Positions 1 to 64,000 of a stretch of DNA of 64,000 bases are shown here, one piece after another. Origin of the DNA: Mariniphaga sp. (GTDB lineage Bacteria; Bacteroidota; Bacteroidia; Bacteroidales; Prolixibacteraceae). The stretch lies in the NCBI GenBank assembly GCA_024636975.1, contig JAGXGA010000032.1, positions 1 to 64,000 on the forward strand, in the 5' to 3' direction. Both the position numbers and the translations under genes were made by a program. The notes beneath the pieces are model-generated. The model was not told the origin of the DNA, ran no database searches, and saw nothing but the letters and a program-made list of their open reading frames with translations. Numbering within the stretch: the stretch's first letter is position 1; every line of letters starts with the position of its first letter.

Positions 1-356
1 CCCTGTAGGTGCAACGACTGTTACATGGACCGTTACCGATATTAACGGAAACAGCGCTACTGCTGAACAGGTAGTTACTGTTACCGATGACCAGGATCCA
101 ACAATCTCTGCCCCGGCTGCTGTTAATGCTACTGCCGATGCAGGTGAATGTTTTGCTACAATCGCTGACCTGGGAACTCCCGCTACCGCTGACAACTGCG
201 AAGTGGATGAAGTTTCAAACAATGCTCCGGATACTTTCCCTGTAGGTGCAACGACTGTTACATGGACCGTTACCGATATTAACGGAAACAGCGCTACTGC
301 TGAACAGGTAGTTACTGTTACCGATGACCAGGATCCAACAATCTCTGCCCCGGCTG
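1..356 (+). repeat. Direct 119-bp perfect repeat inside HYR modules (1-119 and 238-356)
   Basis: Bases 1-119 and 238-356 are identical and lie 237 bp (79 codons) apart, so one HYR module was duplicated very recently or is kept identical by gene conversion. The first copy touches the window edge, so more copies may lie upstream. Confidence 0.95.
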
Positions 357-3316
357 ATCTGACAGTTTCTTCCGACGCATCAAACTGTACTGCCTCTGGT
401 GTAAACCTTGGAAATGCTGATGCCAGCGACAATTGCGGAGTTGCTTCTGTTACCAACAATGCGCCTGCAATCTTCCCGATGGGCAACACATCAGTTACCT
501 GGACAGTTACCGATGCAAATGGAAATACAACTACAGATGTACAAACAGTTACTGTAGTAGATAACAGTGCCCCGGTATTAGTTTGTAAAGACCTTTACAT
601 TTACCTTCGAAACGACGGTACTTACGAACTGTCAGCAGATAATATTAATACTATTGCAGGTAATGTTACCGATAACTGCAGCAACACTGCAGACATTGAT
701 GTAACGATTACTCCGTCATCATTCTCCTGTGAGCAGGCTGGTCAAAAAGTTGCTGTTACAGTAAAAGCTACCGATGTATACGGAAACACTTCCGAATGTC
801 AGGCCAGTATAACTGTAATTGATTACTATAAACCTGAAGTAATTTGCCCGGATGATATCATTGTTTCAGCCGATGCCGGAATGTGCAGCAGTGTAGTTGA
901 TTTTGCAGCCACTGCAACCGATGATTGCAGTGCGGAAATTACATACAGCCATCAGCCGGGAAGTGAATTCCCATTGGGAACTACTGAAATTACAGTTAAA
1001 GCTACTGACCCATCAGGAAACTACACCAATTGTACTTTCACCATAACAGTAATTGATGAAGAAGCTCCTGTAATAAACTGTCCGGAAGATGTGTATGTTT
1101 CAACAACAAACGGAGAATGCGGTGCGATGATAGAATTCGAAGCTGCAGTAACCGACAACTGCTCAATAAATCCGACAGTTGAATACAGCCATGAATCAGG
1201 AAGCCTATTCCCTGTGGGAAGTACCGAAATAACTGTAACTGCAACCGATGAAGCAGGAAAAACTTCCAACTGCACATTTAATGTTGTAGTTGGCGATGAA
1301 GTAGCTCCTGTCCTGGTGTGTCCGCAAGACATTGCCGTTCCGATGGATGAAAATGAATGCGGTGCAGCGGTTCAGTTTGAAGCCGGAATTACTGAAAATT
1401 GCTCTGCCAATACATCAATCGAATACAGCCATGAATCAGGAAGCGTGTTTCCGGTTGGCATTACCGAAGTTGTTGTAACGGCAACCGACGCCGCAGGCAA
1501 TTTAACCGAATGCAACTTTACAGTTACTGTTACCGATAACCAGGTTCCATTCATTGGATGCTCCGAATCAGTTGAGGTAACAGCCGAACCCGGAGAATGT
1601 GAAGCACAGGTAGTTGTTCCTGCACCGGCAGAGTATGGCGACAACTGTGAATATACACTGATAAATGATTTTAATAATTCAGACGATGCAAGCGGCCTGT
1701 ATCCGACAGGTACTACTTCTGTTACATGGACCATCACTGACAATGCAGGCAATGAGGCATCCTGCACCGTAAATGTAACAGTTCTCTCAGCTCCTGTTGC
1801 TACCAACGATGCTGCATCAACTTCAGAAAATACAGCTGTTGAGATAGATTTGCTTGCCAACGACACCGACTGTGGAAACAGTATCAATATTGGTTCAGTA
1901 ACCATTCATACTGCTCCCGCAAACGGAACAGTAACAATAATTGCAGAAACAGGTGCAGTAACCTATCAACCTGCTGAAGGATTCGCAGGAACAGATGTAT
2001 TCTCTTACTCTGTATGCAATAACAGCGAACTGTGTGATGAAGCCGAAGTTACCATCGTAGTACAATCGGTGAATAAAGCGCCGTATGCCCTTAACGATAT
2101 TAATACCACCTTTACCAACAGACCTGTAAACGGTTGGGTTACTATCAATGACATTGATCCGGATGGCGATGAGCTTACCGTTAACAGCACATTGATTTCG
2201 AATGCTGAAAACGGACAGGTTGTCCTGAATTCAGATGGTTCCTATACCTATTCACCCAATGCCGGCTTCAGCGGTAAAGATTACTTTACATACGAAGTAT
2301 GCGATCCGGCCGGAGAATGCGACCAGGCAATGGTTGTAATATCGGTAGTTCAGGAGTACGTTCTGAACAAAAACCGTCAGCCGGTTGCAGTTGAAGACAA
2401 TTATTTTGGGACTCAGGATGTTCCGGTATTCGGCAACCTGATTTCAAATGATTTCGATCCGGATGAAGATAATACAATTACAATTTCTACATCACCTGTG
2501 ACTTCACCTGCATCGGGCATCCTGGAAATCAATGCCGATGGCTCCTTTAGTTTCTTCTCTGCCAACGGATTTACCGGAATTGTAGAATTTGAATATGAAA
2601 TTTGTGACAACCAAAGTCCTTCACTTTGTAATACTGCAATCGCAACCATCGACATCAGGGTAAATATGCAATCCAATACCACAGTTGGTGCAGACGATGC
2701 ATGGCATGTATATGAAGAAACGACATTAACCGGCAATGTATCGGTTAACGATTACGATCCTGAAGGAGACATTCAGTCTACTTTCAACCTGATTGTTGCT
2801 CCGTCAAATGGTTCCATTGCCCTGAGACCTGACGGAACTTTTGAGTACACTCCTTTTGCAGCATTTACAGGCAACAACTTCTTTGTCTACGAAGTTTGCG
2901 ACGATAACGAACCGATGGCCTGTGACTGGGCAACAGCCTACATCCTTGTTGAAGAATCACCTGCTGATACCATAGGCGGTGGTGGCGGTGAACAGGAACG
3001 CTTCTTTATACCTGAAGCTTTCTCACCGAACTTTGACGGATACAATGACTATTTCGAGATACCTGGTATTCAAGGCTATCCCAATGCAAGAATTGAGGTC
3101 TATAACCGTTGGGGGGCGTTGATGTACGAACAGGATAACTACGGGAACACCGATAAATGGGGATCAACAGATGCCTGGTGGGATGGAAGCTCTAATAAGA
3201 AATGGACAGTTGGCAAAGATAAATTGCCTACAGGTACATACTTCTATATTTTTTATTTCAACAACGGAAACAGTGACCCGCAAACCGGCTCAGTTTTCCT
3301 TAACAGAAACAGATAA
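2..3316 (+). CDS. HYR/Ig-like repeat surface protein with T9SS type B sorting tail (5' end outside window)
   Basis: The reading frame is open from the first complete codon, so the gene starts upstream; 1104 residues are visible. First come HYR-type modules of about 80 residues (roughly seven complete and one partial), each with paired cysteines and a conserved VTWTVTD or TEITVKATD strand. Four cadherin/Ig-like modules with the NDxDPxxD pattern follow (about nt 1800-2970). A glycine-rich linker (IGGGGGE) leads to a gliding-motility-associated CHU_C tail in the last 105 residues (IPEAFSPNFDGYNDYFEI, VYNRWG, PTGTYFY). In this family the tail directs export by the type IX secretion system and attachment to the surface. 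The repeats suggest an extended adhesin or gliding-associated fibre. A PorP/SprF gene follows 34 bp downstream, the usual partner of CHU_C proteins. The ligand is unknown. Confidence 0.93.
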   Translation, partial: PVGATTVTWTVTDINGNSATAEQVVTVTDDQDPTISAPAAVNATADAGECFATIADLGTPATADNCEVDEVSNNAPDTFPVGATTVTWTVTDINGNSATAEQVVTVTDDQDPTISAPADLTVSSDASNCTASGVNLGNADASDNCGVASVTNNAPAIFPMGNTSVTWTVTDANGNTTTDVQTVTVVDNSAPVLVCKDLYIYLRNDGTYELSADNINTIAGNVTDNCSNTADIDVTITPSSFSCEQAGQKVAVTVKATDVYGNTSECQASITVIDYYKPEVICPDDIIVSADAGMCSSVVDFAATATDDCSAEITYSHQPGSEFPLGTTEITVKATDPSGNYTNCTFTITVIDEEAPVINCPEDVYVSTTNGECGAMIEFEAAVTDNCSINPTVEYSHESGSLFPVGSTEITVTATDEAGKTSNCTFNVVVGDEVAPVLVCPQDIAVPMDENECGAAVQFEAGITENCSANTSIEYSHESGSVFPVGITEVVVTATDAAGNLTECNFTVTVTDNQVPFIGCSESVEVTAEPGECEAQVVVPAPAEYGDNCEYTLINDFNNSDDASGLYPTGTTSVTWTITDNAGNEASCTVNVTVLSAPVATNDAASTSENTAVEIDLLANDTDCGNSINIGSVTIHTAPANGTVTIIAETGAVTYQPAEGFAGTDVFSYSVCNNSELCDEAEVTIVVQSVNKAPYALNDINTTFTNRPVNGWVTINDIDPDGDELTVNSTLISNAENGQVVLNSDGSYTYSPNAGFSGKDYFTYEVCDPAGECDQAMVVISVVQEYVLNKNRQPVAVEDNYFGTQDVPVFGNLISNDFDPDEDNTITISTSPVTSPASGILEINADGSFSFFSANGFTGIVEFEYEICDNQSPSLCNTAIATIDIRVNMQSNTTVGADDAWHVYEETTLTGNVSVNDYDPEGDIQSTFNLIVAPSNGSIALRPDGTFEYTPFAAFTGNNFFVYEVCDDNEPMACDWATAYILVEESPADTIGGGGGEQERFFIPEAFSPNFDGYNDYFEIPGIQGYPNARIEVYNRWGALMYEQDNYGNTDKWGSTDAWWDGSSNKKWTVGKDKLPTGTYFYIFYFNNGNSDPQTGSVFLNRNR

Positions 3317-3350
3317 TTAAATTAATGTTTAATCTGAAAAACTGAAAGAA

Positions 3351-4298
3351 ATGAAATTAAATTTAAATATCAAAAAAGGGTTAGGGATACTGGTAATAGT
3401 TTTAACAGCCAATGTTTCCTTTGCACAACAGGACCCAATGTACACTCAGTACTTCTTCAATACACAAACCATTAACCCGGCCTATGCAGGCTCATGGCAA
3501 TCACTTGGCTTTATGGCCCTGGCACGCCATCAGTGGACTGGATGGGATGGTGCACCGCAAACCTATACCTTCTCAATGCAGGCACCCATGAAAAACGACA
3601 AAGTGGGCCTTGGTCTGAATGTAATCAGTGATAATGTATTTAAGGAAAAGAGGTTCGGACTTTGGGCGGACTATTCCTACAAGGTAGTGTTTGATCAAAA
3701 AACCAACCTTCGCATGGGACTGAAAGCCGGTTTTACAAATTATAGCAATAACCTGCTCAGTTATGAATTAGTCGATCCGAATGACCCGCTGTTCCAGGGT
3801 GACCTTGAAAATAAATTCATTCCGAATTTCGGAGCCGGAATATTTTTAACAAACCCCTCCTACTATGTTGGTTTCTCTGTTCCAAAGCTGCTTCATAACG
3901 ACATTAATGAAAACAGCGACAGCAATCCCAACAATTTTTCCATTGAGGCTGAATTCCGTCATTTCTACCTGCACGGGGGAATGGTATTTAACCTGAATGA
4001 AAACCTGAAGTTCAAGCCTACTTTTATGACAAAAGCTTTAAAGGGGATACCTCCGCAGTTCGATTTTACAACTAACTTCCTGATTGCTGAGAGGGTCTGG
4101 CTAGGCGCCATGTTCCGCACCAACTCTGCTTTTGGATTCATTGGTCAGCTTATTCTTGATAACAGCCTGCGCATTGGTTATGCCTACGACTTTTCCACAA
4201 CCAAGATGCAGAACTACCACAGCGGTAGCCATGAGATTATGATATCCTATGAACTAAGAACCTTAAAAGAGCTTGTAGTTTCGCCAAGATATTTTTAG
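3351..4298 (+). CDS. PorP/SprF family type IX secretion system membrane protein
   Basis: A 315-residue outer-membrane beta-barrel protein. Residues 1-25 form a signal peptide (ends NVSFA, then QQ). The mature N-terminus has the PorP/SprF signature MYTQYFFN followed by INPAYAG, and the length is normal for the family. These proteins pair with T9SS cargo carrying the CHU_C tail and are thought to help present it on the cell surface. Its position 34 bp behind the HYR/CHU_C gene supports a two-gene cargo and anchor unit. It ends 20 bp from the convergent BFD-like gene, with no clear hairpin terminator between them. Confidence 0.95.
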   Translation: MKLNLNIKKGLGILVIVLTANVSFAQQDPMYTQYFFNTQTINPAYAGSWQSLGFMALARHQWTGWDGAPQTYTFSMQAPMKNDKVGLGLNVISDNVFKEKRFGLWADYSYKVVFDQKTNLRMGLKAGFTNYSNNLLSYELVDPNDPLFQGDLENKFIPNFGAGIFLTNPSYYVGFSVPKLLHNDINENSDSNPNNFSIEAEFRHFYLHGGMVFNLNENLKFKPTFMTKALKGIPPQFDFTTNFLIAERVWLGAMFRTNSAFGFIGQLILDNSLRIGYAYDFSTTKMQNYHSGSHEIMISYELRTLKELVVSPRYF

Positions 4299-4318
4299 AA
4301 AGATACTTTTTCGTGAGA

Positions 4319-4534
4319 TCAGAACCCGAAGTCCAGCTTTTTTTGCAGGTCTTTGGGTTTCTTCTTTTTATAAACCACAACAAGTTCGTCGATTTCAGGA
4401 AGGCAGCGGCCGCATGACCGTCCCGCACCGGTAAATTGCTGAACCTGCGAAGTTGATTCAACTCCTTTGTTCAAAACCGAAACAATCTCCTTCTCCTCTA
4501 TCAGATTGCAAAGACACACTATCTTTCTTCCCAT
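4319..4534 (-). CDS. BFD-like [2Fe-2S]-binding small protein
   Basis: A 71-residue protein with four cysteines in the pattern C7-x-C9 ... C41-x-x-C44, the layout of the Fer2_BFD domain of bacterioferritin-associated ferredoxin and of the same domain in NasB and NifU relatives. The fold binds one [2Fe-2S] cluster. Its start shares a single A with the stop of the upstream yjbQ gene (TAATG), so the two are translationally coupled. It is the last gene of a three-gene minus-strand operon (HD protein, YjbQ, BFD). No ferritin gene is adjacent, so a role in iron release from bacterioferritin is not implied by context; electron transfer or redox sensing is equally possible. Confidence 0.8.
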   Translation of the reverse strand: MGRKIVCLCNLIEEKEIVSVLNKGVESTSQVQQFTGAGRSCGRCLPEIDELVVVYKKKKPKDLQKKLDFGF

Positions 4535-4947
4535 TACTTTCCGGATTCTAAAACAGTTACCACTACGTTTCTTTCTTCACGGGGACCATCGAATTCACAC
4601 ACGAAAATGTTTTGCCAGGTAGATAATCCCATTTTACCATTTATGAGCGGAATGGTTTCGGAAGGTCCCACAATGCCTGCTTTTAAGTGTGAATCGCCGT
4701 TATTGTCTTGCGAATCATGCTCCCATACACCCGCTGGAATCAGTTTTTTAAATAAACTAATGACATCATTCTGTACCGAATCATCCCAATTCTCCTGGAT
4801 CATAATGCCTGCCGTGGCACCCTGCACATACACATTTACAATTCCCGTCCCGATGTGGGACATGCTTACTACGTTCTCCACCTGCTCTGTAATATCCACT
4901 AATTGGTTGTGCCTGCTTGTTGTTATCTTAACAATCTTCTGCATCAC
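4534..4947 (-). CDS. YjbQ family (UPF0047) protein, secondary thiamine-phosphate synthase-like
   Basis: A 137-residue single-domain protein of the YjbQ/UPF0047 family. Recognisable segments are GIVNVYVQGATAGIMIQEN, a histidine/asparagine-rich stretch around HDSQDNNGDSHLKAGIVGPS, and the C-terminal FDGPREERNV. Members can replace thiamine-phosphate synthase weakly in E. coli, but the physiological reaction is not settled. The gene overlaps the upstream HD-domain gene by 4 bp (ATGA) and the downstream BFD gene by 1 bp, so all three are probably made together. No thi genes are nearby. Confidence 0.9.
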   Translation of the reverse strand: MMQKIVKITTSRHNQLVDITEQVENVVSMSHIGTGIVNVYVQGATAGIMIQENWDDSVQNDVISLFKKLIPAGVWEHDSQDNNGDSHLKAGIVGPSETIPLINGKMGLSTWQNIFVCEFDGPREERNVVVTVLESGK

Positions 4948-5726
4948 TCCATCATTTTATTTTCCGCAAAAACTTTAATCTTCCTGTATATTTCAAATAT
5001 CTGATCGTTTTTGGGAAGCGAGTTATATATTTTATCAAAATACCTGTTTCGGAGAATCATTCCTACGGTTGTCTTATAATTGATATCATAAATCCACGAC
5101 AACTGCATAATTTTTACATCAGTTTCACTTTTAACTTCTTTTTTCGAAACCAGTTTTCCTGCCAGCACTTCCTTCACCACACCTGCCGATACTTTTGAGG
5201 ACTTCGGCAGCTCCCAGGTAAGCATATGATTAGCCGTCTGATTTTTACCGGTATAATAATCAGTAAGCACCTTTAATATATCAAGTTTATCGGCATCACG
5301 CAACAACCGGGCATGAATCACTTCTTTGTTGTCCAGTGTCCTGGGAAGTTCAAATTTGTTATGATGGAGGATAATGGTATAAACCAGGTTCCGGCTTTCT
5401 TCATTTACATTTGACAAAAACTGCTTATCTTTTAATATTTCAACTGCCAACACTGCATGATCTGCAGAAACAGCATCGTTCAGTGTATTGTATTCAACAA
5501 TCTGGCTGAAACGGCCTATGTCATGAAATAAAGCAGCAAGAACAGCTACCTTCTCATCCTCCTCACCGAGGTTCATTGAAACTGCCAGTTGCCTCGAATT
5601 ACCGGCCACCCTAAGTGAATGGTCCTTTTTAATGCTAAAACTATCCTGTTGTTCAGAGGTTAAACCTGAAAACGAATTCACATACACCTCAAAATCATTA
5701 ACAGCAGAATTATACCAGTCTTCCAT
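4944..5726 (-). CDS. HD-domain phosphohydrolase
   Basis: A 260-residue cytosolic protein with an HD metal-dependent phosphohydrolase core: H36 (KKDHSLRV), the H68-D69 pair in LFHDIGRF, and a later aspartate in LRDADKLD. These are the expected metal ligands of HD enzymes, which usually hydrolyse nucleotides or phosphate monoesters; the substrate cannot be read from the sequence. It is the first gene of the minus-strand HD-YjbQ-BFD operon and overlaps yjbQ by 4 bp. The 235-bp region upstream is AT-rich and is shared with the divergently read tRNA-Arg. Confidence 0.88.
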   Translation of the reverse strand: MEDWYNSAVNDFEVYVNSFSGLTSEQQDSFSIKKDHSLRVAGNSRQLAVSMNLGEEDEKVAVLAALFHDIGRFSQIVEYNTLNDAVSADHAVLAVEILKDKQFLSNVNEESRNLVYTIILHHNKFELPRTLDNKEVIHARLLRDADKLDILKVLTDYYTGKNQTANHMLTWELPKSSKVSAGVVKEVLAGKLVSKKEVKSETDVKIMQLSWIYDINYKTTVGMILRNRYFDKIYNSLPKNDQIFEIYRKIKVFAENKMME

Positions 5727-5962
5727 GTTTAATTATTTATTTTTTAAGTTATTGCATAGTAAAGGTAACCTATAATTTGCCTATTTCCATCTGTATTTTA
5801 TATTTTACATCAATACAAACTAAACGATTAAATATTAGGAATAGTTGAGTACTAATGATGATGCTGCATATATTTTTACCAAAATAAAAGAAATGAAGGA
5901 ATGAAAATCAAAACCATGGCGAAAACAACCGGAAATTTATTATTTTTGCCGTCCGTAAAAAC

Positions 5963-6034
5963 GGCCCCATAGTTCAATGGATAGAATATCAGATTCCGGT
6001 TCTGACGATCTGGGTTCGAATCCCGGTGGGGTCA
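5963..6034 (+). tRNA. tRNA-Arg (anticodon CCG)
   Basis: The cloverleaf folds fully: acceptor GGCCCCA with TGGGGTC, D stem GTTC/GAAT, anticodon stem TCAGA/TCTGA with loop TTCCGGT (anticodon CCG, reads CGG), T arm CTGGG-TTCGAAT-CCCGG, discriminator A. No CCA is encoded. A TATTTTTG box at 5941-5948 fits a Bacteroidota -7 promoter, and a hairpin terminator follows at 6052. Confidence 0.97.
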
Positions 6035-6051
6035 CCTGTCAAACCATCAAG

Positions 6052-6084
6052 TCCCTGTAGTTTAACAACTGCAGGGATTTTTTG
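6052..6084 (+). terminator. Rho-independent terminator of tRNA-Arg
   Basis: TCCCTGTAG and CTGCAGGGA form a stem with one G-T pair around an 8-nt loop, followed by a run of six T. Confidence 0.85.
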
Positions 6085-6480
6085 TTGATACCTGAAACTG
6101 CCCGGATTAGAATAATTTACATTTATTATTTACCACCAATTACAGTCATCAGTTTTAAACAGACTGCTTTCTGCATGTTGCCTGTTCCAACTCCTTTTGC
6201 CTTTCACTTCTTTTTCTTTAAGCATTTTCCTTACCAATTACAATTTTAATCCTTTCAGAATTCATAAGTCATTCCAATTCCTTTAGCCCCAAAACAAATT
6301 GCTTATATATAATTTCAGCAAAACCACCCTCTATGAATCAGCAAATTAAATCTACCTTAAAATAAAACCGGAAGTAACTTTACCACCTGATTGTAAACAA
6401 GTGTCACAATAAAGCCTGGTATTTAAAACATTTAAGCAAAGCTGACCTGGCGTAATAAAAAAAACCATTAAGCCTACTTT
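6085..6480. other. Gene-free stretch before the papain-family gene
   Basis: About 400 bp, AT-rich. The only thing seen is a 31-codon minus-strand frame (6130-6225, ATG start) with no recognisable product, too short to support. No clear -7 box was found for the downstream gene. Confidence 0.6.
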
Positions 6481-8352
6481 ATGAAAATTTCTTTTTTTTT
6501 CATTATCGCACTACTGAACATATCATTTAGTTATGCGACTAATGCTGAAAAAACCATTCTGAATTTTAAAATGGAAGGTTCCAAATCGGAAACGATTACA
6601 TTAAATGAAACCTATACTTCGTTCCAGGAAATTTTCCCATTTGAAAAGAACAAGGAAAAAATATATGGGCTTGCCGTATCTGCAGATATTCACCTTGAAA
6701 ATGAAGAAAGCATAGTAAGATTATTGCTTGTAGATACCAACTATGAGGAATACCTTATTTTGGAATCATATGCACTTCTTCAGGAAGCGTTATCTTTTTC
6801 TGTAGAAGGTTTTTGTGAAGAAACTGGTATAATGGAAGGCATACGGGCTCATTCAATAAAAATTGAAGTTACCCGTGGCACTGTTTCATTAAAAAGCATT
6901 TCCATTTCGAAGCAAATTGACCCTGCAATTAAATTAGACCGCAAAAAAAAGGAGAAAAAACAACAACAGCACAAGGATAAAATTAACCGTATAAATAAAA
7001 ATCTGAAAGAGAAAGGGATAAAATGGGTTGCCGGTCCGACATCCATTTCAGAATTAAGTTATTCTGAAAGGAAAAAACTGTACGGACAAAGCACATTTCC
7101 CCCGGCGTTTGAGTATTATTCAGGAGGTATTATTACAACAGGCTCATCTGATTTTGAAGAACCGACATTAAAATCAGCTGCAACCAGTGAATATGTCGAA
7201 GAATGGGACTGGAGAAACAGGCATAATAAAAACTGGATTACACCTGTAGTCAACCAGGGAATATGTGGCTCATGCTGGTCATTTGCAGCCACTGGTGCCA
7301 CTGAAGCTTTGGCTAACTTATATTTCAACCGGCAGTTAAACCTGGACCTCTCGGAACAGGATTTAATATCCTATAGCGGCGGGGGAAATTGCAGTGGCGG
7401 ATATGCAGGTACAGCTCTTACTTACATTACGAAAACCGGAATTGTTGATGAAGGCGCTTTTCCTTATACGGAAACTGAAGAGCCGTACGGATCAAAAAGT
7501 TCCTCCCCGTCGGAACTTATAAAAATAAGTGGCAAGGTAGATTTTGGTTCTGCGTTATATCCCAGAACAGAGGAAGATCTGAAAAGATTAATTATTGAAA
7601 AGGGACCCTTGAGCGGCGGATTGTATGACTGGAGCCATGCAATGTTACTTGTCGGTTATGAAGTGGTTAAGGAAGGAGATACTATTTTTTACCGGGACCA
7701 GGAACTTAACAGGTATTGGATAACCTTAGCTCCCGGAGATCCGCTAATCGGAAAAACAGTTTGGATATTTAAAAACAGCTGGAGTTCCCAGTTTGGAGAT
7801 GAAGGATATGTGTATGTAGAAACTCCTGTAACAAATATGGGTTGGACCCATGGATTAATAACACCGGTAATAAGCGATATCAATAAATATGAGGTAATAT
7901 GTGAAGATAATGATGGTGATGGTTATTACTGGTGGGGACTGGGAGAAAAACCTGCCGCCTGCAACGGACCTGATGAGCCCGATGGCAATGACTCCGATCC
8001 CACACTGGGACCCATCGATCAATACGGAAATTGCAGGATACTCAAAGGAGCACCCGCAGCCGATCTTCCTGCAACCAACATATTTACATCAAGCAATGAA
8101 CCGGTAAATGGAAATAAATTCGTGATGAAACTATATCCTAACCCAGTGCATAAAAACCTTGTAATCGAATTGAGTTCTGTTGAACCGGGCGATACCTATA
8201 CCTTATATAATATGAACGGAGGCAAATTGAAATCCGATAAAATAGATTCGGAACAAACGATCATCGATTTTTCTGACCAAACACCGGGGATATATGTATT
8301 TGAATTAACGAAAAGCAGACGAATCATCAGGGAAAAAATTATAAAGCAATAG
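6481..8352 (+). CDS. Secreted C1 (papain) family cysteine peptidase with T9SS type A sorting tail
   Basis: A 623-residue protein. Residues 1-19 form a signal peptide. Residues 20-235 are a prodomain-like region with a lysine-rich stretch at about 155-175. The papain domain covers about 240-460, with oxyanion Q259, nucleophile C265 (QGICGSCWSF), H386 (SHAMLLVGY) and N432 (KNSW), so all catalytic residues are present. A short acidic calcium-binding-like loop (DNDGDGYYWWG) follows at about 475. Residues 550-623 are a Por secretion tail (KLYPNPVHKNLVIEL ... PGIYVFEL), which in this family targets proteins to the type IX system. The product should act as an extracellular or surface protease. It stands alone between a tRNA and a repeat region. 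The substrate is unknown. Confidence 0.95.
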   Translation: MKISFFFIIALLNISFSYATNAEKTILNFKMEGSKSETITLNETYTSFQEIFPFEKNKEKIYGLAVSADIHLENEESIVRLLLVDTNYEEYLILESYALLQEALSFSVEGFCEETGIMEGIRAHSIKIEVTRGTVSLKSISISKQIDPAIKLDRKKKEKKQQQHKDKINRINKNLKEKGIKWVAGPTSISELSYSERKKLYGQSTFPPAFEYYSGGIITTGSSDFEEPTLKSAATSEYVEEWDWRNRHNKNWITPVVNQGICGSCWSFAATGATEALANLYFNRQLNLDLSEQDLISYSGGGNCSGGYAGTALTYITKTGIVDEGAFPYTETEEPYGSKSSSPSELIKISGKVDFGSALYPRTEEDLKRLIIEKGPLSGGLYDWSHAMLLVGYEVVKEGDTIFYRDQELNRYWITLAPGDPLIGKTVWIFKNSWSSQFGDEGYVYVETPVTNMGWTHGLITPVISDINKYEVICEDNDGDGYYWWGLGEKPAACNGPDEPDGNDSDPTLGPIDQYGNCRILKGAPAADLPATNIFTSSNEPVNGNKFVMKLYPNPVHKNLVIELSSVEPGDTYTLYNMNGGKLKSDKIDSEQTIIDFSDQTPGIYVFELTKSRRIIREKIIKQ

Positions 8353-8363
8353 GATAGTTTGGA

Positions 8364-8442
8364 TTCACCCCAAAAGGTCGGATTTGGAAAATCCGACTCC
8401 CGTGGGTTCGTGCTGACAAAAATGGTAATAAGGTATTTGAAG
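8364..8442 (+). repeat. Intergenic direct repeat, copy 1
   Basis: Starts TTCACCCCAAAAGGTCGG and carries a 9-bp hairpin (GTCGGATTT, loop GGA, AAATCCGAC) followed by CTCCCGTGGGTTCG. It matches copy 2 without change for about 58 bp, then differs by one indel and one substitution. Confidence 0.9.
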
Positions 8443-8617
8443 GCAATGCTCCCTGGTGCTATTCTCCGGCCTGATTTATTTGTATTATGATAATTTTGAG
8501 AAGCGAAGGTAAAGGCAGGCAAAGGCGAGCGCCGTAAAATAGCAAAGGTGCACGGGACTTTGACTTTTCATGTCAAAGACCTTAAGAAATCCGGCGGCCG
8601 GAACAACGATAGGTGGT

Positions 8618-8695
8618 TTCACCCCAAAAGGTCGGATTTGGAAAATCCGACTCCCGTGGGTTCGTGCTGACAAAATGGTATTAAGGTATTTGAAG
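8618..8695 (+). repeat. Intergenic direct repeat, copy 2
   Basis: Second copy, 254 bp downstream of copy 1 in the same orientation, with the same hairpin. The flanks differ, so the unit is the element itself and not a larger tandem duplication. Confidence 0.9.
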
Positions 8696-8730
8696 CGGTC
8701 AGCATTAAACAGTAATGCCCTCTTTTACTC

Positions 8731-8764
8731 GAAACTTGAAACTCGAAACTCGAAACTTGAAACT
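8731..8764 (+). repeat. Short tandem repeat, CGAAACT/TGAAACT units
   Basis: Five near-identical 7-bp units (CGAAACT or TGAAACT) run head to tail. Likely a simple slippage repeat. Confidence 0.8.
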
Positions 8765-8802
8765 GCGGGTACCGACAGCCTAAAATTAAATCCATACAAT
8801 TA

Positions 8803-8833
8803 TTTGAAGTATAACAATTTATTTCTATTTTTG
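8803..8833 (+). promoter_or_regulatory. Promoter of rpsF-rpsR-rplI
   Basis: TTTG (8803-8806), 19-nt spacer, TATTTTTG (8826-8833): a full match to the Bacteroidota -33/-7 consensus, about 40 bp before rpsF. Confidence 0.75.
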
Positions 8834-8875
8834 CGCCTCCAAAAATTAATAGTGTTTAATTAAAAATTGATGTTT

Positions 8876-9232
8876 ATGTTGAATCAGTACGAAACCGTTT
8901 TCATTTGTACTCCCGTTTTATCTGAGCCACAGATAAAGGAAACGGTAAAAAAGTTCAGGGACATCATCGTCAGCAATGGCGGCGAGATGATCCATGAGGA
9001 AGACTGGGGAATGAAAAAACTGGCTTACCCCATTCAGAAAAAATCAAGCGGCTTTTATCACATGTTTGAATATAAAGCCCCTACCGAATTCATTACCAAA
9101 CTGGAAATTGAATTCCGCCGTGATGAACGCATTATCCGGTTCATGACTGTTGTCCTCGACAAATATGCTGTTGAGTACAGTGAGAAAAGAAGAAGACTGC
9201 AGAAAGAAAAAACAGAAAAAAAGGAGGCTTAA
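8876..9232 (+). CDS. rpsF: 30S ribosomal protein S6
   Basis: Small-subunit protein S6, which binds 16S rRNA together with S18. The N-terminus MLNQYETVFICTPVLS matches Bacteroidota S6, which supports the ATG at 8876; ATG at 8870 and TTG at 8867 are in frame but only add residues absent from relatives. The core DWGMKKLAYPIQKKSSGFYH and the lysine-rich C-terminus are typical. It is first in the rpsF-rpsR-rplI operon, 3 bp before rpsR, with a consensus promoter 43 bp upstream. Confidence 0.97.
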   Translation: MLNQYETVFICTPVLSEPQIKETVKKFRDIIVSNGGEMIHEEDWGMKKLAYPIQKKSSGFYHMFEYKAPTEFITKLEIEFRRDERIIRFMTVVLDKYAVEYSEKRRRLQKEKTEKKEA

Positions 9233-9235
9233 CAA

Positions 9236-9505
9236 ATGGCACAAAATACAAGTGAAATCAGGTACCTGACTCCGCCGTCAGTTGAGGTTAAAAAGAAAAA
9301 ATATTGCCGTTTCAAAAAAAGCGGAATCAAATATGTGGATTACAAAGACCCGGAATTTCTGAAAAAGTTCCTGAACGAACAGGGTAAAATTTTACCCCGC
9401 CGTATCACCGGAACCTCTTTGAAATACCAGCGCAAAGTGGGTAAGGCAATTAAACGTGCCCGTCAGATTGCTTTGCTGCCGTATGTAACCGATATGATGA
9501 AATAA
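9236..9505 (+). CDS. rpsR: 30S ribosomal protein S18
   Basis: An 89-residue S18 with the standard core [20 protein letters not shown], the [14 protein letters not shown] segment that contacts 16S rRNA, and the end [11 protein letters not shown]. It forms a heterodimer with S6 on the ribosome platform. A purine-rich AAAAAAGGAGG lies just upstream, inside the end of rpsF, one of the few good Shine-Dalgarno sites in the window. Confidence 0.98.
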
Positions 9506-9520
9506 AAAGGAGGCTACGAA

Positions 9521-9967
9521 ATGGAAATTATATTAACACAGGATGTAGAGCGGCTGGGAAGTAAAGACGATATCGTAAATGTGAAAGACGGTTTTGCCCG
9601 TAACTTTCTCATCCCGCAGAAAAAAGCAGTTATTGCCACTGGTTCGGCCAAAAAAATAATGGCTGAAAACATTAAACAACGTGCACACAAAGAATCACGC
9701 TTAAGGGAAGAAGCTAAGGCTATTGCTGAAAAGCTTGCCAATAAGCATGTGAAAATCGGGGCTAAAATCAGCTCTTCCGGTAAAATCTTTGGTTCGGTAA
9801 ATACCATTCAGGTAGCCGAAGCCATCAATAAAAAAGGTTTCGATATCGAGCGGAAACAGATTACTCTGCCCGAAGACAGCATCAAGGAAGTTGGTACTTA
9901 TACCGCAAAAATCAAACTCTTCAAAGATGTTGTAGTTGACCTGGAATTTGAAGTAGTTGGCGAATAA
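9521..9967 (+). CDS. rplI: 50S ribosomal protein L9
   Basis: A 148-residue L9. The N-terminal domain has the family pattern MEIILTQDVERLGSKDDIVNVKDGFARNFLIP, shown here only in part as VKDGFARNFLIPQ, followed by the long connecting helix and a C-terminal domain (GKIFGSVNTIQVAEAI). It binds 23S rRNA near the L1 stalk. A strong ribosome-binding site (AAAGGAGG) precedes the start, and a terminator follows at 9990, ending the operon. Confidence 0.98.
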   Translation: MEIILTQDVERLGSKDDIVNVKDGFARNFLIPQKKAVIATGSAKKIMAENIKQRAHKESRLREEAKAIAEKLANKHVKIGAKISSSGKIFGSVNTIQVAEAINKKGFDIERKQITLPEDSIKEVGTYTAKIKLFKDVVVDLEFEVVGE

Positions 9968-9989
9968 TCACTACCCTTAAGAATATTTA

Positions 9990-10028
9990 AAATGAGGTTG
10001 TCTTCTAAAGACAGCCTCATTTTTTTTA
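9990..10028 (+). terminator. Terminator of the rpsF-rplI operon
   Basis: ATGAGGTTGTCTT and AAGACAGCCTCAT pair around CTA with one G-T pair, followed by eight T. Confidence 0.92.
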
Positions 10029-10136
10029 CACCCTCTCCCATTCAGGCCTATTCAAGCCATACAATTCTAAATCATAACTTTATATTTCATTTCCTGGGGT
10101 TATTTTATTCATACCAATACCATACCTTCGCCTAAC

Positions 10137-10248
10137 TAAACTCAATGTAAACTCAATATTAACTCAATGATAACTCAATGTAAATTCAGTTATAATTGAA
10201 TTTACATTGAGTTAATACTGAATTTATACTGAATTAACATTGAGTTTA
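10137..10248. repeat. 112-bp imperfect palindrome made of 11-bp units
   Basis: Two 56-bp arms (10137-10192 and 10193-10248) are reverse complements at 47 of 56 positions with no loop. Each arm is five head-to-tail 11-bp units close to TAAACTCAATG. Both outermost units are identical. It lies between two convergent terminators. Confidence 0.9.
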
Positions 10249-10343
10249 ATCCGGAGGAAGTATAATATTCATTCCCTGCACCTAAATGATTCCTATTAAT
10301 AAAAAGTAAAAACTACTTGTGTCGGGTTTCCGGGACGTAACAA

Positions 10344-10386
10344 AACAAAAGCCGCATCAAGCCTTATACTTGATGCGGCTTTTGTT
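10344..10386 (-). terminator. Bidirectional terminator downstream of lptD-ridA
   Basis: An 18-bp perfect stem (AACAAAAGCCGCATCAAG with its complement) around a 7-nt loop. The A and T tracts at the stem ends allow termination in either direction; the likely user is the minus-strand lptD-ridA operon, 130 bp away. Confidence 0.8.
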
Positions 10387-10515
10387 CAAAGAATCGGACA
10401 TACCAGATCGAACGCTTAAACCCGGCTTACCAGTAGTATGCCGGGCTTTAAATTATAAATGGAAGGCATTTAATCAGGAGCTGCTGAAAAACTCACTCAG
10501 CGATAATTTACAGAC

Positions 10516-10896
10516 CTACCCCCGCATGGCAATGGTTTCGATTTCTATCAGCACGCCCAGGGGCAATTCCTTCACTGCAAAGGCAGCCCGTGCCGGTGGA
10601 TTTTCGGAATAAAATTGAGCATATACCTCGTTCATCAATTTAAAATCACCCATATTGGCGAGCAGACAGGTTGATTTCACCACATCGCTGTAAGTGTAAC
10701 CGGCGGCTTCCAGTATGGCGCCAACATTTTTTAGCACCTGTTGAGTTTGTTCCTTAATGCCCCCTTCAACAACCTTCATCGATTGCGGATCGAGCGGCAC
10801 CTGGCCGGCAATATAAAGCGTTCCGTTCATTTCAACAGCCTGGCTGTACGGACCAACAGCTTTAGGCGCTTTTTCAGTAAAAATAATTTTCTTCAT
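10516..10896 (-). CDS. ridA: RidA family reactive-intermediate (enamine/imine) deaminase
   Basis: A 126-residue YjgF/YER057c/UK114 protein. Members hydrolyse reactive 2-aminoacrylate-type imines released by PLP enzymes. The family signature is at the C-terminus: NPPARAAFAVKELPLGVLIE, where the arginine is the substrate carboxylate ligand, then IEIETIA. GQVPLDPQ near the N-terminus is also typical, and the length is standard. It starts 12 bp after lptD and is probably cotranscribed with it. A terminator hairpin follows about 130 bp downstream. Confidence 0.95.
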   Translation of the reverse strand: MKKIIFTEKAPKAVGPYSQAVEMNGTLYIAGQVPLDPQSMKVVEGGIKEQTQQVLKNVGAILEAAGYTYSDVVKSTCLLANMGDFKLMNEVYAQFYSENPPARAAFAVKELPLGVLIEIETIAMRG

Positions 10897-10908
10897 AGCG
10901 GTATCGGA

Positions 10909-13578
10909 TTAAAAATTATCGTAATGGCTTTGCCGTTTTTGAATTTTCAGATCCTGCAGCAACGACGATTTCGCATTAATTGTAAAGCTGTATTGCTTCA
11001 TGTACCCAAACGGAACGAAATTAAACGACATGGCCCAGCAATGCAAATCGCGGCTTACATTGAACGTGGTAAACGAAAATTCACCCGCCATTATATCGTA
11101 GTTGGTATTCATTGAAATACGCCAGTTTTGGGTGAGGTTCAAATTACCCCTGAAACCCAAAGTCTGGGTAAACCTGCCCTTGTCGGAAGGTCTTAATGGA
11201 CCGGCGTAATTGAAAGTATAGTCAAATCCAAAATCCCATGGAACATTAAAGTCGTAATAATCTTCGTATTCTCCGGGCAAAACATTTTCCTCTTCTATAA
11301 GTTCCTCATTTCGCTGTGCTGCCTGTTCGCCCTGTTTTGATCTGAAATTTAGCCCGAACGAAAGATTAGCCCGGGTCAGGCGGCCGAGTTTACCCAGGCC
11401 CGATCGCTCATTCCATACGTACTTATGAATTTTTGTACCGGTTTCATCCGTCATGTAAGGATCAAGGACTCCCCCCATGTTGATGCTGACACCTGCCACT
11501 GTCGTACGGGCTCTTATGTTAATCGGGGCAAGGTTAAGTGAATCGGCAATCAAGTTGTAAGAGGTTCCAAAACTCAGGTTATCAATAATTTTTACTTTTC
11601 GGAATTCTTCAGTGCCCTCTGTTTTGGTAGTATCACGAGTATCTACGACCTTGGCTTCCAAGTTGTTGTTCACTGAAAACGAGATGGCGCCTGAAGCTCC
11701 CCTGCCGGGCGATCCGCCATAGATACCACCTGTATTTACATCGTAATAACGAATGGTTCCCGCTTCATCAACCTGTATCGGCTGCCAGTAGCCGTATCGT
11801 TCAGCGCCAAAATCGGGCCGGTAACTAAAACTGAGTGAGGGTGTCATCTTATGCCTGATGCCCCTCACTTTTGAGTTGGGATTCAGGGGAAGGAACATCC
11901 CATAAATATTGGTCGATGAGCTTAGGCTGTAAGAATAATCGTACACTCGGTTTAATCCGGTCAGGGTATCTATTTGTACTGCCTGAGGAAAACCCGGATT
12001 ACTGAAATTTCCTCCCTCAACATACGTATAATCATATTTTTTAAAATACCATTTTTCATTGTAATTGAAGCCCGGTGTAAAATTTATATGATTAAAAAGG
12101 TTAAAGCTTGGCAATGAAATAGGGACATTGTGCCGGATACCGTTTTTCCAGTCGCGGGAAAACGACTGGTTCAAAATTTCATCTTCATGGGCGGTTATTG
12201 TATTTCGCAGGTTCCCGGTATAGTTTATACCAAACTTTTCGTACCATTTAATCGGGCCACTTCTCACTTTCGCCCTGAACGGATAAATCTTTGCCATACT
12301 GAATGTCATTTCAGGCAGAGAAAGTGTTAATGAAGAATCGCGTGAGTTTTGCGAATGCCTGAGGTTCACGGAAAGGTTATAGGGAGTATTTTCAAATTTC
12401 CTGGAATAGGAAATACTTGAGGATTTGGTATTTTGAAGATACCTTTCGGCAGTAACTGCATTTTGCCTGTCGTATCCGCTTGTAGAAAAATTGACCGATG
12501 CAGAGAAAGTCCGGAAGGGATTTGCTTTTGCATCCTGGCTGTGGCTCCATGTAATTGCAAACTGGGGAGAACGCTGATAGGTATCAAGACCACGCGATCC
12601 GTAAACGTTCACATTGTACCTGAAATCAAAACCTCCACTATACCTATACCTCACCCGGTAGTTGGTATGGAGTTTTGCTGCCCAGGAACCCCTTGAGTAA
12701 ATATCACCCATTAAACTGAGGTCGAAATAATCGTTGGCTGCCCAATAGTATCCCCCATCACGCAGGAAGAACCCGCGGTTATTTTCCTCTCCGTATGCAG
12801 GAACAATGATTCCCGATGAATAAGTGGGCGTATTGGGGAAATAGCCAAAAGGCAGAATGGGAAAGTAGATGGGAAAATCTTCCAAAACCATATAGGCAGG
12901 CCCGGTAATTATTTTATTGTTCGATATGACCTTTGCTTTTGTTAAGTGCAAATAGTAATGTGGATGTTCGGCATTACAGGTTGTATATTTTCCATCTTTC
13001 AACACAAATGCTTCGGCCGATATTTTTTTTGTCCGCCGGCTGTGAACGAATCCCTCACCCTGTTCAGTTACTACATCGGTGATAATTCCTTTTTCGGTTT
13101 CGAAATTGTAACGCAGTGTATTCGATTCAAATTCTTCCCTGCCGTCTTTAAAAATTGGTTTCTGTACCAGGGTACCCGTTGAATCGGTTATTCCTTCAGC
13201 ATAGACTTCTTTTGTCTCCAGATCAAGTTCGATGAAATAGGCATTAAGTTCTATCTGTTGATAGGTAACTTTTGCGTTGTTGTACAGGTATACCTTTTGG
13301 CCGTCGAATGAACCTATTATGGAGTCAGCAGCAGTGTAGTTGATCGGGGCTTCAATAACTGTTGGAGTTCTGCGTTGCCCCGCCTGTGACAAGTTAGTTG
13401 TGTCGACACCCAGCGTATCGGCATATTGTGGCATCCCGGGAATTGAATCGAGCATGGGCTGTCTTGAAACAATGGTATCAGGTGGAATAATAGTCTCCCG
13501 TTGTCCCGGGTTTGATTCCTGGCTGAAAACGATAAGGTGAAACAGAGCAAAAATGTATGTAACGACTAATTTGTACAA
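10909..13578 (-). CDS. lptD: LPS-assembly protein LptD (OstA-like)
   Basis: An 889-residue outer-membrane protein. A signal peptide (YIFALFHLIVFSQ) is followed by an OstA-type jellyroll (about residues 80-200: DGQKVYLYNNAKVTYQQIEL) and a large C-terminal beta barrel. The conserved plug/barrel start is recognisable (LEDFPIYFPILPFGYFP, YSSGIIVPAYGE). In the Lpt bridge, LptD inserts LPS into the outer leaflet. The only in-frame start near the signal peptide is TTG at 13576-13578; a TATTTTTG box (13620-13627 on the complement) sits about 45 bp upstream and agrees with it. ridA follows 12 bp later. Confidence 0.9.
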   Translation of the reverse strand: MYKLVVTYIFALFHLIVFSQESNPGQRETIIPPDTIVSRQPMLDSIPGMPQYADTLGVDTTNLSQAGQRRTPTVIEAPINYTAADSIIGSFDGQKVYLYNNAKVTYQQIELNAYFIELDLETKEVYAEGITDSTGTLVQKPIFKDGREEFESNTLRYNFETEKGIITDVVTEQGEGFVHSRRTKKISAEAFVLKDGKYTTCNAEHPHYYLHLTKAKVISNNKIITGPAYMVLEDFPIYFPILPFGYFPNTPTYSSGIIVPAYGEENNRGFFLRDGGYYWAANDYFDLSLMGDIYSRGSWAAKLHTNYRVRYRYSGGFDFRYNVNVYGSRGLDTYQRSPQFAITWSHSQDAKANPFRTFSASVNFSTSGYDRQNAVTAERYLQNTKSSSISYSRKFENTPYNLSVNLRHSQNSRDSSLTLSLPEMTFSMAKIYPFRAKVRSGPIKWYEKFGINYTGNLRNTITAHEDEILNQSFSRDWKNGIRHNVPISLPSFNLFNHINFTPGFNYNEKWYFKKYDYTYVEGGNFSNPGFPQAVQIDTLTGLNRVYDYSYSLSSSTNIYGMFLPLNPNSKVRGIRHKMTPSLSFSYRPDFGAERYGYWQPIQVDEAGTIRYYDVNTGGIYGGSPGRGASGAISFSVNNNLEAKVVDTRDTTKTEGTEEFRKVKIIDNLSFGTSYNLIADSLNLAPINIRARTTVAGVSINMGGVLDPYMTDETGTKIHKYVWNERSGLGKLGRLTRANLSFGLNFRSKQGEQAAQRNEELIEEENVLPGEYEDYYDFNVPWDFGFDYTFNYAGPLRPSDKGRFTQTLGFRGNLNLTQNWRISMNTNYDIMAGEFSFTTFNVSRDLHCWAMSFNFVPFGYMKQYSFTINAKSSLLQDLKIQKRQSHYDNF

Positions 13579-13619
13579 AATGATTCTGCATTAATTTCCG
13601 GACCAGACGGCTCGACGTG

Positions 13620-13627
13620 CAAAAATA
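13620..13627 (-). promoter_or_regulatory. -7 box for lptD-ridA
   Basis: TATTTTTG on the minus strand, 42 bp before the TTG start of lptD; no clear -33 TTTG. Confidence 0.5.
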
Positions 13628-13788
13628 GAAATAAGGGCTATATCACAGTCGTAATAAATGTAAAATAAACCTAATATTTATAATTTTATTGCAAAACATG
13701 AATATACAATCTGGATCAGCTGGAAGTGCCCTTTTAGTGTGCTGGTTTCACCAAATCTCCGATTTAATTTATTCTTCAACTTTTTAAA

Positions 13789-14850
13789 CTAATATTTTTT
13801 CTTGTTTGCAAATGCTACCAGCGATAACATTACGGGAACTTCAACCAGTACACCTACAACCGTAACAAGGGCGGCAGGCGATTGTAAACCGAATAACGCA
13901 ATAGCAACTGCAACAGCCAGCTCAAAGAAATTACTGGCGCCTATCATTGCTGCCGGTGCACATACCTGGTAATTTAATTTTAGTTTCTTCCCTCCGTACC
14001 ATGCCAGGAAAAATATAAAGTAGGTTTGAATCACAAGCGGAATAGCAGCTAATAGAATAATTAACGGATTATCGATAATGTTCTGCCCCTGGAAGGCAAA
14101 CAAAAGAACCAGGGTCACCAGCAGAGCTATAATGCTTACAGGTTTTAATTTATGAAGAAATACTTTTTTAAACCAATCTTCCCCTCTCGATTTAAGTAAT
14201 ATGCGTTGTGTTATTACACCCGCAACCAAAGGCACCACTACAAAAATCAACACACTTGCTACCAGCGCATCGTAAGGAATGACAACATCTGTTATACCAA
14301 GCAATAACCCTACAATCGGGATAAATGCTACCAATATGATCAGATCATTTACTGATACCTGCACAAGGGTGTAATTCGGATCGCCATCACTGAGATACGA
14401 CCACACAAATACCATAGCTGTACAGGGAGCAGCTCCTAATATTATGGCGCCTGCAATGTATTCTCCTGCCAGCGCAGGATCAATCCAAGCTGAATAAAGT
14501 TTTTCAAAAAATATCCAGGCAAAAAAGGCCATAGTAAAAGGCTTAATTAACCAGTTTATAATAACCGTCCATACTACGCCGTGGGGTTTTTTGCCTATTT
14601 TTCGTATGCTCGTAAAGTCAATCTGAAGCATCATCGGATAAATCATCAACCATATAAGTATGGCAATCGGAATGTTTACACGGGCAATCTCAAGTCTGCT
14701 CATTACTTCAATACTATCGCCGGCTATCAGGCCCAGGCCTATACCGGCAGCAATACACAAAGCTACCCAGACTGTAAGGTATTTTTCAAAAAAGCCGATT
14801 GTTTTTTTCGATTGGTCGGGGATTGTAACTTTTTGAATCGGATTTTTCAT
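13789..14850 (-). CDS. ACR3 family arsenite efflux carrier
   Basis: A 353-residue inner-membrane protein with ten predicted membrane segments. Family marks are IWLMIYPMMLQIDF near the N-terminus, the essential cysteine in GAAPCTAMVFVWSYL, and IGASNFFELAVAVAIALFG near the C-terminus. ACR3 proteins extrude arsenite, and some antimonite, using the proton gradient. It lies 30 bp behind a DUF1573 gene in the same direction. No arsR or arsC is visible on either side, so regulation by ArsR is not shown here. Arsenite efflux is inferred from the family. Confidence 0.93.
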   Translation of the reverse strand: MKNPIQKVTIPDQSKKTIGFFEKYLTVWVALCIAAGIGLGLIAGDSIEVMSRLEIARVNIPIAILIWLMIYPMMLQIDFTSIRKIGKKPHGVVWTVIINWLIKPFTMAFFAWIFFEKLYSAWIDPALAGEYIAGAIILGAAPCTAMVFVWSYLSDGDPNYTLVQVSVNDLIILVAFIPIVGLLLGITDVVIPYDALVASVLIFVVVPLVAGVITQRILLKSRGEDWFKKVFLHKLKPVSIIALLVTLVLLFAFQGQNIIDNPLIILLAAIPLVIQTYFIFFLAWYGGKKLKLNYQVCAPAAMIGASNFFELAVAVAIALFGLQSPAALVTVVGVLVEVPVMLSLVAFANKKKY

Positions 14851-14880
14851 AATGCAACTAGTGAATTCTTTCCTGATAAA

Positions 14881-15276
14881 TTAACTACCCTGAACTACAC
14901 TGCCTTTGATTCGCAGAACCACAGCAGAGTTAGCTGCATTTGAATTAACTGTTATAGTCTTATTGAAACTACCTGCAATGTTGGTGTTGTATTTAACCGT
15001 AATTTCTCCTTTTCCACCCGGGGCTATTGGTTCTTTCGGCCATTGCGGAACCGTGCATCCGCAGGAAGCCCGTACATTACTCAGTACAAGGGGTTTTTGA
15101 CCCTGGTTGGTGAAGGTGAACACACTATTTCCATCGCCTCCCTTTTCAATAGTTCCGTAATCGTGTAATATTTTTTCGAAAATAATTGAATCGGCTACTG
15201 CAACCTGATTATCCTGAGCCTGAAGAGCAAAGGAGAAAAGACTTAGAATTGTAAAAAGAAAGAATAATTTTTTCAT
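14881..15276 (-). CDS. Secreted DUF1573 protein
   Basis: A 131-residue protein with a signal peptide (residues 1-20, ends FALQA) and one DUF1573 domain: HDYGTIEKGGDGNSVFTFTN, then SCGCTVPQWPKEPIAPGGKG. This Ig-like (ASPM-SPD-2-Hydin related) fold is common in periplasmic proteins of Bacteroidota; no enzymatic role is known. It is cotranscribed with the ACR3 carrier (30-bp gap). A TATTTTTG -7 box lies at 15328-15335 on the complement. Confidence 0.92.
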   Translation of the reverse strand: MKKLFFLFTILSLFSFALQAQDNQVAVADSIIFEKILHDYGTIEKGGDGNSVFTFTNQGQKPLVLSNVRASCGCTVPQWPKEPIAPGGKGEITVKYNTNIAGSFNKTITVNSNAANSAVVLRIKGSVVQGS

Positions 15277-15692
15277 CGTAAAATTTGTAAACTATGCAAA
15301 TTATTGATTTTGATTGTTCGCTGTTCGCAAAAATACGAACTTTATGGAAATGTAAAACTTTTTATAAACATATTTTAGAATTTAATAAACTTCTAAGTCA
15401 TGTTGGGTTTTCCTCGCCAGCCGGGATTAAATATGTGGTAAATAAGCCTCCTATCGGTTTTCAACCGAACCATTGCTTCAATTAAAAGTTTCTGTATATT
15501 AGCATGAGATTGCTTTTCCGCCAACTGGTCGGAACTGCAATGACGGCTCTGTAGCGGGGACAGTATGCGGCGCAACAAATAGCATGATATTATATATAAC
15601 ATTTGCGCCGCAGAGAATACCTCTATTAATTTAGTTATATAGTTGGTACATGTTTATGACTGAAGCAAAATATTAGAAGGGTACTGGCATCT
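15277..15692. other. Intergenic region between DUF1573 and the broken ynfA
   Basis: About 415 bp without a supported gene. It contains the DUF1573 -7 box (15328-15335, complement), repeat copy 1 (15337-15377), a small hairpin (TCGGTT/AACCGA near 15454-15468) and a stronger hairpin (15566-15612: TGCGGCGCAA with its complement, 27-nt loop). Confidence 0.6.
15337..15377 (+). repeat. 41-bp direct repeat, copy 1
   Basis: Begins GAACTTTATGGAAAT and matches 17876-17916 at 38 of 41 positions in the same orientation. The two copies bracket the nhaA-ynfA segment. Confidence 0.85.
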
Positions 15693-16034
15693 TTAATTAT
15701 ACGGTATATTTCTTGGACCATACATAATAATTCCCATTCCTATGAGAGCTATTATTCCGCCAATGATATCGAACTTGTCGGGGATAAATCCATCTACTTA
15801 CCAGCCCCACAATATGGCCATAATGATAAAAACACCACCATAAGCGGCATATACCCGCCCAAAATTAGCGGGCTGGAGTGTAGCAACTACACCATACAAA
15901 AACAAGATGATTCCACCGATAGCACCAAACCACCAGGGCTTTTGTTCCCGCAACCATAACCAAACCAGGTATCCTCCACCAATTTCACACAGTCCGGCTA
16001 ATGTAAATAAGCTTACAGAATTGAACATTCTCAT
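15693..16034 (-). pseudogene. ynfA family small membrane protein, interrupted by one in-frame TAA
   Basis: The first 78 residues match the YnfA/UPF0060 family (ALCEI-like [18 protein letters not shown], then [12 protein letters not shown]) and end ILWGW. A TAA (15798-15800, complement) follows, and the same frame continues with VDGFIPDKFD, IIGGIIALIG and IIMYGPRN up to a stop at 15693. The joined product would be 113 residues, the normal family length of about 108. The four-helix protein is thus complete apart from one nonsense codon in the loop before the last helix. It is either a very recent pseudogene, a readthrough codon or a sequence error. It lies 68 bp behind nhaA on the same strand. 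The family's function is unknown. Confidence 0.85.
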
Positions 16035-16102
16035 AAATACATATTTCCCACTCTAAAATATGAATAGTATTATAAAAATTAACTTGCTAATTGCCAGCAC
16101 TA

Positions 16103-17464
16103 TTACGGCATAACTCTTGGCCCGGTTATTGTCAATTTAGGTTTTGTAAATAATAAAGTTATTATCCCCCCCAGGGCGGCAATCAGTGAGGCTATTAAAA
16201 TACTGATTTTAGAGACCTTTATCAACTCAGGACTGATAAATGCCAGGTTTGTAATAAAAAGAGACATCGTAAAACCTATACCGGCTATCATACCCATACC
16301 GATGACATGCGACCAGCGCAGGGAGGAATGCAGTACCGAAATGCCCAGTCTTTTACCAATGAATGCAAAAAGGCTAATCCCCAATACCTTTCCCACTACC
16401 AATCCCAACAATATTCCCAATCCAAGAGAGCTGGAAAGTACATCTGCCAGGCTTACATCCAACTTTACTCCTGCATTGGCGACAGCAAAAACAGGTATAA
16501 TGAAAAATGCATTGAAATCAATCAGTTTATGTTCCAGTTTGACCAACGGAGGCTCTGAATTTTCAGTATCCTTTTTGATGCTTTCGAGTAATTTTAATTG
16601 CCTGACATCAAGCATTGGAACACGGTTTTCCAAATCGGTCTCTCTTAATGCAACAATATTTTTAACTGTACGGGCTTTCAGATTCTTACTGTCCAATTTG
16701 GGTTTTCCCGGAATGGTAATGGCAAAAAGTACTCCTGCAATGGTAGGATGTATTCCTGAATTCAGGAAGCAGTACCAAAGAACTACACCTCCTGCAATAT
16801 ACCAAAACAAGTTCTTAACACCCATTCGGTTTAACAGCATTAAAAAGATAAAAATGCCTGCCCCGGCACCTAAAAATGACATGCTTAATTCTTCGCTATA
16901 AAATAATGCAATCACGATTATGGCTCCTAAATCATCGGCAATAGCCAGCGCTACCAAAAAAACCTTAAGCTGAATAGGCACCCGTTTACCAAGTAAACCA
17001 ATGATACCGAGAGAATACGCAATGTCGGTAGCCATTGGGATGCCCCAACCACGGATGCTCGCTGTGCCGACATTTAAACTTGCGAAAATAAGTGCTGGTA
17101 CAACCATCCCACCCAGGGCACCTAACAAGGGCATAGAAGCCTTTTTTAATGTCGACAATTCGCCAACAAGTATTTCCCGTTTGAGTTCAAGACCTGCCAC
17201 CAGAAAAAATATAGCCATAAGACCGTCATTAATCCATTCTTCAAGGGAAAGGCTGAAGGTAAAATGTTGAGAAAGCTCAAAGAGAAATTCAGCTTCAAGA
17301 TAATGATGATAAGCATCTGCCCATTGGGAATTGCCTAATATAAGGGCTATGATGGTAGCCGCGATCAAAAGCAGACCACCGGTTGTTTCCCTGTTCAGGA
17401 ATTGCCTTGCTATCTGCCGGAAATAAGCTAATGCTGATTGATTTTGTTTTACTGACTGATCCAT
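16103..17464 (-). CDS. nhaA: Na+/H+ antiporter NhaA
   Basis: A 453-residue inner-membrane antiporter with about twelve helices. The ion-binding aspartate pair is present in ALAIADDLGAIIVIALFY, along with GWGIPMATDIAYSLGI and the C-terminal GFTMSLFITNLAF. It exchanges sodium for protons in pH and salt balance, as expected for a marine or saline Bacteroidota. It is longer than E. coli NhaA (388) because of a cytoplasmic insertion (about residues 255-310, KPKLDSKNLKARTV ... SEPPLVKLEH), which is common in this phylum. The broken ynfA gene follows. The pair lies between the 41-bp direct repeats. Confidence 0.97.
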   Translation of the reverse strand: MDQSVKQNQSALAYFRQIARQFLNRETTGGLLLIAATIIALILGNSQWADAYHHYLEAEFLFELSQHFTFSLSLEEWINDGLMAIFFLVAGLELKREILVGELSTLKKASMPLLGALGGMVVPALIFASLNVGTASIRGWGIPMATDIAYSLGIIGLLGKRVPIQLKVFLVALAIADDLGAIIVIALFYSEELSMSFLGAGAGIFIFLMLLNRMGVKNLFWYIAGGVVLWYCFLNSGIHPTIAGVLFAITIPGKPKLDSKNLKARTVKNIVALRETDLENRVPMLDVRQLKLLESIKKDTENSEPPLVKLEHKLIDFNAFFIIPVFAVANAGVKLDVSLADVLSSSLGLGILLGLVVGKVLGISLFAFIGKRLGISVLHSSLRWSHVIGMGMIAGIGFTMSLFITNLAFISPELIKVSKISILIASLIAALGGIITLLFTKPKLTITGPRVMP

Positions 17465-17875
17465 TCTTTTATTTTTTTATTCTCTTACTTTCTGCAGGCC
17501 ATAGCCTTAGTGCCTTGAATATAACAATCAATTTAAACACCTCATAACAACTGCGTACCCAATATTGACAAGGCCAGGAATGGTAGCTGGAACAAAGCAA
17601 TGCTACTATTCCAGGATCACCTGCTGGTTTTGCCTGTTAACCTATATAGCAAAAGGTAATAATTCCAGTTTATAGACCATCAGAGCTAAATGGGCAGCGA
17701 AAAGTGAGGAACTTTTGTTTACCTTGCTTTCCAACATATAGTTGTCATTAATTGTTCCCGAAAATTCCTGATTTTCATTTTTAATGTCATTTTTCCTGTT
17801 AACACTTTTCTTCAGAAACATTTTATGGTTCTTTACCCACAGGCACACTTCAAACCTATTGGACCGTTATAAAGA

Positions 17876-17916
17876 GAACTTTATGGAAATCTAAAACTTT
17901 TTATCAAAATATTTTA
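17876..17916 (+). repeat. 41-bp direct repeat, copy 2
   Basis: Second copy of the element at 15337-15377; it lies directly upstream of the amiC promoter. Confidence 0.85.
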
Positions 17917-17926
17917 CCTTTATAAT

Positions 17927-17934
17927 TATATTTG
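17927..17934 (+). promoter_or_regulatory. -7 box for amiC
   Basis: TATATTTG, 60 bp before the ATG at 17995. The longer TTG start at 17932 would overlap this box, which favours the ATG. Confidence 0.6.
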
Positions 17935-17994
17935 CAGCCACATCCAATTATTTTTGAAGGATTTCGTTGTAAACTATATAAACTAAAGTTACCG

Positions 17995-19128
17995 ATGAAT
18001 AAATTGTATCCTGTTTATATTCTTATTCTGATATTCTTCCTTACAGGCAAGGAATTAACTGCAGCTTTTTCCGGAAAACAACAAAATGACAATTCCCACA
18101 TCCGAACAGTTGTCATTGATCCGGGGCATGGCGGAAAAGATCCCGGAGCCGTTTATGGCAATGCGCGTGAAAAGGAAATTGTTTTGGATATTGCACTTAA
18201 ATTGGGTAACTACATACAAACATCCTTTCCCGATGTGAAGATAGTTTACACCCGCGACAAGGATGTATTTGTGCCGTTATATCAACGGGCAGCCATTGCC
18301 AATAAGAACGATGCCGATCTGTTTATTTCAATCCATGTAAATGCAGTGAGCAGAGGGAATGCACAAGGAACGGAGACGTATATTTTGGGTCAGCACCGTA
18401 CAAGTGAAAATCTGGAAGTTGCCAAGAAAGAAAATTCAGTAATATTACTTGAAGCAGACTATAAAACCACTTATGAAGGTTTTGATCCCAATTCTCCTGA
18501 ATCGTATATAATGTTTGAGCTCGTACAGGATGAATACCTCGAACAAAGCGCCATGCTGGCTTCAGCCATACAGGATCAGTTCAGGGAGCGGGTTCAGCGC
18601 GTTGACAGGAGTGTAAAGCAGGCCGGGTTTTTGGTGCTGCGGCAAATTTCCATGCCGGGTATATTGGTGGAAGCAGGCTTTTTGAGCCATCCGGCAGAAC
18701 GGAATTTTCTGCAGAGCAATAACGGACGCGACTACCTGGCATCGGCCATGTTCAGGGCTTTTCGTGATTATAAACGTAAAATAGAAGCTAAAAGCAGCTT
18801 TCATCTGGTTACTACCCCATCAATAGAAACACCTGTTACTGCCGGTATTTCGGCAGTTAAAAGCGATGAATCCAAACTCTTTTTTTCAGTTCAGGTAGCT
18901 TCTCTATCAAAGAACATTGATCCGGTACCAGGAAATTTCAAGGGGGAGAACAACATATTTGTAAAAAATACAGGCAATGGGTACCGCTATTTTGCAGGGA
19001 AATATGGATCGGCTGAAGAAGCTCGTGCAGAACAAAAAAGGCTTCAGCAAAAATTCATGGGAGCCTTTGTTGTAGCGTTTGAGAACGATGAACTTATTTC
19101 GGTTAAAAAAGCTTTGAAGAAAATGTAA
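17995..19128 (+). CDS. amiC: N-acetylmuramoyl-L-alanine amidase (Amidase_3) with C-terminal SPOR-like module
   Basis: A 377-residue periplasmic enzyme that cuts the bond between MurNAc and the stem peptide during cell separation. The start at 17995 gives a clean signal peptide (MNKLYPVYILILIFFLTG). The Amidase_3 domain (about 35-260) has all zinc ligands and the catalytic Glu: H45 (GHGGKDPG), E59 (REKEIV), H114 (SIHVNA) and E226 (VEAGF). A linker leads to a C-terminal module (about 300-375: FFSVQVASLSK ... YRYFAGKYGSAEEA ... AFVVAFENDELI) that resembles a SPOR domain and matches the end of the next gene product. It is followed by the MCE gene. Confidence 0.94.
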   Translation: MNKLYPVYILILIFFLTGKELTAAFSGKQQNDNSHIRTVVIDPGHGGKDPGAVYGNAREKEIVLDIALKLGNYIQTSFPDVKIVYTRDKDVFVPLYQRAAIANKNDADLFISIHVNAVSRGNAQGTETYILGQHRTSENLEVAKKENSVILLEADYKTTYEGFDPNSPESYIMFELVQDEYLEQSAMLASAIQDQFRERVQRVDRSVKQAGFLVLRQISMPGILVEAGFLSHPAERNFLQSNNGRDYLASAMFRAFRDYKRKIEAKSSFHLVTTPSIETPVTAGISAVKSDESKLFFSVQVASLSKNIDPVPGNFKGENNIFVKNTGNGYRYFAGKYGSAEEARAEQKRLQQKFMGAFVVAFENDELISVKKALKKM

Positions 19129-19139
19129 GGATTTTATAC

Positions 19140-19147
19140 TATTTTTG
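19140..19147 (+). promoter_or_regulatory. -7 box for the MCE gene
   Basis: TATTTTTG in the 82-bp gap after amiC, 63 bp before the ATG; no -33 match, so the gene may also be read from amiC. Confidence 0.45.
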
Positions 19148-19210
19148 TATATAATCTAACTCAAAGTTCCTAAAATGTACCTGCATTTTTTTACCAAATT
19201 GTAACACAAA

Positions 19211-20458
19211 ATGAAATCAAAATTTATACGTCTGGGAATTTTAATACTTGTTTCTTCTTTAATATTGATCTGGGGGTTGAGTTACCTGAAAGGAAATGAT
19301 ATTTTCAAAAGAAGCAATGATTACCATGTTATTTATGATTCGGTAGATGGTTTATCTCAATCGAATAATGTATTGCTAAGCGGGTATAAAGTAGGACAGG
19401 TAACCAATATTCAATTTTTGGATGATAATTCAGGAAGGCTCCTGGTTTCCATAACAATTGATTCATCCATAGATATTCCTGAAGGATCAGTTGCTCAGAT
19501 CATCAGCAGCGATATTATGGGAACCCGCTCTATTAAAATGCTATTGAGTAATAGAAATGAATATTACATCGAGAATGACACCATACCGGGGGATATTGAG
19601 GCTGATCTGAAAGACCAGGTTAGTATGCAGGTACTTCCATTAAAGAATAAAGCAGAAGAGCTGCTCAGCACCCTTGATTCTGCCATAACCGGCCTGGCAT
19701 TTATTTTTGATGACGATGCCCAGCGTAATTTTTCAGAGAGTTTTGAAAACATTAACCGCACCGTTTCGAATATTGAAAGAACCACTGCCGACCTGCAGGA
19801 AATTATTTCCCTTGAAAAGGAAAATATGAAAAGCATTGTGGGCAACATTGAAAACATCTCAAGTTCATTCAGTAAGAATACTCCTGCACTTGAAAATACA
19901 ATTCAAAACCTGTCAGCACTTAGCGACAGCCTGGCGCAGTTGCAAATTACACCCTTAATGAATAATGCCACTGCTGCTTCGGACCAATTGAATACAGTGC
20001 TGACACAACTCAAATCAACAGATAATACTTTAGGCAGCCTTCTTAACGACGATGAGCTTTACAGCTCGCTAAATCAGTTATCAGAAAACCTCACTCTGCT
20101 GATGAACGACATCCGGATAAATCCTGAGCGGTATCTGAATCTCTCGGCTATTGATCTGGGAAGAAAGGTTTATATCAATGCTCTTGAAGGTACCTCTGAG
20201 AATATACTATTTAAAGTACATCTTGTTTCAAGCCAGAATAAAGTTCCCCTCGATTCAGACCGTTTTGAGGGGTTGGAACCAATTGAAGAATATGAAGTGA
20301 GCGGGGCATTTACTTATTTGTATGGTTCAACAAATTCATTTAAAGAAGCACTTGAGCTTCAGAAGAGAGCGCAGGTAAAATTCCCGGAGGCAACTGTGGT
20401 TGCTTTTAGAAATGGACGTTTGATTAAATTGGAACGAGCACTTAAAATAGTCCAGTAA
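19211..20458 (+). CDS. MCE/MlaD-type lipid transport protein with C-terminal SPOR-like module
   Basis: A 415-residue protein anchored by an N-terminal helix (about 7-24). One MCE/MlaD domain covers about 36-115 (YDSVDGLSQSNNVLLSGYKV, VGQVTNI, GTRSIKM). A long helical/coiled-coil region follows (about 140-300). The last 55 residues (FTYLYGSTNSFKEALELQKR ... ATVVAFRNGRLIKLERAL) are clearly related to the C-terminus of the upstream AmiC. MlaD-type proteins form periplasmic rings or tubes that move phospholipids between membranes. No MlaE or MlaF gene is adjacent here. The SPOR-like end is unusual for MCE proteins and could tie it to septal peptidoglycan. Confidence 0.9.
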   Translation: MKSKFIRLGILILVSSLILIWGLSYLKGNDIFKRSNDYHVIYDSVDGLSQSNNVLLSGYKVGQVTNIQFLDDNSGRLLVSITIDSSIDIPEGSVAQIISSDIMGTRSIKMLLSNRNEYYIENDTIPGDIEADLKDQVSMQVLPLKNKAEELLSTLDSAITGLAFIFDDDAQRNFSESFENINRTVSNIERTTADLQEIISLEKENMKSIVGNIENISSSFSKNTPALENTIQNLSALSDSLAQLQITPLMNNATAASDQLNTVLTQLKSTDNTLGSLLNDDELYSSLNQLSENLTLLMNDIRINPERYLNLSAIDLGRKVYINALEGTSENILFKVHLVSSQNKVPLDSDRFEGLEPIEEYEVSGAFTYLYGSTNSFKEALELQKRAQVKFPEATVVAFRNGRLIKLERALKIVQ

Positions 20459-20744
20459 TTAACCCCCAATTGTTAATAATTTACATATCACCAAATCAAA
20501 TACCCATCACTACCCACCAGTTAGCTTGTTATCTATCAAATTGTTAAGACTATACGACTGACAGACAATGTGTTAAAAATTAAAAAAAAAATTTAAAAAT
20601 TAACCCCCTCATAAAGAAACCAATATAAATGTTTCATACAGACCACTACAAAATCGATTTTTTTTTAAACTTTTTTTTCGCAATTTTTGCTTACGGGAAT
20701 TAAAAAGGGAGTTTTGTAGAACCTCAAAATCCGACGAGTTTAAA

Positions 20745-22190
20745 ATGAACAGCGAACATCTTACTGCATGGGAAAAATGCCTCGACATTATAAGGGATAA
20801 TGTGCCAGGGAGTAGTTTTAAAACCTGGTTTGAACCAATAGTCCCTGTAAAAATTGATAACAAAGTATTAACGATTCAGGTTCCAAGTGCTTTTTTTTAC
20901 GAATATCTGGAAGAACAATTCATCGACATTCTGCGAAAAACACTTCGCATGGTATTGGGAACAGGCGCCAAACTGGAGTACAATGTTGTGATGGGGCCAA
21001 TGAATGCTTCCAACAGCGATAGCAATGGCTCACCCTATACTATTAGTTATCCGACTAACAGCGGCACGAAAATAATAAACCAGCCCTTGACAATTCCATT
21101 AAAAGCAGATGAGAAAAAGTCGATTAAAAATCCATTTATTATACCCGGGATTCAAAAACTGCAGGTTGATCCACAGCTAAAGCCTGATAATACGTTCGAG
21201 AATTTTGTTGAAGGTGATTGTAATCGGCTGGCACGCAGTGCAGGTTATGCTGTTGCACAGAATCCCGGCGGGACAGCTTTTAATCCGTTAATGATTTATG
21301 GCAATTCAGGCCTGGGAAAAACTCATCTTGCACAGGCAATTGGAATTGAAGTAAAAGAAAATATGCCCAACAAGGTGGTACTTTATGTAAATGCAAATAA
21401 ATTTCAGACACAGTTTACAGAAGCTACCCGCAACAACAACCGGAACGACTTCCTGAATTTTTACCAGATGATTGACGTTCTTATTCTGGATGACGTTCAT
21501 GAGTTTGCCGGAAAAGAGAAAACGCAGGAAACATTTTTCCATATTTTCAATCATTTGCACCAAACAGGAAAGCAATTGATATTGACATCCGATAAGCCTC
21601 CCATTGAATTGAAAGGAATGGAACAAAGGCTTCTCTCCAGGTTTAAATGGGGGCTGACAGCCGATCTTCAGACTCCTGATTTCGAAACACGGATGGAAAT
21701 ACTGCGTCGGAAAGTATATACCGATGGCATTATCCTTTCTGATGAAGTCCTTGAATATATTGCATCCCATGTTACCACCAATGTCCGGGAACTGGAAGGA
21801 GCACTGGTTTCCCTTCTGGCACAATCAATGCTCAATAAGCGTGAAATCACACTTGATTTAACAGCTAAGCTTATCAACAAGCTGGTACAGAATTCAAGAA
21901 GGGAACTTTCAATTGAATACATATCAAAAGTAGTTTGTGATTATTTTAACATGCCGGTTGAATCAATTCAGACAAAAACCCGCAAACGGGAAATAGTACA
22001 GGCAAGGCAAATCACTATGTATTTCTCTAAAACCCTTACAAAATATTCACTTGCAAGCATAGGAGCCCAAATTGGAAACAAGGATCATGCTACCGTGCTG
22101 CATGCATGTAAAACAGTAAATAACCTGAAGGATACCGATAAAAACTTCAGGCAGTATATGGAAGATATTGAGAAGAAATTAACGATGTAG
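20745..22190 (+). CDS. dnaA: Chromosomal replication initiator protein DnaA
   Basis: A 481-residue AAA+ initiator. Domain I (about 1-75) begins HLTAWEKCLDIIRDN, followed by a variable linker. The AAA+ core has Walker A GNSGLGKTH (about 186-194), Walker B LILDDVHEF, and sensor and arginine-finger segments (LILTSDKPP, QRLLSRFKWGL). Domain IV ends with the DnaA-box-binding signature KDHATVLHACKTVNN. It binds DnaA boxes and opens oriC. The 286 bp upstream is AT-rich with long A/T runs, but no good TTATCCACA-type box was seen there, so an adjacent origin is not supported. A terminator follows. Confidence 0.98.
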   Translation: MNSEHLTAWEKCLDIIRDNVPGSSFKTWFEPIVPVKIDNKVLTIQVPSAFFYEYLEEQFIDILRKTLRMVLGTGAKLEYNVVMGPMNASNSDSNGSPYTISYPTNSGTKIINQPLTIPLKADEKKSIKNPFIIPGIQKLQVDPQLKPDNTFENFVEGDCNRLARSAGYAVAQNPGGTAFNPLMIYGNSGLGKTHLAQAIGIEVKENMPNKVVLYVNANKFQTQFTEATRNNNRNDFLNFYQMIDVLILDDVHEFAGKEKTQETFFHIFNHLHQTGKQLILTSDKPPIELKGMEQRLLSRFKWGLTADLQTPDFETRMEILRRKVYTDGIILSDEVLEYIASHVTTNVRELEGALVSLLAQSMLNKREITLDLTAKLINKLVQNSRRELSIEYISKVVCDYFNMPVESIQTKTRKREIVQARQITMYFSKTLTKYSLASIGAQIGNKDHATVLHACKTVNNLKDTDKNFRQYMEDIEKKLTM

Positions 22191-22197
22191 ATGTACT

Positions 22198-22228
22198 AAA
22201 CCAGGTTAAAGCCTGGTTTTCTTTTTTA
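22198..22228 (+). terminator. Terminator of dnaA
   Basis: AAACCAGG and CCTGGTTT pair around a short loop, followed by a T-rich tract. Confidence 0.85.
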
Positions 22229-22253
22229 AAGTTCCATCTAACCTTTATTAAAA

Positions 22254-23111
22254 ATGATCTTCCTGGTTGCCAGTATACTTTCTTCGACAGCCATTTTCAT
22301 TCTTTTCAGAATGGCTAAGAATTATCCTGTAAGGCTTACACCGCTCATAACTATTAACTATCTGGCAGCAAGTTTATTGGGATTTATCTTTTTAATGGAG
22401 TTTAATCCTGAGCCCTTGCTACAGAAAAGCGAATGGCAAATGTTCGGCATTATACTTGGCGTATTATTTATCCTGATGTTCTATCTTATTGGGACATCAT
22501 CTCAAAAAGCCGGTATTACAGTTACTACACTGGCAAGTAAGATGTCGCTTGTGTTTCCTGTTTTCTTTTCATTGTTCTGGTTTAATGAAACGGTAACTTT
22601 TCTAAAATATGCAGGGCTGATCATTGCCATACTGGCAGTAGTACTCACAGTTTATAAAAAGGACATTAATAAGATTAACCGGATTTCCCTTTTCCTGCCG
22701 TTAATCATTTTTGCAGGAGGTGGCTTCATCGATACACTGATCAAATTTATTCAGGCCATTTACATTACAGAAATGGAAACAGCACCATTCTCAACGTCAG
22801 TTTTTATCACAGCATTCATGTGTGGGGTGGTTGCAATGGTATCTGAAAGAAAAAAACCGAAACTTCAGCTCAACTACCCTACCCTGCTGTTTGGGGTATT
22901 ACTTGGTTTTGCTAATTTCGGTTCTCTGTATTTTCTAATTAATGCTTTAAATAAAAGCCAGCTCGACAGCTCTCTTGTTTTTGCTCTTAACAATATGCTT
23001 ATCGTTCTTTTATCAGCATTGGCAGGAAGATTTATCTTCAGGGAAAAATTGAATAAGGTGAACATGGCAGGATTTTTACTGGCTTTTATGAGTTTATTTA
23101 TTCTATTATGA
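22254..23111 (+). CDS. EamA/DMT family transporter
   Basis: A 285-residue membrane protein with ten predicted helices in two EamA halves. Each half ends with a helix like AGLIIAILAVVLTVYK or AGFLLAFMSLFIL. Drug/metabolite transporter family members export or exchange small metabolites, but the substrate cannot be inferred. It overlaps the following yigZ gene by 4 bp (ATGA), so the two are coupled in translation. Confidence 0.9.
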   Translation: MIFLVASILSSTAIFILFRMAKNYPVRLTPLITINYLAASLLGFIFLMEFNPEPLLQKSEWQMFGIILGVLFILMFYLIGTSSQKAGITVTTLASKMSLVFPVFFSLFWFNETVTFLKYAGLIIAILAVVLTVYKKDINKINRISLFLPLIIFAGGGFIDTLIKFIQAIYITEMETAPFSTSVFITAFMCGVVAMVSERKKPKLQLNYPTLLFGVLLGFANFGSLYFLINALNKSQLDSSLVFALNNMLIVLLSALAGRFIFREKLNKVNMAGFLLAFMSLFILL

Positions 23112-23716
23112 CAGATACATACAAAACAATATCGGCAATGAGCGAAGGCCTTTACAAAGACAAGGGAAGCAAGTTCATCGCATATGCTTTCCCAGTAGAA
23201 TCAGAAGAAGCGACAAAAGAAATTCTGGTTCGGCTTAAAAAAGAACATCACAGTGCCAGGCATCATTGTTACGCATGGCGTATTGGCGTCGCAGAACCAG
23301 CCTTTCGTGCCAACGATGACGGGGAGCCCTCTTCCACAGCAGGAAAACCAATTCTGGGTCAATTACTAAGTTTCGATGTTACTAACATATTGGTAGTGGT
23401 TGTGCGTTATTTCGGGGGGACACTATTGGGCACAAGCGGATTAATAAACGCATACAGGTCAGCAGCTGCCGATGCACTAAACAATGCAGATTTAATCACA
23501 AAAATTCTGGAAGATTATTTCGTGCTTAAATTTACCTACACAGAAATGAATGATGTGATGCAATTGGTTAAACAGGAAAACCTGAATGTAGTAAATACCC
23601 AATTTGAGCTGGATTGCCGACTGGAATTTTCTGTGCGAAAATCAGAAGCAGAACGGATTAAGAGCCTTTTTTTGCAGCAGCATGGAGTTGAAGTTACCGA
23701 AAGCAGGAAAAGATAA
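23108..23716 (+). CDS. YigZ/IMPACT family protein
   Basis: A 202-residue UPF0029 protein. The N-terminal domain carries the family marks DKGSKFIAYAFPV, HHCYAWRIG, NDDGEPSSTAGKPIL and VVVRYFGGTLLG. A short C-terminal ferredoxin-like domain (DUF1949 type) follows. Relatives of eukaryotic IMPACT are linked to translational stress, but the bacterial role is unproven. The start overlaps the upstream EamA gene by 4 bp. Confidence 0.94.
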   Translation: MTDTYKTISAMSEGLYKDKGSKFIAYAFPVESEEATKEILVRLKKEHHSARHHCYAWRIGVAEPAFRANDDGEPSSTAGKPILGQLLSFDVTNILVVVVRYFGGTLLGTSGLINAYRSAAADALNNADLITKILEDYFVLKFTYTEMNDVMQLVKQENLNVVNTQFELDCRLEFSVRKSEAERIKSLFLQQHGVEVTESRKR

Positions 23717-23777
23717 AGTGTTAATAAATTTTTAATAAAATACGATGAACGGCATGATTTATTTACATTAAACCTCT

Positions 23778-23785
23778 TACTTTTG
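23778..23785 (+). promoter_or_regulatory. -7 box of the pyrB leader transcript
   Basis: TACTTTTG matches TAnnTTTG. The predicted start near 23792 would give a leader of about 215 nt ahead of pyrB that includes a terminator hairpin. Confidence 0.55.
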
Positions 23786-23867
23786 AGATATGATTCGACG
23801 CCATTTCATTGATTCCAATTTCCTTTCCGGCAGAGAAACCTGCTGCAACTTTAAAATTTTCCTTTCC

Positions 23868-23984
23868 ATGCGTTTTATCAAATCTTTCAGCCGAGCCTTC
23901 AAGGATAAAAAATACAAGCTGGTTACAGCAACAGGAAGCCAATATTTTTCATTAAAAAAATATTGGCTTTTTTTTATATCATAA
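23868..23984 (+). CDS. Putative pyrB leader peptide (pyrL-like)
   Basis: A 38-codon frame (ATG at 23868, stop 23982-23984; a longer frame starts at 23790 close to the predicted transcript start). It runs through the terminator hairpin at 23936-23975 and ends 25 bp before pyrB. The peptide (MRFIKSFSRAFKDKKYKL ... KKYWLFFIS) has no known domain. In E. coli the pyrBI operon uses a leader peptide that crosses the attenuator so that close coupling of ribosome and polymerase at low UTP prevents termination; the layout here is the same. That it is translated is inference, and no Shine-Dalgarno site is seen. Confidence 0.4.
   Translation: MRFIKSFSRAFKDKKYKLVTATGSQYFSLKKYWLFFIS
23936..23975 (+). terminator. 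Terminator/attenuator hairpin ahead of pyrB
   Basis: A perfect 14-bp stem (AAGCCAATATTTTT with its complement, loop CATTAA) followed by eight T, 35 bp before the pyrB ATG and downstream of a -7 box. It may act as an attenuator, or it may simply end the yigZ transcript. Confidence 0.85.
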
Positions 23985-24009
23985 ATAACAGAATACAATA
24001 CATACATCA

Positions 24010-24918
24010 ATGAAACGAGATTTAATTTCCATTACAGATTATTCGAAGGAAGAATACCTGAAAATTATGCAGCTGGCAGGTGAGTTCGAAAAGAATCCAA
24101 ACCAGGAACTGCTGCAGGGGAAAGTGGTTGCATCACTTTTTTTTGAGCCATCAACCCGGACACGGTTAAGTTTTGAAACGGCTATCAGCAGGCTGGGCGG
24201 AAGAATAATTGGAATTGCCGATCCGGGAAGCTCCAGCACATCGAAAGGGGAAACCCTGCACGATACCATAAAAATGGTAAGCAACTATGCCGACCTTATC
24301 GTAATGCGCCATCCGTTGGAAGGCGCTGCTCGCTATGCTGCTGAAGTATCGTCTGTACCTGTTATCAATGCAGGCGACGGGGCAAATCAGCATCCCACTC
24401 AAACCCTGCTTGATATGTACTCCATTCTGAAAACCCAGGGCTCACTCGATAACCTGAACATTTTTATGGTGGGCGATCTTAAATACGGACGCACCGTACA
24501 TTCACTGCTCATGGCAATGACGGAATTTGAAAATCCGATCTTTAATTTTATTGCACCACCTGAACTGCAAATGCCGGATGAATATAAAATGTTCCTGCGC
24601 GATAAAAATATCCGTTACTTTGAGCACCGTGAATTTACTGATATCATAAGCGAAGCCGACATCATTTATATGACACGGGTTCAAAAGGAGCGCTTTTCTG
24701 ACCCTATGGAATACGAACAGGTTAAAAATGTTTACATTCTTCGAAACAGCATGCTGGCCAAAACCAAGCCCAATGTTAAAGTGCTTCATCCGCTTCCAAG
24801 GGTAAATGAAATCCATACGGATGTAGACAAAAATACAAAAGCCTACTATTTCGATCAGGCCCGTAATGGTGTATTTACGCGCGAAGCCATTATTTCACAT
24901 ATCATGAACCTCAAATAA
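24010..24918 (+). CDS. pyrB: Aspartate carbamoyltransferase catalytic subunit
   Basis: A 302-residue enzyme that joins carbamoyl phosphate and aspartate, the committed step of pyrimidine synthesis. The carbamoyl-phosphate motif is [26 protein letters not shown] and the aspartate-binding HPLPRVNEI are also present. pyrI follows after 7 bp, so the enzyme should be the allosteric c6r6 type. A leader with a perfect hairpin terminator lies directly upstream. Confidence 0.98.
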
Positions 24919-24925
24919 TATTGCC

Positions 24926-25396
24926 ATGAACGACAACATGAAGAAAAAACTAAAATTGAAAGTAAGCGCCATTAAAGATGGCACCGTTATCGACCATATA
25001 CCTGCACAATATTTATTTAAAGTAATTGCTATACTGGGCTTAAATAACATTGAAAACCAGATTACCTTCGGAACCAATCTCGAAAGTGGGAAACTGGGGA
25101 GTAAAGCCATTATTAAAGTATCGGATAAGTTTTTTGAAGACGACGAGATCAATAAAATAGCTCTTGTAGCTCCTCATGCAAAACTAAATATAATCCGCGA
25201 CTATGAAGTAGTTGAAAAAAAGGTAGTTGAAATTCCTCAGGAAATTATTGGCATTGTTAAGTGCTTCAATCCCAAATGCATAACAAACAACGAAGTGATA
25301 ACTACGCGCTTTAGAGTTGTAAATACTACTCCCATTGCTTTGCGATGTAATTATTGTGAAAAACATACGGTTGGAGAACAGATGCGGATGCAATAA
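24926..25396 (+). CDS. pyrI: Aspartate carbamoyltransferase regulatory subunit
   Basis: A 156-residue regulatory chain. The N-terminal allosteric domain begins LKVSAIKDGTVIDHIPA. The C-terminal zinc domain holds four cysteines (CFNPKC ... CNYC) that bind zinc and contact PyrB. CTP and ATP bind the N-terminal domain in the family. The start may be ATG 24926 or ATG 24938; both are close to the pyrB stop. Confidence 0.97.
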   Translation: MNDNMKKKLKLKVSAIKDGTVIDHIPAQYLFKVIAILGLNNIENQITFGTNLESGKLGSKAIIKVSDKFFEDDEINKIALVAPHAKLNIIRDYEVVEKKVVEIPQEIIGIVKCFNPKCITNNEVITTRFRVVNTTPIALRCNYCEKHTVGEQMRMQ

Positions 25397-25437
25397 AAAA
25401 AAGCGCGAAAAGATACATTGCAGGAAACGTTTTTTTA

Positions 25438-25445
25438 TATATTTG
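25438..25445 (+). promoter_or_regulatory. -7 box for tRNA-Leu(CAG)
   Basis: TATATTTG, with ATTG 17 bp upstream as a possible -33 element, about 48 bp before the tRNA. Confidence 0.6.
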
Positions 25446-25493
25446 CACCTCGATTTTGAAACATAAAAATTTCAAATAGTTCTTTCAGAAAAT

Positions 25494-25580
25494 GCCCAGA
25501 TGGCGGAATTGGTAGACGCGCTAGTTTCAGGGACTAGTATCCGCATGGATGTGCAGGTTCGAGTCCTGTTCTGGGCACCA
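25494..25580 (+). tRNA. tRNA-Leu (anticodon CAG)
   Basis: Class II tRNA with acceptor GCCCAGA/TCTGGGC, anticodon stem CTAGT/ACTAG with loop TTCAGGG (CAG at 25528-25530), a long variable arm, T loop TTCGAGT and an encoded 3' CCA. A terminator follows. Confidence 0.97.
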
Positions 25581-25594
25581 GAATATATAAAATT

Positions 25595-25628
25595 ACGCTG
25601 TAATTCAATGAGTTACAGCGTTTTTTTT
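25595..25628 (+). terminator. Terminator of tRNA-Leu(CAG)
   Basis: CGCTGTAA and TTACAGCG form a stem, followed by eight T. Confidence 0.88.
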
Positions 25629-25661
25629 ATTAAACTGGTTTAATTACTGAATGTTCTGTTT

Positions 25662-25817
25662 TTACAAACAATCAGGCAAGTGAGAAATTGTTTGTTGCTG
25701 CCAGCTATCAAAAATGATCCTATAAACGTCTTCAGAGGGTACTAATTCCTCATGTAAAATTGAAACATTTTTTTGTAGTTCAAGTAATAATATTTTAATG
25801 GAAAGATCCTTTTACAT
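25662..25817 (-). pseudogene. Possible small gene with a stop directly after its ATG
   Basis: The minus strand has a 50-codon open frame with ordinary protein-like composition (IKILLLELQKNVSILHEEL, then VPSEDVYRIIFDSWQQQ). Its only in-frame ATG (25815-25817) is followed at once by TAA (25812-25814), and AAAAGG lies just upstream. No family is recognised. It may be a broken small gene, or chance. Confidence 0.25.
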
Positions 25818-25856
25818 TTTCCTTTTGAGAAAATTAACCCATTAAAATATTCTGTT

Positions 25857-26369
25857 ATGACAGTAAAAAAATTAAAAAATTTTCTCGATGTGAATAACAT
25901 TAAATATGTGTCTGTCAAGCATTCAAATGCTTATACAGCACAGGAAGTTGCAGCCACTGCACATGTATCAGGGAAGGAATTTGCAAAAACTGTTATTATG
26001 AACAGGGAGGGAAAACTTATAATGTGTGTGCTTTCGGCCTCCTATAAGGTTGATTTTGGCCAGCTGAAAGCAAATTTGGGAAGCGATAACATTGCTCTTG
26101 CCAATGAAGCAGAATTTAAAAATCACTTCCCCGATTGTGAGGTGGGCGCTATGCCACCCTTCGGCAACCTGTACGATATGGAAGTATATGTAGCCGAAAT
26201 CCTTACACATAACAATGAGATCGCCTTTAACGCCGGGACACACACAGAAATTATCAGAATGAACTTCGGGGATTTTGAGCGTCTGGTCAACCCAAAGGTA
26301 TTGAGGTTTTCAAAAAAAGAAGTTGCCCTTCCCGGAGACCCTTCTGAAAGGTGGCAGGAAGATTATTAA
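25857..26369 (+). CDS. YbaK/EbsC-type aminoacyl-tRNA deacylase
   Basis: A 170-residue stand-alone editing-domain protein of the YbaK/ProX family, which hydrolyses mischarged aminoacyl-tRNA (typically Cys- or Ala-tRNAPro). Visible marks are a conserved lysine in HVSGKEFAKTVIM, the GAMPPFGNLYDMEVYV segment and FNAGTHTEIIRM. Its stop overlaps the stop of a possible convergent minus-strand small gene. Confidence 0.88.
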   Translation: MTVKKLKNFLDVNNIKYVSVKHSNAYTAQEVAATAHVSGKEFAKTVIMNREGKLIMCVLSASYKVDFGQLKANLGSDNIALANEAEFKNHFPDCEVGAMPPFGNLYDMEVYVAEILTHNNEIAFNAGTHTEIIRMNFGDFERLVNPKVLRFSKKEVALPGDPSERWQEDY

Positions 26370-26592
26370 AGAATCAGTACTTTCGCTCCTTTAATCTTCC
26401 GGTGCTTTTTATCCATAATCACGTCGGGTTTAAGCGGAACTTCTGCGGTAAAGCAAAGGAGTTCCCTAACCTCACTGCATGAAACCGAAACAGACCTGTG
26501 GTATTTATGGATAAAAGGGGAAAGCCTGAACTTTTATTAACCATTAAAACATAGCCTGAAGGAACCCTGTCAATGAACAATGTTGCTCCCAA
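26366..26592 (-). pseudogene. Possible small gene broken by a frameshift in an A-run
   Basis: On the minus strand two overlapping frames read like one protein. TLFIDRVPSGYVLMVNK runs to an AATAAAAG tract; the next frame continues FRLSPFIHKYHRSVSCSEV ... VPLKPDVIMDKKHRKIKGAK and stops at 26366. One extra A in the tract would join them into about 75 residues. The stop overlaps the ybaK stop, as in tightly packed convergent genes. The best start would be TTG at 26590-26592. No family is recognised. Confidence 0.3.
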
Positions 26593-26633
26593 ATTGCTTC
26601 ATAGAAAGAAGATAAAATCAAAAATATCATGTG

Positions 26634-26876
26634 ATGTCCAGGAAAATATTATTCAGTATACTATGGTTCTTTTTGTTGACAAACACTTTCGCACAGTCAC
26701 CCGACATGTATCCTCCTACTGTGCCTGAAACTGTAGATGTTACTCTATTTAATATCATACTTTACATCGTTCTGCCAATTGGATTGGTAGCCGCCTTCTT
26801 TTTGTATCAGCGATCGCAGAAAAAAAAGAAGAAAAAACATAAGGAAGAACGAGGTAAAAATGCAGGTAAAGGTTAA
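26634..26876 (+). CDS. Small membrane protein with signal sequence
   Basis: An 80-residue protein of unknown function. The N-terminus is a signal sequence (SILWFFLLTNTFAQ), followed by a short proline-rich linker (SPDMYPPTVPE), one transmembrane helix (about 38-60, FNIILYIVLPIGLVAAFFLY) and a very basic tail (SQKKKKKKHKEERGKNAGKG). Similar short proteins seem common in Bacteroidota; no activity is known. The ATG at 26634 is preferred over GTG at 26631. A bidirectional terminator follows. Confidence 0.75.
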   Translation: MSRKILFSILWFFLLTNTFAQSPDMYPPTVPETVDVTLFNIILYIVLPIGLVAAFFLYQRSQKKKKKKHKEERGKNAGKG

Positions 26877-26903
26877 AGAAAAAACGGGCATGATGGCAAA
26901 AAA

Positions 26904-26930
26904 AAAAGAGGCCGGACAGCCTCTTTTATT
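26904..26930. terminator. Bidirectional terminator between the small membrane gene and the FAS1 gene
   Basis: AAAAGAGGC and GCCTCTTTT pair around CGGACA, with A and T tracts on both sides, between two convergent genes. Confidence 0.88.
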
Positions 26931-26950
26931 ATTTACTTGTCAACTACTTA

Positions 26951-28996
26951 TCATCTTACTATTAATTTCTTAGTTACAACAGATCCCTTGCTCTCGATTG
27001 ATATAAAATACATACCCGATTTCATACCTGTTAATTCAACCCTTCGGGTTGGTTGTACCACCGTTTCTGCATGCAATATCCTTCCGGAAATATCTGAAAT
27101 CCTAAGAATACTGCCGGCATTTTCCAAACGAACAGTAATGTAACTGCCTGCAGGATTAGGATAGAACTCAAAACTGTTCTGGCTTATATCCAAAGCACTT
27201 GTAGCCGTAAGATCTGCAAGTATAACGGTATCAATAACATGCACCACTCCATTTTGGGCTTCGATATCAACCGCAGTGATATTGCTCACACGGCCATTGG
27301 GATCGGTAATCGTAGCTCCGTCTTCCAGACTAAAGGTCAGCTCCTGTCCAAGCAGGGTCTCGGCCATCAGGCCTTCGCTCAAATCAGTTGACATTACTTT
27401 TCCTGAAAGCACGTGCATCTGCAGGACAGCTTCCAAAGTGGCTGCATCGATATCGTCAAGGGAAGCAACACCCAGCTCATCCAGCAGGGCAGCAAAAGCT
27501 GCGTTTGTAGGTGCAAATACAGTGAAAGGTCCTTCACCTGTTAAGGCACCTATAAAGTCAATGCTCAAATCCTCCCTCGTAAGGGCAGCTACAAGTATAC
27601 TGAAGTCATCGTTGCTGGTAGCAATGTCAACTACTGTTTCCGGACGCATGTCGGAAAGAAGAACAGTATCGATAACATGCACCACACCATTTTGGGCTTC
27701 GATATCAACCGCAGTGATATTGCTTACACGGCCATTGGGATCCGCAACTGTAGCTCCGCCTTCCAGGCTGAAGGTCAGTTCCTGTCCGAGAAGGGTCTCG
27801 GCCATAAGGCCTTCGCTCAAATCAGTTGACATCACTTTTCCTGAAAGCACGTGCATCTGCAGGACAGCTTCCAAAGTGGCTGCATCGATATCGTCAAGTG
27901 AAGCAACACCCAGCTCATCCAACAGGGCAGCAAAAGCTGCGTTTGTTGGTGCAAATACAGTAAAAGGTCCTTCACCTGTTAAGGCACCTATAAAGTCAAT
28001 GCTTAAATCTTCCCTCGTAAGAGCAGCTACAAGTGTACTGAAGTCATCGTTGCTGGTAGCAATGTCAACTACAGTTTCCGGACGCATGTCGGAAAGAAGA
28101 ACCGTATCGATGACGTGCACCACACCATTTTGAGCTTCGATATCAACCGCAGTGATATTGCTTACACGGCCATTGGGATCAGCAACTGTAGCTCCGTCTT
28201 CCAGGCTGAAGGTCAGTTCCTGTCCAAGCAGGGTCTCGGCCATCAGGCCTTCACTCAAATCAGTTGACATCACTTTTCCTGAAAGTACATGCATCTGCAG
28301 GACAGCTTCCAAAGTGGCTGCATCGATATCATCCAGCGAAGCAACACCCAGCTCATCCAGCAGGGCAGCAAAAGCTGCGTTTGTTGGTGCAAATACAGTA
28401 AAAGGTCCTTCACCTGTCAAAGCACCTATAAAGTCAATGCTTAAATCTTCCCTCGTAAGAGCAGCTACAAGTGTACTGAAGTCATCGTTGCTGGTAGCTA
28501 TGTCAACTACTGTTTCCGGACGCATGTCGGGCATCATAACAGAATCAATTACGTGAATAACACCATTCTCTGCTTCAATATCGGCAGTTGTTACGCGGGC
28601 ATTATTGATAAATACTCCCTCATCTGAAATGGTAACTGTAATATCCTGTCCAAGCACGGTTTCAATAATCTGCCCGTCGCTAAGATCAGTGCTTAAAGCT
28701 TTCCCGGCAACAACATGATACAACAGAATATCCTTTAAATCACCTGTTGGGTCTTCAAGCAAAGCATCCAGCACACCCTCGGGTAAAGCAGCAAATGCTG
28801 AATCGGTGGGAGCAAAAACAGTAAATGGCCCTTCACCCTGCAAGGTTTCAGCCAATCCGGCAGCGATCACTGCTGCTTCAAGCGTTTCGTGGTTCTGGCT
28901 CTCAACTATGATGTCAACCACAGTTTGAGCCTTTGCGGTAATGCTAAAAAACACCAGCACAATCAGTCCTAAAAAATAATGTCTAAATTGTTTCAT
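26951..28996 (-). CDS. Secreted FAS1 (fasciclin) repeat protein with T9SS tail
   Basis: A 681-residue surface protein. A signal peptide (to SITAKAQ, about residue 24) is followed by a first divergent FAS1 domain and three nearly identical FAS1 domains of 146 residues each. The FAS1 marks EGPFTVFAPT and VVHVIDTV are repeated. Residues from about 612 form a Por-type sorting tail (FEFYPNPAGSYITVRL ... GMYFISIESKG). FAS1 domains mediate cell adhesion or matrix binding. The three units are almost identical at DNA level, so the copy number may vary between strains and may be collapsed in short-read assemblies. Confidence 0.93.
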   Translation of the reverse strand: MKQFRHYFLGLIVLVFFSITAKAQTVVDIIVESQNHETLEAAVIAAGLAETLQGEGPFTVFAPTDSAFAALPEGVLDALLEDPTGDLKDILLYHVVAGKALSTDLSDGQIIETVLGQDITVTISDEGVFINNARVTTADIEAENGVIHVIDSVMMPDMRPETVVDIATSNDDFSTLVAALTREDLSIDFIGALTGEGPFTVFAPTNAAFAALLDELGVASLDDIDAATLEAVLQMHVLSGKVMSTDLSEGLMAETLLGQELTFSLEDGATVADPNGRVSNITAVDIEAQNGVVHVIDTVLLSDMRPETVVDIATSNDDFSTLVAALTREDLSIDFIGALTGEGPFTVFAPTNAAFAALLDELGVASLDDIDAATLEAVLQMHVLSGKVMSTDLSEGLMAETLLGQELTFSLEGGATVADPNGRVSNITAVDIEAQNGVVHVIDTVLLSDMRPETVVDIATSNDDFSILVAALTREDLSIDFIGALTGEGPFTVFAPTNAAFAALLDELGVASLDDIDAATLEAVLQMHVLSGKVMSTDLSEGLMAETLLGQELTFSLEDGATITDPNGRVSNITAVDIEAQNGVVHVIDTVILADLTATSALDISQNSFEFYPNPAGSYITVRLENAGSILRISDISGRILHAETVVQPTRRVELTGMKSGMYFISIESKGSVVTKKLIVR
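27205..28518 (-). repeat. Three tandem 438-bp FAS1 repeat units
   Basis: Units 27205-27642, 27643-28080 and 28081-28518 have the same length and only scattered differences (for example ADPNGR versus TDPNGR). The 438-bp period equals 146 codons. Confidence 0.93.
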
Positions 28997-29258
28997 GATA
29001 TTAAAATATTTATTTGTTTAAAATTAATATCAAAACACTAAACAATTAATTTTGTTTAAGCATATCATAAATAATTAAACAAAAATTACAATAATCACTG
29101 ACTCAGATTATAGATAAGCCTGTGTTTTCAGGGCATAAGGAAGATAAAACATTAAGAAAAAAAATTCTCAGATAAATAAATCTAATGCATATTTGTGTAA
29201 AAAGAGATCCGGGATAGAGGAAAGGCAAAAGTTGATAAATAAAACAAGAATGCCGGAT

Positions 29259-29630
29259 TTACTTCTTTGACTTAAAATAAAGACGCCACAAAACCTTCTT
29301 CAGTTCGCGGGCAATAACCTGATGGGCAATAATTTCGACATGATTGTAATGCGGCAGATCGAACTGGGCCTGTGCTATCTCGCGTTCGGTGATGTCAACC
29401 TGGTACAGGACAGAGAGCAGCTTATCGTAATTGTGATCAATGAGTCTGGAGATCTGTAAAATCAGCTGTTCATGGAGTTCTTCATAGGCATTTGATATAT
29501 CACCTGAAAAAGTCACTTCAACACCAAACATTCCAAAGTCTTTCATAATTTGCTCAGCCGTGTCACGGACGATTTCAGCCCGGTCAAGGTATTGGCTGAC
29601 GTTATTATTACTTACCTGCGGCAGCTTCAT
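29259..29630 (-). CDS. Conserved hypothetical protein of Bacteroidota
   Basis: A 123-residue cytosolic protein with start at the ATG 29628-29630 (MKLPQVSNNNVSQYLDRAE). A longer frame reaches 29675 but adds residues without support. It is largely helical and acidic, with no signal peptide, cysteine motif or known catalytic pattern. Recognisable parts are VRDTAEQIMKDFGMFGVEV, LLSVLYQVDITEREIAQAQ and ARELKKVLWRLYF. Proteins of this pattern appear to be widespread in Bacteroidota. It stands alone, divergent from the VOC gene. No function is proposed. Confidence 0.75.
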   Translation of the reverse strand: MKLPQVSNNNVSQYLDRAEIVRDTAEQIMKDFGMFGVEVTFSGDISNAYEELHEQLILQISRLIDHNYDKLLSVLYQVDITEREIAQAQFDLPHYNHVEIIAHQVIARELKKVLWRLYFKSKK

Positions 29631-29760
29631 TTTGCAATTTTTGTTTGAAAGGCTGAATCTACAATAAATATTCAAAAAACCAATGGAAGGCTGTAATTCT
29701 GTGATTTAAAGATTTTCTTAACTTTGGCAAAAAACCGTAATTACTTTAAAACTTAAAAAA

Positions 29761-30288
29761 ATGATAAAGAGTATCATCACTTTCTTTCTAATGTTTTTAT
29801 TCTTTGGGGCAGATGCTCAAAATGCATCTTCAGCAGATAAGTTCACTAATCCGACCATCCAGGTGGGGGTAATAGTTTCCGATCTTGATAGATCGGTGGA
29901 TTTTTACACGAATGTTATAGGAATGACAAAAACCGGTGGATTTTCAGTTCCGGGTGATAAGGCATCAGAGTTGGGTTTGACCGATGGGCGAAGTGTGGAA
30001 GTAACAGTTTTAAAACTGGAAGACAGTGCCAGTGCCAACGAATGGAAGCTGATGAGCTTTGGCAATAAAGCCGCGCACCCCAAACAAAAGTACATCCACG
30101 ATGATACCGGAATGCAGTATATAACAATATTTGTAAAAAACGTTCAACCCTTTATCGGGCGGATTAAAAAAAACAACATTGAAATTTTGAGTGGAGCACC
30201 TTCAATATTGGATAACGGCAATGGTTTCATTTTGATTCAGGACCCGGATGGAACCTTCATTGAATTGATAGGACCTAATCAAAAGTAA
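29761..30288 (+). CDS. Exported VOC (glyoxalase/bleomycin-resistance) superfamily protein
   Basis: A 175-residue protein with a signal peptide (residues 1-20, ends GADAQ) and one vicinal-oxygen-chelate domain made of two beta-alpha-beta-beta-beta units (NPTIQVGVIVSDLDRSVDF and QYITIFVKNVQPFIGRI), ending IQDPDGTFIELIGPN. A metal ligand glutamate (FIELIG) is present. Export is unusual for this mostly cytosolic family. The isoaspartyl peptidase gene starts 2 bp later, so the two are cotranscribed. A TAACTTTG box (29719-29726) could be the promoter. The substrate is unknown. Confidence 0.85.
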   Translation: MIKSIITFFLMFLFFGADAQNASSADKFTNPTIQVGVIVSDLDRSVDFYTNVIGMTKTGGFSVPGDKASELGLTDGRSVEVTVLKLEDSASANEWKLMSFGNKAAHPKQKYIHDDTGMQYITIFVKNVQPFIGRIKKNNIEILSGAPSILDNGNGFILIQDPDGTFIELIGPNQK

Positions 30289-30289
30289 A

Positions 30290-31270
30290 ATGATTTTAAA
30301 TAAAGTTTTTACCCTTATCGTATTAATATTATTTTTCTTTTCAGCTTTTAGTCAGCAGAAATATGCCCTTGTTATACATGGCGGAGCTGGTGTAATGTCG
30401 AAAGCAGAAATGAATAAAGAACGTCAGGCTGAATATAAAGCAAAACTTGAAGAAGCCCTGGTTAAGGGTGAAACCTTATTAAAAGGCGGGGCGAGTTCAA
30501 CCGATGTCGTGGTTGAGGTTATAAAAATTATGGAAGACTCCCCCCTGTTCAATGCCGGGAAGGGAGCTGTTTTCACAAGGGCAGGAAAAAATGAGCTCGA
30601 TGCATCCATAATGGAAGGAAAGAACATGAATGCAGGGGCAGTAGCAGGAGTGAAAGATATAAAAAACCCGATTGAAGCGGCCCGGGAAGTAATGGAGAAT
30701 TCGGAACATGTTTTGTTAAGTGGCAAGGGAGCATCCGAATTTTCACGGCGGCAAGGACTTGAAACTGTTAATAACAAATACTTTTATACCCGGTCGAGGT
30801 ACGAATCACTTAAACGTTTGCAAAAGCAGGAAAGAAAACGTGCACCATCCGACAATACCGGAACGGTAGGTTGTGTTGCATTGGATGTAAACGGCAATTT
30901 ATGCGCCGGTACCTCCACCGGAGGTATGACCAATAAAAAATTCGGCCGCATAGGCGATTCCCCTATAATCGGGGCTGGTACATATGCCAGCAACAACACA
31001 TGTGCTGTTTCCTGCACAGGACATGGGGAATATTATATGCGCCTGGGATTTGCCAAAGACATTTCTGCGCTTATGGAATATAAAAACCTGGGAGTGGAGG
31101 AAGCTTGCCTTGAGGAAATAAGAAAATTGGGTGAACTTGGAGGGACCGGAGGCGTTATAGCACTCGATGCCAATGGAAATATTGCCATGGAATTTAACAC
31201 AAGCGGCATGTTCAGAGGATTTATTAAATCGACCGGTGAAAAAGAAATTGCCATATTTGCACATGATTAA
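30290..31270 (+). CDS. Isoaspartyl peptidase/L-asparaginase (Ntn-hydrolase)
   Basis: A 326-residue plant-type asparaginase. The precursor cleaves itself at T192 (NTGTVGCVALD), which becomes the catalytic N-terminal nucleophile. VIHGGAGV near the N-terminus and STGGMTNKKFGRIGDSPIIG and CTGHGEYYMR after the cleavage site are family marks. A signal peptide (FFFSAFSQ) places it in the periplasm. It removes isoaspartyl residues from peptides or hydrolyses asparagine. It is cotranscribed with the VOC gene (1-bp gap), and the BatA-like gene starts 24 bp later. Confidence 0.93.
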   Translation: MILNKVFTLIVLILFFFSAFSQQKYALVIHGGAGVMSKAEMNKERQAEYKAKLEEALVKGETLLKGGASSTDVVVEVIKIMEDSPLFNAGKGAVFTRAGKNELDASIMEGKNMNAGAVAGVKDIKNPIEAAREVMENSEHVLLSGKGASEFSRRQGLETVNNKYFYTRSRYESLKRLQKQERKRAPSDNTGTVGCVALDVNGNLCAGTSTGGMTNKKFGRIGDSPIIGAGTYASNNTCAVSCTGHGEYYMRLGFAKDISALMEYKNLGVEEACLEEIRKLGELGGTGGVIALDANGNIAMEFNTSGMFRGFIKSTGEKEIAIFAHD

Positions 31271-31294
31271 TATTTGTAAGACCGTTATTTACGC

Positions 31295-33352
31295 ATGAAT
31301 TTTTTATATCCGACATTTTTATTTGCCCTTCTTGCTGTTGCCGTGCCCATAATTATTCACCTGTTCAGCTTCAGGAGATATAAAACCATTTATTTCAGCC
31401 ATGTTGGATTTTTAAAAGATGTAAAAAAAGAATCACGCAAGAAATCACGCCTCCGGCAACTGCTTATGCTGCTTGCTCGAATTCTGGCCATCGTATTTCT
31501 GGTTCTTGCTTTTTCCCAGCCATACATTCGTGTTGGGAACGATACCAGAACTGGCACAGAGGAAATTGTAGGGGTATACATCGACAATTCATTCAGTATG
31601 AATGCCCTGTCGGAAAAGGGGCAATTACTGGAGGTGGCCCGTAATAAAGCTGCAGAAATCGGACAGTCGTATCCTGCCGGTACAAAATTCAGGCTCTTTA
31701 CCAACAATATGGACCCCCGACATCAGCAGTTACATAACAAGGAACAATATTTCAGCCTGCTGGCCGATATAAAGCCTTCTCCTTCCGCAGTTACAACTTC
31801 ATTTGTAAGCAATAGATTCAATACCCTTAACCGGATGCAGGAAAACGATGGAACACTTTTTTTCATCTCTGATTTTCAACGTTCCATGACCGATTTAAAT
31901 AACTTTTCAGCCAATACCGACTTTATTTATTTTATGCCCCTAAAGCCCAATCAGGTAAACAACCTTTACATCGATTCATGCTGGGTAGAAGTACCTGCTC
32001 ATGGGTTAAACCAGGAGGAGACGGTTTATGTAAAAATAAATAATAGTTCAAATGAAGATTACCAGAATCTCCCCATCAGGCTTTTTCTGAATGATTCATT
32101 AAAATCGATGACAAATTTTTCCATTGAAGGAGGAAACGAAATTATTGCTTCCCTTCGTTACAAAAATGTGTCCTCCGGAATACAGTACGGAAGAATAGAA
32201 ATTACAGATTATCCGTTTACACACGACAATACATGGTACATCAGCTATTTTGTGGAACCCCGGATGAAAGCGTTGGCAATATATGAAAACAATCCGGTAT
32301 CGCTGGAAGGTCTGAAGTACATTTCTGCGCTCTTTGAAAATGATGATTACGTGGAGTTTGAAGAGATGAACAATCAAAATATGCAAATAAGCAAGCTAGC
32401 TGAAAGCAATACCATCTTCCTTATTAATCCCACTGGTTTTTCAAGCGGATTTTTAAATGAACTGTCATCGGCAGTCCAAAACGGGGCTTCTGTAGTATTA
32501 TTTCCAAGGGAAACAGTAACTCCCGAAATTAACAACCAGTTCCTTTTACAGTTTGGGGCAGGAACTGTTTCGGGCATCGACACTACAACCCAGGAGATAT
32601 CGGGAATTGATTTTGACAACAGGTTCTTTGCAAACGTATTCAGTGAAAGGAAAGCAAATGCATTGCTTCCCAAAATAAACAACCACCTTAAATTCAATGA
32701 AAACATCCGGACGAATGAAAACAACCTGCTCTGGTTTCAAAATGGCGATAAAGCCTTATCGGTTTTGCCATACGAAAATGGAAAGGTATGGGTATTTTCT
32801 TTCCCATTAAATGAAAAGAATGAAGCCTTTGCAAATGACATATTGTTTGTTCCTTCCATATACAATATTGCACTTAACAGCCTTCCCGACCAGAAGTTAT
32901 CGCATACCATCGGTAAAGAACAGGCCTGGCTCCTGCCCCGGACAATCAACTCCAACCAGGAGGCATCAATTGAAATGATACACAATGAAAGTGGTAACCG
33001 ATTTATTCCCAATACTTCAATTTCAGGCAGGGGTACCCTCCTTGGCTTTGGCGGCATGATTGAAAATGCAGGACATTATCTTTTAGTGCAGGAAGATGAA
33101 ACACTTAATTCACTTGCATTCAACTACGATCGTTCAGAATCGGATTTCCGGTATTTTACGGCGGGAGAACTACAACAGCAAATCAGCACCAGCAACCTGC
33201 AAAACGCATCGGTGATTGACAATGTGGAATCGGGCTTTACAGAGGTACTTGATGAAATACAAAAAGGAAAGCAACTCTGGAAATGGTGCATCGCGCTTGC
33301 CTTGTTTTTTATTTTAGCCGAAGTACTGATAGCAAGATTCTGGAAAAAGTAA
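31295..33352 (+). CDS. BatA-like membrane protein (aerotolerance-regulator N-terminal domain)
   Basis: A 685-residue inner-membrane protein. The N-terminal BatA domain has two helices (FLYPTFLFALLAVAVPIIIH and LLMLLARILAIVFLVLAF) around the marker FSFRRYKTIYFSHVGFLKDV. A periplasmic region with a von Willebrand A-like segment (YIDNSFSMN, a MIDAS-type start) and a beta-rich domain follow, and a last helix (CIALALFFILAEVLIARFW) ends the chain. Such proteins occur with MoxR/Bat clusters; here no moxR or batB is adjacent. The role is not established. Confidence 0.85.
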   Translation: MNFLYPTFLFALLAVAVPIIIHLFSFRRYKTIYFSHVGFLKDVKKESRKKSRLRQLLMLLARILAIVFLVLAFSQPYIRVGNDTRTGTEEIVGVYIDNSFSMNALSEKGQLLEVARNKAAEIGQSYPAGTKFRLFTNNMDPRHQQLHNKEQYFSLLADIKPSPSAVTTSFVSNRFNTLNRMQENDGTLFFISDFQRSMTDLNNFSANTDFIYFMPLKPNQVNNLYIDSCWVEVPAHGLNQEETVYVKINNSSNEDYQNLPIRLFLNDSLKSMTNFSIEGGNEIIASLRYKNVSSGIQYGRIEITDYPFTHDNTWYISYFVEPRMKALAIYENNPVSLEGLKYISALFENDDYVEFEEMNNQNMQISKLAESNTIFLINPTGFSSGFLNELSSAVQNGASVVLFPRETVTPEINNQFLLQFGAGTVSGIDTTTQEISGIDFDNRFFANVFSERKANALLPKINNHLKFNENIRTNENNLLWFQNGDKALSVLPYENGKVWVFSFPLNEKNEAFANDILFVPSIYNIALNSLPDQKLSHTIGKEQAWLLPRTINSNQEASIEMIHNESGNRFIPNTSISGRGTLLGFGGMIENAGHYLLVQEDETLNSLAFNYDRSESDFRYFTAGELQQQISTSNLQNASVIDNVESGFTEVLDEIQKGKQLWKWCIALALFFILAEVLIARFWKK

Positions 33353-33477
33353 TTGCAATCTTGCTTAATTAAAAAATATGTTTTACAATGCATTTTTTAA
33401 CCACTCTACTACGATAAAAGTCCTTTGAAATATTCTTTGAAAATTGTATTTATGCATTCAAATTAAAATATAAACTT

Positions 33478-34701
33478 ATGTTACAGTTTTCATCAGATGA
33501 TTTTATTGCAAGGGAAGATAAATATGGGGCTCATAACTACCATCCGCTTCCGGTTGTTTTGGCAAAAGGCGAAGGAATTTATGTCTGGGATGTTGAAGGA
33601 AAGAGGTATTTCGACTTTCTTGCAGCATATTCAGCGGTAAACCAGGGACATTGTCATCCCAAAATAGTGAATGCCTTAACAGAGCAGGCAAAAACACTTG
33701 CACTTACCTCGCGGGCCTTTTACAACAATGTTTTGGGTGAATGGGAAGAATACATGTCGAAACTGTTTGGATTTGATAAAATGCTAGCTATGAATTCCGG
33801 TGCCGAAGCCGATGAAACCGCCCTTAAACTCATACGTAAATGGGCCTATAAGGTAAAGGGCATTCCAAAAGACCAGGCTAAAATAGTTGTTTGCGACGGT
33901 AATTTCCATGGACGGACGATCACCATTATTTCCATGTCGTCAGACCCGGATTCCTACAACCATTACGGGCCTTTCACACCGGGTTTTGTAAACATTCCAT
34001 ACAACGATACTGAGCGTCTTGAGCAGGAATTGAAAGATCCGAATGTAGCAGGATTCCTTGTTGAACCAATACAGGCAGAAGCAGGTGTTTATATTCCTGA
34101 AAATGGTTATCTGAAAAAAGCTGCCGAACTGTGTAAAAAATACAATGTCTTATTTGTAGCCGATGAAGTGCAGACCGGTCTGGCAAGAACAGGTAAGATG
34201 CTGGCATGCGATCATGAAGGTGTCAGACCCGACATTCTTGTTCTGGGTAAGGCACTTTCGGGTGGGATCTATCCGGTTTCCTGTGTTCTGGCAGACGATG
34301 AAATTATGCTGACTATAAAACCGGGCGAACACGGCAGTACTTACGGAGGAAATCCTATTGCAGCAAGAGTAGCAATTGCAGCCCTTGATGTTATTCAGGA
34401 TGAAAAACTGGCTGACAATGCTATGTTACTGGGGGAAATTTTCCGTGAGAAAATCAAATCAATTCCTTCAAAAATGATTGAATCGGTACGTGGCAAAGGT
34501 TTACTCAATGCTGTTTCCATTAAACCAACAAATGGCAAAAAAGCATGGGATGTTTGTCTGGCTATGAAAAATAACGGATTGATTGCCAAACCGACACATG
34601 AACATATTATCCGTTTTACTCCTCCCCTGGTTATCAACGAGCAACAAATCCTGGAAGCTGTTGGCATTATAAAGAAAACTTTTGATGAATTAGGTGTTTA
34701 A
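33478..34701 (+). CDS. rocD: Ornithine--oxo-acid aminotransferase
   Basis: A 407-residue class III PLP aminotransferase that turns ornithine and 2-oxoglutarate into glutamate semialdehyde and glutamate. The PLP lysine is K258 (VLGKALSGG). [35 protein letters not shown] and GNFHGRTI are typical of ornithine aminotransferases. It is a single gene with its own terminator, about 125 bp after the BatA-like gene. Confidence 0.95.
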
Positions 34702-34742
34702 TTTTCAAAGAATTAAGTTAGAACTAATTTAACTTTCAATAA

Positions 34743-34786
34743 AAAAGCGGCTTTTGAAATTATAATTATTTCAAATGCCGCTTTTG
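34743..34786. terminator. Bidirectional terminator between rocD and the LysM gene
   Basis: AAAAGCGGCTTTTGAAAT and ATTTCAAATGCCGCTTTT pair around a short AT loop with one mismatch region, between two convergent genes. Confidence 0.85.
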
Positions 34787-34826
34787 CTATTATCACTTTT
34801 ATGAAACAACTGCTAAATGCAGTGAA

Positions 34827-37271
34827 TTATTTCTGTGCAAAACGATAAGGTCCGATAACACGTTTTCTTACTACATCGAAATCGGGCTCAAAACTGATAA
34901 CAGAAACCCCTTGGTTCATATAGCCACCAAATGCTGACTGTTTCTCGAACCGGTAACTTCCCTGTGCCAGGTGCACCTGCTGATAAGGAAGGCACTCTTC
35001 AAAGTCCTTACCATAATTTTTAATTGCGTTCAGGAAATAAAAAGCTATATCATATCCCTGCATCCCATAATTCCCCGGATCAGTATGAAAGTACTTTCTG
35101 TATTTCTCTAAAAATTTAACAGTTTCAGGATGTGAATAATCAACCCAATAGGGAGTCAGGTAATGCAACCGCAGGTTATGAAAGAATTCCTCCTGAATAC
35201 TGTGAAACTGTTCATATCGGTTAAATCCAATAAGGGTAATCGGATAATCTCCGGCCAGATTATTCAGATTGGATAATACAATACTTATATCACCTTCATT
35301 CATGGAGGAAACAAAAACAACATTTTCCTTTTCCCTTGAAAATGCCCTGCTTAAACCGGCAACTCCCTGACTGGCAAAATCAATTTCTTTATACTGCATT
35401 CCGCGTGGATGATTCCAGTATCCTGAAGGTGTCAGTTTTTCGCGTACAATATCAACCATTTTTGCTTCTGCGGTATTTGCTGTATGGGAAGTTTTAATTA
35501 CAACAAAATTACTATTGAAGTATTCTTCAGCAATAAGTTCTGCAGTTTGGGAGATAAGAAAATCACGGGAAGGATTTACCTGGTAATAATATGGATTGCT
35601 GCTTAACACCCGCGATTGGGCAGATAGCGGGGAGACCATTGGAATGCGGTTTTTACCTGCAATGGCTGCTACTTCGTTCTGAATATGCGGAAATACAGGT
35701 CCTATAATCAAATCGGTTTCAAGAAAATAATCTGAATAGATGTACTTCCTGACAGAGTCGGCATTTTGCTTTGAATCAAAAACATGTAATACAATCTGCA
35801 TACCTGCCTGCTGAAGAGAATCAACAGCAAGAAGCACTCCCTCATAAAATTTCAGGTAATTTTCACTGTCACCATAGAAATCATAAAACAGTTCTTCAGG
35901 TTCATCCCTTTCAATCAGAGTATCCTCTTCCATGAACTCTTCTTCAAAAACGAGAGTATCCAGCGGCATTTCCTCTTCATTCAGATTCTTGTTCAGCGTA
36001 TCGTTTTCATAAACAAACAGGGGTAAAAACAGTACAACATCATAGTTTGCAGACATTTGCAAACCATGTCCCTCAGGCTGACAATTTTCAGGTACAACAA
36101 CAGGAAGCTCCACTTCATAATAACCTCCCTCAAATTTTGGTAATTCCGGTCTGAGAGAATCTATAGGCTCTGTTTCAAAGGCTACAGTTTCTTCTTCAGC
36201 TTCTTTAGGAATTAAAAGTGTTTCACCGATAACCAGATTACGGGAAGCAAGTTGAGGATTAAATCTTCGCAAATCAGGGATAGCCAGATTATACTTTGAG
36301 GATAATCCAAACAAGGTTTCACCGGCTTTAACTTCGTGCCTTACAAAGGCATCTTCATTTATGGGTTCCGGACTACTCAGTTCGGTTTGCTTTACAGGGA
36401 TTCTAATGGTTACCCCTGCAGGGAAACCTGTCTCAAGTATTGGATTTAATTTTTTTAATTCAAACTCAGCCACATCGTATTTCCGGGTGAGCGACCATAA
36501 GGTTTCACCAGATACAATAGTATGTTCAAAAAAGGCAGCACCATCCGCATAAAATTCTGCTGATTGCTTCCGGTTTTTGGCAAGTTCTTCCTTGCCTTCT
36601 TTATCCATAGGACGGGGTAAATGTATAACGCTGCCCGGGGTTAATTCTCTTGCTCCGGGATTAAAAAACAGTATTTCGCTCTCGGATAGACTGAAGCGTT
36701 GGGCAATAGAATTTAAAGTCTCCCCCGGCTGTACCTCGTATAATATTAAATCCCTTTCAGTAATGTCTGATTCCTGCCTAGGGGTAACATCGACAGCAAC
36801 GTCAGCCGGAGAAATCCCCCACCGGGGTATCCTTAAACGGGTACCTTTCCTGAAGCGTGTGACTTCAGGATTATAGGCGTATAACTCTTCAACGGTAATT
36901 CCATATTCCCGGGCTATAAAATAAGGTGTTTCAGTCCGCGATGATATGGTATAATAATCGAAGTATTCAGGATCGCCTTTCTGCTGATTTTTCGGTTTCT
37001 GCCATTCAGTCCCCTCTTTGTAAGGAATTTTCAGCACATCGCCAATTTTCAATCCGTCGGCCAGCTTAGGATTGTATTCATTAAGCGTTTGACTGTCCAC
37101 CTGGTATTGCCGGCTGATGGAATAGACAGTTTCACCAGTACGAACCTGATGCAAAACAAATTTTTCTCCCTTAATAACAACCAGTTCATTTTCCTTAAGC
37201 ATTTGCGCTTCCGATTCCTTTACAAAACCAGCAAGGAGCAGCAACACAAGGAAATAGTGTGAAAATTTCAT
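34827..37271 (-). CDS. LysM-repeat lipid/peptidoglycan-associated protein fused to a type I periplasmic-binding domain
   Basis: An 814-residue exported protein (signal peptide to SEAQ, residue 23). Five LysM modules cover about residues 30-355, each ending with a motif such as IGDVLKIPYK or IGETLLIPKE; LysM binds glycan chains of peptidoglycan. An acidic linker (about 425-460, many D and E) leads to a type I periplasmic-binding fold (about 405-800; DVVLFLPLFVYEND, DLIIGPVFPHIQNEVAAIAG, NRIPMVSPLSAQSR, GMQGYDIAFYFLNAI), as in amino-acid receptor and LpoA-like proteins. It may sense or regulate wall synthesis. It is divergent from guaA. Confidence 0.88.
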   Translation of the reverse strand: MKFSHYFLVLLLLAGFVKESEAQMLKENELVVIKGEKFVLHQVRTGETVYSISRQYQVDSQTLNEYNPKLADGLKIGDVLKIPYKEGTEWQKPKNQQKGDPEYFDYYTISSRTETPYFIAREYGITVEELYAYNPEVTRFRKGTRLRIPRWGISPADVAVDVTPRQESDITERDLILYEVQPGETLNSIAQRFSLSESEILFFNPGARELTPGSVIHLPRPMDKEGKEELAKNRKQSAEFYADGAAFFEHTIVSGETLWSLTRKYDVAEFELKKLNPILETGFPAGVTIRIPVKQTELSSPEPINEDAFVRHEVKAGETLFGLSSKYNLAIPDLRRFNPQLASRNLVIGETLLIPKEAEEETVAFETEPIDSLRPELPKFEGGYYEVELPVVVPENCQPEGHGLQMSANYDVVLFLPLFVYENDTLNKNLNEEEMPLDTLVFEEEFMEEDTLIERDEPEELFYDFYGDSENYLKFYEGVLLAVDSLQQAGMQIVLHVFDSKQNADSVRKYIYSDYFLETDLIIGPVFPHIQNEVAAIAGKNRIPMVSPLSAQSRVLSSNPYYYQVNPSRDFLISQTAELIAEEYFNSNFVVIKTSHTANTAEAKMVDIVREKLTPSGYWNHPRGMQYKEIDFASQGVAGLSRAFSREKENVVFVSSMNEGDISIVLSNLNNLAGDYPITLIGFNRYEQFHSIQEEFFHNLRLHYLTPYWVDYSHPETVKFLEKYRKYFHTDPGNYGMQGYDIAFYFLNAIKNYGKDFEECLPYQQVHLAQGSYRFEKQSAFGGYMNQGVSVISFEPDFDVVRKRVIGPYRFAQK

Positions 37272-37401
37272 TTATACTTTTATTTATAAATTTCGTTCAA
37301 AAATAGCAATTATTGACCATCTCTTATTTGTAAACGCTATTAAATAAAATTAATTTTGGATTTATAAGAAAACTGTGCAGCTATTTTTTCTCAGTTATTT
37401 T

Positions 37402-37409
37402 TACTTTTG
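37402..37409 (+). promoter_or_regulatory. -7 box for guaA
   Basis: TACTTTTG, 39 bp before the guaA ATG in the divergent region with the LysM gene. Confidence 0.55.
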
Positions 37410-37447
37410 TCAATTGGTTCAGGACATTCATAAAAATAAATAATTAC

Positions 37448-38977
37448 ATGCAGGATAAAATTTTAATTCTTGATTTCGGTTCACAGTACACACAGTTAAT
37501 AGGAAGGAAAATTCGTGAATTGAATGTGTATTGTGAAATTCATCCCTTCAATCATTTTCCTGAACCGGATGAAACCGTAAAAGGAGTAATTTTATCAGGA
37601 AGTCCTTTTTCTGTGCGTGATCCTAAGGCGCCCAGGATTGAACTTTCGGGAATTAAGAAAAAATTACCTGTCTTGGGAATTTGTTATGGCGCTCAATATA
37701 TGGCCCATTTTTTTGGCGGAGAAGTTGCTCTTTCCGATTCTCGGGAATACGGGAGAGCGAAGCTGGGCTTCATAGATCACGACTGCAGCCTGTTTAAGGA
37801 TGTGAATCCACATTCCCAGGTATGGATGTCGCATGGTGATACTATAATAAAATTGCCAGGAGATTGTAAAGTGGTTGCATCAACAGAGGATGTAAATTTT
37901 GCTGCCTATAAGGTTGATGATGAGCCAACTTATGGTATTCAGTTTCATCCTGAAGTATACCATACGACAGAAGGTCAGCAACTACTTAATAATTTTGTTG
38001 TGGATATCTGTAACTGTGCACAGGACTGGACACCGGCATCCTTTGTTGAATCAACAGTGAATGAATTACAGCAGATGCTTGGAAACGACAAAGTTGTACT
38101 GGGGCTTTCAGGAGGTGTTGATTCTACGGTTACCGGCATCTTACTGAATAAAGCCATAGGCAGCAATCTGACGTGTATTTTTGTCGATAACGGTTTATTG
38201 CGCAAATATGAATTTGAAAATGTGCTTCACTCTTATAAAGATATGGGGTTGAATGTGATTGGGGTAAATGCACGGCAGAAATTTTGGGACGATTTAAAAG
38301 GCATCACCGATCCGGAGCAAAAGCGCAAGATCATAGGCAGAAATTTCATTGAAGTTTTTGATTTGGAAGCCCACAAAATTCCAGGGGTGAACTGGCTGGG
38401 CCAGGGAACCATTTATCCCGACGTCATTGAATCGGTATCAGTAAATGGTCCGTCAGCCACTATTAAATCGCATCACAATGTTGGCGGGTTGCCTGAAATT
38501 ATGCACCTGAAGGTAGTTGAACCCTTGCGCCTTTTATTTAAAGATGAAGTGCGGCGGGTGGGTAAAACACTTGGAATAAAGCAGGAACTGCTGGGTCGTC
38601 ACCCTTTTCCGGGGCCAGGCCTTGGGATCCGCATTTTAGGAGAAATTACTCCCGAGAAGGTGATGATGCTCCAGGAGGCAGATAACATCTTTGTAAATGG
38701 ATTAAAAAATTGGGGTTTATATGATAAAGTATGGCAGGCAGGTGTCATGTTATTACCTGTACAATCGGTGGGTGTAATGGGCGATGAGCGCACCTATGAA
38801 AATACAGTTGCATTGCGTGCAGTGGCTTCCACCGACGGAATGACTGCCGATTGGGTGCATCTTCCCTACGATTTCCTGGCAAAAATGTCGAATGAAATAA
38901 TAAACAAAGTTCGTGGCATAAATCGTGTAGTATATGATATTAGTTCGAAGCCACCTGCAACAATTGAATGGGAATGA
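37448..38977 (+). CDS. guaA: GMP synthase (glutamine-hydrolysing)
   Basis: A 509-residue enzyme that aminates XMP to GMP. The N-terminal class I glutamine amidotransferase has its nucleophile at C79 ([16 protein letters not shown]) and the triad His/Glu in [11 protein letters not shown]. The ATP-pyrophosphatase domain has the P-loop GLSGGVDST (about 219-227). The C-terminal dimerisation domain ends KPPATIEWE. It precedes the ctpA-pnuC-nadR genes on the same strand. Confidence 0.98.
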
Positions 38978-39018
38978 TCGTTTTCCTTTTTAGGAAAGAA
39001 TTAAAAAAGCAAATAAAT

Positions 39019-40644
39019 ATGAATAATCGAATTATTACAAACAACTTAAGAATATTATCAGTTTTATTTTTTGCGATGCTGTTCCTGCCGGCTATTCCGG
39101 TAAATGCACAGGAAAATGTTCAGCAAAATCAGCTGAAATTTGGCCGGCTGCTTCGGCTTGTAGACGGTTATTATGTAGATTCAGCCAATGTTGACAAGCT
39201 CACTGAGAAAGCAATAGTTCATTTGCTTAGTGAACTGGATCCGCATTCTGTTTACATCTCAAAAGAAGAAGTAGATAAAATGAACGAACCGTTACAGGGA
39301 AATTTTGAAGGAATAGGCATAACTTTTAATATTTTTAAGGATACATTGCTGGTTACAGATGTCATTCCCGGTGGTCCGGCGGAAATGGTCGGGTTGCGCG
39401 CCGGTGACCGAATCGTTGAAGTGAATGAAAAAAACATTGCCGGCACCGGTATTAAAAACAGTGACGTGTTTGATTTGCTGCGGGGCGAAAAAGGAACCAC
39501 TGTTGAAGTTCAGGTTCTCAGGAGAAGTTCAGATGAATTACTTGATTTTGCAATTGTCAGAGATAAAATCCCTATTTATAGCCTTGATGCATCCTACATG
39601 CTTGATAAAGAAACCGGTTTAATTAAATTAAACAGGTTTTCGGCTACTACAACCGAAGAATTCATAACTGCACTCAGTGAACTAAAATCACAGAATATGC
39701 GGAATCTTATCCTCGATCTTCGGGGAAATGGTGGCGGTTATTTGAAAACGGCAATTGAAATTTCCGATCAGTTCCTGGATAACAATAAGTTGATTGTATA
39801 CACAAATGGGAACAATGATCCAAAAAGAGAATACAAAGCTACTTCGGATGGTTATTTTAAAGATGGAAACCTTGTCGTTTTGGTAGATGAATCATCTGCA
39901 TCCGCCAGTGAAATTGTTTCCGGTGCTGTGCAGGACTGGGATCGTGGATTGATCATTGGCCGGCGTTCGTTTGGAAAAGGACTGGTACAGAAGCCTTATT
40001 TTCTTACCGACGGTTCTATGGTAAGGTTAACCACAGCACATTATTATACCCCAAGTGGCAGAGGTATTCAGAAACCTTATAATAACGGAATAGATGAATA
40101 CAGACGCGATTACATGGTGCGGCTGAGCAGCGGCCAGTTATTTAGTGCCGACAGTGTAATATTTCCAGATTCGCTGAAATATAAAACGCTCAGCAGCGGC
40201 AGAGATGTATATGGTGGCGGAGGCATTATGCCCGATGTATTTATTCCGATTGATACGGTAGGATTTAATCAATACTACACCAGTTTAAGAAGAAACAACA
40301 TCATTTATGAATTTGTACTTGATTATATTGATAATAACAGGAACCGGTTAAAGGAAGAATACCCGCTGTTTGAAAGCTATAAAGCAGATTTTGATGTTAG
40401 TTCTGAAATGATAGAAGAAATAGTGGCCGAAGGCGAAAAACAAGGCATTGACCGTAATGAAGAAAGTTTAAATTCTTCGCTTGATATAATGAAAAAGGAA
40501 TTAAAAGCTTTAATTGCCCGCGATATCTTTACACGAAATGAATTTTACCAGATTATTTTTCAAGATGATACTGCTGTCAAAAAGGCTCTGGAAGTAATAG
40601 AAAACAAAGAACGTTATAACAATTTGCTTGTATCGGCCGACTAA
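39019..40644 (+). CDS. S41 family C-terminal processing peptidase
   Basis: A 541-residue periplasmic protease. Start at the ATG 39019 gives a signal peptide (LFFAMLFLPAIPVNAQ); the upstream frame from 38968 overlaps guaA and is not needed. A PDZ domain (about 90-180; GIGITFNIFKDTLLVTDVIP, GDRIVEVN) precedes the S41 domain. The serine/lysine dyad is S295 (SSASASEIVSG) and K320 (SFGKGLVQ), spaced 25 residues as in E. coli Prc (S430/K455). It cuts proteins at their C-termini. pnuC starts 3 bp downstream. Confidence 0.94.
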   Translation: MNNRIITNNLRILSVLFFAMLFLPAIPVNAQENVQQNQLKFGRLLRLVDGYYVDSANVDKLTEKAIVHLLSELDPHSVYISKEEVDKMNEPLQGNFEGIGITFNIFKDTLLVTDVIPGGPAEMVGLRAGDRIVEVNEKNIAGTGIKNSDVFDLLRGEKGTTVEVQVLRRSSDELLDFAIVRDKIPIYSLDASYMLDKETGLIKLNRFSATTTEEFITALSELKSQNMRNLILDLRGNGGGYLKTAIEISDQFLDNNKLIVYTNGNNDPKREYKATSDGYFKDGNLVVLVDESSASASEIVSGAVQDWDRGLIIGRRSFGKGLVQKPYFLTDGSMVRLTTAHYYTPSGRGIQKPYNNGIDEYRRDYMVRLSSGQLFSADSVIFPDSLKYKTLSSGRDVYGGGGIMPDVFIPIDTVGFNQYYTSLRRNNIIYEFVLDYIDNNRNRLKEEYPLFESYKADFDVSSEMIEEIVAEGEKQGIDRNEESLNSSLDIMKKELKALIARDIFTRNEFYQIIFQDDTAVKKALEVIENKERYNNLLVSAD

Positions 40645-40647
40645 CAA

Positions 40648-41271
40648 ATGATATTTGAAGGTTTCTCCACCTGGGTGTGGCAAAACATAATTGAGCTTAC
40701 AGGAGCCCTGCTTGGATTGTTATATATATTCTTTTCAATCAGGCAACATATTTTAACCTGGCCCACCGGGCTTTTTGCCTCACTTATTTATACCGTAGTT
40801 TTTTTCAGAACGGGTTTTTATGCCGATATGGGGCTCCAGGTATATTATGTAGCTATCAGTATTTATGGTTGGTACTACTGGTTAAAAGGAGGAAAACACA
40901 GATCTGCGGAGTCGGAAAATCAGGTTCCGGTAAAAAAAGTATCGCGAAGGTTTTTAATTGCAGCTCTGTTTATAACGGTTTTTATCTACCTGCTGATTTT
41001 GATAGTGCTACTAAATTTTACCGACTCAACTGTTCCATACATGGATTCGATGACAACAGCTTTGAGTATAACTGCCACCTGGATGCTTGCAAAAAAATAT
41101 ATCGAACACTGGCTGATATGGGTTTTTGTCGATCTTTTCTCTGCAGGGTTGTATGTGTACAAAGAACTGTGGCCAACAGTTATTCTCTTCCTGGTTTATA
41201 CTATAATGGCAGTTATTGGATATTTTGAATGGAAAAAGGATTTAACAGTACATGTTGAAAAACAAGCCTAA
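40648..41271 (+). CDS. pnuC: Nicotinamide riboside transporter PnuC
   Basis: A 207-residue membrane protein with about seven helices. PnuC marks are TWPTGLFASLIYTVVFF, DMGLQVYYVAISIYGWYYW and a C-terminal helix series with WLIWVFVDLFSAGLYVYKEL. It takes up nicotinamide riboside by facilitated diffusion. The following gene, which overlaps it by 20 bp, encodes a NadR-type kinase that would trap the substrate by phosphorylation. Confidence 0.94.
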   Translation: MIFEGFSTWVWQNIIELTGALLGLLYIFFSIRQHILTWPTGLFASLIYTVVFFRTGFYADMGLQVYYVAISIYGWYYWLKGGKHRSAESENQVPVKKVSRRFLIAALFITVFIYLLILIVLLNFTDSTVPYMDSMTTALSITATWMLAKKYIEHWLIWVFVDLFSAGLYVYKELWPTVILFLVYTIMAVIGYFEWKKDLTVHVEKQA

Positions 41272-41800
41272 AACGGTAGTTATAACAGGTGCAGAATCGA
41301 CAGGAAAAAGTGCACTGACTGATGAGCTTTCCAGCTACTTTCATGTCCCCTTTATCTCTGAATTTGCACGGGAATATATTGGGAATCTGGGCCGGCCATA
41401 TTTATATTCCGATGTGGAAGCAATTGCCCGGATGCAGGTGCAACAGTTTTACGAACTCAAACATAGTGGTAATCAATTATTTTTTACCGACACGTGGCTG
41501 ATAATTACAAAGATCTGGTTTGAGGAAGTGTTCCATGATTTACCCGATTGGATTGAAGCAGAAATTAAAAAGGCTGAAATAGACCTGTTCCTGGTGTGTG
41601 ACACTGATCTTCCATGGATTCCTGACAATGTGCGTGAAAATGGAGGTGAAAAAAGAGAGTACCTTCAGAAGCGGTACATTGATGCCTTAAACCAATACGG
41701 CTTTCAATATGAAATCATCAGTGGGATTAACAGCAGACGTTTTCAAAATGCTTTAAGCAACCTTGAACAGCACGGCATATTTAAACCAAACAAATTATGA
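41252..41800 (+). CDS. NadR-type ribosylnicotinamide kinase (AAA family ATPase)
   Basis: A 182-residue P-loop kinase. Walker A is GAESTGKSALTDEL. The NadR kinase pattern follows with SEFAREYI and FTDTWLIITKIWF, then DLPWIPDNVRENGGEKREYL. It matches the C-terminal kinase domain of NadR without the adenylyltransferase or repressor parts, and should convert nicotinamide riboside to NMN. It overlaps pnuC by 20 bp, so uptake and phosphorylation are coupled. Confidence 0.92.
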   Translation: MLKNKPKTVVITGAESTGKSALTDELSSYFHVPFISEFAREYIGNLGRPYLYSDVEAIARMQVQQFYELKHSGNQLFFTDTWLIITKIWFEEVFHDLPDWIEAEIKKAEIDLFLVCDTDLPWIPDNVRENGGEKREYLQKRYIDALNQYGFQYEIISGINSRRFQNALSNLEQHGIFKPNKL

Positions 41801-41839
41801 CTTGTTAAGAATGCCAACGTTTTGTTCGGTTGATTTATT

Positions 41840-41847
41840 TACTTTTG
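41840..41847 (+). promoter_or_regulatory. -7 box for cysE
   Basis: TACTTTTG, 26 bp before the cysE ATG. Confidence 0.5.
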
Positions 41848-41872
41848 TACAGCAATTTTAAAACTACGTGAA

Positions 41873-42799
41873 ATGACTTCCCACGAATTTGATAATAAGT
41901 TAGCACAAACTATAGAATGCTTAAGCGATCCGGAAACATATGATGTTGTGTGCCATGAACACCGGCTTGGAGAACCTCTGCCATCAATAGCTAATCTGCA
42001 AAAAATAATTGACATGATTCGGGAGATTCTGTTTCCCGGCTATTTTGGTAATACCTCGCTGCGACCAAATACAATCCGCCACTATATGGGGGTATATGTC
42101 GATGAGCTATATGAGTTGCTGAGCCAGGAAATACTTGCCGGCATGTGCTTCGAGTGCCAGGACGTAAATGTCAATAAAGTGGAAAAGCACACTTTAAAAG
42201 CAAATAAAATTGCTGTCCTTTTCATTGAATATTTACCGGAAATAAGGAGGAAGCTGGTTGGTGATGTAAAGGCAACCTACTTGAATGACCCGGCCGCCCG
42301 CAATTTAGGAGAAGTTATTTTTTGCTATCCTGCAATTCGTGCTATTACTAATTACCGCATGGCACATCGTCTGCTTGAACTTGAAGTACCACTAATTCCC
42401 AGGTTCATTGCAGAAATGGCTCACAGTGAAACAGGAATCGATATTCACCCAAGAGCACAGATAGGCGAGAATTTCACCATTGATCATGGAACAGGAGTGG
42501 TGATTGGATCCACATCCATCATTGGAAATAATGTAAAAATATACCAGGGTGTTACGCTTGGAGCCAAAAGCTTTCCGCTCGATGAGAACGGAAATCCAAT
42601 TAAAGGGATTCCACGGCACCCGATTGTTGAAGACGATGTAGTGATTTATTCCGGAGCAACAATCCTTGGAAGGATAACAATTGGTAAAGGTTCGGTTATT
42701 GGTGGAAATGTCTGGGTTACACGTGACCTGCCAGCCAATTCCAAAGTAGTGCAGTCACGCCCCAAAGAGTCGATGTTTGCAGATGGGTCGGGTATTTAA
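41873..42799 (+). CDS. cysE: Serine O-acetyltransferase
   Basis: A 308-residue enzyme that acetylates L-serine with acetyl-CoA to feed cysteine synthesis. An N-terminal helical region (about 1-165) precedes a left-handed beta-helix of hexapeptide repeats (about 190-290; GIDIHPRAQIGENFTIDHG, VVIGSTSIIGNNVKIYQGV). The catalytic histidine pair region (MAHSETGIDIH, TIDHGTG) is present. It lacks the short C-terminal tail used by E. coli CysE to bind CysK, and belongs to the larger plant-like/EpsC form common in Bacteroidota. Confidence 0.93.
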   Translation: MTSHEFDNKLAQTIECLSDPETYDVVCHEHRLGEPLPSIANLQKIIDMIREILFPGYFGNTSLRPNTIRHYMGVYVDELYELLSQEILAGMCFECQDVNVNKVEKHTLKANKIAVLFIEYLPEIRRKLVGDVKATYLNDPAARNLGEVIFCYPAIRAITNYRMAHRLLELEVPLIPRFIAEMAHSETGIDIHPRAQIGENFTIDHGTGVVIGSTSIIGNNVKIYQGVTLGAKSFPLDENGNPIKGIPRHPIVEDDVVIYSGATILGRITIGKGSVIGGNVWVTRDLPANSKVVQSRPKESMFADGSGI

Positions 42800-42815
42800 T
42801 AAAAACTAAAAAAAA

Positions 42816-43958
42816 TTGGAAAATTTCAAACTTGCTGCAAAAACATTTGCAGGGCTCGAGCCGGTGCTGGCTAAAGAAATTAAGGCAATCGGAGGCATCA
42901 ATGTACAAGAAGGAAGAAGAATTGTCTTTTATGAAGGAGATTATGAACTGGTTTACAAATCAAATTATTTCCTGCGATCAGCATTGAGAGTGCTCAGGGA
43001 GATTGCTGTATTTCAGTTTAAGGACATCGACCAGTTCTATCTTCGGTGTAAAGAAGTGAACTGGCTGAAATATATGGCAGTCAATCAGAGTTTCATGATT
43101 AACAGCACCGTGTCCGAATCAAAGGAATTCCGGAATACAATGTTTGCATCATTAAAGGTAAAGGATGCCATTGCCGACTATTTCAGGGGAAAAACGGGCA
43201 ACCGCCCAAATGTGGATACTGCAAGTCCTGACCTATTTATTCAGGTACATATCAGCAGGAACACCTGTACCCTTTCGCTTGACAGTTCAGGAGAATCACT
43301 TCATAAAAGAGGCTATAGAGCCAGCCAGGGAAAGGCCCCTTTAAACGAGGTGCTCGCTGCAGGCATGATTCTTATATCAGGTTGGGATGGTTCCACTGAT
43401 TTTATTGACCCGATGTGCGGCTCCGGAACATTGCCCATTGAAGCAGCAATGATCGCGCAAAATATAGCACCGGGAAGATTCAGGAAATCGTATGCGTTTG
43501 AAAACTGGCCGGGATATAACCAGGAGCTTTTTGAGAAAGTTAAAGCTCCTCAGAATATAAAAGTATTTACAAAAAAGATTTATGCTTCCGATATTTCCAG
43601 GGAAAATATACTGGTTGCACAAACTAATGCCAGACGGGCGCGGGTATTTTCAAGCATCGAATTTCAACATTCCGACATGAAAAACCTGGCGGTAGATACC
43701 ACCAATGCGACTATTATGATAAACCCTCCCTATGGAGAGAGACTTGTTCAGGAAAATTTAAATGAATTATATGCCATGATTGGTCAGCAATTAAAATATC
43801 ATTATGCCGGCAATACTGCATGGATACTTACCTCATCAAAGGAATACCTTAAAAATATTGGACTTAAGCCAACTGAAAAAATGACTTTATTTAACGGAGC
43901 ACTGGAATGCACCTTTACATCGTATCCGCTCTTCAGCGGTAAACGGGTAAACCAATAA
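42816..43958 (+). CDS. THUMP-domain class I SAM-dependent RNA methyltransferase (RlmL-like)
   Basis: A 380-residue enzyme. It starts at TTG 42816; a stop lies three codons upstream and no ATG is near. The N-terminus (AAKTFAGLEPVLAKEIKAIG) and a THUMP domain (about 55-165) bind RNA. The methyltransferase has DFIDPMCGSGTLPIEAA (SAM-binding) and MINPPYGERL (catalytic NPPY). RlmL relatives make m2G2445 in 23S rRNA. Only the RlmL-like half is present, without the RlmK half of E. coli RlmKL. Confidence 0.93.
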   Translation: MENFKLAAKTFAGLEPVLAKEIKAIGGINVQEGRRIVFYEGDYELVYKSNYFLRSALRVLREIAVFQFKDIDQFYLRCKEVNWLKYMAVNQSFMINSTVSESKEFRNTMFASLKVKDAIADYFRGKTGNRPNVDTASPDLFIQVHISRNTCTLSLDSSGESLHKRGYRASQGKAPLNEVLAAGMILISGWDGSTDFIDPMCGSGTLPIEAAMIAQNIAPGRFRKSYAFENWPGYNQELFEKVKAPQNIKVFTKKIYASDISRENILVAQTNARRARVFSSIEFQHSDMKNLAVDTTNATIMINPPYGERLVQENLNELYAMIGQQLKYHYAGNTAWILTSSKEYLKNIGLKPTEKMTLFNGALECTFTSYPLFSGKRVNQ

Positions 43959-44017
43959 GAACCAAATGCAAAATCTGATCAATTGATTTTAAAAAAAAGA
44001 AAAGTTATAATGGAAAA

Positions 44018-44167
44018 TTATCTGTTATCTTCTTCGAGAATATCTTTATCTCTGGAACCTGGTTTGGTATCTCCACCACCACGAACTTTCAACATTTCGT
44101 TGCTTGTTAAAACTTCAAAACCTTTAAAATTTGCTTTTTTTTCTGAATTTGTAAAAAACCTTTTCAT
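44018..44167 (-). CDS. Double-glycine leader peptide, candidate RiPP or signal-peptide precursor
   Basis: A 49-residue peptide (ATG at 44165-44167; an in-frame GTG at 44203 is further upstream). The leader contains FEVLTSNEMLKVRGG, the LTxxEMxxVxGG pattern of Bacteroidota double-glycine precursor peptides; cleavage after GG (residue 31 or 32) would release a short hydrophilic tail (GDTKPGSRDKDILEEDNR, 18 residues) with no cysteine. Its promoter region (44209-44245) carries the same bipartite element as the sigma gene at 49384. No maturase or C39 exporter is in the window. Peptide or signal function is inferred. Confidence 0.6.
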   Translation of the reverse strand: MKRFFTNSEKKANFKGFEVLTSNEMLKVRGGGDTKPGSRDKDILEEDNR

Positions 44168-44208
44168 CGTAAATAAATTTAGTTCGTTAAACTTGAAAAA
44201 CACACATT

Positions 44209-44245
44209 CTATATATATATTCCGAAAAAAGGGAAAAGGTAACCC
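44209..44245 (-). promoter_or_regulatory. ECF-type promoter P2, driving the leader-peptide gene
   Basis: On the minus strand GGGTTACCTTTT is followed after 9 nt by CGGAATATATA and TAG. The predicted transcript start near 44209 leaves a leader of about 42 nt. It matches P1 and P3. Confidence 0.65.
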
Positions 44246-44308
44246 TCAAATTGGAAAAAAATTTAAATTATTTTAATTTGGCCGAATGAAAAATAGCATT
44301 TATTGAGC

Positions 44309-47158
44309 ATGAAGTCTTACCTGATCCTTATTACAGTCGTGTTTCTAACCCTTAACTTATATTCTAACAATCAATATATTAACGACAGCATTAATGCCTT
44401 ACAGAGCTACCGGAATGCAGCCAATCTTATTCGAAATGGGAATTTTTCCGGAGCCATCGATTCTTTAAAAATTTCTGCAGCATTACGGGAAAAATTATAT
44501 TCAAACCAGAGTTTCGATTATGGTGTTGTTCAAAATGCATTGGGAATTTCCTATAAAAATCTGGGGAACCTGGATAAAGCAATTGAGCATTTCTTATTGG
44601 CAGAAGCGGCATACAAATCATTATCATCTGAAAATGAAATGGCCATTGCCAGGCTTTACAACAACATAGGCAACATATATAAAAGTAAATTAATATTTAA
44701 AACTGCGTTAGATTATTATAATAATGCGTTAGAAATATATTCCAGATACAAACAAAATCCTGATGCTGATATAGCTGAAATATACTACAGTATAACACAT
44801 AATTATTACCTGCAAAATAATTATACTGCTGTTCTTGAAATAGTTGATGAATATTATCCTTACGCGTACGATGATACAAAAATGTATTTTTTAAGCCTAA
44901 AAGCTGCTTCGCTTAAGGAACTAAAAAGAAATAAGGAAGCCTATAAGGCTTATCAAAGTTCCCTAGAATACGTAATTGCTTATTTCTCTGAAAATGACAT
45001 TAATGTTGTTTTTGAATATCTGAGTTTTGCAAATTTCCTAATTTCAGTTGAAGATTTTAATGAAGCCAATGAAATATTATTTACAGCAGAAAAAATTTTA
45101 TCTCGAAATAAGGTTGATAATGGTGAAATTTATTTCTTATATAATAAAGCTGTTGGTTCATATTATGAGTTTTTAAAAGTTGAATCCAATGACATCGGGC
45201 AATTTATAATACAAAAAAAGTCAAATCTGGAAAAAGCGATACATTATTATCAATTAGCATTTAAAGCTATAGAACTATTTGAAAAAAATATTTCAGACAG
45301 TTCAATAGAAAATACATTGTCATTAACTTACAGTTTAAATGCCCTCAAGCTTATTGCAGACGCTTATGCCCAGATAGCTGACATCTATCACGATAATTCA
45401 GCGTTGGGAAGAAAAACAGCAATAAAGGAAGCTCTTAATTATTATGAACTAACAGCGCAAATGATACAGCAGGCCCGCAGAACTATGTATTCTGACGAAG
45501 ACAAAATTTTGCTTGCAGAACTTGAGGAAGCTACTTTCTTTAAAATGATTGAAACCGCTTACAAAGCCTATAAACTAAATCCCAGCCCTGAGATTCTTGA
45601 TTTTGCCTTTACAAGTGCCGAACGGATGAAAGCAAGTTCAGTTTTCGACAGGCTTTCCGATCAGTTTGCAAAGGAAAACAGCCTGGTACCCGACAGCCTT
45701 ACCGAACTTGAACGGGCATTGAATTACAAAGTTACAACCCAAAATGAGCTGTTATTTAATCTTCAACATAACGAAGTTCAGGATCCGGAAGAAATAGCCC
45801 GAGTTGACTCCACACTGTTCCAGTTAAAAAAACAACGTGATGAACTAAACCAGTACCTTGAGCAAAATTTTGCACAATATTATGAAATGAAGTATGCGAA
45901 TTCAATGCTCAGCATTGAAGAAATCAGTCAGAAATTAAATAGCAATGAAGTTTTGATTGAGTATGTATTAAATGAAACCGACTCCATACCAGAAGTTTAT
46001 GCCTTCTTTGTTTCTTCAGAACAATCGGTTTTTTATAAACTCGATGCTGATTCGACTTTCATTCCATCGCTGGAAGAAACCTTCAGGTTCATCTCCAACC
46101 CCGGGTATCTGTTCACCCGCAATGAAAGTTCAGTAAGCTATTGTTCTTCGGCTAATTACCTTTACCGCGTATTGCTTCAGCCATTCGAACAATTAACACT
46201 TGACAAGAAAATAACCATAATTCCAGATGCCAAATTAAGTTATCTGCCTTTTGATGCCTTGCTGACAGAAATGCCTGATACTTCAGGCATGGTAAAATTC
46301 AATACATTACCCTATGTAATACGTGACCACACCATTAACTATTCCTATTCTGCCAACCTGCTTTTCAAATTTAAAAAACAAAAAAAATCTGCAAAAAACA
46401 GGTTAATGGCTTTTGCACCTGAATACAATTCAGATACTGTTCGCTTTGATAATGAAAGTCTTATATTAATTCCTTTACCTGGTGTTCAGCGGGAAGTAGG
46501 ATTAATAGCAGATGCCGTTAAATCAAATATATTCAGGGGGAAAGAAGCAACTGAGAAAAATTTCAGGGAACATAGCGGGAGCCATGATATACTGCACCTT
46601 GCAATGCATGCTTTTATTAACGATTCATTACCGGCTTTCTCACGATTTGCATTCACTCAAAATCAGGGCACAGTTCCCGCGAATGACGGCTGGTTAAATA
46701 CTGCCGATATCTACAATCTTGATCTGAATGCCCGTCTTACAGTATTAAGTGCCTGCAATACAGGACGGGGAAATCTCAGAAAAGGCGAAGGTGTAATGAG
46801 CCTAGCCCGTGGATTTTTATATGCTGGATGTCCTTCAATTATTATGTCGATGTGGGAGGTTGAGGACAATGCCGGAACTGAAATAATGGAATCCTTTTAC
46901 AAAATTCTTAAAAAAGGCCGTAGCACCGACAATGCATTAAGGCAGGCAAAATTAATCTACCTTGAAAATGCGAACGCTCGTCTGGCCCATCCACATTACT
47001 GGTTGAGCTATGTCAGCATTGGCAGTACGAATCCACTGTTCAGAAGTTATGATTTTTACTTCTTTGGGTTGCTCATTCTTGCACTGGCAGGCATTACTGC
47101 AGATCAGATTATACATTTCAAAAGGTCCGGGAAAAGGCGTTATAAAAAAGAAAAGTAG
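44309..47158 (+). CDS. Exported TPR-CHAT protease with C-terminal membrane anchor
   Basis: A 949-residue protein; ATG at 44309 is preferred over TTG at 44303. Residues 1-20 form a signal peptide (LILITVVFLTLNLYSNN). TPR-type helical repeats cover about 25-420 (GVVQNALGISYKNLGNLDKA, ARLYNNIGNIYKSKLIFKTA). A helical linker leads to a CHAT (caspase HetF-associated with TPRs) domain at about 620-900 with the cysteine-protease dyad H767 (LAMHAFIN) and C816 (VLSACNTGRG), plus LARGFLYAGCPSIIMSMWEV. A last helix (about 916-937, FFGLLILALAGITADQIIHF) and a basic tail (KRSGKRRYKKEK) anchor it, so the protease should face the periplasm. It is divergent from the peptide gene. CHAT substrates are unknown here. 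Confidence 0.9.
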   Translation: MKSYLILITVVFLTLNLYSNNQYINDSINALQSYRNAANLIRNGNFSGAIDSLKISAALREKLYSNQSFDYGVVQNALGISYKNLGNLDKAIEHFLLAEAAYKSLSSENEMAIARLYNNIGNIYKSKLIFKTALDYYNNALEIYSRYKQNPDADIAEIYYSITHNYYLQNNYTAVLEIVDEYYPYAYDDTKMYFLSLKAASLKELKRNKEAYKAYQSSLEYVIAYFSENDINVVFEYLSFANFLISVEDFNEANEILFTAEKILSRNKVDNGEIYFLYNKAVGSYYEFLKVESNDIGQFIIQKKSNLEKAIHYYQLAFKAIELFEKNISDSSIENTLSLTYSLNALKLIADAYAQIADIYHDNSALGRKTAIKEALNYYELTAQMIQQARRTMYSDEDKILLAELEEATFFKMIETAYKAYKLNPSPEILDFAFTSAERMKASSVFDRLSDQFAKENSLVPDSLTELERALNYKVTTQNELLFNLQHNEVQDPEEIARVDSTLFQLKKQRDELNQYLEQNFAQYYEMKYANSMLSIEEISQKLNSNEVLIEYVLNETDSIPEVYAFFVSSEQSVFYKLDADSTFIPSLEETFRFISNPGYLFTRNESSVSYCSSANYLYRVLLQPFEQLTLDKKITIIPDAKLSYLPFDALLTEMPDTSGMVKFNTLPYVIRDHTINYSYSANLLFKFKKQKKSAKNRLMAFAPEYNSDTVRFDNESLILIPLPGVQREVGLIADAVKSNIFRGKEATEKNFREHSGSHDILHLAMHAFINDSLPAFSRFAFTQNQGTVPANDGWLNTADIYNLDLNARLTVLSACNTGRGNLRKGEGVMSLARGFLYAGCPSIIMSMWEVEDNAGTEIMESFYKILKKGRSTDNALRQAKLIYLENANARLAHPHYWLSYVSIGSTNPLFRSYDFYFFGLLILALAGITADQIIHFKRSGKRRYKKEK

Positions 47159-47312
47159 AATGTGTGGTTTTCAATAACGACTATGTCCGGCTTACTTCTG
47201 CGTTTTATATAAAAATGTGTGGTTTTCAATTTTAACGCGGTATAACTACCGTTAGATGCCTGCCATTAAGTAAAGAACGAAAAGAATGTGTAATTCAAGT
47301 TTAACGAACTAA
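47150..47312 (+). repeat. Three copies of a GAATGTGTGGTTTTCAA-type element after the CHAT gene
   Basis: Copies near 47158, 47213 and 47283. The same sequence (GAATGTGTGTTTTTCAA then GTTTAACGAACTAA) forms the 5' leader of the peptide gene (44166-44212, complement). The third copy keeps GTTTAACGAACTAA. Confidence 0.75.
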
Positions 47313-47313
47313 T

Positions 47314-48807
47314 CTAACGAAAGGAAAATCTGGTTTTTCTTAAAATTGTTTTAGCATCACTTGCATAATACCCTTGTCGGTTAATAATTGCCATAAGTTG
47401 CTTTCTCGCTTCTTCCTTTTCATCAAGTTTTATATAGCACAATGCTTTATACCACTCTGCTTCTTCCACAAAAATATTGTCGCCATGATCAATCACCCTT
47501 GTATACTCAGGAATTGCTTCTTCATATTTTTCAAGGTTTTGCAGTGTGGATGCTTTATAAAACTGGAAAACAAATTTTTCATCCTTTTCCTGTATGGCCT
47601 GATTGTAGAGAACAATGGCCTTTTCATATTCTCCGTTGGCAAAAAAGCTGTTTGCCTGTTGCAGCACTCCCATGTCGGAAGCCACAGTCCTTTCTGGAGC
47701 CCATTGAGGTGCCTGGAAGCAATCATCGTACGACTGACTTGTATTCCCCATGTTTTTACCCATAAAGCCGGCAAATGCAATTAAAATCACTGCAACTGCC
47801 ACACCAGCTCTCCACCAGCTGGAATATTCAATGCGGGTTTCAGGTACTATTGATCTGATTTCTTTGCTTTCCAGATCCAGTTTTACCTGGTCCAGCTTGT
47901 CTCTGAGAGTAAAAACATCTTTTTCACCAATCGATACATTCACATTTTGCCGCAGAGCAACCTCCGCTTTCAGATCTGAATTAACGTTAAGTTCAGCAAG
48001 GAATATTTTCAATTCTTCCCCCTCAAGCTCTCCATCAATGAATTGTTCTATCTGATTTTCGGTTACATTCCATGAGGTTTCAGAGACGAAAAGCCGTCCC
48101 AGTTCATTTCTCAGACTCATAATATCAGGCTCTAAAATGGCTTCTTCCATTTCCTGGTGAAGATTGACTTCCCGTTGCAAATTGCTATTGACTGCCAGTT
48201 CTTGTTCAAACCGTTCAAGTTCGTGACCAACTAGCTCTCCATTGAGGTATGCATCAATTTCTTCTGTTGAGCACTGATTACGAACGGAGGCAGAAACTTT
48301 TGAAAGTGTCTCCCGAAGATTTAAAATATCTTTTTCAAGAATGGCTTCCTCCAACCCAAAAGTTTCAAATTCTGAATCATCAAAATCATCGGAAAGTAAA
48401 TCTTCATCGGTGTTTACCACATTTTGTTCCCTGAAAAATTCATGGATGTGTTCATTTGAAACTAGCTCATGCTGATAAATATGAGCCTTGGGGAGTGAAT
48501 CGTAAAATTTCAGTAATTCTTCTGGTGAAAGGGTTTCAGATAGTTGCTGGATGTTATCAAAATCGTTAAGAAGGTCGAATGGGTTTGATTCGTTTCCTGA
48601 CTGTTTTGAAACTGTTTGGAGTTTTTCCCGTAGGGTTAGAACATCTTTTTCAGTAATTGCTGACTGAATTTCTTTTTCAAATTCTACTTCGTGCCTTAAT
48701 TCGCTATCGCGGTTCAGTTCACTTTCGAATTCAATTTTTTCGGATTGACTGAGACTGTCAAGACAGTAATCTTCAATCCATTCCAGGAGTTTTGTCTTAG
48801 GTATCAT
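47314..48807 (-). CDS. Anti-sigma factor-like membrane protein with repeated cytosolic modules and periplasmic TPRs
   Basis: A 497-residue protein (ATG at 48805-48807; TTG at 48813 adds two residues). The N-terminal cytosolic half has four related modules: about 9-64, a shortened one near 150-170, 182-238 and 252-306. Each contains an ExExELxxxxELRxEV-like helix and an acidic EKDVLTLREKL-like end, resembling anti-sigma factor domains of the zinc-finger type without the zinc cysteines. One transmembrane helix (about 331-350, WWRAGVAVAVILIAFAGF) and a periplasmic TPR region (about 380-488) follow. The start overlaps the sigma gene by 11 bp, typical for sigma/anti-sigma pairs. The TPRs would face the same compartment as the CHAT protease. 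Confidence 0.8.
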   Translation of the reverse strand: MIPKTKLLEWIEDYCLDSLSQSEKIEFESELNRDSELRHEVEFEKEIQSAITEKDVLTLREKLQTVSKQSGNESNPFDLLNDFDNIQQLSETLSPEELLKFYDSLPKAHIYQHELVSNEHIHEFFREQNVVNTDEDLLSDDFDDSEFETFGLEEAILEKDILNLRETLSKVSASVRNQCSTEEIDAYLNGELVGHELERFEQELAVNSNLQREVNLHQEMEEAILEPDIMSLRNELGRLFVSETSWNVTENQIEQFIDGELEGEELKIFLAELNVNSDLKAEVALRQNVNVSIGEKDVFTLRDKLDQVKLDLESKEIRSIVPETRIEYSSWWRAGVAVAVILIAFAGFMGKNMGNTSQSYDDCFQAPQWAPERTVASDMGVLQQANSFFANGEYEKAIVLYNQAIQEKDEKFVFQFYKASTLQNLEKYEEAIPEYTRVIDHGDNIFVEEAEWYKALCYIKLDEKEEARKQLMAIINRQGYYASDAKTILRKTRFSFR

Positions 48808-49384
48808 CTTCAAGTATTTTTTTAAATTCTGTATCCTGCTTTATCCTACTAATCAAAAGTTCTTTACATTTAAACTTCCTCTTCTTTGCATATTTTTCAC
48901 CCTTGTAACCCATAATACGGGCAATTTCACTCAGCGGCACTTTCTCGAAAAATAGCTGCAATAACTTTTGACAATCGGTACTCAGGGACTTAAAATGTTT
49001 CTGGTATAAACCATACTTTTCATTTTTCTCAATCAGCTCAACCAGGCTGTCGTCATAGACATCTTCCTGGAAAGGCAGTGTATCATTTATCTTCTCCTGT
49101 TCAATTCTTCGTTGTTCAAGTTGCTTGAGCCACAAGAACCGGCAAACAGAAAATAAATATCCCTGAAAAGAACTCGTTTCGAACACTAAATCACTTTCTT
49201 TTAACTTTCGATATACGACAATTATAGCTTCCTGAAAAATATCGCTTGCATCATCTTCTGTTCCGCTGTTCTTTTTAATGAACATGTTCACTTTGTAATA
49301 GAACTGCTTGTAGATGTATTGCAATATTAAATTGTCATGTCTTAGAATCCCCTTTAGGATTTGCTCATCACTGTAATTCTTCAT
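48797..49384 (-). CDS. ECF RNA polymerase sigma factor
   Basis: A 195-residue sigma-70 family protein of the ECF type. Region 2 (about 25-90) has DASDIFQEAIIVVYRKLKE and FQGYLFSVCRFLWLKQLE. Region 4 (about 130-185) has LSTDCQKLLQLFFEKVPLSE and IARIMGYKGEKYAKKRKFKC, the helix-turn-helix for the -35 element. It is the first gene of a two-gene minus-strand operon with the anti-sigma protein (11-bp overlap). Its own promoter (49391-49427) has the GGGTTACCTTTT/CGGAT element, so it probably drives itself. Confidence 0.95.
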   Translation of the reverse strand: MKNYSDEQILKGILRHDNLILQYIYKQFYYKVNMFIKKNSGTEDDASDIFQEAIIVVYRKLKESDLVFETSSFQGYLFSVCRFLWLKQLEQRRIEQEKINDTLPFQEDVYDDSLVELIEKNEKYGLYQKHFKSLSTDCQKLLQLFFEKVPLSEIARIMGYKGEKYAKKRKFKCKELLISRIKQDTEFKKILEDDT

Positions 49385-49390
49385 GTTCGT

Positions 49391-49427
49391 CTATTATATA
49401 ATCCGATAAATTTAGAAAAGGTAACCC
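49391..49427 (-). promoter_or_regulatory. ECF-type promoter P1, autoregulating the sigma/anti-sigma operon
   Basis: On the minus strand GGGTTACCTTTT is followed after 10 nt by CGGATTATATA and TAG. The predicted start near 49391 leaves only about 7 nt before the sigma ATG. Confidence 0.7.
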
Positions 49428-49812
49428 TCATTTTAACAAAAAGTGCAAAAAAAAAATAAACAGATGTCTTAAAAATGCACTAAAAACACTAAAAAACAAA
49501 TACTTGCGCCAAATTGTAAAAATTTACGTGAACGAACAAAAATCTCATTGATTTTTTACAAAAAACAGCAAAAATAGTTTCCCTACTATAATTTTTCCGT
49601 TCCTTCTTCGGTTGCAGAATTACCATTAAGGTTTTTACCAGGCCTTTGGTGCAAACCTGAAAATTTTGCAACACATGTTAAAAAGTGACTGAATGAAATA
49701 TAATATTTCCAAATTTCCCACAATTACTTCATTGCTTATGATACTTAACTATGCTTTTATAATACTAAAAATGACAAATTCCACTTTTATTTATTTTTTT
49801 TTTCATTTTTAG
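49428..49812. other. AT-rich intergenic stretch between P1 and P3
   Basis: About 385 bp with A/T runs. A 61-codon minus-strand frame (49489-49674) has no credible product. Nothing else is seen. Confidence 0.6.
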
Positions 49813-49849
49813 GGGTTACCTTTTTCGATTTAACCGAATATATAAGTAG
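49813..49849 (+). promoter_or_regulatory. ECF-type promoter P3, in front of a short transcript
   Basis: On the plus strand GGGTTACCTTTT is followed after 10 nt by CCGAATATATA and then TAG. No gene on the plus strand follows; a terminator lies about 45-70 nt downstream. Confidence 0.65.
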
Positions 49850-49918
49850 AAGGTGCTTTTTCCTTCAATCATTAAATCAAAAAAATATTACAGGGGGGGT
49901 ATTTAATCCCCCCTTTTT
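49849..49918 (+). ncRNA. Candidate small RNA of the ECF regulon
   Basis: The region from the predicted start of P3 to a GGGGGG/CCCCCC hairpin with five T is about 70 nt. It has no ATG (a GTG frame would give only 17 residues). It ends at the argS stop codon, so it is antisense to little or nothing of argS. The small-RNA call is inferred from promoter plus terminator. Confidence 0.4.
49893..49918. terminator. G/C-hairpin terminator between P3 transcript and argS
   Basis: Six G and six C around TATTTAAT, followed by five T on the plus strand and a T-rich tract on the minus strand, so it may also serve argS. Confidence 0.8.
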
Positions 49919-51713
49919 ACATTCTACCGGGAACCTCAATCCCTAGTAATTTCATGCCTGTTTTAATAATCTTCCCAACAGATGCCGAGAGCAACAACCG
50001 AAAATCCAATTTTGTGGTATCATTTTCTGCCAAAATTGGATGATCGTGATAAAACTGATTGTACTCCTTACCTAATTCATAGCAATAATTTGCAATTACT
50101 GCAGGACTGTAATTCACACCCGCTTCTTTTACAACTTCCGGAAATTGATCAACTCGTTTGAGCAGTTCTTTTTCCTTAAAAGAAATTTCAGCAGGGAATT
50201 GTTGAAGTTTTGGTTCTACAGTAAGATTTTTTTCAGCAGCCTTACGGAGCACTGATTGTATACGGGCATAGGTATACTGAATAAATGGTCCGGTATTACC
50301 ATTAAAATCAATTGATTCCAAAGGATTGAATAGCATATTCTTTTTAGGGTCTACTTTAAGTATAAAATACTTCAAAGCTCCAAGTGCAATGATTTCATAG
50401 GTTGCTTCTGCTTCCTCGGGAGATAAAGAATCAAGTTTACCAAGTTCCTGAGCCATATTACGGGCTTCCTGTACCATTTCAGCCATTAAATCATCAGCAT
50501 CTACCACAGTACCTTCCCTTGATTTCATTTTACCGCCCGGCAATTCCACCATACCATATGAAAAATGGTGAAGTCCTTTTCCCCAGCTATACCCCAGCTT
50601 ATCGAGCAAAACAGACAGCACCTGGAAATGATAATTTTGCTCATTCCCTACTACATAAATCATTTTGTCGATTTTATAATCATTGAACCGCATCTTTGCT
50701 GTACCTATATCCTGGGTAATATAAACTGAAGTGCCATCGCTGCGCAAGAGAAGCTTATTATCCAGCCCCTCGTTCGTTAAGTCTGACCATACCGAGCCAT
50801 CTTCCCGTTGTTCAAAGATGCCTTCTTTGATCCCACGGACCACCTCTTCCTTTCCCGTAAGATATGTTTCAGATTCATAGTAAATTTTATCAAAATCAAC
50901 CCCCATCTTTTTATAGGTGGCATCAAAACCCTCGTAGACCCAGGCATTCATTGACTGCCACAGATTAACAACTTCTTTATCGCCCGCCTCCCACTGAAGC
51001 AGCAACTGTCTTGCTTCCATGATAGATGGAGCCTGTTCTTCAGCTTCTTTTTTAGAAAGCCCTTTGGCGATCAATTCTGCTACTTCCTCCTTATACCTGT
51101 CATTAAACTCGACGTATAATTCTCCTACAAAATGATCTCCTTTCTTACCAGCAGATTCCGGTGTCTTTCCATTTCCCCATTTTTGCCAGGCCAGCATTGA
51201 TTTACAAATATGTATCCCCCGGTCGTTAACAATGTTGGTTTTTATAACCTTATAGCCGTTTGCCTTTAGTATTTCAGCTATAGAATACCCCAGCAGATTA
51301 TTCCTGACATGCCCCAGGTGGAGGGGCTTGTTGGTATTGGGTGAAGAATATTCCACCATAACAAGCTCAGCATCTTTTTCCGGTCTAGAAATTCCAAAAA
51401 GCTCATCATTCCAGGCATCCTGCAATTTTCCTATCCAGTATCCGCTCTTAATTTCAAGGTTTAAAAAACCTTTTACAACATTAAAAGCTTCCACTTCATC
51501 CACCTCTTTCTGCAACAACTCACCAATTTCTGTGGCAGTAATCTCAGGGCTTTTTTTTGAAAATCGTGTAAATGGAAACACAACCAAAGTAATGTCCCCT
51601 TCAAAATCTTTACGGGTATTTTGCAATTGAATTAATTGGTCCGGAGCCTCATAGTTATATAATCTTTTTAAGGCATTGGCAACCAACAGGTGTATTTTTT
51701 CATCAATCTTCAT
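49917..51713 (-). CDS. argS: Arginyl-tRNA synthetase
   Basis: A 598-residue class I synthetase that charges tRNA-Arg. An N-terminal Arg-S domain precedes the catalytic core with the HIGH-type motif PLHLGHVRN and the KMSKS-related KMKSREG. The C-terminal DALR anticodon-binding helix bundle ends GMKLLGIEVPGRM. The length and motifs are normal. A TATCTTTG box lies at 51794-51801 on the complement. Confidence 0.98.
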   Translation of the reverse strand: MKIDEKIHLLVANALKRLYNYEAPDQLIQLQNTRKDFEGDITLVVFPFTRFSKKSPEITATEIGELLQKEVDEVEAFNVVKGFLNLEIKSGYWIGKLQDAWNDELFGISRPEKDAELVMVEYSSPNTNKPLHLGHVRNNLLGYSIAEILKANGYKVIKTNIVNDRGIHICKSMLAWQKWGNGKTPESAGKKGDHFVGELYVEFNDRYKEEVAELIAKGLSKKEAEEQAPSIMEARQLLLQWEAGDKEVVNLWQSMNAWVYEGFDATYKKMGVDFDKIYYESETYLTGKEEVVRGIKEGIFEQREDGSVWSDLTNEGLDNKLLLRSDGTSVYITQDIGTAKMRFNDYKIDKMIYVVGNEQNYHFQVLSVLLDKLGYSWGKGLHHFSYGMVELPGGKMKSREGTVVDADDLMAEMVQEARNMAQELGKLDSLSPEEAEATYEIIALGALKYFILKVDPKKNMLFNPLESIDFNGNTGPFIQYTYARIQSVLRKAAEKNLTVEPKLQQFPAEISFKEKELLKRVDQFPEVVKEAGVNYSPAVIANYCYELGKEYNQFYHDHPILAENDTTKLDFRLLLSASVGKIIKTGMKLLGIEVPGRM

Positions 51714-51793
51714 ATATATCTTCAGTAAATTTGTTTCTAAAAAACATTATGGTTGATATTTAACCATTAAGGCAGAGCCTGATTTTCGGATGA

Positions 51794-51801
51794 CAAAGAT
51801 A
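51794..51801 (-). promoter_or_regulatory. -7 box for argS
   Basis: TATCTTTG on the minus strand, about 80 bp before the argS ATG. Confidence 0.45.
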
Positions 51802-51830
51802 GTACTTTAGGATATCAGGCAGGTAAAATC

Positions 51831-51865
51831 AAAAAAAAAAGCCTTGCCCGAAAGCAAGACTTTTT
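51831..51865 (-). terminator. Terminator of the OmpA-TSP3 gene
   Basis: On the minus strand AAAAAGTCTTGC and GCAAGGCTTTTT pair around a 6-nt loop with one mismatch, followed by a T run, 27 bp after the stop. Confidence 0.88.
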
Positions 51866-51892
51866 CATTATATCCTGTAATCATCCAGATAT

Positions 51893-53203
51893 CTATTTTC
51901 TCACTCTGGATTCTTCAAATTCTACTCTGCGGTTCATTCTTCTGTTTGTGATAGAAGTATTCGGAACGGCAGGTTTTTCTTCACCATAATAATTTGAGCT
52001 AACATAGGCATTGCTTATACCTTTTGACAACAAGTATTTCACAACAGCCTCAGCCCTTCGTTGAGAAAGACCCATGTTGTAGGCATCGGTTCCGATATTG
52101 TCGGTATGACCACCAACTTCAATAACGTATTCTTTACTACCGCTCAAAGTTTGAATCAATTCATCGAGTTGTTCTTTAGCTTCAGGCTTTAATTCTGATT
52201 TATCAAAATCAAAATTGATGGTTGATAAGTCCAATTCCTGCCAGTCAGGACAACCCTGGTTAGAAGCAGGTCCTTTTTCAGTCGGACACTTATCTTCGCA
52301 ATCAATTACACCATCGCCGTCAGAATCCAACGGGCAACCGTTAGCATCAACCGGACATCCCTTTGGTGTATCTGGACATTTGTCACGATTATCAGGAACA
52401 CCATCTTCATCAGAATCAGGACAACCATTGAATTTTGCAAGACCAGCCTGGTCGGGGCAATCATCGTCTTTATCTGCAATGCCGTCACCATCACGGTCGG
52501 GGCATCCTTTTAATTTTGGATCACCTGCTTCATCAGGGCATTCATCCTGGTAGTCCGGTACACCATCGCCATCACTGTCGATTGGACATCCGTTTTCATC
52601 AACAGTAACTCCCGGAGGTGTATCAGGGCATTTGTCTTTTCTGTCGGAAACTCCATCACCGTCAGTATCTTTACCTGCACCAAATGCAAATTCAATAATA
52701 CCTGAAAGTTTTACCATATTATCATTAACAGTACTCAATGTGTTGTCGACAAAACGCTCTCCTTCGATTCCATGCAGGTAACCGGCCTCAAGATACAGCG
52801 AAGTACTTTCACCAATGGGGAATTTAGTACCAACTCCACCCTTAAAGTTAACCCCCTCTGCTGCATTATCAAGCATATATCCAACTCCCCCAAAAAGGTA
52901 AGGTTGTACTGCACTGTTAACAGGCATCATTGAACCGTTAAAAAATTTCAACCTCAGGTTCAGCGATGGATTCATAAAATCAACTCCTCCACTTGCAAAA
53001 CCTGCTTCCGTTTTTAACTGCAAATCGAAAGTTGGACTCAAATACCTGCTGAAATAAAACTCTCCAAGCAATCCCAGATTTTCTTTCCCAAGATTGTAAT
53101 ATGCTCCGGGGCCTAAGCCAATGGCCCATTTTTTATCAGCATTTTGAGCAAAAACACTTCCCACAAATAATATGGAAAGAAAAATCATTGTAAATTTTTT
53201 CAT
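51893..53203 (-). CDS. OmpA family protein with thrombospondin type 3 repeats
   Basis: A 436-residue outer-membrane protein (ATG 53201-53203 preferred over 53209). A signal peptide (FLSILFVGSVFAQ) is followed by an eight-stranded OmpA-like barrel (about 25-175), thrombospondin type 3 calcium-binding repeats (about 180-320; DGDGVSDRKDKCPDTPPG, DSDGDGVPDYQDECPDE and others) and a C-terminal OmpA domain that binds peptidoglycan (INFDFDKSELKPEAKEQLDE, VGGHTDNIGTDAYNMGLSQR). It links the outer membrane to the wall. Confidence 0.95.
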   Translation of the reverse strand: MKKFTMIFLSILFVGSVFAQNADKKWAIGLGPGAYYNLGKENLGLLGEFYFSRYLSPTFDLQLKTEAGFASGGVDFMNPSLNLRLKFFNGSMMPVNSAVQPYLFGGVGYMLDNAAEGVNFKGGVGTKFPIGESTSLYLEAGYLHGIEGERFVDNTLSTVNDNMVKLSGIIEFAFGAGKDTDGDGVSDRKDKCPDTPPGVTVDENGCPIDSDGDGVPDYQDECPDEAGDPKLKGCPDRDGDGIADKDDDCPDQAGLAKFNGCPDSDEDGVPDNRDKCPDTPKGCPVDANGCPLDSDGDGVIDCEDKCPTEKGPASNQGCPDWQELDLSTINFDFDKSELKPEAKEQLDELIQTLSGSKEYVIEVGGHTDNIGTDAYNMGLSQRRAEAVVKYLLSKGISNAYVSSNYYGEEKPAVPNTSITNRRMNRRVEFEESRVRK

Positions 53204-53349
53204 AATCATTAATTTTTTTAGATTTTTACCGGCATTAATTAATTTTATAAGTCAAGGAAGATGGAACAATTATTATAATAAATTAGTTAACATCATTTTC
53301 GTTAACAAAAATATACATTTCTTTAAAAAAACATTAATAAATTGAAATT

Positions 53350-53889
53350 TTGTTTGCCATAATTGACATTGAAACTACTGGAAATAGCTATAAATTTGGT
53401 CAAATTACTGAAATTGCCATTTTTCAGCATAACGGAAAGGAAATAACAGGCTCATTTTCATCACTTGTTAAACCGGAAATGGACATTCCATTATTTATAA
53501 CCCGCCTTACTGGAATATCAAATTAGATGGTAAAAAATGCACCTCCTTTTTACAAAATAGCAAAAACGATTGTTGAATTTACCGCAGGCAGAACTTTTGT
53601 GGCACACAATGCGCAATTCGATTATAAGTTTATAAAAGAAGAATTTAAACGATTGGGCTATGATTTCAACAGGAAAACACTTTGCACCGTTAAATTATCG
53701 AGGAAACTTTTTCCCGGGCATAAATCATACTCTCTTGGCCGGCTATGCGATGATATGGGAATAGAAATCATTGGCCGGCACAGGGCTGCCGGTGATGCTT
53801 TCGCAACTGCAAAATTGTTTGATTCGTTAATCAGGGAAAACGACCGTATTAACAACCAGCTGGCAGCTAATCACCTGAAACTATTCTGA
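53350..53889 (+). pseudogene. DnaQ-like 3'-5' exonuclease, interrupted by one in-frame TAG
   Basis: From a TTG at 53350 the frame reads FAIIDIETTG (Exo I), continues to RLTGISN, and meets TAG at 53524-53526. The frame then continues MVKNAPPFYKIAKTI, VAHNAQFDYKFI (Exo II) and RHRAAGDAFATAKLF (Exo III) to 53889. Relatives have a glutamate where the TAG stands (LTGITNEMV), one base from GAG. All five DEDDh residues would be present in a joined 179-residue protein. Alone, the downstream 120-residue frame lacks the first acidic pair. It ends 9 bp inside the convergent DUF5606 gene. It is either a new pseudogene, a readthrough codon or a sequence error. Confidence 0.85.
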
Positions 53890-54315
53890 ACCTTTTTCTT
53901 CTTGTTTTTCTTCCTGTTCTTCCGTTTCTTCTTCCTCCGTAAAATCAAGCATTTCCTTTTCCTGAAGGATATTGTACCATAAGAAAACTTTTTTGATATC
54001 AGATACATACACCCTGTCTTTGTCGTACTCAGGTAAGACTTCCTCAAAATATTTCTTCATTTCATTGGCCGAAGACTTATGGCTGATGGTTTTACCACCA
54101 TTTTCCTTATCGGAGATTGCTTTGAAAACTTCCTTAAGAGGAACATCTGCTGTATTGGTATAAATTGCTATGTCTTCCAAAGCAGAAACTTTTGATGATG
54201 AATAAACGGGCATGCGTTTCCCGGTTTCAAGAGACTCAACTATAATGTTGTTTTTTGATTCTGCTATATGCTTAAATAACCCCTGGTGGCCAGATACTGC
54301 TAATATTCCTTTCAT
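53881..54315 (-). CDS. DUF5606 protein
   Basis: A 144-residue cytosolic protein found in Bacteroidota. The N-terminus (MKGILAVSGHQGLFKHIAES) and the KNNIIVESLETGKRMPVYSS segment are typical of DUF5606. The C-terminus is a strongly acidic tail (about 120-144, mostly E). No enzymatic residues are known. It is convergent with the broken exonuclease and overlaps it by 9 bp. Confidence 0.88.
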   Translation of the reverse strand: MKGILAVSGHQGLFKHIAESKNNIIVESLETGKRMPVYSSSKVSALEDIAIYTNTADVPLKEVFKAISDKENGGKTISHKSSANEMKKYFEEVLPEYDKDRVYVSDIKKVFLWYNILQEKEMLDFTEEEETEEQEEKQEEKGSE

Positions 54316-54466
54316 ATATTATTTTTTAAACTCTATTGGTTAAATTCAATTTAATTTTTTTTGCGTCAATCACTTTTTTTTTTGCGAAGATACGATTTTT
54401 GTAAAACAGGAAAAATATTCAATGGAAAGATCAAAGGAAATTTATGTTCTTCTAAAATTTAATTAC

Positions 54467-56515
54467 TCAATTATTCCTTCTGTTAAAAGAAATACCTGCC
54501 TTTATCCATCTTCCCGGCTGAATTACGTTGCCCACATCATAATATTGCCTGTTAAAAAGGTTATTTGCTGAAACAAATAAATCAAAATGACGGATCTGAT
54601 AAACAGCTTTTAAATCAACTGTCCAAAATGGATTGTACTCATATTCATAGCTTGAATTATTTTCCCTGTAAAAAGAAAAAGTTCCTTCCCTGTCCTGATA
54701 AATGGCTCTCAAATCAAGCGATATTGATTTAAATACCCGTTGAGTTACCGATGCAACAAATTTGTGCCTTAGGTAGTCCATCACATAATAAGATATAACA
54801 GGACTTTCCTCTTTCTGTTGCTGGTTATAAACATAGCTAAATCCAATCTTATCGGGTAAAGACTTATTTAATTGTAATTTCGGTAACCAAAAAAGATTTA
54901 CCTCTATACCCTGACTATTGATAATAGTGTGATTCATTGATTTCCACAACGCATCATCTTCATCTTTAATCCAGTCGATTAAATTAGTGCCTTTGCGATG
55001 AAATAATACCATATGCCCATTTAGGAATTTCGTATTCAACTTAACTCCTCCTTCAACCGAAGTCGAATTTTCAGGCTTTAAATCAGGATTACCTAAATTG
55101 GTTGGACCTTTATAATATAAATCGGTAAAAGTTGGCATCCGCAGCGAGGTATTCCATGAAGCTACTATTTTTAAAGGCTCAGTAACCTGATAACTTATAT
55201 CAAATCCAGGGAAATATTTAATTCCTCCTTTCCTGTCGGATACATGATTCGCCAATACCCCAGTGGTTAATCTCCATTTATCAAGGAAAAATGAATGTTC
55301 TGCAAAAACAGATATTAATTTACGATCTTTCGAGTGGGTAAAGAATTTATCCTTTCCGGGGAATGCTATTCTTTCTTCCATGGGTTCGCCCAGCACATTG
55401 CTCAAAATTGATTCAGTTCGATAGCCTGCACCAAATGAAGTTTTTCCACCTTTCCACACTAGCCATGAATTGATATCTGCACCCCAAACATCAGTACGGT
55501 GGTAATTATGATTTTTATACCAATCAGGAGCATTGTTTCGAAACAGAATGAATTTATCAGAATGACTTCGCCAATAAACAGAAGGTGTCAAATTCATTTT
55601 CGTATATGATTCCAGTTTTATTGAACCAAACAACACTTGAACTTCCTCATACTGGTTCGGATAAACCGGGGTATAAAAACTATTGGCACCGAAACCTTTT
55701 CCCGAAATACCTCCCTGGTAAAATAACTTTCCGGCTCTGGATAAATATTGACCTGAATAATAAACATTAAGTGAACGAAAATCCGTGTTTTCTATGTATC
55801 CTTTCGAACTTTTCCTGAAAGCTGCAATGTAATGATTGAGTTTCCCTGTACGAAAACTGCCCGAAAGTCCGGTATTAAAATAACCAAAACTACCAGCAGA
55901 AACCTCTGCTCCTAAGGATTCGGAAGCTGGATTCCTGGTAATAATATTTATGGCACCCGAAAATGCATTTGGTCCATAAATTCGGGCGGCAGGTCCTTCA
56001 AGAATTTCTATCCGCTCAATTTGTGATAAACTTACAGGAAGATTTAAATTGTGATGTCCGGTTTGGGGGTCGGTAATATTGATGCCGTTCAGGAGGATTA
56101 GTATCTGGTCGAAGGTTCCACCGCGGATGCTGACATCAGCCTGAACACCTTCAGTACCCCGTTGTCTGATGTCAACTCCTGCTACATATTCCAGCAGGTC
56201 CTGGATACTTTGAGCAGGCATTCGCTCAATTTCCTGCGCTTCGATTACTGTCAAAACACGAGCCACCTGCGAAAAAAGAACAGGAACCCTCGATGCTGTG
56301 ACTTCAATCTCATCTAAATCATACTGTATTTTTATCTTAGTTGTATCATTTGAAATGGCAACAACTGCAACAGGAACAGATATAAGATAGGCAACAGACA
56401 ATACTGAAATAATAACAACCTTATTTAAAGTTGAAAACAGGGAATAATTTTTACGTCCCCATTTTCTAAACACCAAAGCATTTCCATCACCTTTTCTTTT
56501 AACCTGGTACTTCAT
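54467..56515 (-). CDS. TonB-dependent receptor
   Basis: A 682-residue outer-membrane receptor. The N-terminus is unusually long and basic before its hydrophobic segment (STLNKVVIISVLSVAYLISV). A plug domain (about 70-185; DDLDEIEV-type YDLDEIEVTASRVPVLFSQV, MPAQSIQDLLEYVAGVDIRQ, NAFSGAINIITR) precedes the 22-strand barrel, ending NLFNRQYYDVGNVIQPGRW and an aromatic last strand. The overall pattern resembles BtuB/FepA relatives, but the ligand is unknown and no cobalamin riboswitch was recognised upstream. A TATATTTG box (56533-56540, complement) sits 18 bp before the ATG and supports it. Confidence 0.92.
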   Translation of the reverse strand: MKYQVKRKGDGNALVFRKWGRKNYSLFSTLNKVVIISVLSVAYLISVPVAVVAISNDTTKIKIQYDLDEIEVTASRVPVLFSQVARVLTVIEAQEIERMPAQSIQDLLEYVAGVDIRQRGTEGVQADVSIRGGTFDQILILLNGINITDPQTGHHNLNLPVSLSQIERIEILEGPAARIYGPNAFSGAINIITRNPASESLGAEVSAGSFGYFNTGLSGSFRTGKLNHYIAAFRKSSKGYIENTDFRSLNVYYSGQYLSRAGKLFYQGGISGKGFGANSFYTPVYPNQYEEVQVLFGSIKLESYTKMNLTPSVYWRSHSDKFILFRNNAPDWYKNHNYHRTDVWGADINSWLVWKGGKTSFGAGYRTESILSNVLGEPMEERIAFPGKDKFFTHSKDRKLISVFAEHSFFLDKWRLTTGVLANHVSDRKGGIKYFPGFDISYQVTEPLKIVASWNTSLRMPTFTDLYYKGPTNLGNPDLKPENSTSVEGGVKLNTKFLNGHMVLFHRKGTNLIDWIKDEDDALWKSMNHTIINSQGIEVNLFWLPKLQLNKSLPDKIGFSYVYNQQQKEESPVISYYVMDYLRHKFVASVTQRVFKSISLDLRAIYQDREGTFSFYRENNSSYEYEYNPFWTVDLKAVYQIRHFDLFVSANNLFNRQYYDVGNVIQPGRWIKAGISFNRRNN

Positions 56516-56532
56516 GATAAATACATTTGCTG

Positions 56533-56540
56533 CAAATATA
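56533..56540 (-). promoter_or_regulatory. -7 box for the TonB receptor gene
   Basis: TATATTTG on the minus strand, 18 bp before the start codon. Confidence 0.5.
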
Positions 56541-56920
56541 ACTTGTTTAATATTTGCATAAATTAATCTTTCCCTATAAATGACCTGATCAGTTCCAATG
56601 TTAAAGAATCGTATTGCAGAGAATTATTAATTGGGTTTGTGGAATTTGGGGACACAAGTGTGTAATTCTTCCCACAAAAATGATGAACAGGTTTATTGGA
56701 AGTCTTTTCATAATCTTCGGATGACATTATTAATTAAGGCATTGCACATAGCATAAGATTTTCGGCATGGATTTTTAAGTATGTCTAATCATGTTTATAA
56801 TAAAGTTATTGTGGAATCGAAAAAATTAGAAAATGAACATACATCGGAATTATTGATAATCGATAGATAAAAACAACTAGAAAAAGAGTTTAAAATCTTC
56901 TTTATCTGTTCCAACAATTC

Positions 56921-56928
56921 TATATTTG
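56921..56928 (+). promoter_or_regulatory. -7 box for the second ECF sigma gene
   Basis: TATATTTG, 49 bp before the ATG; no good -33 element. Confidence 0.5.
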
Positions 56929-56976
56929 TTTCGACAAAGAGAAAAAAATTAATAACAAACTAAAATAAAAAGCGCC

Positions 56977-57486
56977 ATGACTCAGATTCAATTCAACAAC
57001 GCACTTCTCGGTTTAAAAGAAAAGTTGCACTATTATGCCTTAAGTTTGACTTCCGATTCGGAACGTGCCGATGACCTTTTGCAGGAGACAATGTTAAAGG
57101 CATTGACTTATCGGGATAAATTTACACAGAACACCAACTTTAAGGCATGGATTTACACGATCATGAAAAATACCTTCATTAATGATTATCGCAGGAATGT
57201 AAAAACAAGAAACACATTCGATGATTCAAACAACGATTTTCACCTGCTGTTTTCAAAAGATAAGGTATACCCTGCTCCGGATTCGTTTTACAGCACCCAG
57301 GAAATACATAAAAGCATTGATTCTCTTGAAGATGAATACCGGATTCCCTTTACAATGTTTCTCGAAGGATATAAGTACAAGGAAATCGCAGAAGAATTGG
57401 AATTACCATTAGGTACAGTTAAAAGCCGTATTTTCTTTACAAGGAAGAAACTTGAAAAATCATTACATGAGTTTTCGAACAATTAA
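56977..57486 (+). CDS. ECF RNA polymerase sigma factor (stand-alone)
   Basis: A 169-residue sigma factor. Region 2 has ERADDLLQETMLKALTYRDK and NFKAWIYTIMKNTFINDYRR. Region 4 has IPFTMFLEGYKYKEIAEELE and LPLGTVKSRIFFTRKKLE. No anti-sigma gene is next to it. Its region 4 helix differs from the sigma factor at 48797, and its own promoter is a housekeeping-type -7 box, so the two should recognise different promoters. Stand-alone sigma factors of this type are common in Bacteroidota. Confidence 0.95.
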   Translation: MTQIQFNNALLGLKEKLHYYALSLTSDSERADDLLQETMLKALTYRDKFTQNTNFKAWIYTIMKNTFINDYRRNVKTRNTFDDSNNDFHLLFSKDKVYPAPDSFYSTQEIHKSIDSLEDEYRIPFTMFLEGYKYKEIAEELELPLGTVKSRIFFTRKKLEKSLHEFSNN

Positions 57487-57505
57487 TATTTAATAAACTC
57501 GTCGG

Positions 57506-57538
57506 AAAAGATCTTCGCTAATACGAAGATCTTTTTTT
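57506..57538 (+). terminator. Terminator of the second sigma gene
   Basis: AAAAGATCTTCG and CGAAGATCTTTT pair around CTAATA, followed by more T. Confidence 0.92.
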
Positions 57539-57565
57539 ATCTTTAATTTTTTAAATTCAGCAGTT

Positions 57566-58135
57566 ATGAAAGAAATCGTTGCAGTACACCTTGCTGAAGG
57601 ATTTGAGGAAATTGAAGCAGTGAGCATAATCGATATTTTACGTAGGGCTGAAATTGAAACTATGGTTGTATCAGTAACCGATAAAAAAGAGGTTACAGGT
57701 TCCCACAGCATATCATTTACAGCCGATACTCTATTTGATGAAGTAGATTATGATCAGGTAAAAATGATTGTACTCCCCGGAGGCATGCCTGGAGCCAAAA
57801 ATCTTAATAACCACGCTGGACTTGCCAAGCAAATACTTCGTTTTTTCAGCGAAGGTAAACCTTTGGGAGCCATCTGTGCAGCGCCTATTGTTTTTGGGAA
57901 TCTTAAAATCCTGAAAAATAAAAAAGCAACTTGTTACCCGGGATACGAAGATCAACTTGTTGGAGCAGATGTTACGGGAAACGATATTGAAGTAACAGGA
58001 AACATTATAACAGGGAAAGGTGCAGGCGTAGCCATTCCTTTTGCCCTTCGCATTGTTGAAATGCTGAAAAGTAAACAACAGGCCGACTCGTTGGCAGAAA
58101 AATTGATCTATTCAGTTCCCGTTCACTCCTCCTGA
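57566..58135 (+). CDS. DJ-1/PfpI family protein
   Basis: A 189-residue cytosolic protein of the DJ-1/YajL clade. The reactive cysteine is C104 in the nucleophile elbow LGAICAAP, with the conserved acidic residue in AEGFEEIEA near the N-terminus. The segment MIVLPGGMPGAKNL is also typical. Family members act as glyoxalase III or protein deglycase-type enzymes or redox sensors; which of these applies is not shown. It lies between a terminator and the convergent purL gene, whose stop is 4 bp away. Confidence 0.93.
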   Translation: MKEIVAVHLAEGFEEIEAVSIIDILRRAEIETMVVSVTDKKEVTGSHSISFTADTLFDEVDYDQVKMIVLPGGMPGAKNLNNHAGLAKQILRFFSEGKPLGAICAAPIVFGNLKILKNKKATCYPGYEDQLVGADVTGNDIEVTGNIITGKGAGVAIPFALRIVEMLKSKQQADSLAEKLIYSVPVHSS

Positions 58136-58139
58136 CAAA

Positions 58140-61100
58140 TTACCTTTTTTGAGAAACAATCCAGTTCCGGGCATTTATAAAGGCCTGAACCCAGGGAGAA
58201 ACATCCTCCATTTTACGACCTGCAGGATAATGAGCCCACTGCCACGGGGCAAATGACCGTTCAAGGTGAGGCATCATAGCAAGGTGGCGTCCGTCGGCAG
58301 AACAAATAGCAGCTGTAGAATAATGTGAGCCATTGGGATTTGCCGGATATACATCATGGCTGTACTTCATTGGTATATGGTATTCATTTTCATTATAAGG
58401 CATGTAGAATTTTCCTTCACCATGAGCAACCCAAATCCCAAGCTTCATTCCGCTCATATCCCTAAGCATCACCGAAGTGTTTTCAAGAACATCAACATTC
58501 AAAAATATTGATTCAAATTTCCCTGACTCATTATGCAACATTTTTGGCCTGATATCATGTTCAGGATAAACCAATCCCAGTTCAACCATTAACTGGCATC
58601 CATTGCATACTCCCAGACTGAGGGTATCTTCCCTTTTGTAAAAATTTTCAAGTGCAACGCGTGCTTTATCATTGTATTTAAATGCACCAGCCCACCCTTT
58701 AGCTGAGCCCAGCACATCTGAATTGGAGAATCCTCCTACAAATACAATCATACGTATATCCTCCAAAGTTTCGCGTCCGGAGATTAAATCAGTCATGTGA
58801 ACATCTTTCACATCCATACCTGCCAGGTATAAGGCATAAGCCATTTCACGATCGCCATTGACTCCTTTTTCTCTTATGATGGCGGCTTTTATTCCTGATA
58901 AATTCCTTCGGTCCATTTCGATGCCGTAATCGGATGCCTTACCGGTAAAATTCCTGAAATCAAAATTCAGTTCCAGATTTTTGTAATTTCGGTATCGTTC
59001 AAGAGCCAGTTCTTTTCCGCTTTGTTTCCTGTCGAGCAGATAAGACGTTTTAAACCATAAATCGCGCAACGAATTAACATCAAAATCAATAACAGTTGAG
59101 TTATAAACAATTTTCACCTTGCGATAAGGAGCCGGAAAACCAAGAGAAACATACTCAACTCCACCTTCTTTCAAATGTCGCTTAACTTTATCGTTATCGG
59201 CACATTGAATAATTATACCAGGATTCTCGCTGAACAACACTTTAACAAGGTCACCCTCTCCTACTCCTGACAAATCGACTTTCATGCCTCCTTTATTGCT
59301 GCTGAAACACAACTCAAGCAGCGAGGTTATGAATCCGCCTGATCCGATATCGTGCCCTGCCAAGATTAATTCCTGATCTATTAGTTCCTGAACTGTATTG
59401 AATGCATTAACAAATTTTTCTGCATCCATTACCTCCGGTGATTTCTTTCCAATTTTACTGAGTACCTGGGCAAATGCACTGCCTCCCAGTTCCCTGTCGG
59501 AAAATGAAAAATCAACAAACAGTATTTCTTTGGATTCGTCATTTACCAATACCGGTTCCACCACTTTCCGAATATCCGATACTTCTGCCGATGCAGAAAT
59601 AATTACTGTCCCGGGGGCAAGTACCACATCATCGGTGTACTTCTGAGTCATTGACATGGAGTCTTTTCCGGTAGGAATATTTATTCCAAGGGCACATGCA
59701 AAATCGCTGGCAGCCTCAACTGCATGATACAAACGTGCGTTTTCACCTTGATTCTTTGCCGGCCACATCCAGTTGGCACTAAGCGATACGCTTCGAATGC
59801 CGTCAGCCAGCGGGGCCCAGATTATATTCGTAAGAGCTTCTGCAATAGAAAGTATAGAACCGTTGGCAGGATCTATCAAACCTGCAATTGGAGCATGCCC
59901 TATTGAAGTTGCAATCCCTGTTTTGCCCTGGTAATCGAGTGCAATAACTCCAACATTGTTAAGCGGAAGGTGCAGTTTTCCTGCATTCTGCTGTTTGGCT
60001 ATACGTCCGCTTACCGAACGGTCAACTTTATTGGTCAGCCAGTCTTTACATGCCACCGATTCCAGTTGAAGAACCCTCTCAAGGTAACTTTCAGTTTTTT
60101 CCTGATCATATTCTATTTCGTCAAAATCGGCTAATTCCGTATTATCCTCAAGAATCATTTTGGGTGGATTACCAAACATATATCCCAGTTGCCAGTCGAT
60201 GGGCTTTTCTCCTGTTTTGGAATTCTCGAAGGTGAACTGCATATCACCTGTGGTTTCACCTATAACATATATAGGTGCACGCTCCCGTTCAGCTATTTTT
60301 ATTAATAAAGTTATATGTTCGTTATTCATCACAAGCCCCATGCGTTCCTGCGATTCATTCCCGATAATTTCTTTTTGCGATAAGGTAGGATCACCAACCG
60401 GTAGTCTGGCAGTATCAATTTTACCACCTGTAGTTTCCACCAGCTCTGATAGACAATTTAAATGGCCACCGGCTCCATGATCGTGGATGGAAATTATCGG
60501 ATTCTCATTTGATTCACTCAGGGCACGAATTGCGTTGAATACTCTTTTCTGCATTTCAGGATTGGCCCGCTGTACCGCATTCAGTTCGATAGAATTGTTG
60601 AACTGTCCGGTTGCTACCGATGAAACTGCTCCCCCTCCCATGCCGATGCGGTAATTATCACCACCCAGTAATACAATAGCATCGCCTTTTTTAGGATTGC
60701 TTTTTAAACTGTCGCGTTTTTTTGCAAACCCAATTCCGCCTGCCAGCATCACAACTTTATCGTAGCCATATTTTTTTAATTTTTCAAAATGCTCAAAAGT
60801 AAGTACTGACCCGGCAATCAGTGGCTGACCAAATTTATTTCCAAAATCACTTGCACCATTTGACGCTTTTATAAGAATTTCCTCAGGTGTCTGATACAGC
60901 CATTCCCGCTCTTCATTAGCCTGCTCCCAGGGACGATCTGCTTCGGTACGGGGGTACGAAGTCATATAAACAGCAGTTCCTGCCACCGGAAAGCTTCCCT
61001 TGCCACCAGCCATGCGGTCACGAATCTCACCTCCGGTTCCTGTTGATGCCCCGTTAAAAGGTTCAACTGTAGTTGGGAAATTATGTGTTTCGGCTTTCAA

Positions 61101-61829
61101 TGAAAGCACCGTTTCAATATCCTTTACCTCAAAATAATCAGGCTTATCCTGTGTTGCTGGTGCAAATTGATTCACAACCGGCCCCTGAACAAAAGAACAA
61201 TTGTCTTTGTATGCAGAAACAATTTTATTGGGATTTTCTTTCGAAGTCTTTTTTATTAGTTGAAAGAGAGAGGATGTCATTTCCTTTCCGTCGATAATAA
61301 AAGTACCGTTAAAAATTTTGTGCCGGCAATGTTCTGAGTTTACCTGTGCAAATCCGTATACTTCACTATCTGTCAGCGGTCTCCCCATCGCTTCTGAAAC
61401 AGAATTCAGATATTCTATCTCATCGTTGCTCAAAGCGAGACCTTCCAGTTGATTATACTGGACAATATCGTCGATAAAAAATATTGGATCGGGCTTCTTT
61501 TCGATGGTAAATATTTTTTGAGTCAACCCTTTGTATTTTCGCTGCAACATGGGATCGAACGCTTCATTTTCATTCTCTGTCTCCAGGTACTCTTCCATCC
61601 GTGCAATTCCACCGATGCCCATATTTTGAGCAATTTCCATTGCATTGGTACTCCAGGGAGTCAGCATCTCCTTTCTGGGGCCTATGAACCATCCCTGCAA
61701 CTCATCCTTTTCCAGATGCCGCGCATCGGAAAACAACCAAATCAATTTATCGATGTCGTTTTGACTCAGCGGCCGGGATGCATTCACCGCAATAACTGTA
61801 TTTTTTAGAGTCCTGAAAAAATGAATCAT
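58140..61829 (-). CDS. purL: Phosphoribosylformylglycinamidine synthase
   Basis: A 1229-residue single-chain FGAM synthase (PurL with fused PurQ), the fourth step of purine synthesis. The start is ATG at 61827-61829 (MIHFFRTLKNTVIAVNASRP). The frame extends to 61913, but a TATCTTTG -7 box at 61876-61883 lies inside that extension. The order is an N-terminal PurS-like region, two AIRS-type ATP domains (KAETHNFPTTVEPFNGASTG, DHGAGGHLNCLSELVE) and a C-terminal class I amidotransferase with the nucleophile in LSLGVCNGCQLM and the triad HIPMKYSHD/HLERSFAPWQW region. The length is normal for the long form. Confidence 0.97.
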   Translation of the reverse strand: MIHFFRTLKNTVIAVNASRPLSQNDIDKLIWLFSDARHLEKDELQGWFIGPRKEMLTPWSTNAMEIAQNMGIGGIARMEEYLETENENEAFDPMLQRKYKGLTQKIFTIEKKPDPIFFIDDIVQYNQLEGLALSNDEIEYLNSVSEAMGRPLTDSEVYGFAQVNSEHCRHKIFNGTFIIDGKEMTSSLFQLIKKTSKENPNKIVSAYKDNCSFVQGPVVNQFAPATQDKPDYFEVKDIETVLSLKAETHNFPTTVEPFNGASTGTGGEIRDRMAGGKGSFPVAGTAVYMTSYPRTEADRPWEQANEEREWLYQTPEEILIKASNGASDFGNKFGQPLIAGSVLTFEHFEKLKKYGYDKVVMLAGGIGFAKKRDSLKSNPKKGDAIVLLGGDNYRIGMGGGAVSSVATGQFNNSIELNAVQRANPEMQKRVFNAIRALSESNENPIISIHDHGAGGHLNCLSELVETTGGKIDTARLPVGDPTLSQKEIIGNESQERMGLVMNNEHITLLIKIAERERAPIYVIGETTGDMQFTFENSKTGEKPIDWQLGYMFGNPPKMILEDNTELADFDEIEYDQEKTESYLERVLQLESVACKDWLTNKVDRSVSGRIAKQQNAGKLHLPLNNVGVIALDYQGKTGIATSIGHAPIAGLIDPANGSILSIAEALTNIIWAPLADGIRSVSLSANWMWPAKNQGENARLYHAVEAASDFACALGINIPTGKDSMSMTQKYTDDVVLAPGTVIISASAEVSDIRKVVEPVLVNDESKEILFVDFSFSDRELGGSAFAQVLSKIGKKSPEVMDAEKFVNAFNTVQELIDQELILAGHDIGSGGFITSLLELCFSSNKGGMKVDLSGVGEGDLVKVLFSENPGIIIQCADNDKVKRHLKEGGVEYVSLGFPAPYRKVKIVYNSTVIDFDVNSLRDLWFKTSYLLDRKQSGKELALERYRNYKNLELNFDFRNFTGKASDYGIEMDRRNLSGIKAAIIREKGVNGDREMAYALYLAGMDVKDVHMTDLISGRETLEDIRMIVFVGGFSNSDVLGSAKGWAGAFKYNDKARVALENFYKREDTLSLGVCNGCQLMVELGLVYPEHDIRPKMLHNESGKFESIFLNVDVLENTSVMLRDMSGMKLGIWVAHGEGKFYMPYNENEYHIPMKYSHDVYPANPNGSHYSTAAICSADGRHLAMMPHLERSFAPWQWAHYPAGRKMEDVSPWVQAFINARNWIVSQKR

Positions 61830-61875
61830 GTAACAGCTGTTTTTAGTAAGAATGAATGTGTAGTTAAACACGCTG

Positions 61876-61883
61876 CAAAGATA
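61876..61883 (-). promoter_or_regulatory. -7 box for purL
   Basis: TATCTTTG on the minus strand, about 47 bp before the ATG at 61829; it decides the start of purL. Confidence 0.6.
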
Positions 61884-62009
61884 AAAAATTATCCAAGGCA
61901 ATAGGTTTTCCATCGGGGAAACACCTTCAATTGGATGCCTGATTCTTAAATAAACTTAAACATTCTGTTATATAAATATTTTCAGGTTACTTTGTACAAA
62001 ATTGAAACA

Positions 62010-62339
62010 ATGAACAAAATAATATTTATACTGCTCATCCCAATATTCATGATTTCATGTGGGAACCAGCGCCACTTGATTAAGTCGTATTCAGGCAAGC
62101 CCATATCAGCTCTTACCAAAGAATATGGGAACCCGACCACAATAATTGAAAAGGAGAATGATTCCATATATATTTATGAAAAAGAAGAAGACCTGCAGGC
62201 GACTGAAATCAGCCAGGGAAAACTTACTCTCGATCCTATATATACCCCTCCGGTAACAAAAATTAACCGTTTTTACTTTACTATCCGAAATGGAGTAATT
62301 ACAGATGCACGATCAGAGGAAGAATATGAACGGGAATAA
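62010..62339 (+). CDS. Small putative lipoprotein
   Basis: A 109-residue protein with a lipoprotein signal (MNKIIFILLIPIFMISCGN, lipobox FMISC), so it should be lipidated at C17. The mature part is short and charged (SYSGKPISALTKEYGNPTTI, then a beta-rich end FYFTIRNGVITDARSEEEY) and slightly resembles SmpA/BamE-type small lipoproteins (KPISALTKEYGNPT). No family is certain. The start at 62010 is preferred over TTG at 61992. Confidence 0.8.
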   Translation: MNKIIFILLIPIFMISCGNQRHLIKSYSGKPISALTKEYGNPTTIIEKENDSIYIYEKEEDLQATEISQGKLTLDPIYTPPVTKINRFYFTIRNGVITDARSEEEYERE

Positions 62340-62382
62340 GCAACAAATTTTCATAAATCAAATAGAGTTTAAACTTTTTTTT

Positions 62383-62390
62383 TACTTTTG
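62383..62390 (+). promoter_or_regulatory. -7 box for tRNA-Leu(GAG)
   Basis: TACTTTTG, 76 bp before the tRNA. Confidence 0.5.
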
Positions 62391-62466
62391 CACTCGCAAT
62401 TTTAGAAAAACGTTTCTTAAGTGAACTGAACTATTTTTTGAAATTGCTAAAGTTCTATAATTTACT

Positions 62467-62550
62467 GCCCAGATGGTGAAATTGGTAGACACGCCAGCTT
62501 GAGGGGCTGGTGCCGGTAACGGTGTGCAAGTTCGAGTCTTGTTCTGGGCA
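62467..62550 (+). tRNA. tRNA-Leu (anticodon GAG)
   Basis: Class II tRNA with acceptor GCCCAGA/TCTGGGC, anticodon stem CCAGC/GCTGG, loop TTGAGGG (GAG), long variable arm, T loop TTCGAGT and discriminator A. No CCA is encoded, unlike tRNA-Leu(CAG) at 25494. A terminator follows. Confidence 0.97.
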
Positions 62551-62564
62551 CAATTTTTAAAAAG

Positions 62565-62588
62565 AAACCGGTTGATAACCGGTTTTTT
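62565..62588 (+). terminator. Terminator of tRNA-Leu(GAG)
   Basis: AAACCGGTT and AACCGGTTT pair around a very short loop (GAT), followed by a T run. Confidence 0.82.
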
Positions 62589-62657
62589 TATTACAGTTTG
62601 TTAAAAATATAATGCTGAGTATTGGGTATTCACCAGATCGTAATTCGTGAATGTTTA

Positions 62658-64000
62658 TTATTCCAATTCAATTTTAAAGACCACTGCCATTTCATCATCA
62701 GGAGTGCCCTGAATTTTCAGCTTTAAACCTTGATCGATGAGCTCATAATCAACAATTTTATCTGAATCGAGTAACGATACACTTTTTATATCACGTGCAT
62801 ACTTCCATTCACTTTCCACAAAAGATCCAAGCAAAATTTCTGTATTATTTTCAGGTTGGCCTAAAAGTGTGGCATAAATAACATCTCCTTTTGTAGTATA
62901 CCTCACATCAGCCGAAGAGTATTTAATTTTAAGAAATTCCTCGTGATTACTGAAATGACCTTCGGGTTGCCTGGTTGGACCTTCACCATAAGTGTACCAC
63001 GGACGAGTCTCATAAATCGATTCTCCGTACCTGTCAAGCCATTCCCCTATCTTTAACAATACATTCTTCTGGTCTTCAGGTATAGTACCATTGGCCATAG
63101 GTGAGATATTAAGCAACAACACCCCATTTTTACTGACAATGTCGATCAATACATGCAATACATCAGATGCAGGTTTAATTTGCAGGTTTTGGGTATAACT
63201 CCAGCTGCCGGTACTAACCGTTTCATCGGTCATCCACACTTTCTCATCAATATTATCTTTCCTTGATTTCTCTAAATCATCCACACTAACATCCAGCGGC
63301 AGATCGTCTTGTTTTCTAACAATAACTACCTCCCTGTTCCACTTTTCCGCTTCATTAAGATAGTAGGCACAATATTTCTGACGGTACGATTCAGGGATTT
63401 CATCAAGCCATGAATCAAACCACATGATATCGGGCTGGTATTTATCTATTACTTCTTTCAGTTTTCCAAACCACACTTCTTCAAGCCATTTATCTTCCGG
63501 TATATTTCCATACAGATAATTCAGTTCCGGATCATCTTCTGCGGGCGACATCCCTTCAAACAAAGGATAGTGACTCTTTTCAAAAGCCCACCACATATTT
63601 TCCCTGCTTTTCTTTATTTCTTCCTGCTCTTTACCCTTATACCGCTGTAAATTTCTTGCATGATGAAAAGTGGTAATGAGTTTCATACCTTTCCCCTTTA
63701 TTGATTTTCCCAGCTCACCTGTAATATCTTTTTGAGGACCTTTGTTGCCTGCATTCCATGGCGTAACATCGCTTGCCCACATCGAAAAGCCATCGTGGTG
63801 TTCAGCTACAGGACCAGCAAAACGTGCACCTGCCTTATAAAAAAGATCAGCCCATTCTTCAGCATTAAATTTTTCTGCTTTAAACATCGGAACAAAATCG
63901 TGGTAACCAAACTCGGCTGGTGTTCCATATTTCTCCACATGATGGTTGTATTCACTGCTTCCTTTAAAATGCATATTCCTCGGGTACCATTCCGTGTTAA
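62658..64000 (-). CDS. GH29 alpha-L-fucosidase (5' end outside window)
   Basis: The frame is open to the window edge; upstream of the first ATG (63974) it still reads TEWYPRN, the normal GH29 start region WYxxxM, so the true start and any signal peptide are outside. The visible 447 residues contain the catalytic (beta/alpha)8 barrel: GARFAGPVAEHHDGFSMW, TTFHHARNL and the nucleophile aspartate in PDIMWFDSWLDE. The C-terminal beta-sandwich follows (about the last 90 residues). It removes alpha-L-fucose from glycans. Neighbouring glycan genes would lie outside the window. Confidence 0.93.
   Translation of the reverse strand, partial: NTEWYPRNMHFKGSSEYNHHVEKYGTPAEFGYHDFVPMFKAEKFNAEEWADLFYKAGARFAGPVAEHHDGFSMWASDVTPWNAGNKGPQKDITGELGKSIKGKGMKLITTFHHARNLQRYKGKEQEEIKKSRENMWWAFEKSHYPLFEGMSPAEDDPELNYLYGNIPEDKWLEEVWFGKLKEVIDKYQPDIMWFDSWLDEIPESYRQKYCAYYLNEAEKWNREVVIVRKQDDLPLDVSVDDLEKSRKDNIDEKVWMTDETVSTGSWSYTQNLQIKPASDVLHVLIDIVSKNGVLLLNISPMANGTIPEDQKNVLLKIGEWLDRYGESIYETRPWYTYGEGPTRQPEGHFSNHEEFLKIKYSSADVRYTTKGDVIYATLLGQPENNTEILLGSFVESEWKYARDIKSVSLLDSDKIVDYELIDQGLKLKIQGTPDDEMAVVFKIELE

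Follow-up and report, generated by a model that had tools for sequence, protein, structure and literature searches.

In one window of a Mariniphaga relative (the whole stretch of 64,000 nucleotides analysed here), genes for an ECF sigma factor, an anti-sigma-like protein, a TPR-CHAT protease and a 49-aa double-glycine peptide were found together, and this gene set with its promoter looks like a real, mostly sigma-autoregulated module, of which no published description was found in a limited literature search. When the ORFs and coordinates were re-read in the window, the parts of the module lay at or near the positions given in the original prediction (Table 1). The long ORFs between 40 and 54 kb are either the module's own or readable as housekeeping genes (named by reading and recall), and no Cas7-11 or other CRISPR part was seen among them. 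A known anti-phage system was rejected after PADLOC returned a weak TPR match and nothing else, and composition analysis added nothing. The source genome (5.76 Mb, 95% complete), on which genome-wide pattern and profile searches were run, contains one copy of the CHAT domain (PF12770) and one C39 ABC exporter.

Table 1 Features of the putative TPR-CHAT/ECF sigma module, with positions in the window
Feature	Position	Strand	Description
Double-glycine leader peptide, 49 aa	44018..44167	-	leader ...FEVLTSNEMLKVRGG, tail GDTKPGSRDKDILEEDNR
Peptide 5' leader element TAGAATGTGTGTTTTTCAAGTTTAACGAACTAAA	44178..44211	-	own-leader match scored after CHAT against shuffles
Promoter P2, peptide gene	44214..44245	-	GGGTTACCTTTT-N9-CGGAATATATA
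TPR-CHAT protease, 949 aa, ATG start	44309..47158	+	hydrophobic N-terminus, TPRs, CHAT domain, C-terminal TM helix, basic tail; H767/C816
Three degenerate direct copies of the peptide 5' leader element (47157, 47212, 47281)	47157..47313	+	gap between CHAT and anti-sigma stop codons
Anti-sigma-like protein, 499 aa	47314..48813	-	N-terminal helical modules, one TM region (334-352), C-terminal TPRs
ECF sigma factor, 195 aa	48797..49384	-	TIGR02937 above cut-off
Promoter P1, sigma operon	49395..49427	-	GGGTTACCTTTT-N10-CGGATTATATA
Promoter P3, third transcript	49813..49844	+	GGGTTACCTTTT-N9-CCGAATATATA
Candidate small RNA, about 72 nt	49847..49918	+	5' hairpin, AATCATTAAATCAA stretch, terminator-like end beside argS

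The CHAT protein scored 187 bits with PF12770, well over the curated cut-off of 24 (E 5e-55). The catalytic pair named in the original prediction, H767 and C816, is correct when the ATG at 44309 is counted as residue 1. Both residues were invariant across 22 aligned sequences, and the catalytic His and Cys were present in all 79 CHAT rows covering both positions, with one fragment not covering them. Simple text patterns failed to pick up the H or C motif in several CHAT proteins (e.g. L076, L153, L164, L167, and L169), and the alignment recovered both. Among CHAT proteins of at least 850 aa, an N-terminal hydrophobic stretch was present in 64 of 76 and a C-terminal TM region in 73 of 76. The PDB matches of the TPRs (kinesin light chain, NprR) were too general for naming a ligand, and the structure route was given up since both AlphaFold models, built on three-sequence alignments, were too poor (mean pLDDT 49.6 and 44.5).

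The sigma protein matched TIGR02937 (sigma70-ECF) with 47.7 bits, above the cut-off of 42.9, and its score with Pfam sigma-70 region 2 was below the cut-off of that profile. For the protein encoded next to it, anti-sigma profiles also remained below cut-off (NF052375, 36 bits vs 100, E 7e-9; zf-HC2, 16 vs 22.2), and the name "anti-sigma-like" was designated because of its place, its topology and this weak profile match. By hydropathy, such proteins in the window and in relatives have one hydrophobic region, located ahead of the TPRs. We infer that the N-terminal modules, whose helices come from a low-confidence model, are cytoplasmic and the TPRs extracytoplasmic. Hydropathy in most relatives likewise supports the predicted location of both CHAT and the anti-sigma TPRs outside the inner membrane.

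Double-glycine peptides with C39 exporters have leaders with L at −12, E at −8, L or M at −7, V at −4, and GG, and the peptide in the window carries the leader consensus and GG of this class. For the family set, 60 CHAT loci (window included) were fetched from 106 CHAT-positive genomes, leaving out L040 (a 3-kb contig); peptide counts use 53 of these, as the other 7 had less than 400 nt upstream. All 53 testable loci had a double-glycine peptide next to CHAT, against none of 80 control windows within the same loci; the gene set, as predicted, is kept in relatives. L at −12 was found in 59 of 61 peptides and E at −8 in 58 of 61; the search forced GG, −4, −7 and partly −8, and left −12 unforced. 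A C39 exporter follows the peptide in a single further family (L154 by Pfam, L155 by reading), and the exporter of the source genome is 59% identical to that of L154. The tails differ between genera, and some loci carry several peptide copies. The idea that the tail mimics the anti-sigma linker was dropped, as by eye the two do not share an R-S or S-R context and most g208 tails have no Arg.

The genus-to-genus variation of the tails fits a ligand but would suit a bacteriocin as well. Together with the double-glycine leader, the C39 exporter and the multiple copies, it might point to a secreted antimicrobial or public signal under the control of the sigma factor, with CHAT serving in maturation or self-immunity; bacteroidetocins are reportedly double-glycine bacteriocins of Bacteroidales. 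However, none of the 61 tails contains Cys and many are short and acidic, which sets them apart from known bacteroidetocins, and no common immunity or modification gene was noticed on reading the loci. We consider an antimicrobial or public signal quite unlikely.

The reading that we prefer, a module under its own sigma factor, draws on the GGGTTACCTTTT promoters. As predicted before the sigma gene, the peptide gene and the third transcript, the −10 parts, the spacers of 9–10 nt and the closing TAG are all in place. Exact GGGTTACCTTTT occurs 3 times in 64 kb; when up to 2 mismatches are allowed, the 9 matches in 64 kb equal the level in shuffles. Two paired promoter patterns searched across the whole source genome matched no sites beyond P1–P3, one matching one site and the other two. 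Across the family, GGGTTACCTTTTN{6,12}GRATA was present in 83 of 140 genomes, and a backwards control matched once. This strict promoter was found in 78 of 106 genomes with CHAT vs 5 of 34 without (Fisher p 1.7e-9 over 140 genomes, uncorrected for kinship), and a related strict pattern in 3 of 393 genomes sampled from the whole order, including the window's own. In relatives, further target sites of the promoter lie elsewhere in the genome.

Earlier figures for conservation of the −35 box were biased because the sites had been picked by that box, and the loose-motif counts were made with peptide and sigma located without using it. The motif preceded the peptide in 39 of 53 loci in its strict form and in 48 of 53 in its loose form. 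Before sigma, it was present in 27 of the 50 family loci with a sigma match (loose) and, 33–46 nt upstream of the sigma start, in 26 of 50 (strict). Control gene starts of the family loci gave 0 of 144 for the loose motif. A chance promoter is ruled out by this control, the backwards control and the exact GGGTTACCTTTT count. The sigma gene has no motif in the other 23 loci (genera g208, g209, g213, g214, g220, g222, and g225), and autoregulation is therefore not general. The g213 sigma (L066), with a score of just 57 bits, is probably a different one, and in genus g214 the peptide runs in the CHAT direction and has no motif in 5 of 5 testable loci. The promoter was rejected as a marker of the system throughout the class, its degenerate form giving 21 sites vs 25 control matches (counted by eye). 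The predicted retention of the promoter pair in relatives held before the peptide and in part before sigma; it did not hold before sigma in several genera or as an enrichment across the class. A small lipoprotein-like gene in two further families has a related sigma and this promoter type beside it, and these 3-kb loci gave no CHAT match.

To see the module at greater distance, a class set of 20 loci was used, taken from 17 of 48 other CHAT-positive class genomes and made up mostly of higher-scoring matches. Both sigma and anti-sigma lay near CHAT in 11 of the 20 loci (10 genomes, 6 other families); 8 of the 20 had neither in the stretch shown, although in one of these 8, L168, a sigma lies about 8 kb off. 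These loci bear on the possibility that the genes stay adjacent by shared descent alone, with no joint function. Within the family, cysE and rlmL likewise adjoin CHAT in many loci, as this explanation would have it. However, no cysE, rlmL or argS was found where sigma, anti-sigma and CHAT occur together in the 11 class loci, gene order varies between genera with membership mostly constant, and the promoter is common to sigma, peptide and remote sites, and we regard shared descent alone as very improbable.

The same counts bear on the direction of the signal. The peptide–CHAT link (53 of 53) is tighter than the sigma–CHAT link (50 of 60 in the family, 11 of 20 in the class), and CHAT proteins act as effectors elsewhere. 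CHAT might thus be an output: another signal or protease would act on the anti-sigma TPRs to free sigma, and CHAT would be an effector in defence or self-killing that acts on the exported peptide or envelope proteins. Against this, the 260 nt upstream of CHAT in family loci, which were among the 144 controls, contain no such promoter on the CHAT strand, so that CHAT does not stand out as a sigma target; 17 class loci outside the family, some of them with sigma and anti-sigma retained, yielded no peptide; and the PADLOC match was weak and confined to TPRs. We hold CHAT as output to be rather unlikely. As for the sigma genes missing from family loci, part may reflect contig ends.

We were surprised to find that the gap between CHAT and anti-sigma has repeats of the peptide's 5' leader sequence. 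The copies at 47212 and 47281 each match the leader element at 26 of 33 positions; that at 47157 matches at 21 of 33 ungapped, a level that some chance positions in the window also reach. When the region following CHAT was scored with each locus's own leader, the score exceeded every one of 100 shuffles in 16 of 44 loci. The P3 transcript is convergent with argS, an arrangement also present in five other genomes. A known RNA family was rejected for it, the best Rfam matches being below the gathering score (E 0.27 and 0.42).

To account for these results, we favour as the best explanation a four-step transmembrane signalling module of Bacteroidota, which as a whole has about an even chance of being right. 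First, as conserved promoter placement suggests, sigma would act at GGGTTACC promoters to drive transcription of the operon it shares with anti-sigma, of the peptide gene and of a few further units. Second, the cytoplasmic part of the anti-sigma-like protein would hold sigma at the inner membrane, with the TPRs outside according to the predicted topology. Judged from sequence, these two steps very probably describe a real module common to relatives. Third, TPR-CHAT, predicted to be secreted and anchored by its C-terminal helix, would be a cysteine protease facing the same space, and would most likely cut the anti-sigma between the membrane and the TPRs, beginning sigma release; for and against this cut the balance is level. 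Arg followed by S, G, A or T was found in 25 of 26 linkers after the anti-sigma TM region (30 loci sampled, 4 without a row). Since orthologs do not retain the Craspase cut sites, according to an excerpt of PMC11106740, the linker Arg is weak evidence.

Fourth, the C39 exporter would export the peptide and trim it after GG, and the mature tail would meet the CHAT and TPR proteins outside, where it may either activate CHAT in a positive loop or damp it. This is the weakest step, and a role of the peptide as CHAT ligand seems doubtful. Bolder, and in our view unlikely, is a complete Gram-negative peptide-signalling circuit built on a caspase-like protease, in which sigma makes the C39-exported peptide and its mature tail binds the extracytoplasmic TPRs of CHAT, leading to anti-sigma cleavage in a self-reinforcing or density-sensing manner. 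Some members of the family may add damping by RNA: with copies of the peptide 5' leader lying in the gap that follows CHAT and anti-sigma, an extended anti-sigma transcript would run antisense to the peptide mRNA. The module suggests a way of sensing the cell exterior that we did not find described.

The closest parallel is Craspase/CASP of type III-E CRISPR, in which the TPR-CHAT protein Csx29 acts with Csx30 and CASP-sigma and target binding by the guide RNA activates the protease (excerpts of PMC10028731). As far as those excerpts go, the two share a TPR-CHAT protease, a sigma-inhibiting protein, an ECF-type sigma and sigma sites in their own locus. In the present module, however, export and membrane anchoring are predicted for the protease, an anti-sigma-like membrane protein would be the inhibitor, the locus showed no Cas gene, and there is an additional gene for an export-tagged peptide. 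With a 20-sequence CHAT profile, the match to Csx29-type chains was not significant (E 0.1–0.18). If the proposal is true, an extracytoplasmic, CRISPR-free counterpart of Craspase logic, in which TPR-CHAT cuts a sigma inhibitor, would exist in several Bacteroidota families, and type III-E CRISPR could then represent one application of a broader design that joins a protease to a sigma factor.

In the RseA/DegS/RseP pathway, a membrane anti-sigma receives its first cut outside the membrane, after which sigma is released. The module shares the membrane anti-sigma and the expected order of events, but a TPR-bearing CHAT cysteine protease would take the place of DegS, and would be a new kind of first-cut protease for ECF sigma factors. 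Regulated proteolysis of anti-sigma factors of this type is named in the excerpted text of PMC10028731. ECF54 also places an ECF sigma near a CHAT protein, with proteolytic control proposed; in the portion of PMC8999054 consulted it is given as having no anti-sigma, whereas an anti-sigma-like protein adjoins sigma here. EACC2/caspase loci, as described in part of PMC8195603, likewise join a caspase-type protease, an ECF sigma and a TPR protein, but the protease architecture differs and that part mentions no double-glycine peptide. Finally, the peptide resembles known C39-exported double-glycine peptides in its leader residues, its GG and the presence of a C39 exporter, but is tied here to a TPR-CHAT/ECF locus and a sigma promoter. 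If the proposal holds, the function of membrane CHAT proteins in Bacteroidota would be open to direct testing, and a set of conserved export-tagged peptides would gain a testable role.

The original prediction had placed an ECF sigma factor, an anti-sigma-like protein, a TPR-CHAT protease and a double-glycine peptide in this region together with three bipartite promoters, and all four genes and all three promoters were present there as claimed. The window contains three copies of the 12-mer GGGTTACCTTTT: upstream of the sigma gene (P1), upstream of the peptide gene (P2), and at a site facing the 3′ end of argS (P3). The genome to which the window belongs (5.76 Mb, 95% complete) carries one CHAT gene and, at E 0.001, no second anti-sigma-like protein. 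A search with the peptide returned two close relatives, both Mariniphaga, and as third match a Clostridia-type record (L007) with similarity confined to the leader.

Features of the sigma/CHAT/peptide module in the window
Feature	Position	Strand	Remark
Double-glycine peptide, 49 aa	44018-44167	minus	
TPR-CHAT protein, 949 aa	44309-47158	plus	
Gap between CHAT and anti-sigma stop codons, 156 nt	47157-47313		degenerate leader copies
Anti-sigma-like protein, 499 aa	47314-48813	minus	gene overlaps sigma gene
ECF sigma, 195 aa	48797-49384	minus	followed by a gap, then argS
GGGTTACCTTTT site P3	49813		faces argS 3′ end

Within the family (Prolixibacteraceae), a CHAT homolog was found in 106 of 140 genomes, and 60 loci were read using profiles built in this analysis; many of these genomes are fragmentary, and kinship among them inflates the family counts. 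Wherever the sequence reached 400 nt or more upstream of CHAT (53 loci), a double-glycine peptide gene was present there (48 divergent, 5 in the same direction); 80 control windows taken from these loci in front of cysE, rlmL, argS and ompA gave none in the same scan. The loose motif, GGT[ACT]ACCTTT, preceded the peptide in 48/53 loci, mostly 74-88 nt from the start codon, and the sigma gene in 27/50, at 32-45 nt; control upstream regions (cysE, rlmL, argS, ompA, CHAT) yielded 0/144. The strict motif, which overlooks genera having the loose form, was seen before 39/53 peptides and 26/50 sigma genes. Genomes with CHAT carried the strict promoter in 78 of 106 cases, against 5 of 34 genomes without it (Fisher test, kinship uncorrected). 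All but one of the 50 sigma hits scored at least 215 bits; the exception (L066, 57 bits) is probably a different sigma. The anti-sigma gene was recognized in 49 of the 60 loci, some of which are cut by contig ends.

Gene order differs from genus to genus. In genus g208, for example, motif, peptide and anti-sigma are co-directional and the sigma gene, without motif, follows CHAT. Some family loci hold at least two peptides. Near 11500 in L070, the tail of a peptide precursor is tandemly repeated (KSEDVYVPLN x2). L068 and L071 each contain a second copy of promoter, anti-sigma and an identical peptide tail, reflecting either a recent duplication or an assembly effect. By reading, the motif in L061 (12914), L065 (13588), L128 and L129 is directly followed by a broken or short copy resembling the sigma N-terminus, near sigma and anti-sigma.

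The peptide search forced positions -4, -7 and GG. Leader L at -12, a position left free, was found in 59/61 peptides, and E at -8, partly forced, in 58/61. The tails are 10-51 residues long, 23% acidic overall and without Cys, and change in a genus-specific manner, as in RDKDVYD (g3), ISRDLDLYVEDLD (g220) and YGIPVPIIINE (g209). Taken together, these leader residues and tail features argue for a peptide that is exported and processed.

Among CHAT proteins of at least 850 aa, 64/76 have an N-terminal hydrophobic stretch and 73/76, at the chosen threshold, a C-terminal TM helix, which is followed by basic residues in most rows inspected. The catalytic His and Cys were kept in 79/79 rows covering them and were invariant in 22 aligned proteins with identity down to 21%. 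Simple hydropathy places one TM region before the TPRs of the anti-sigma proteins. The conserved anatomy suggests, as the most likely mechanism, that the sigma factor would drive its own gene and the peptide, and the anti-sigma protein would keep it at the membrane. By inference, CHAT would share the extracytoplasmic space with the anti-sigma TPRs and be the likeliest protease for the first cut, and the exported peptide would be produced where CHAT can meet it. The linker after the anti-sigma TM helix often reads Y..YY, and 25 of the 26 linkers compared contain an Arg whose next residue is S, G, A or T. This Arg could be the cut site; it may equally be structural, since Craspase cut sites (A|S, L|D, M|K; PMC11106740) differ from ortholog to ortholog.

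In the window, the gap between the CHAT and anti-sigma genes unexpectedly contains three degenerate copies of the peptide 5′ leader in the CHAT direction, two clear (26/33) and one weak, and no terminator was predicted in it. The own-leader score exceeded all 100 single-base shuffles in 16 of 44 loci, mostly of genera g1, g226 and g3. The repeat unit is similar to the leader found in its own genome, e.g. GTGAATGTGTATTTAAAA in L051 and L053; in g1 the leader of a different genus can fit the gap equally well or better, so the own-leader comparison is no clean test of co-variation. About three degenerate leader copies also occupy the same gap in L042-L045, L047, L048, L051-L053 and L055. An anti-sigma transcript that continued through the gap would run antisense to the peptide mRNA. 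For such a duplex, 7 of the 8 loci gave a predicted energy beyond that of every one of 200 single-base shuffles (exception L050). The repeats could serve RNA control, bind a shared protein, or be decayed copies of the peptide gene.

We further read 56 strict-site loci from family genomes, picked from a longer list; one site is represented twice, and a few loci come from other contigs that carry the sigma or peptide gene of the module itself. A 73-81 aa protein with Cys residues (NYYGLxFxCP...CxxKxIRQ) recurred in 11 loci (L085, L087, L091, L117-L120, L127, L138-L140), and neither of the two tested fell into a Pfam family; argS lies within its 3-kb locus in L127, L138 and L139, comparable to P3. 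Also recurring were a 120-134 aa protein (AFPAHYYGMPNGKIYLVFSRFYE; L102, L103, L105, L107; no Pfam family in the one tested), a 179-188 aa exported-looking protein (4 loci) and a lipoprotein with DUF4848 (one tested). Many other strict sites among the 56 had no recurring gene. Predicted strict-site transcripts convergent with argS recurred in L098, L099, L101 and L106 (argS confirmed), as well as in the window and L042. Their 5′ part is conserved and their end is terminator-like, with modest z-scores for folding (-1.3 to -3.0). This recurrence, the conserved 5′ part and the terminator-like end indicate, at the sequence level, that the P3 site is genuinely conserved and that a candidate small RNA from it is likely.

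On a wider scale, a related strict promoter pattern was found in 3 of 393 genomes of the order (Bacteroidales), and CHAT homologs past E 1e-35 in 49 of 395 genomes of the class (Bacteroidia), the window's own counted in both. Among 20 class loci from 17 genomes, sigma and anti-sigma both lay near CHAT in 11 (10 genomes, six other families): L154, L155, L158, L159, L164 (with two other genes in between), L166, L167 and L169-L172. L153 has an anti-sigma gene at a contig end, and the other 8 have neither gene within the stretch shown. In L154 and L155 a double-glycine peptide gene is divergent from CHAT, and behind it come genes for a C39 ABC exporter and an HlyD-like protein (the C39 of L154 was called by Pfam, the L155 exporter and HlyD by reading). 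Across 732 positions, the exporter of L154 shares 59% identity with the sole C39 exporter of the window's genome. Sigma genes in these two genomes are preceded by GGTAACCTTTT...GGAATAAA, and that of L170 by GGGTTACCTTTTT; by eye, most other class sigma genes examined had no comparable box, and the promoter pattern was not enriched class-wide (21 sites vs 25 control hits). A gene starting with a zinc ribbon and, by reading only, resembling insertion-sequence proteins lies between CHAT and peptide in L154 (5202-5630) and close by in L155 (6669-7085). In L194, L211 and L208, from other families, GGTTACC/GGAATAAA sites precede a small Ala-rich lipoprotein-like protein; these loci have a weak anti-sigma match, a sigma that is related at E 1e-47 or better, and no CHAT hit.

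Among known systems, Csx29, the TPR-CHAT protease of the type III-E CRISPR system Craspase, cuts the sigma inhibitor Csx30 (PMC10028731), and this pair is the nearest worked-out example. The module nevertheless falls outside Craspase, because no Cas genes were seen in the window's locus, export is predicted and the CHAT sequence match to Csx29 is not statistically significant. CHAT genes near ECF genes have already been noted for ECF54, described in PMC8999054 as lacking an anti-sigma, whereas here an anti-sigma-like protein stands next to the sigma factor. We therefore place the module with protease-controlled ECF sigma factors, a known kind, here with a proposed new place for the protease and with a peptide added.
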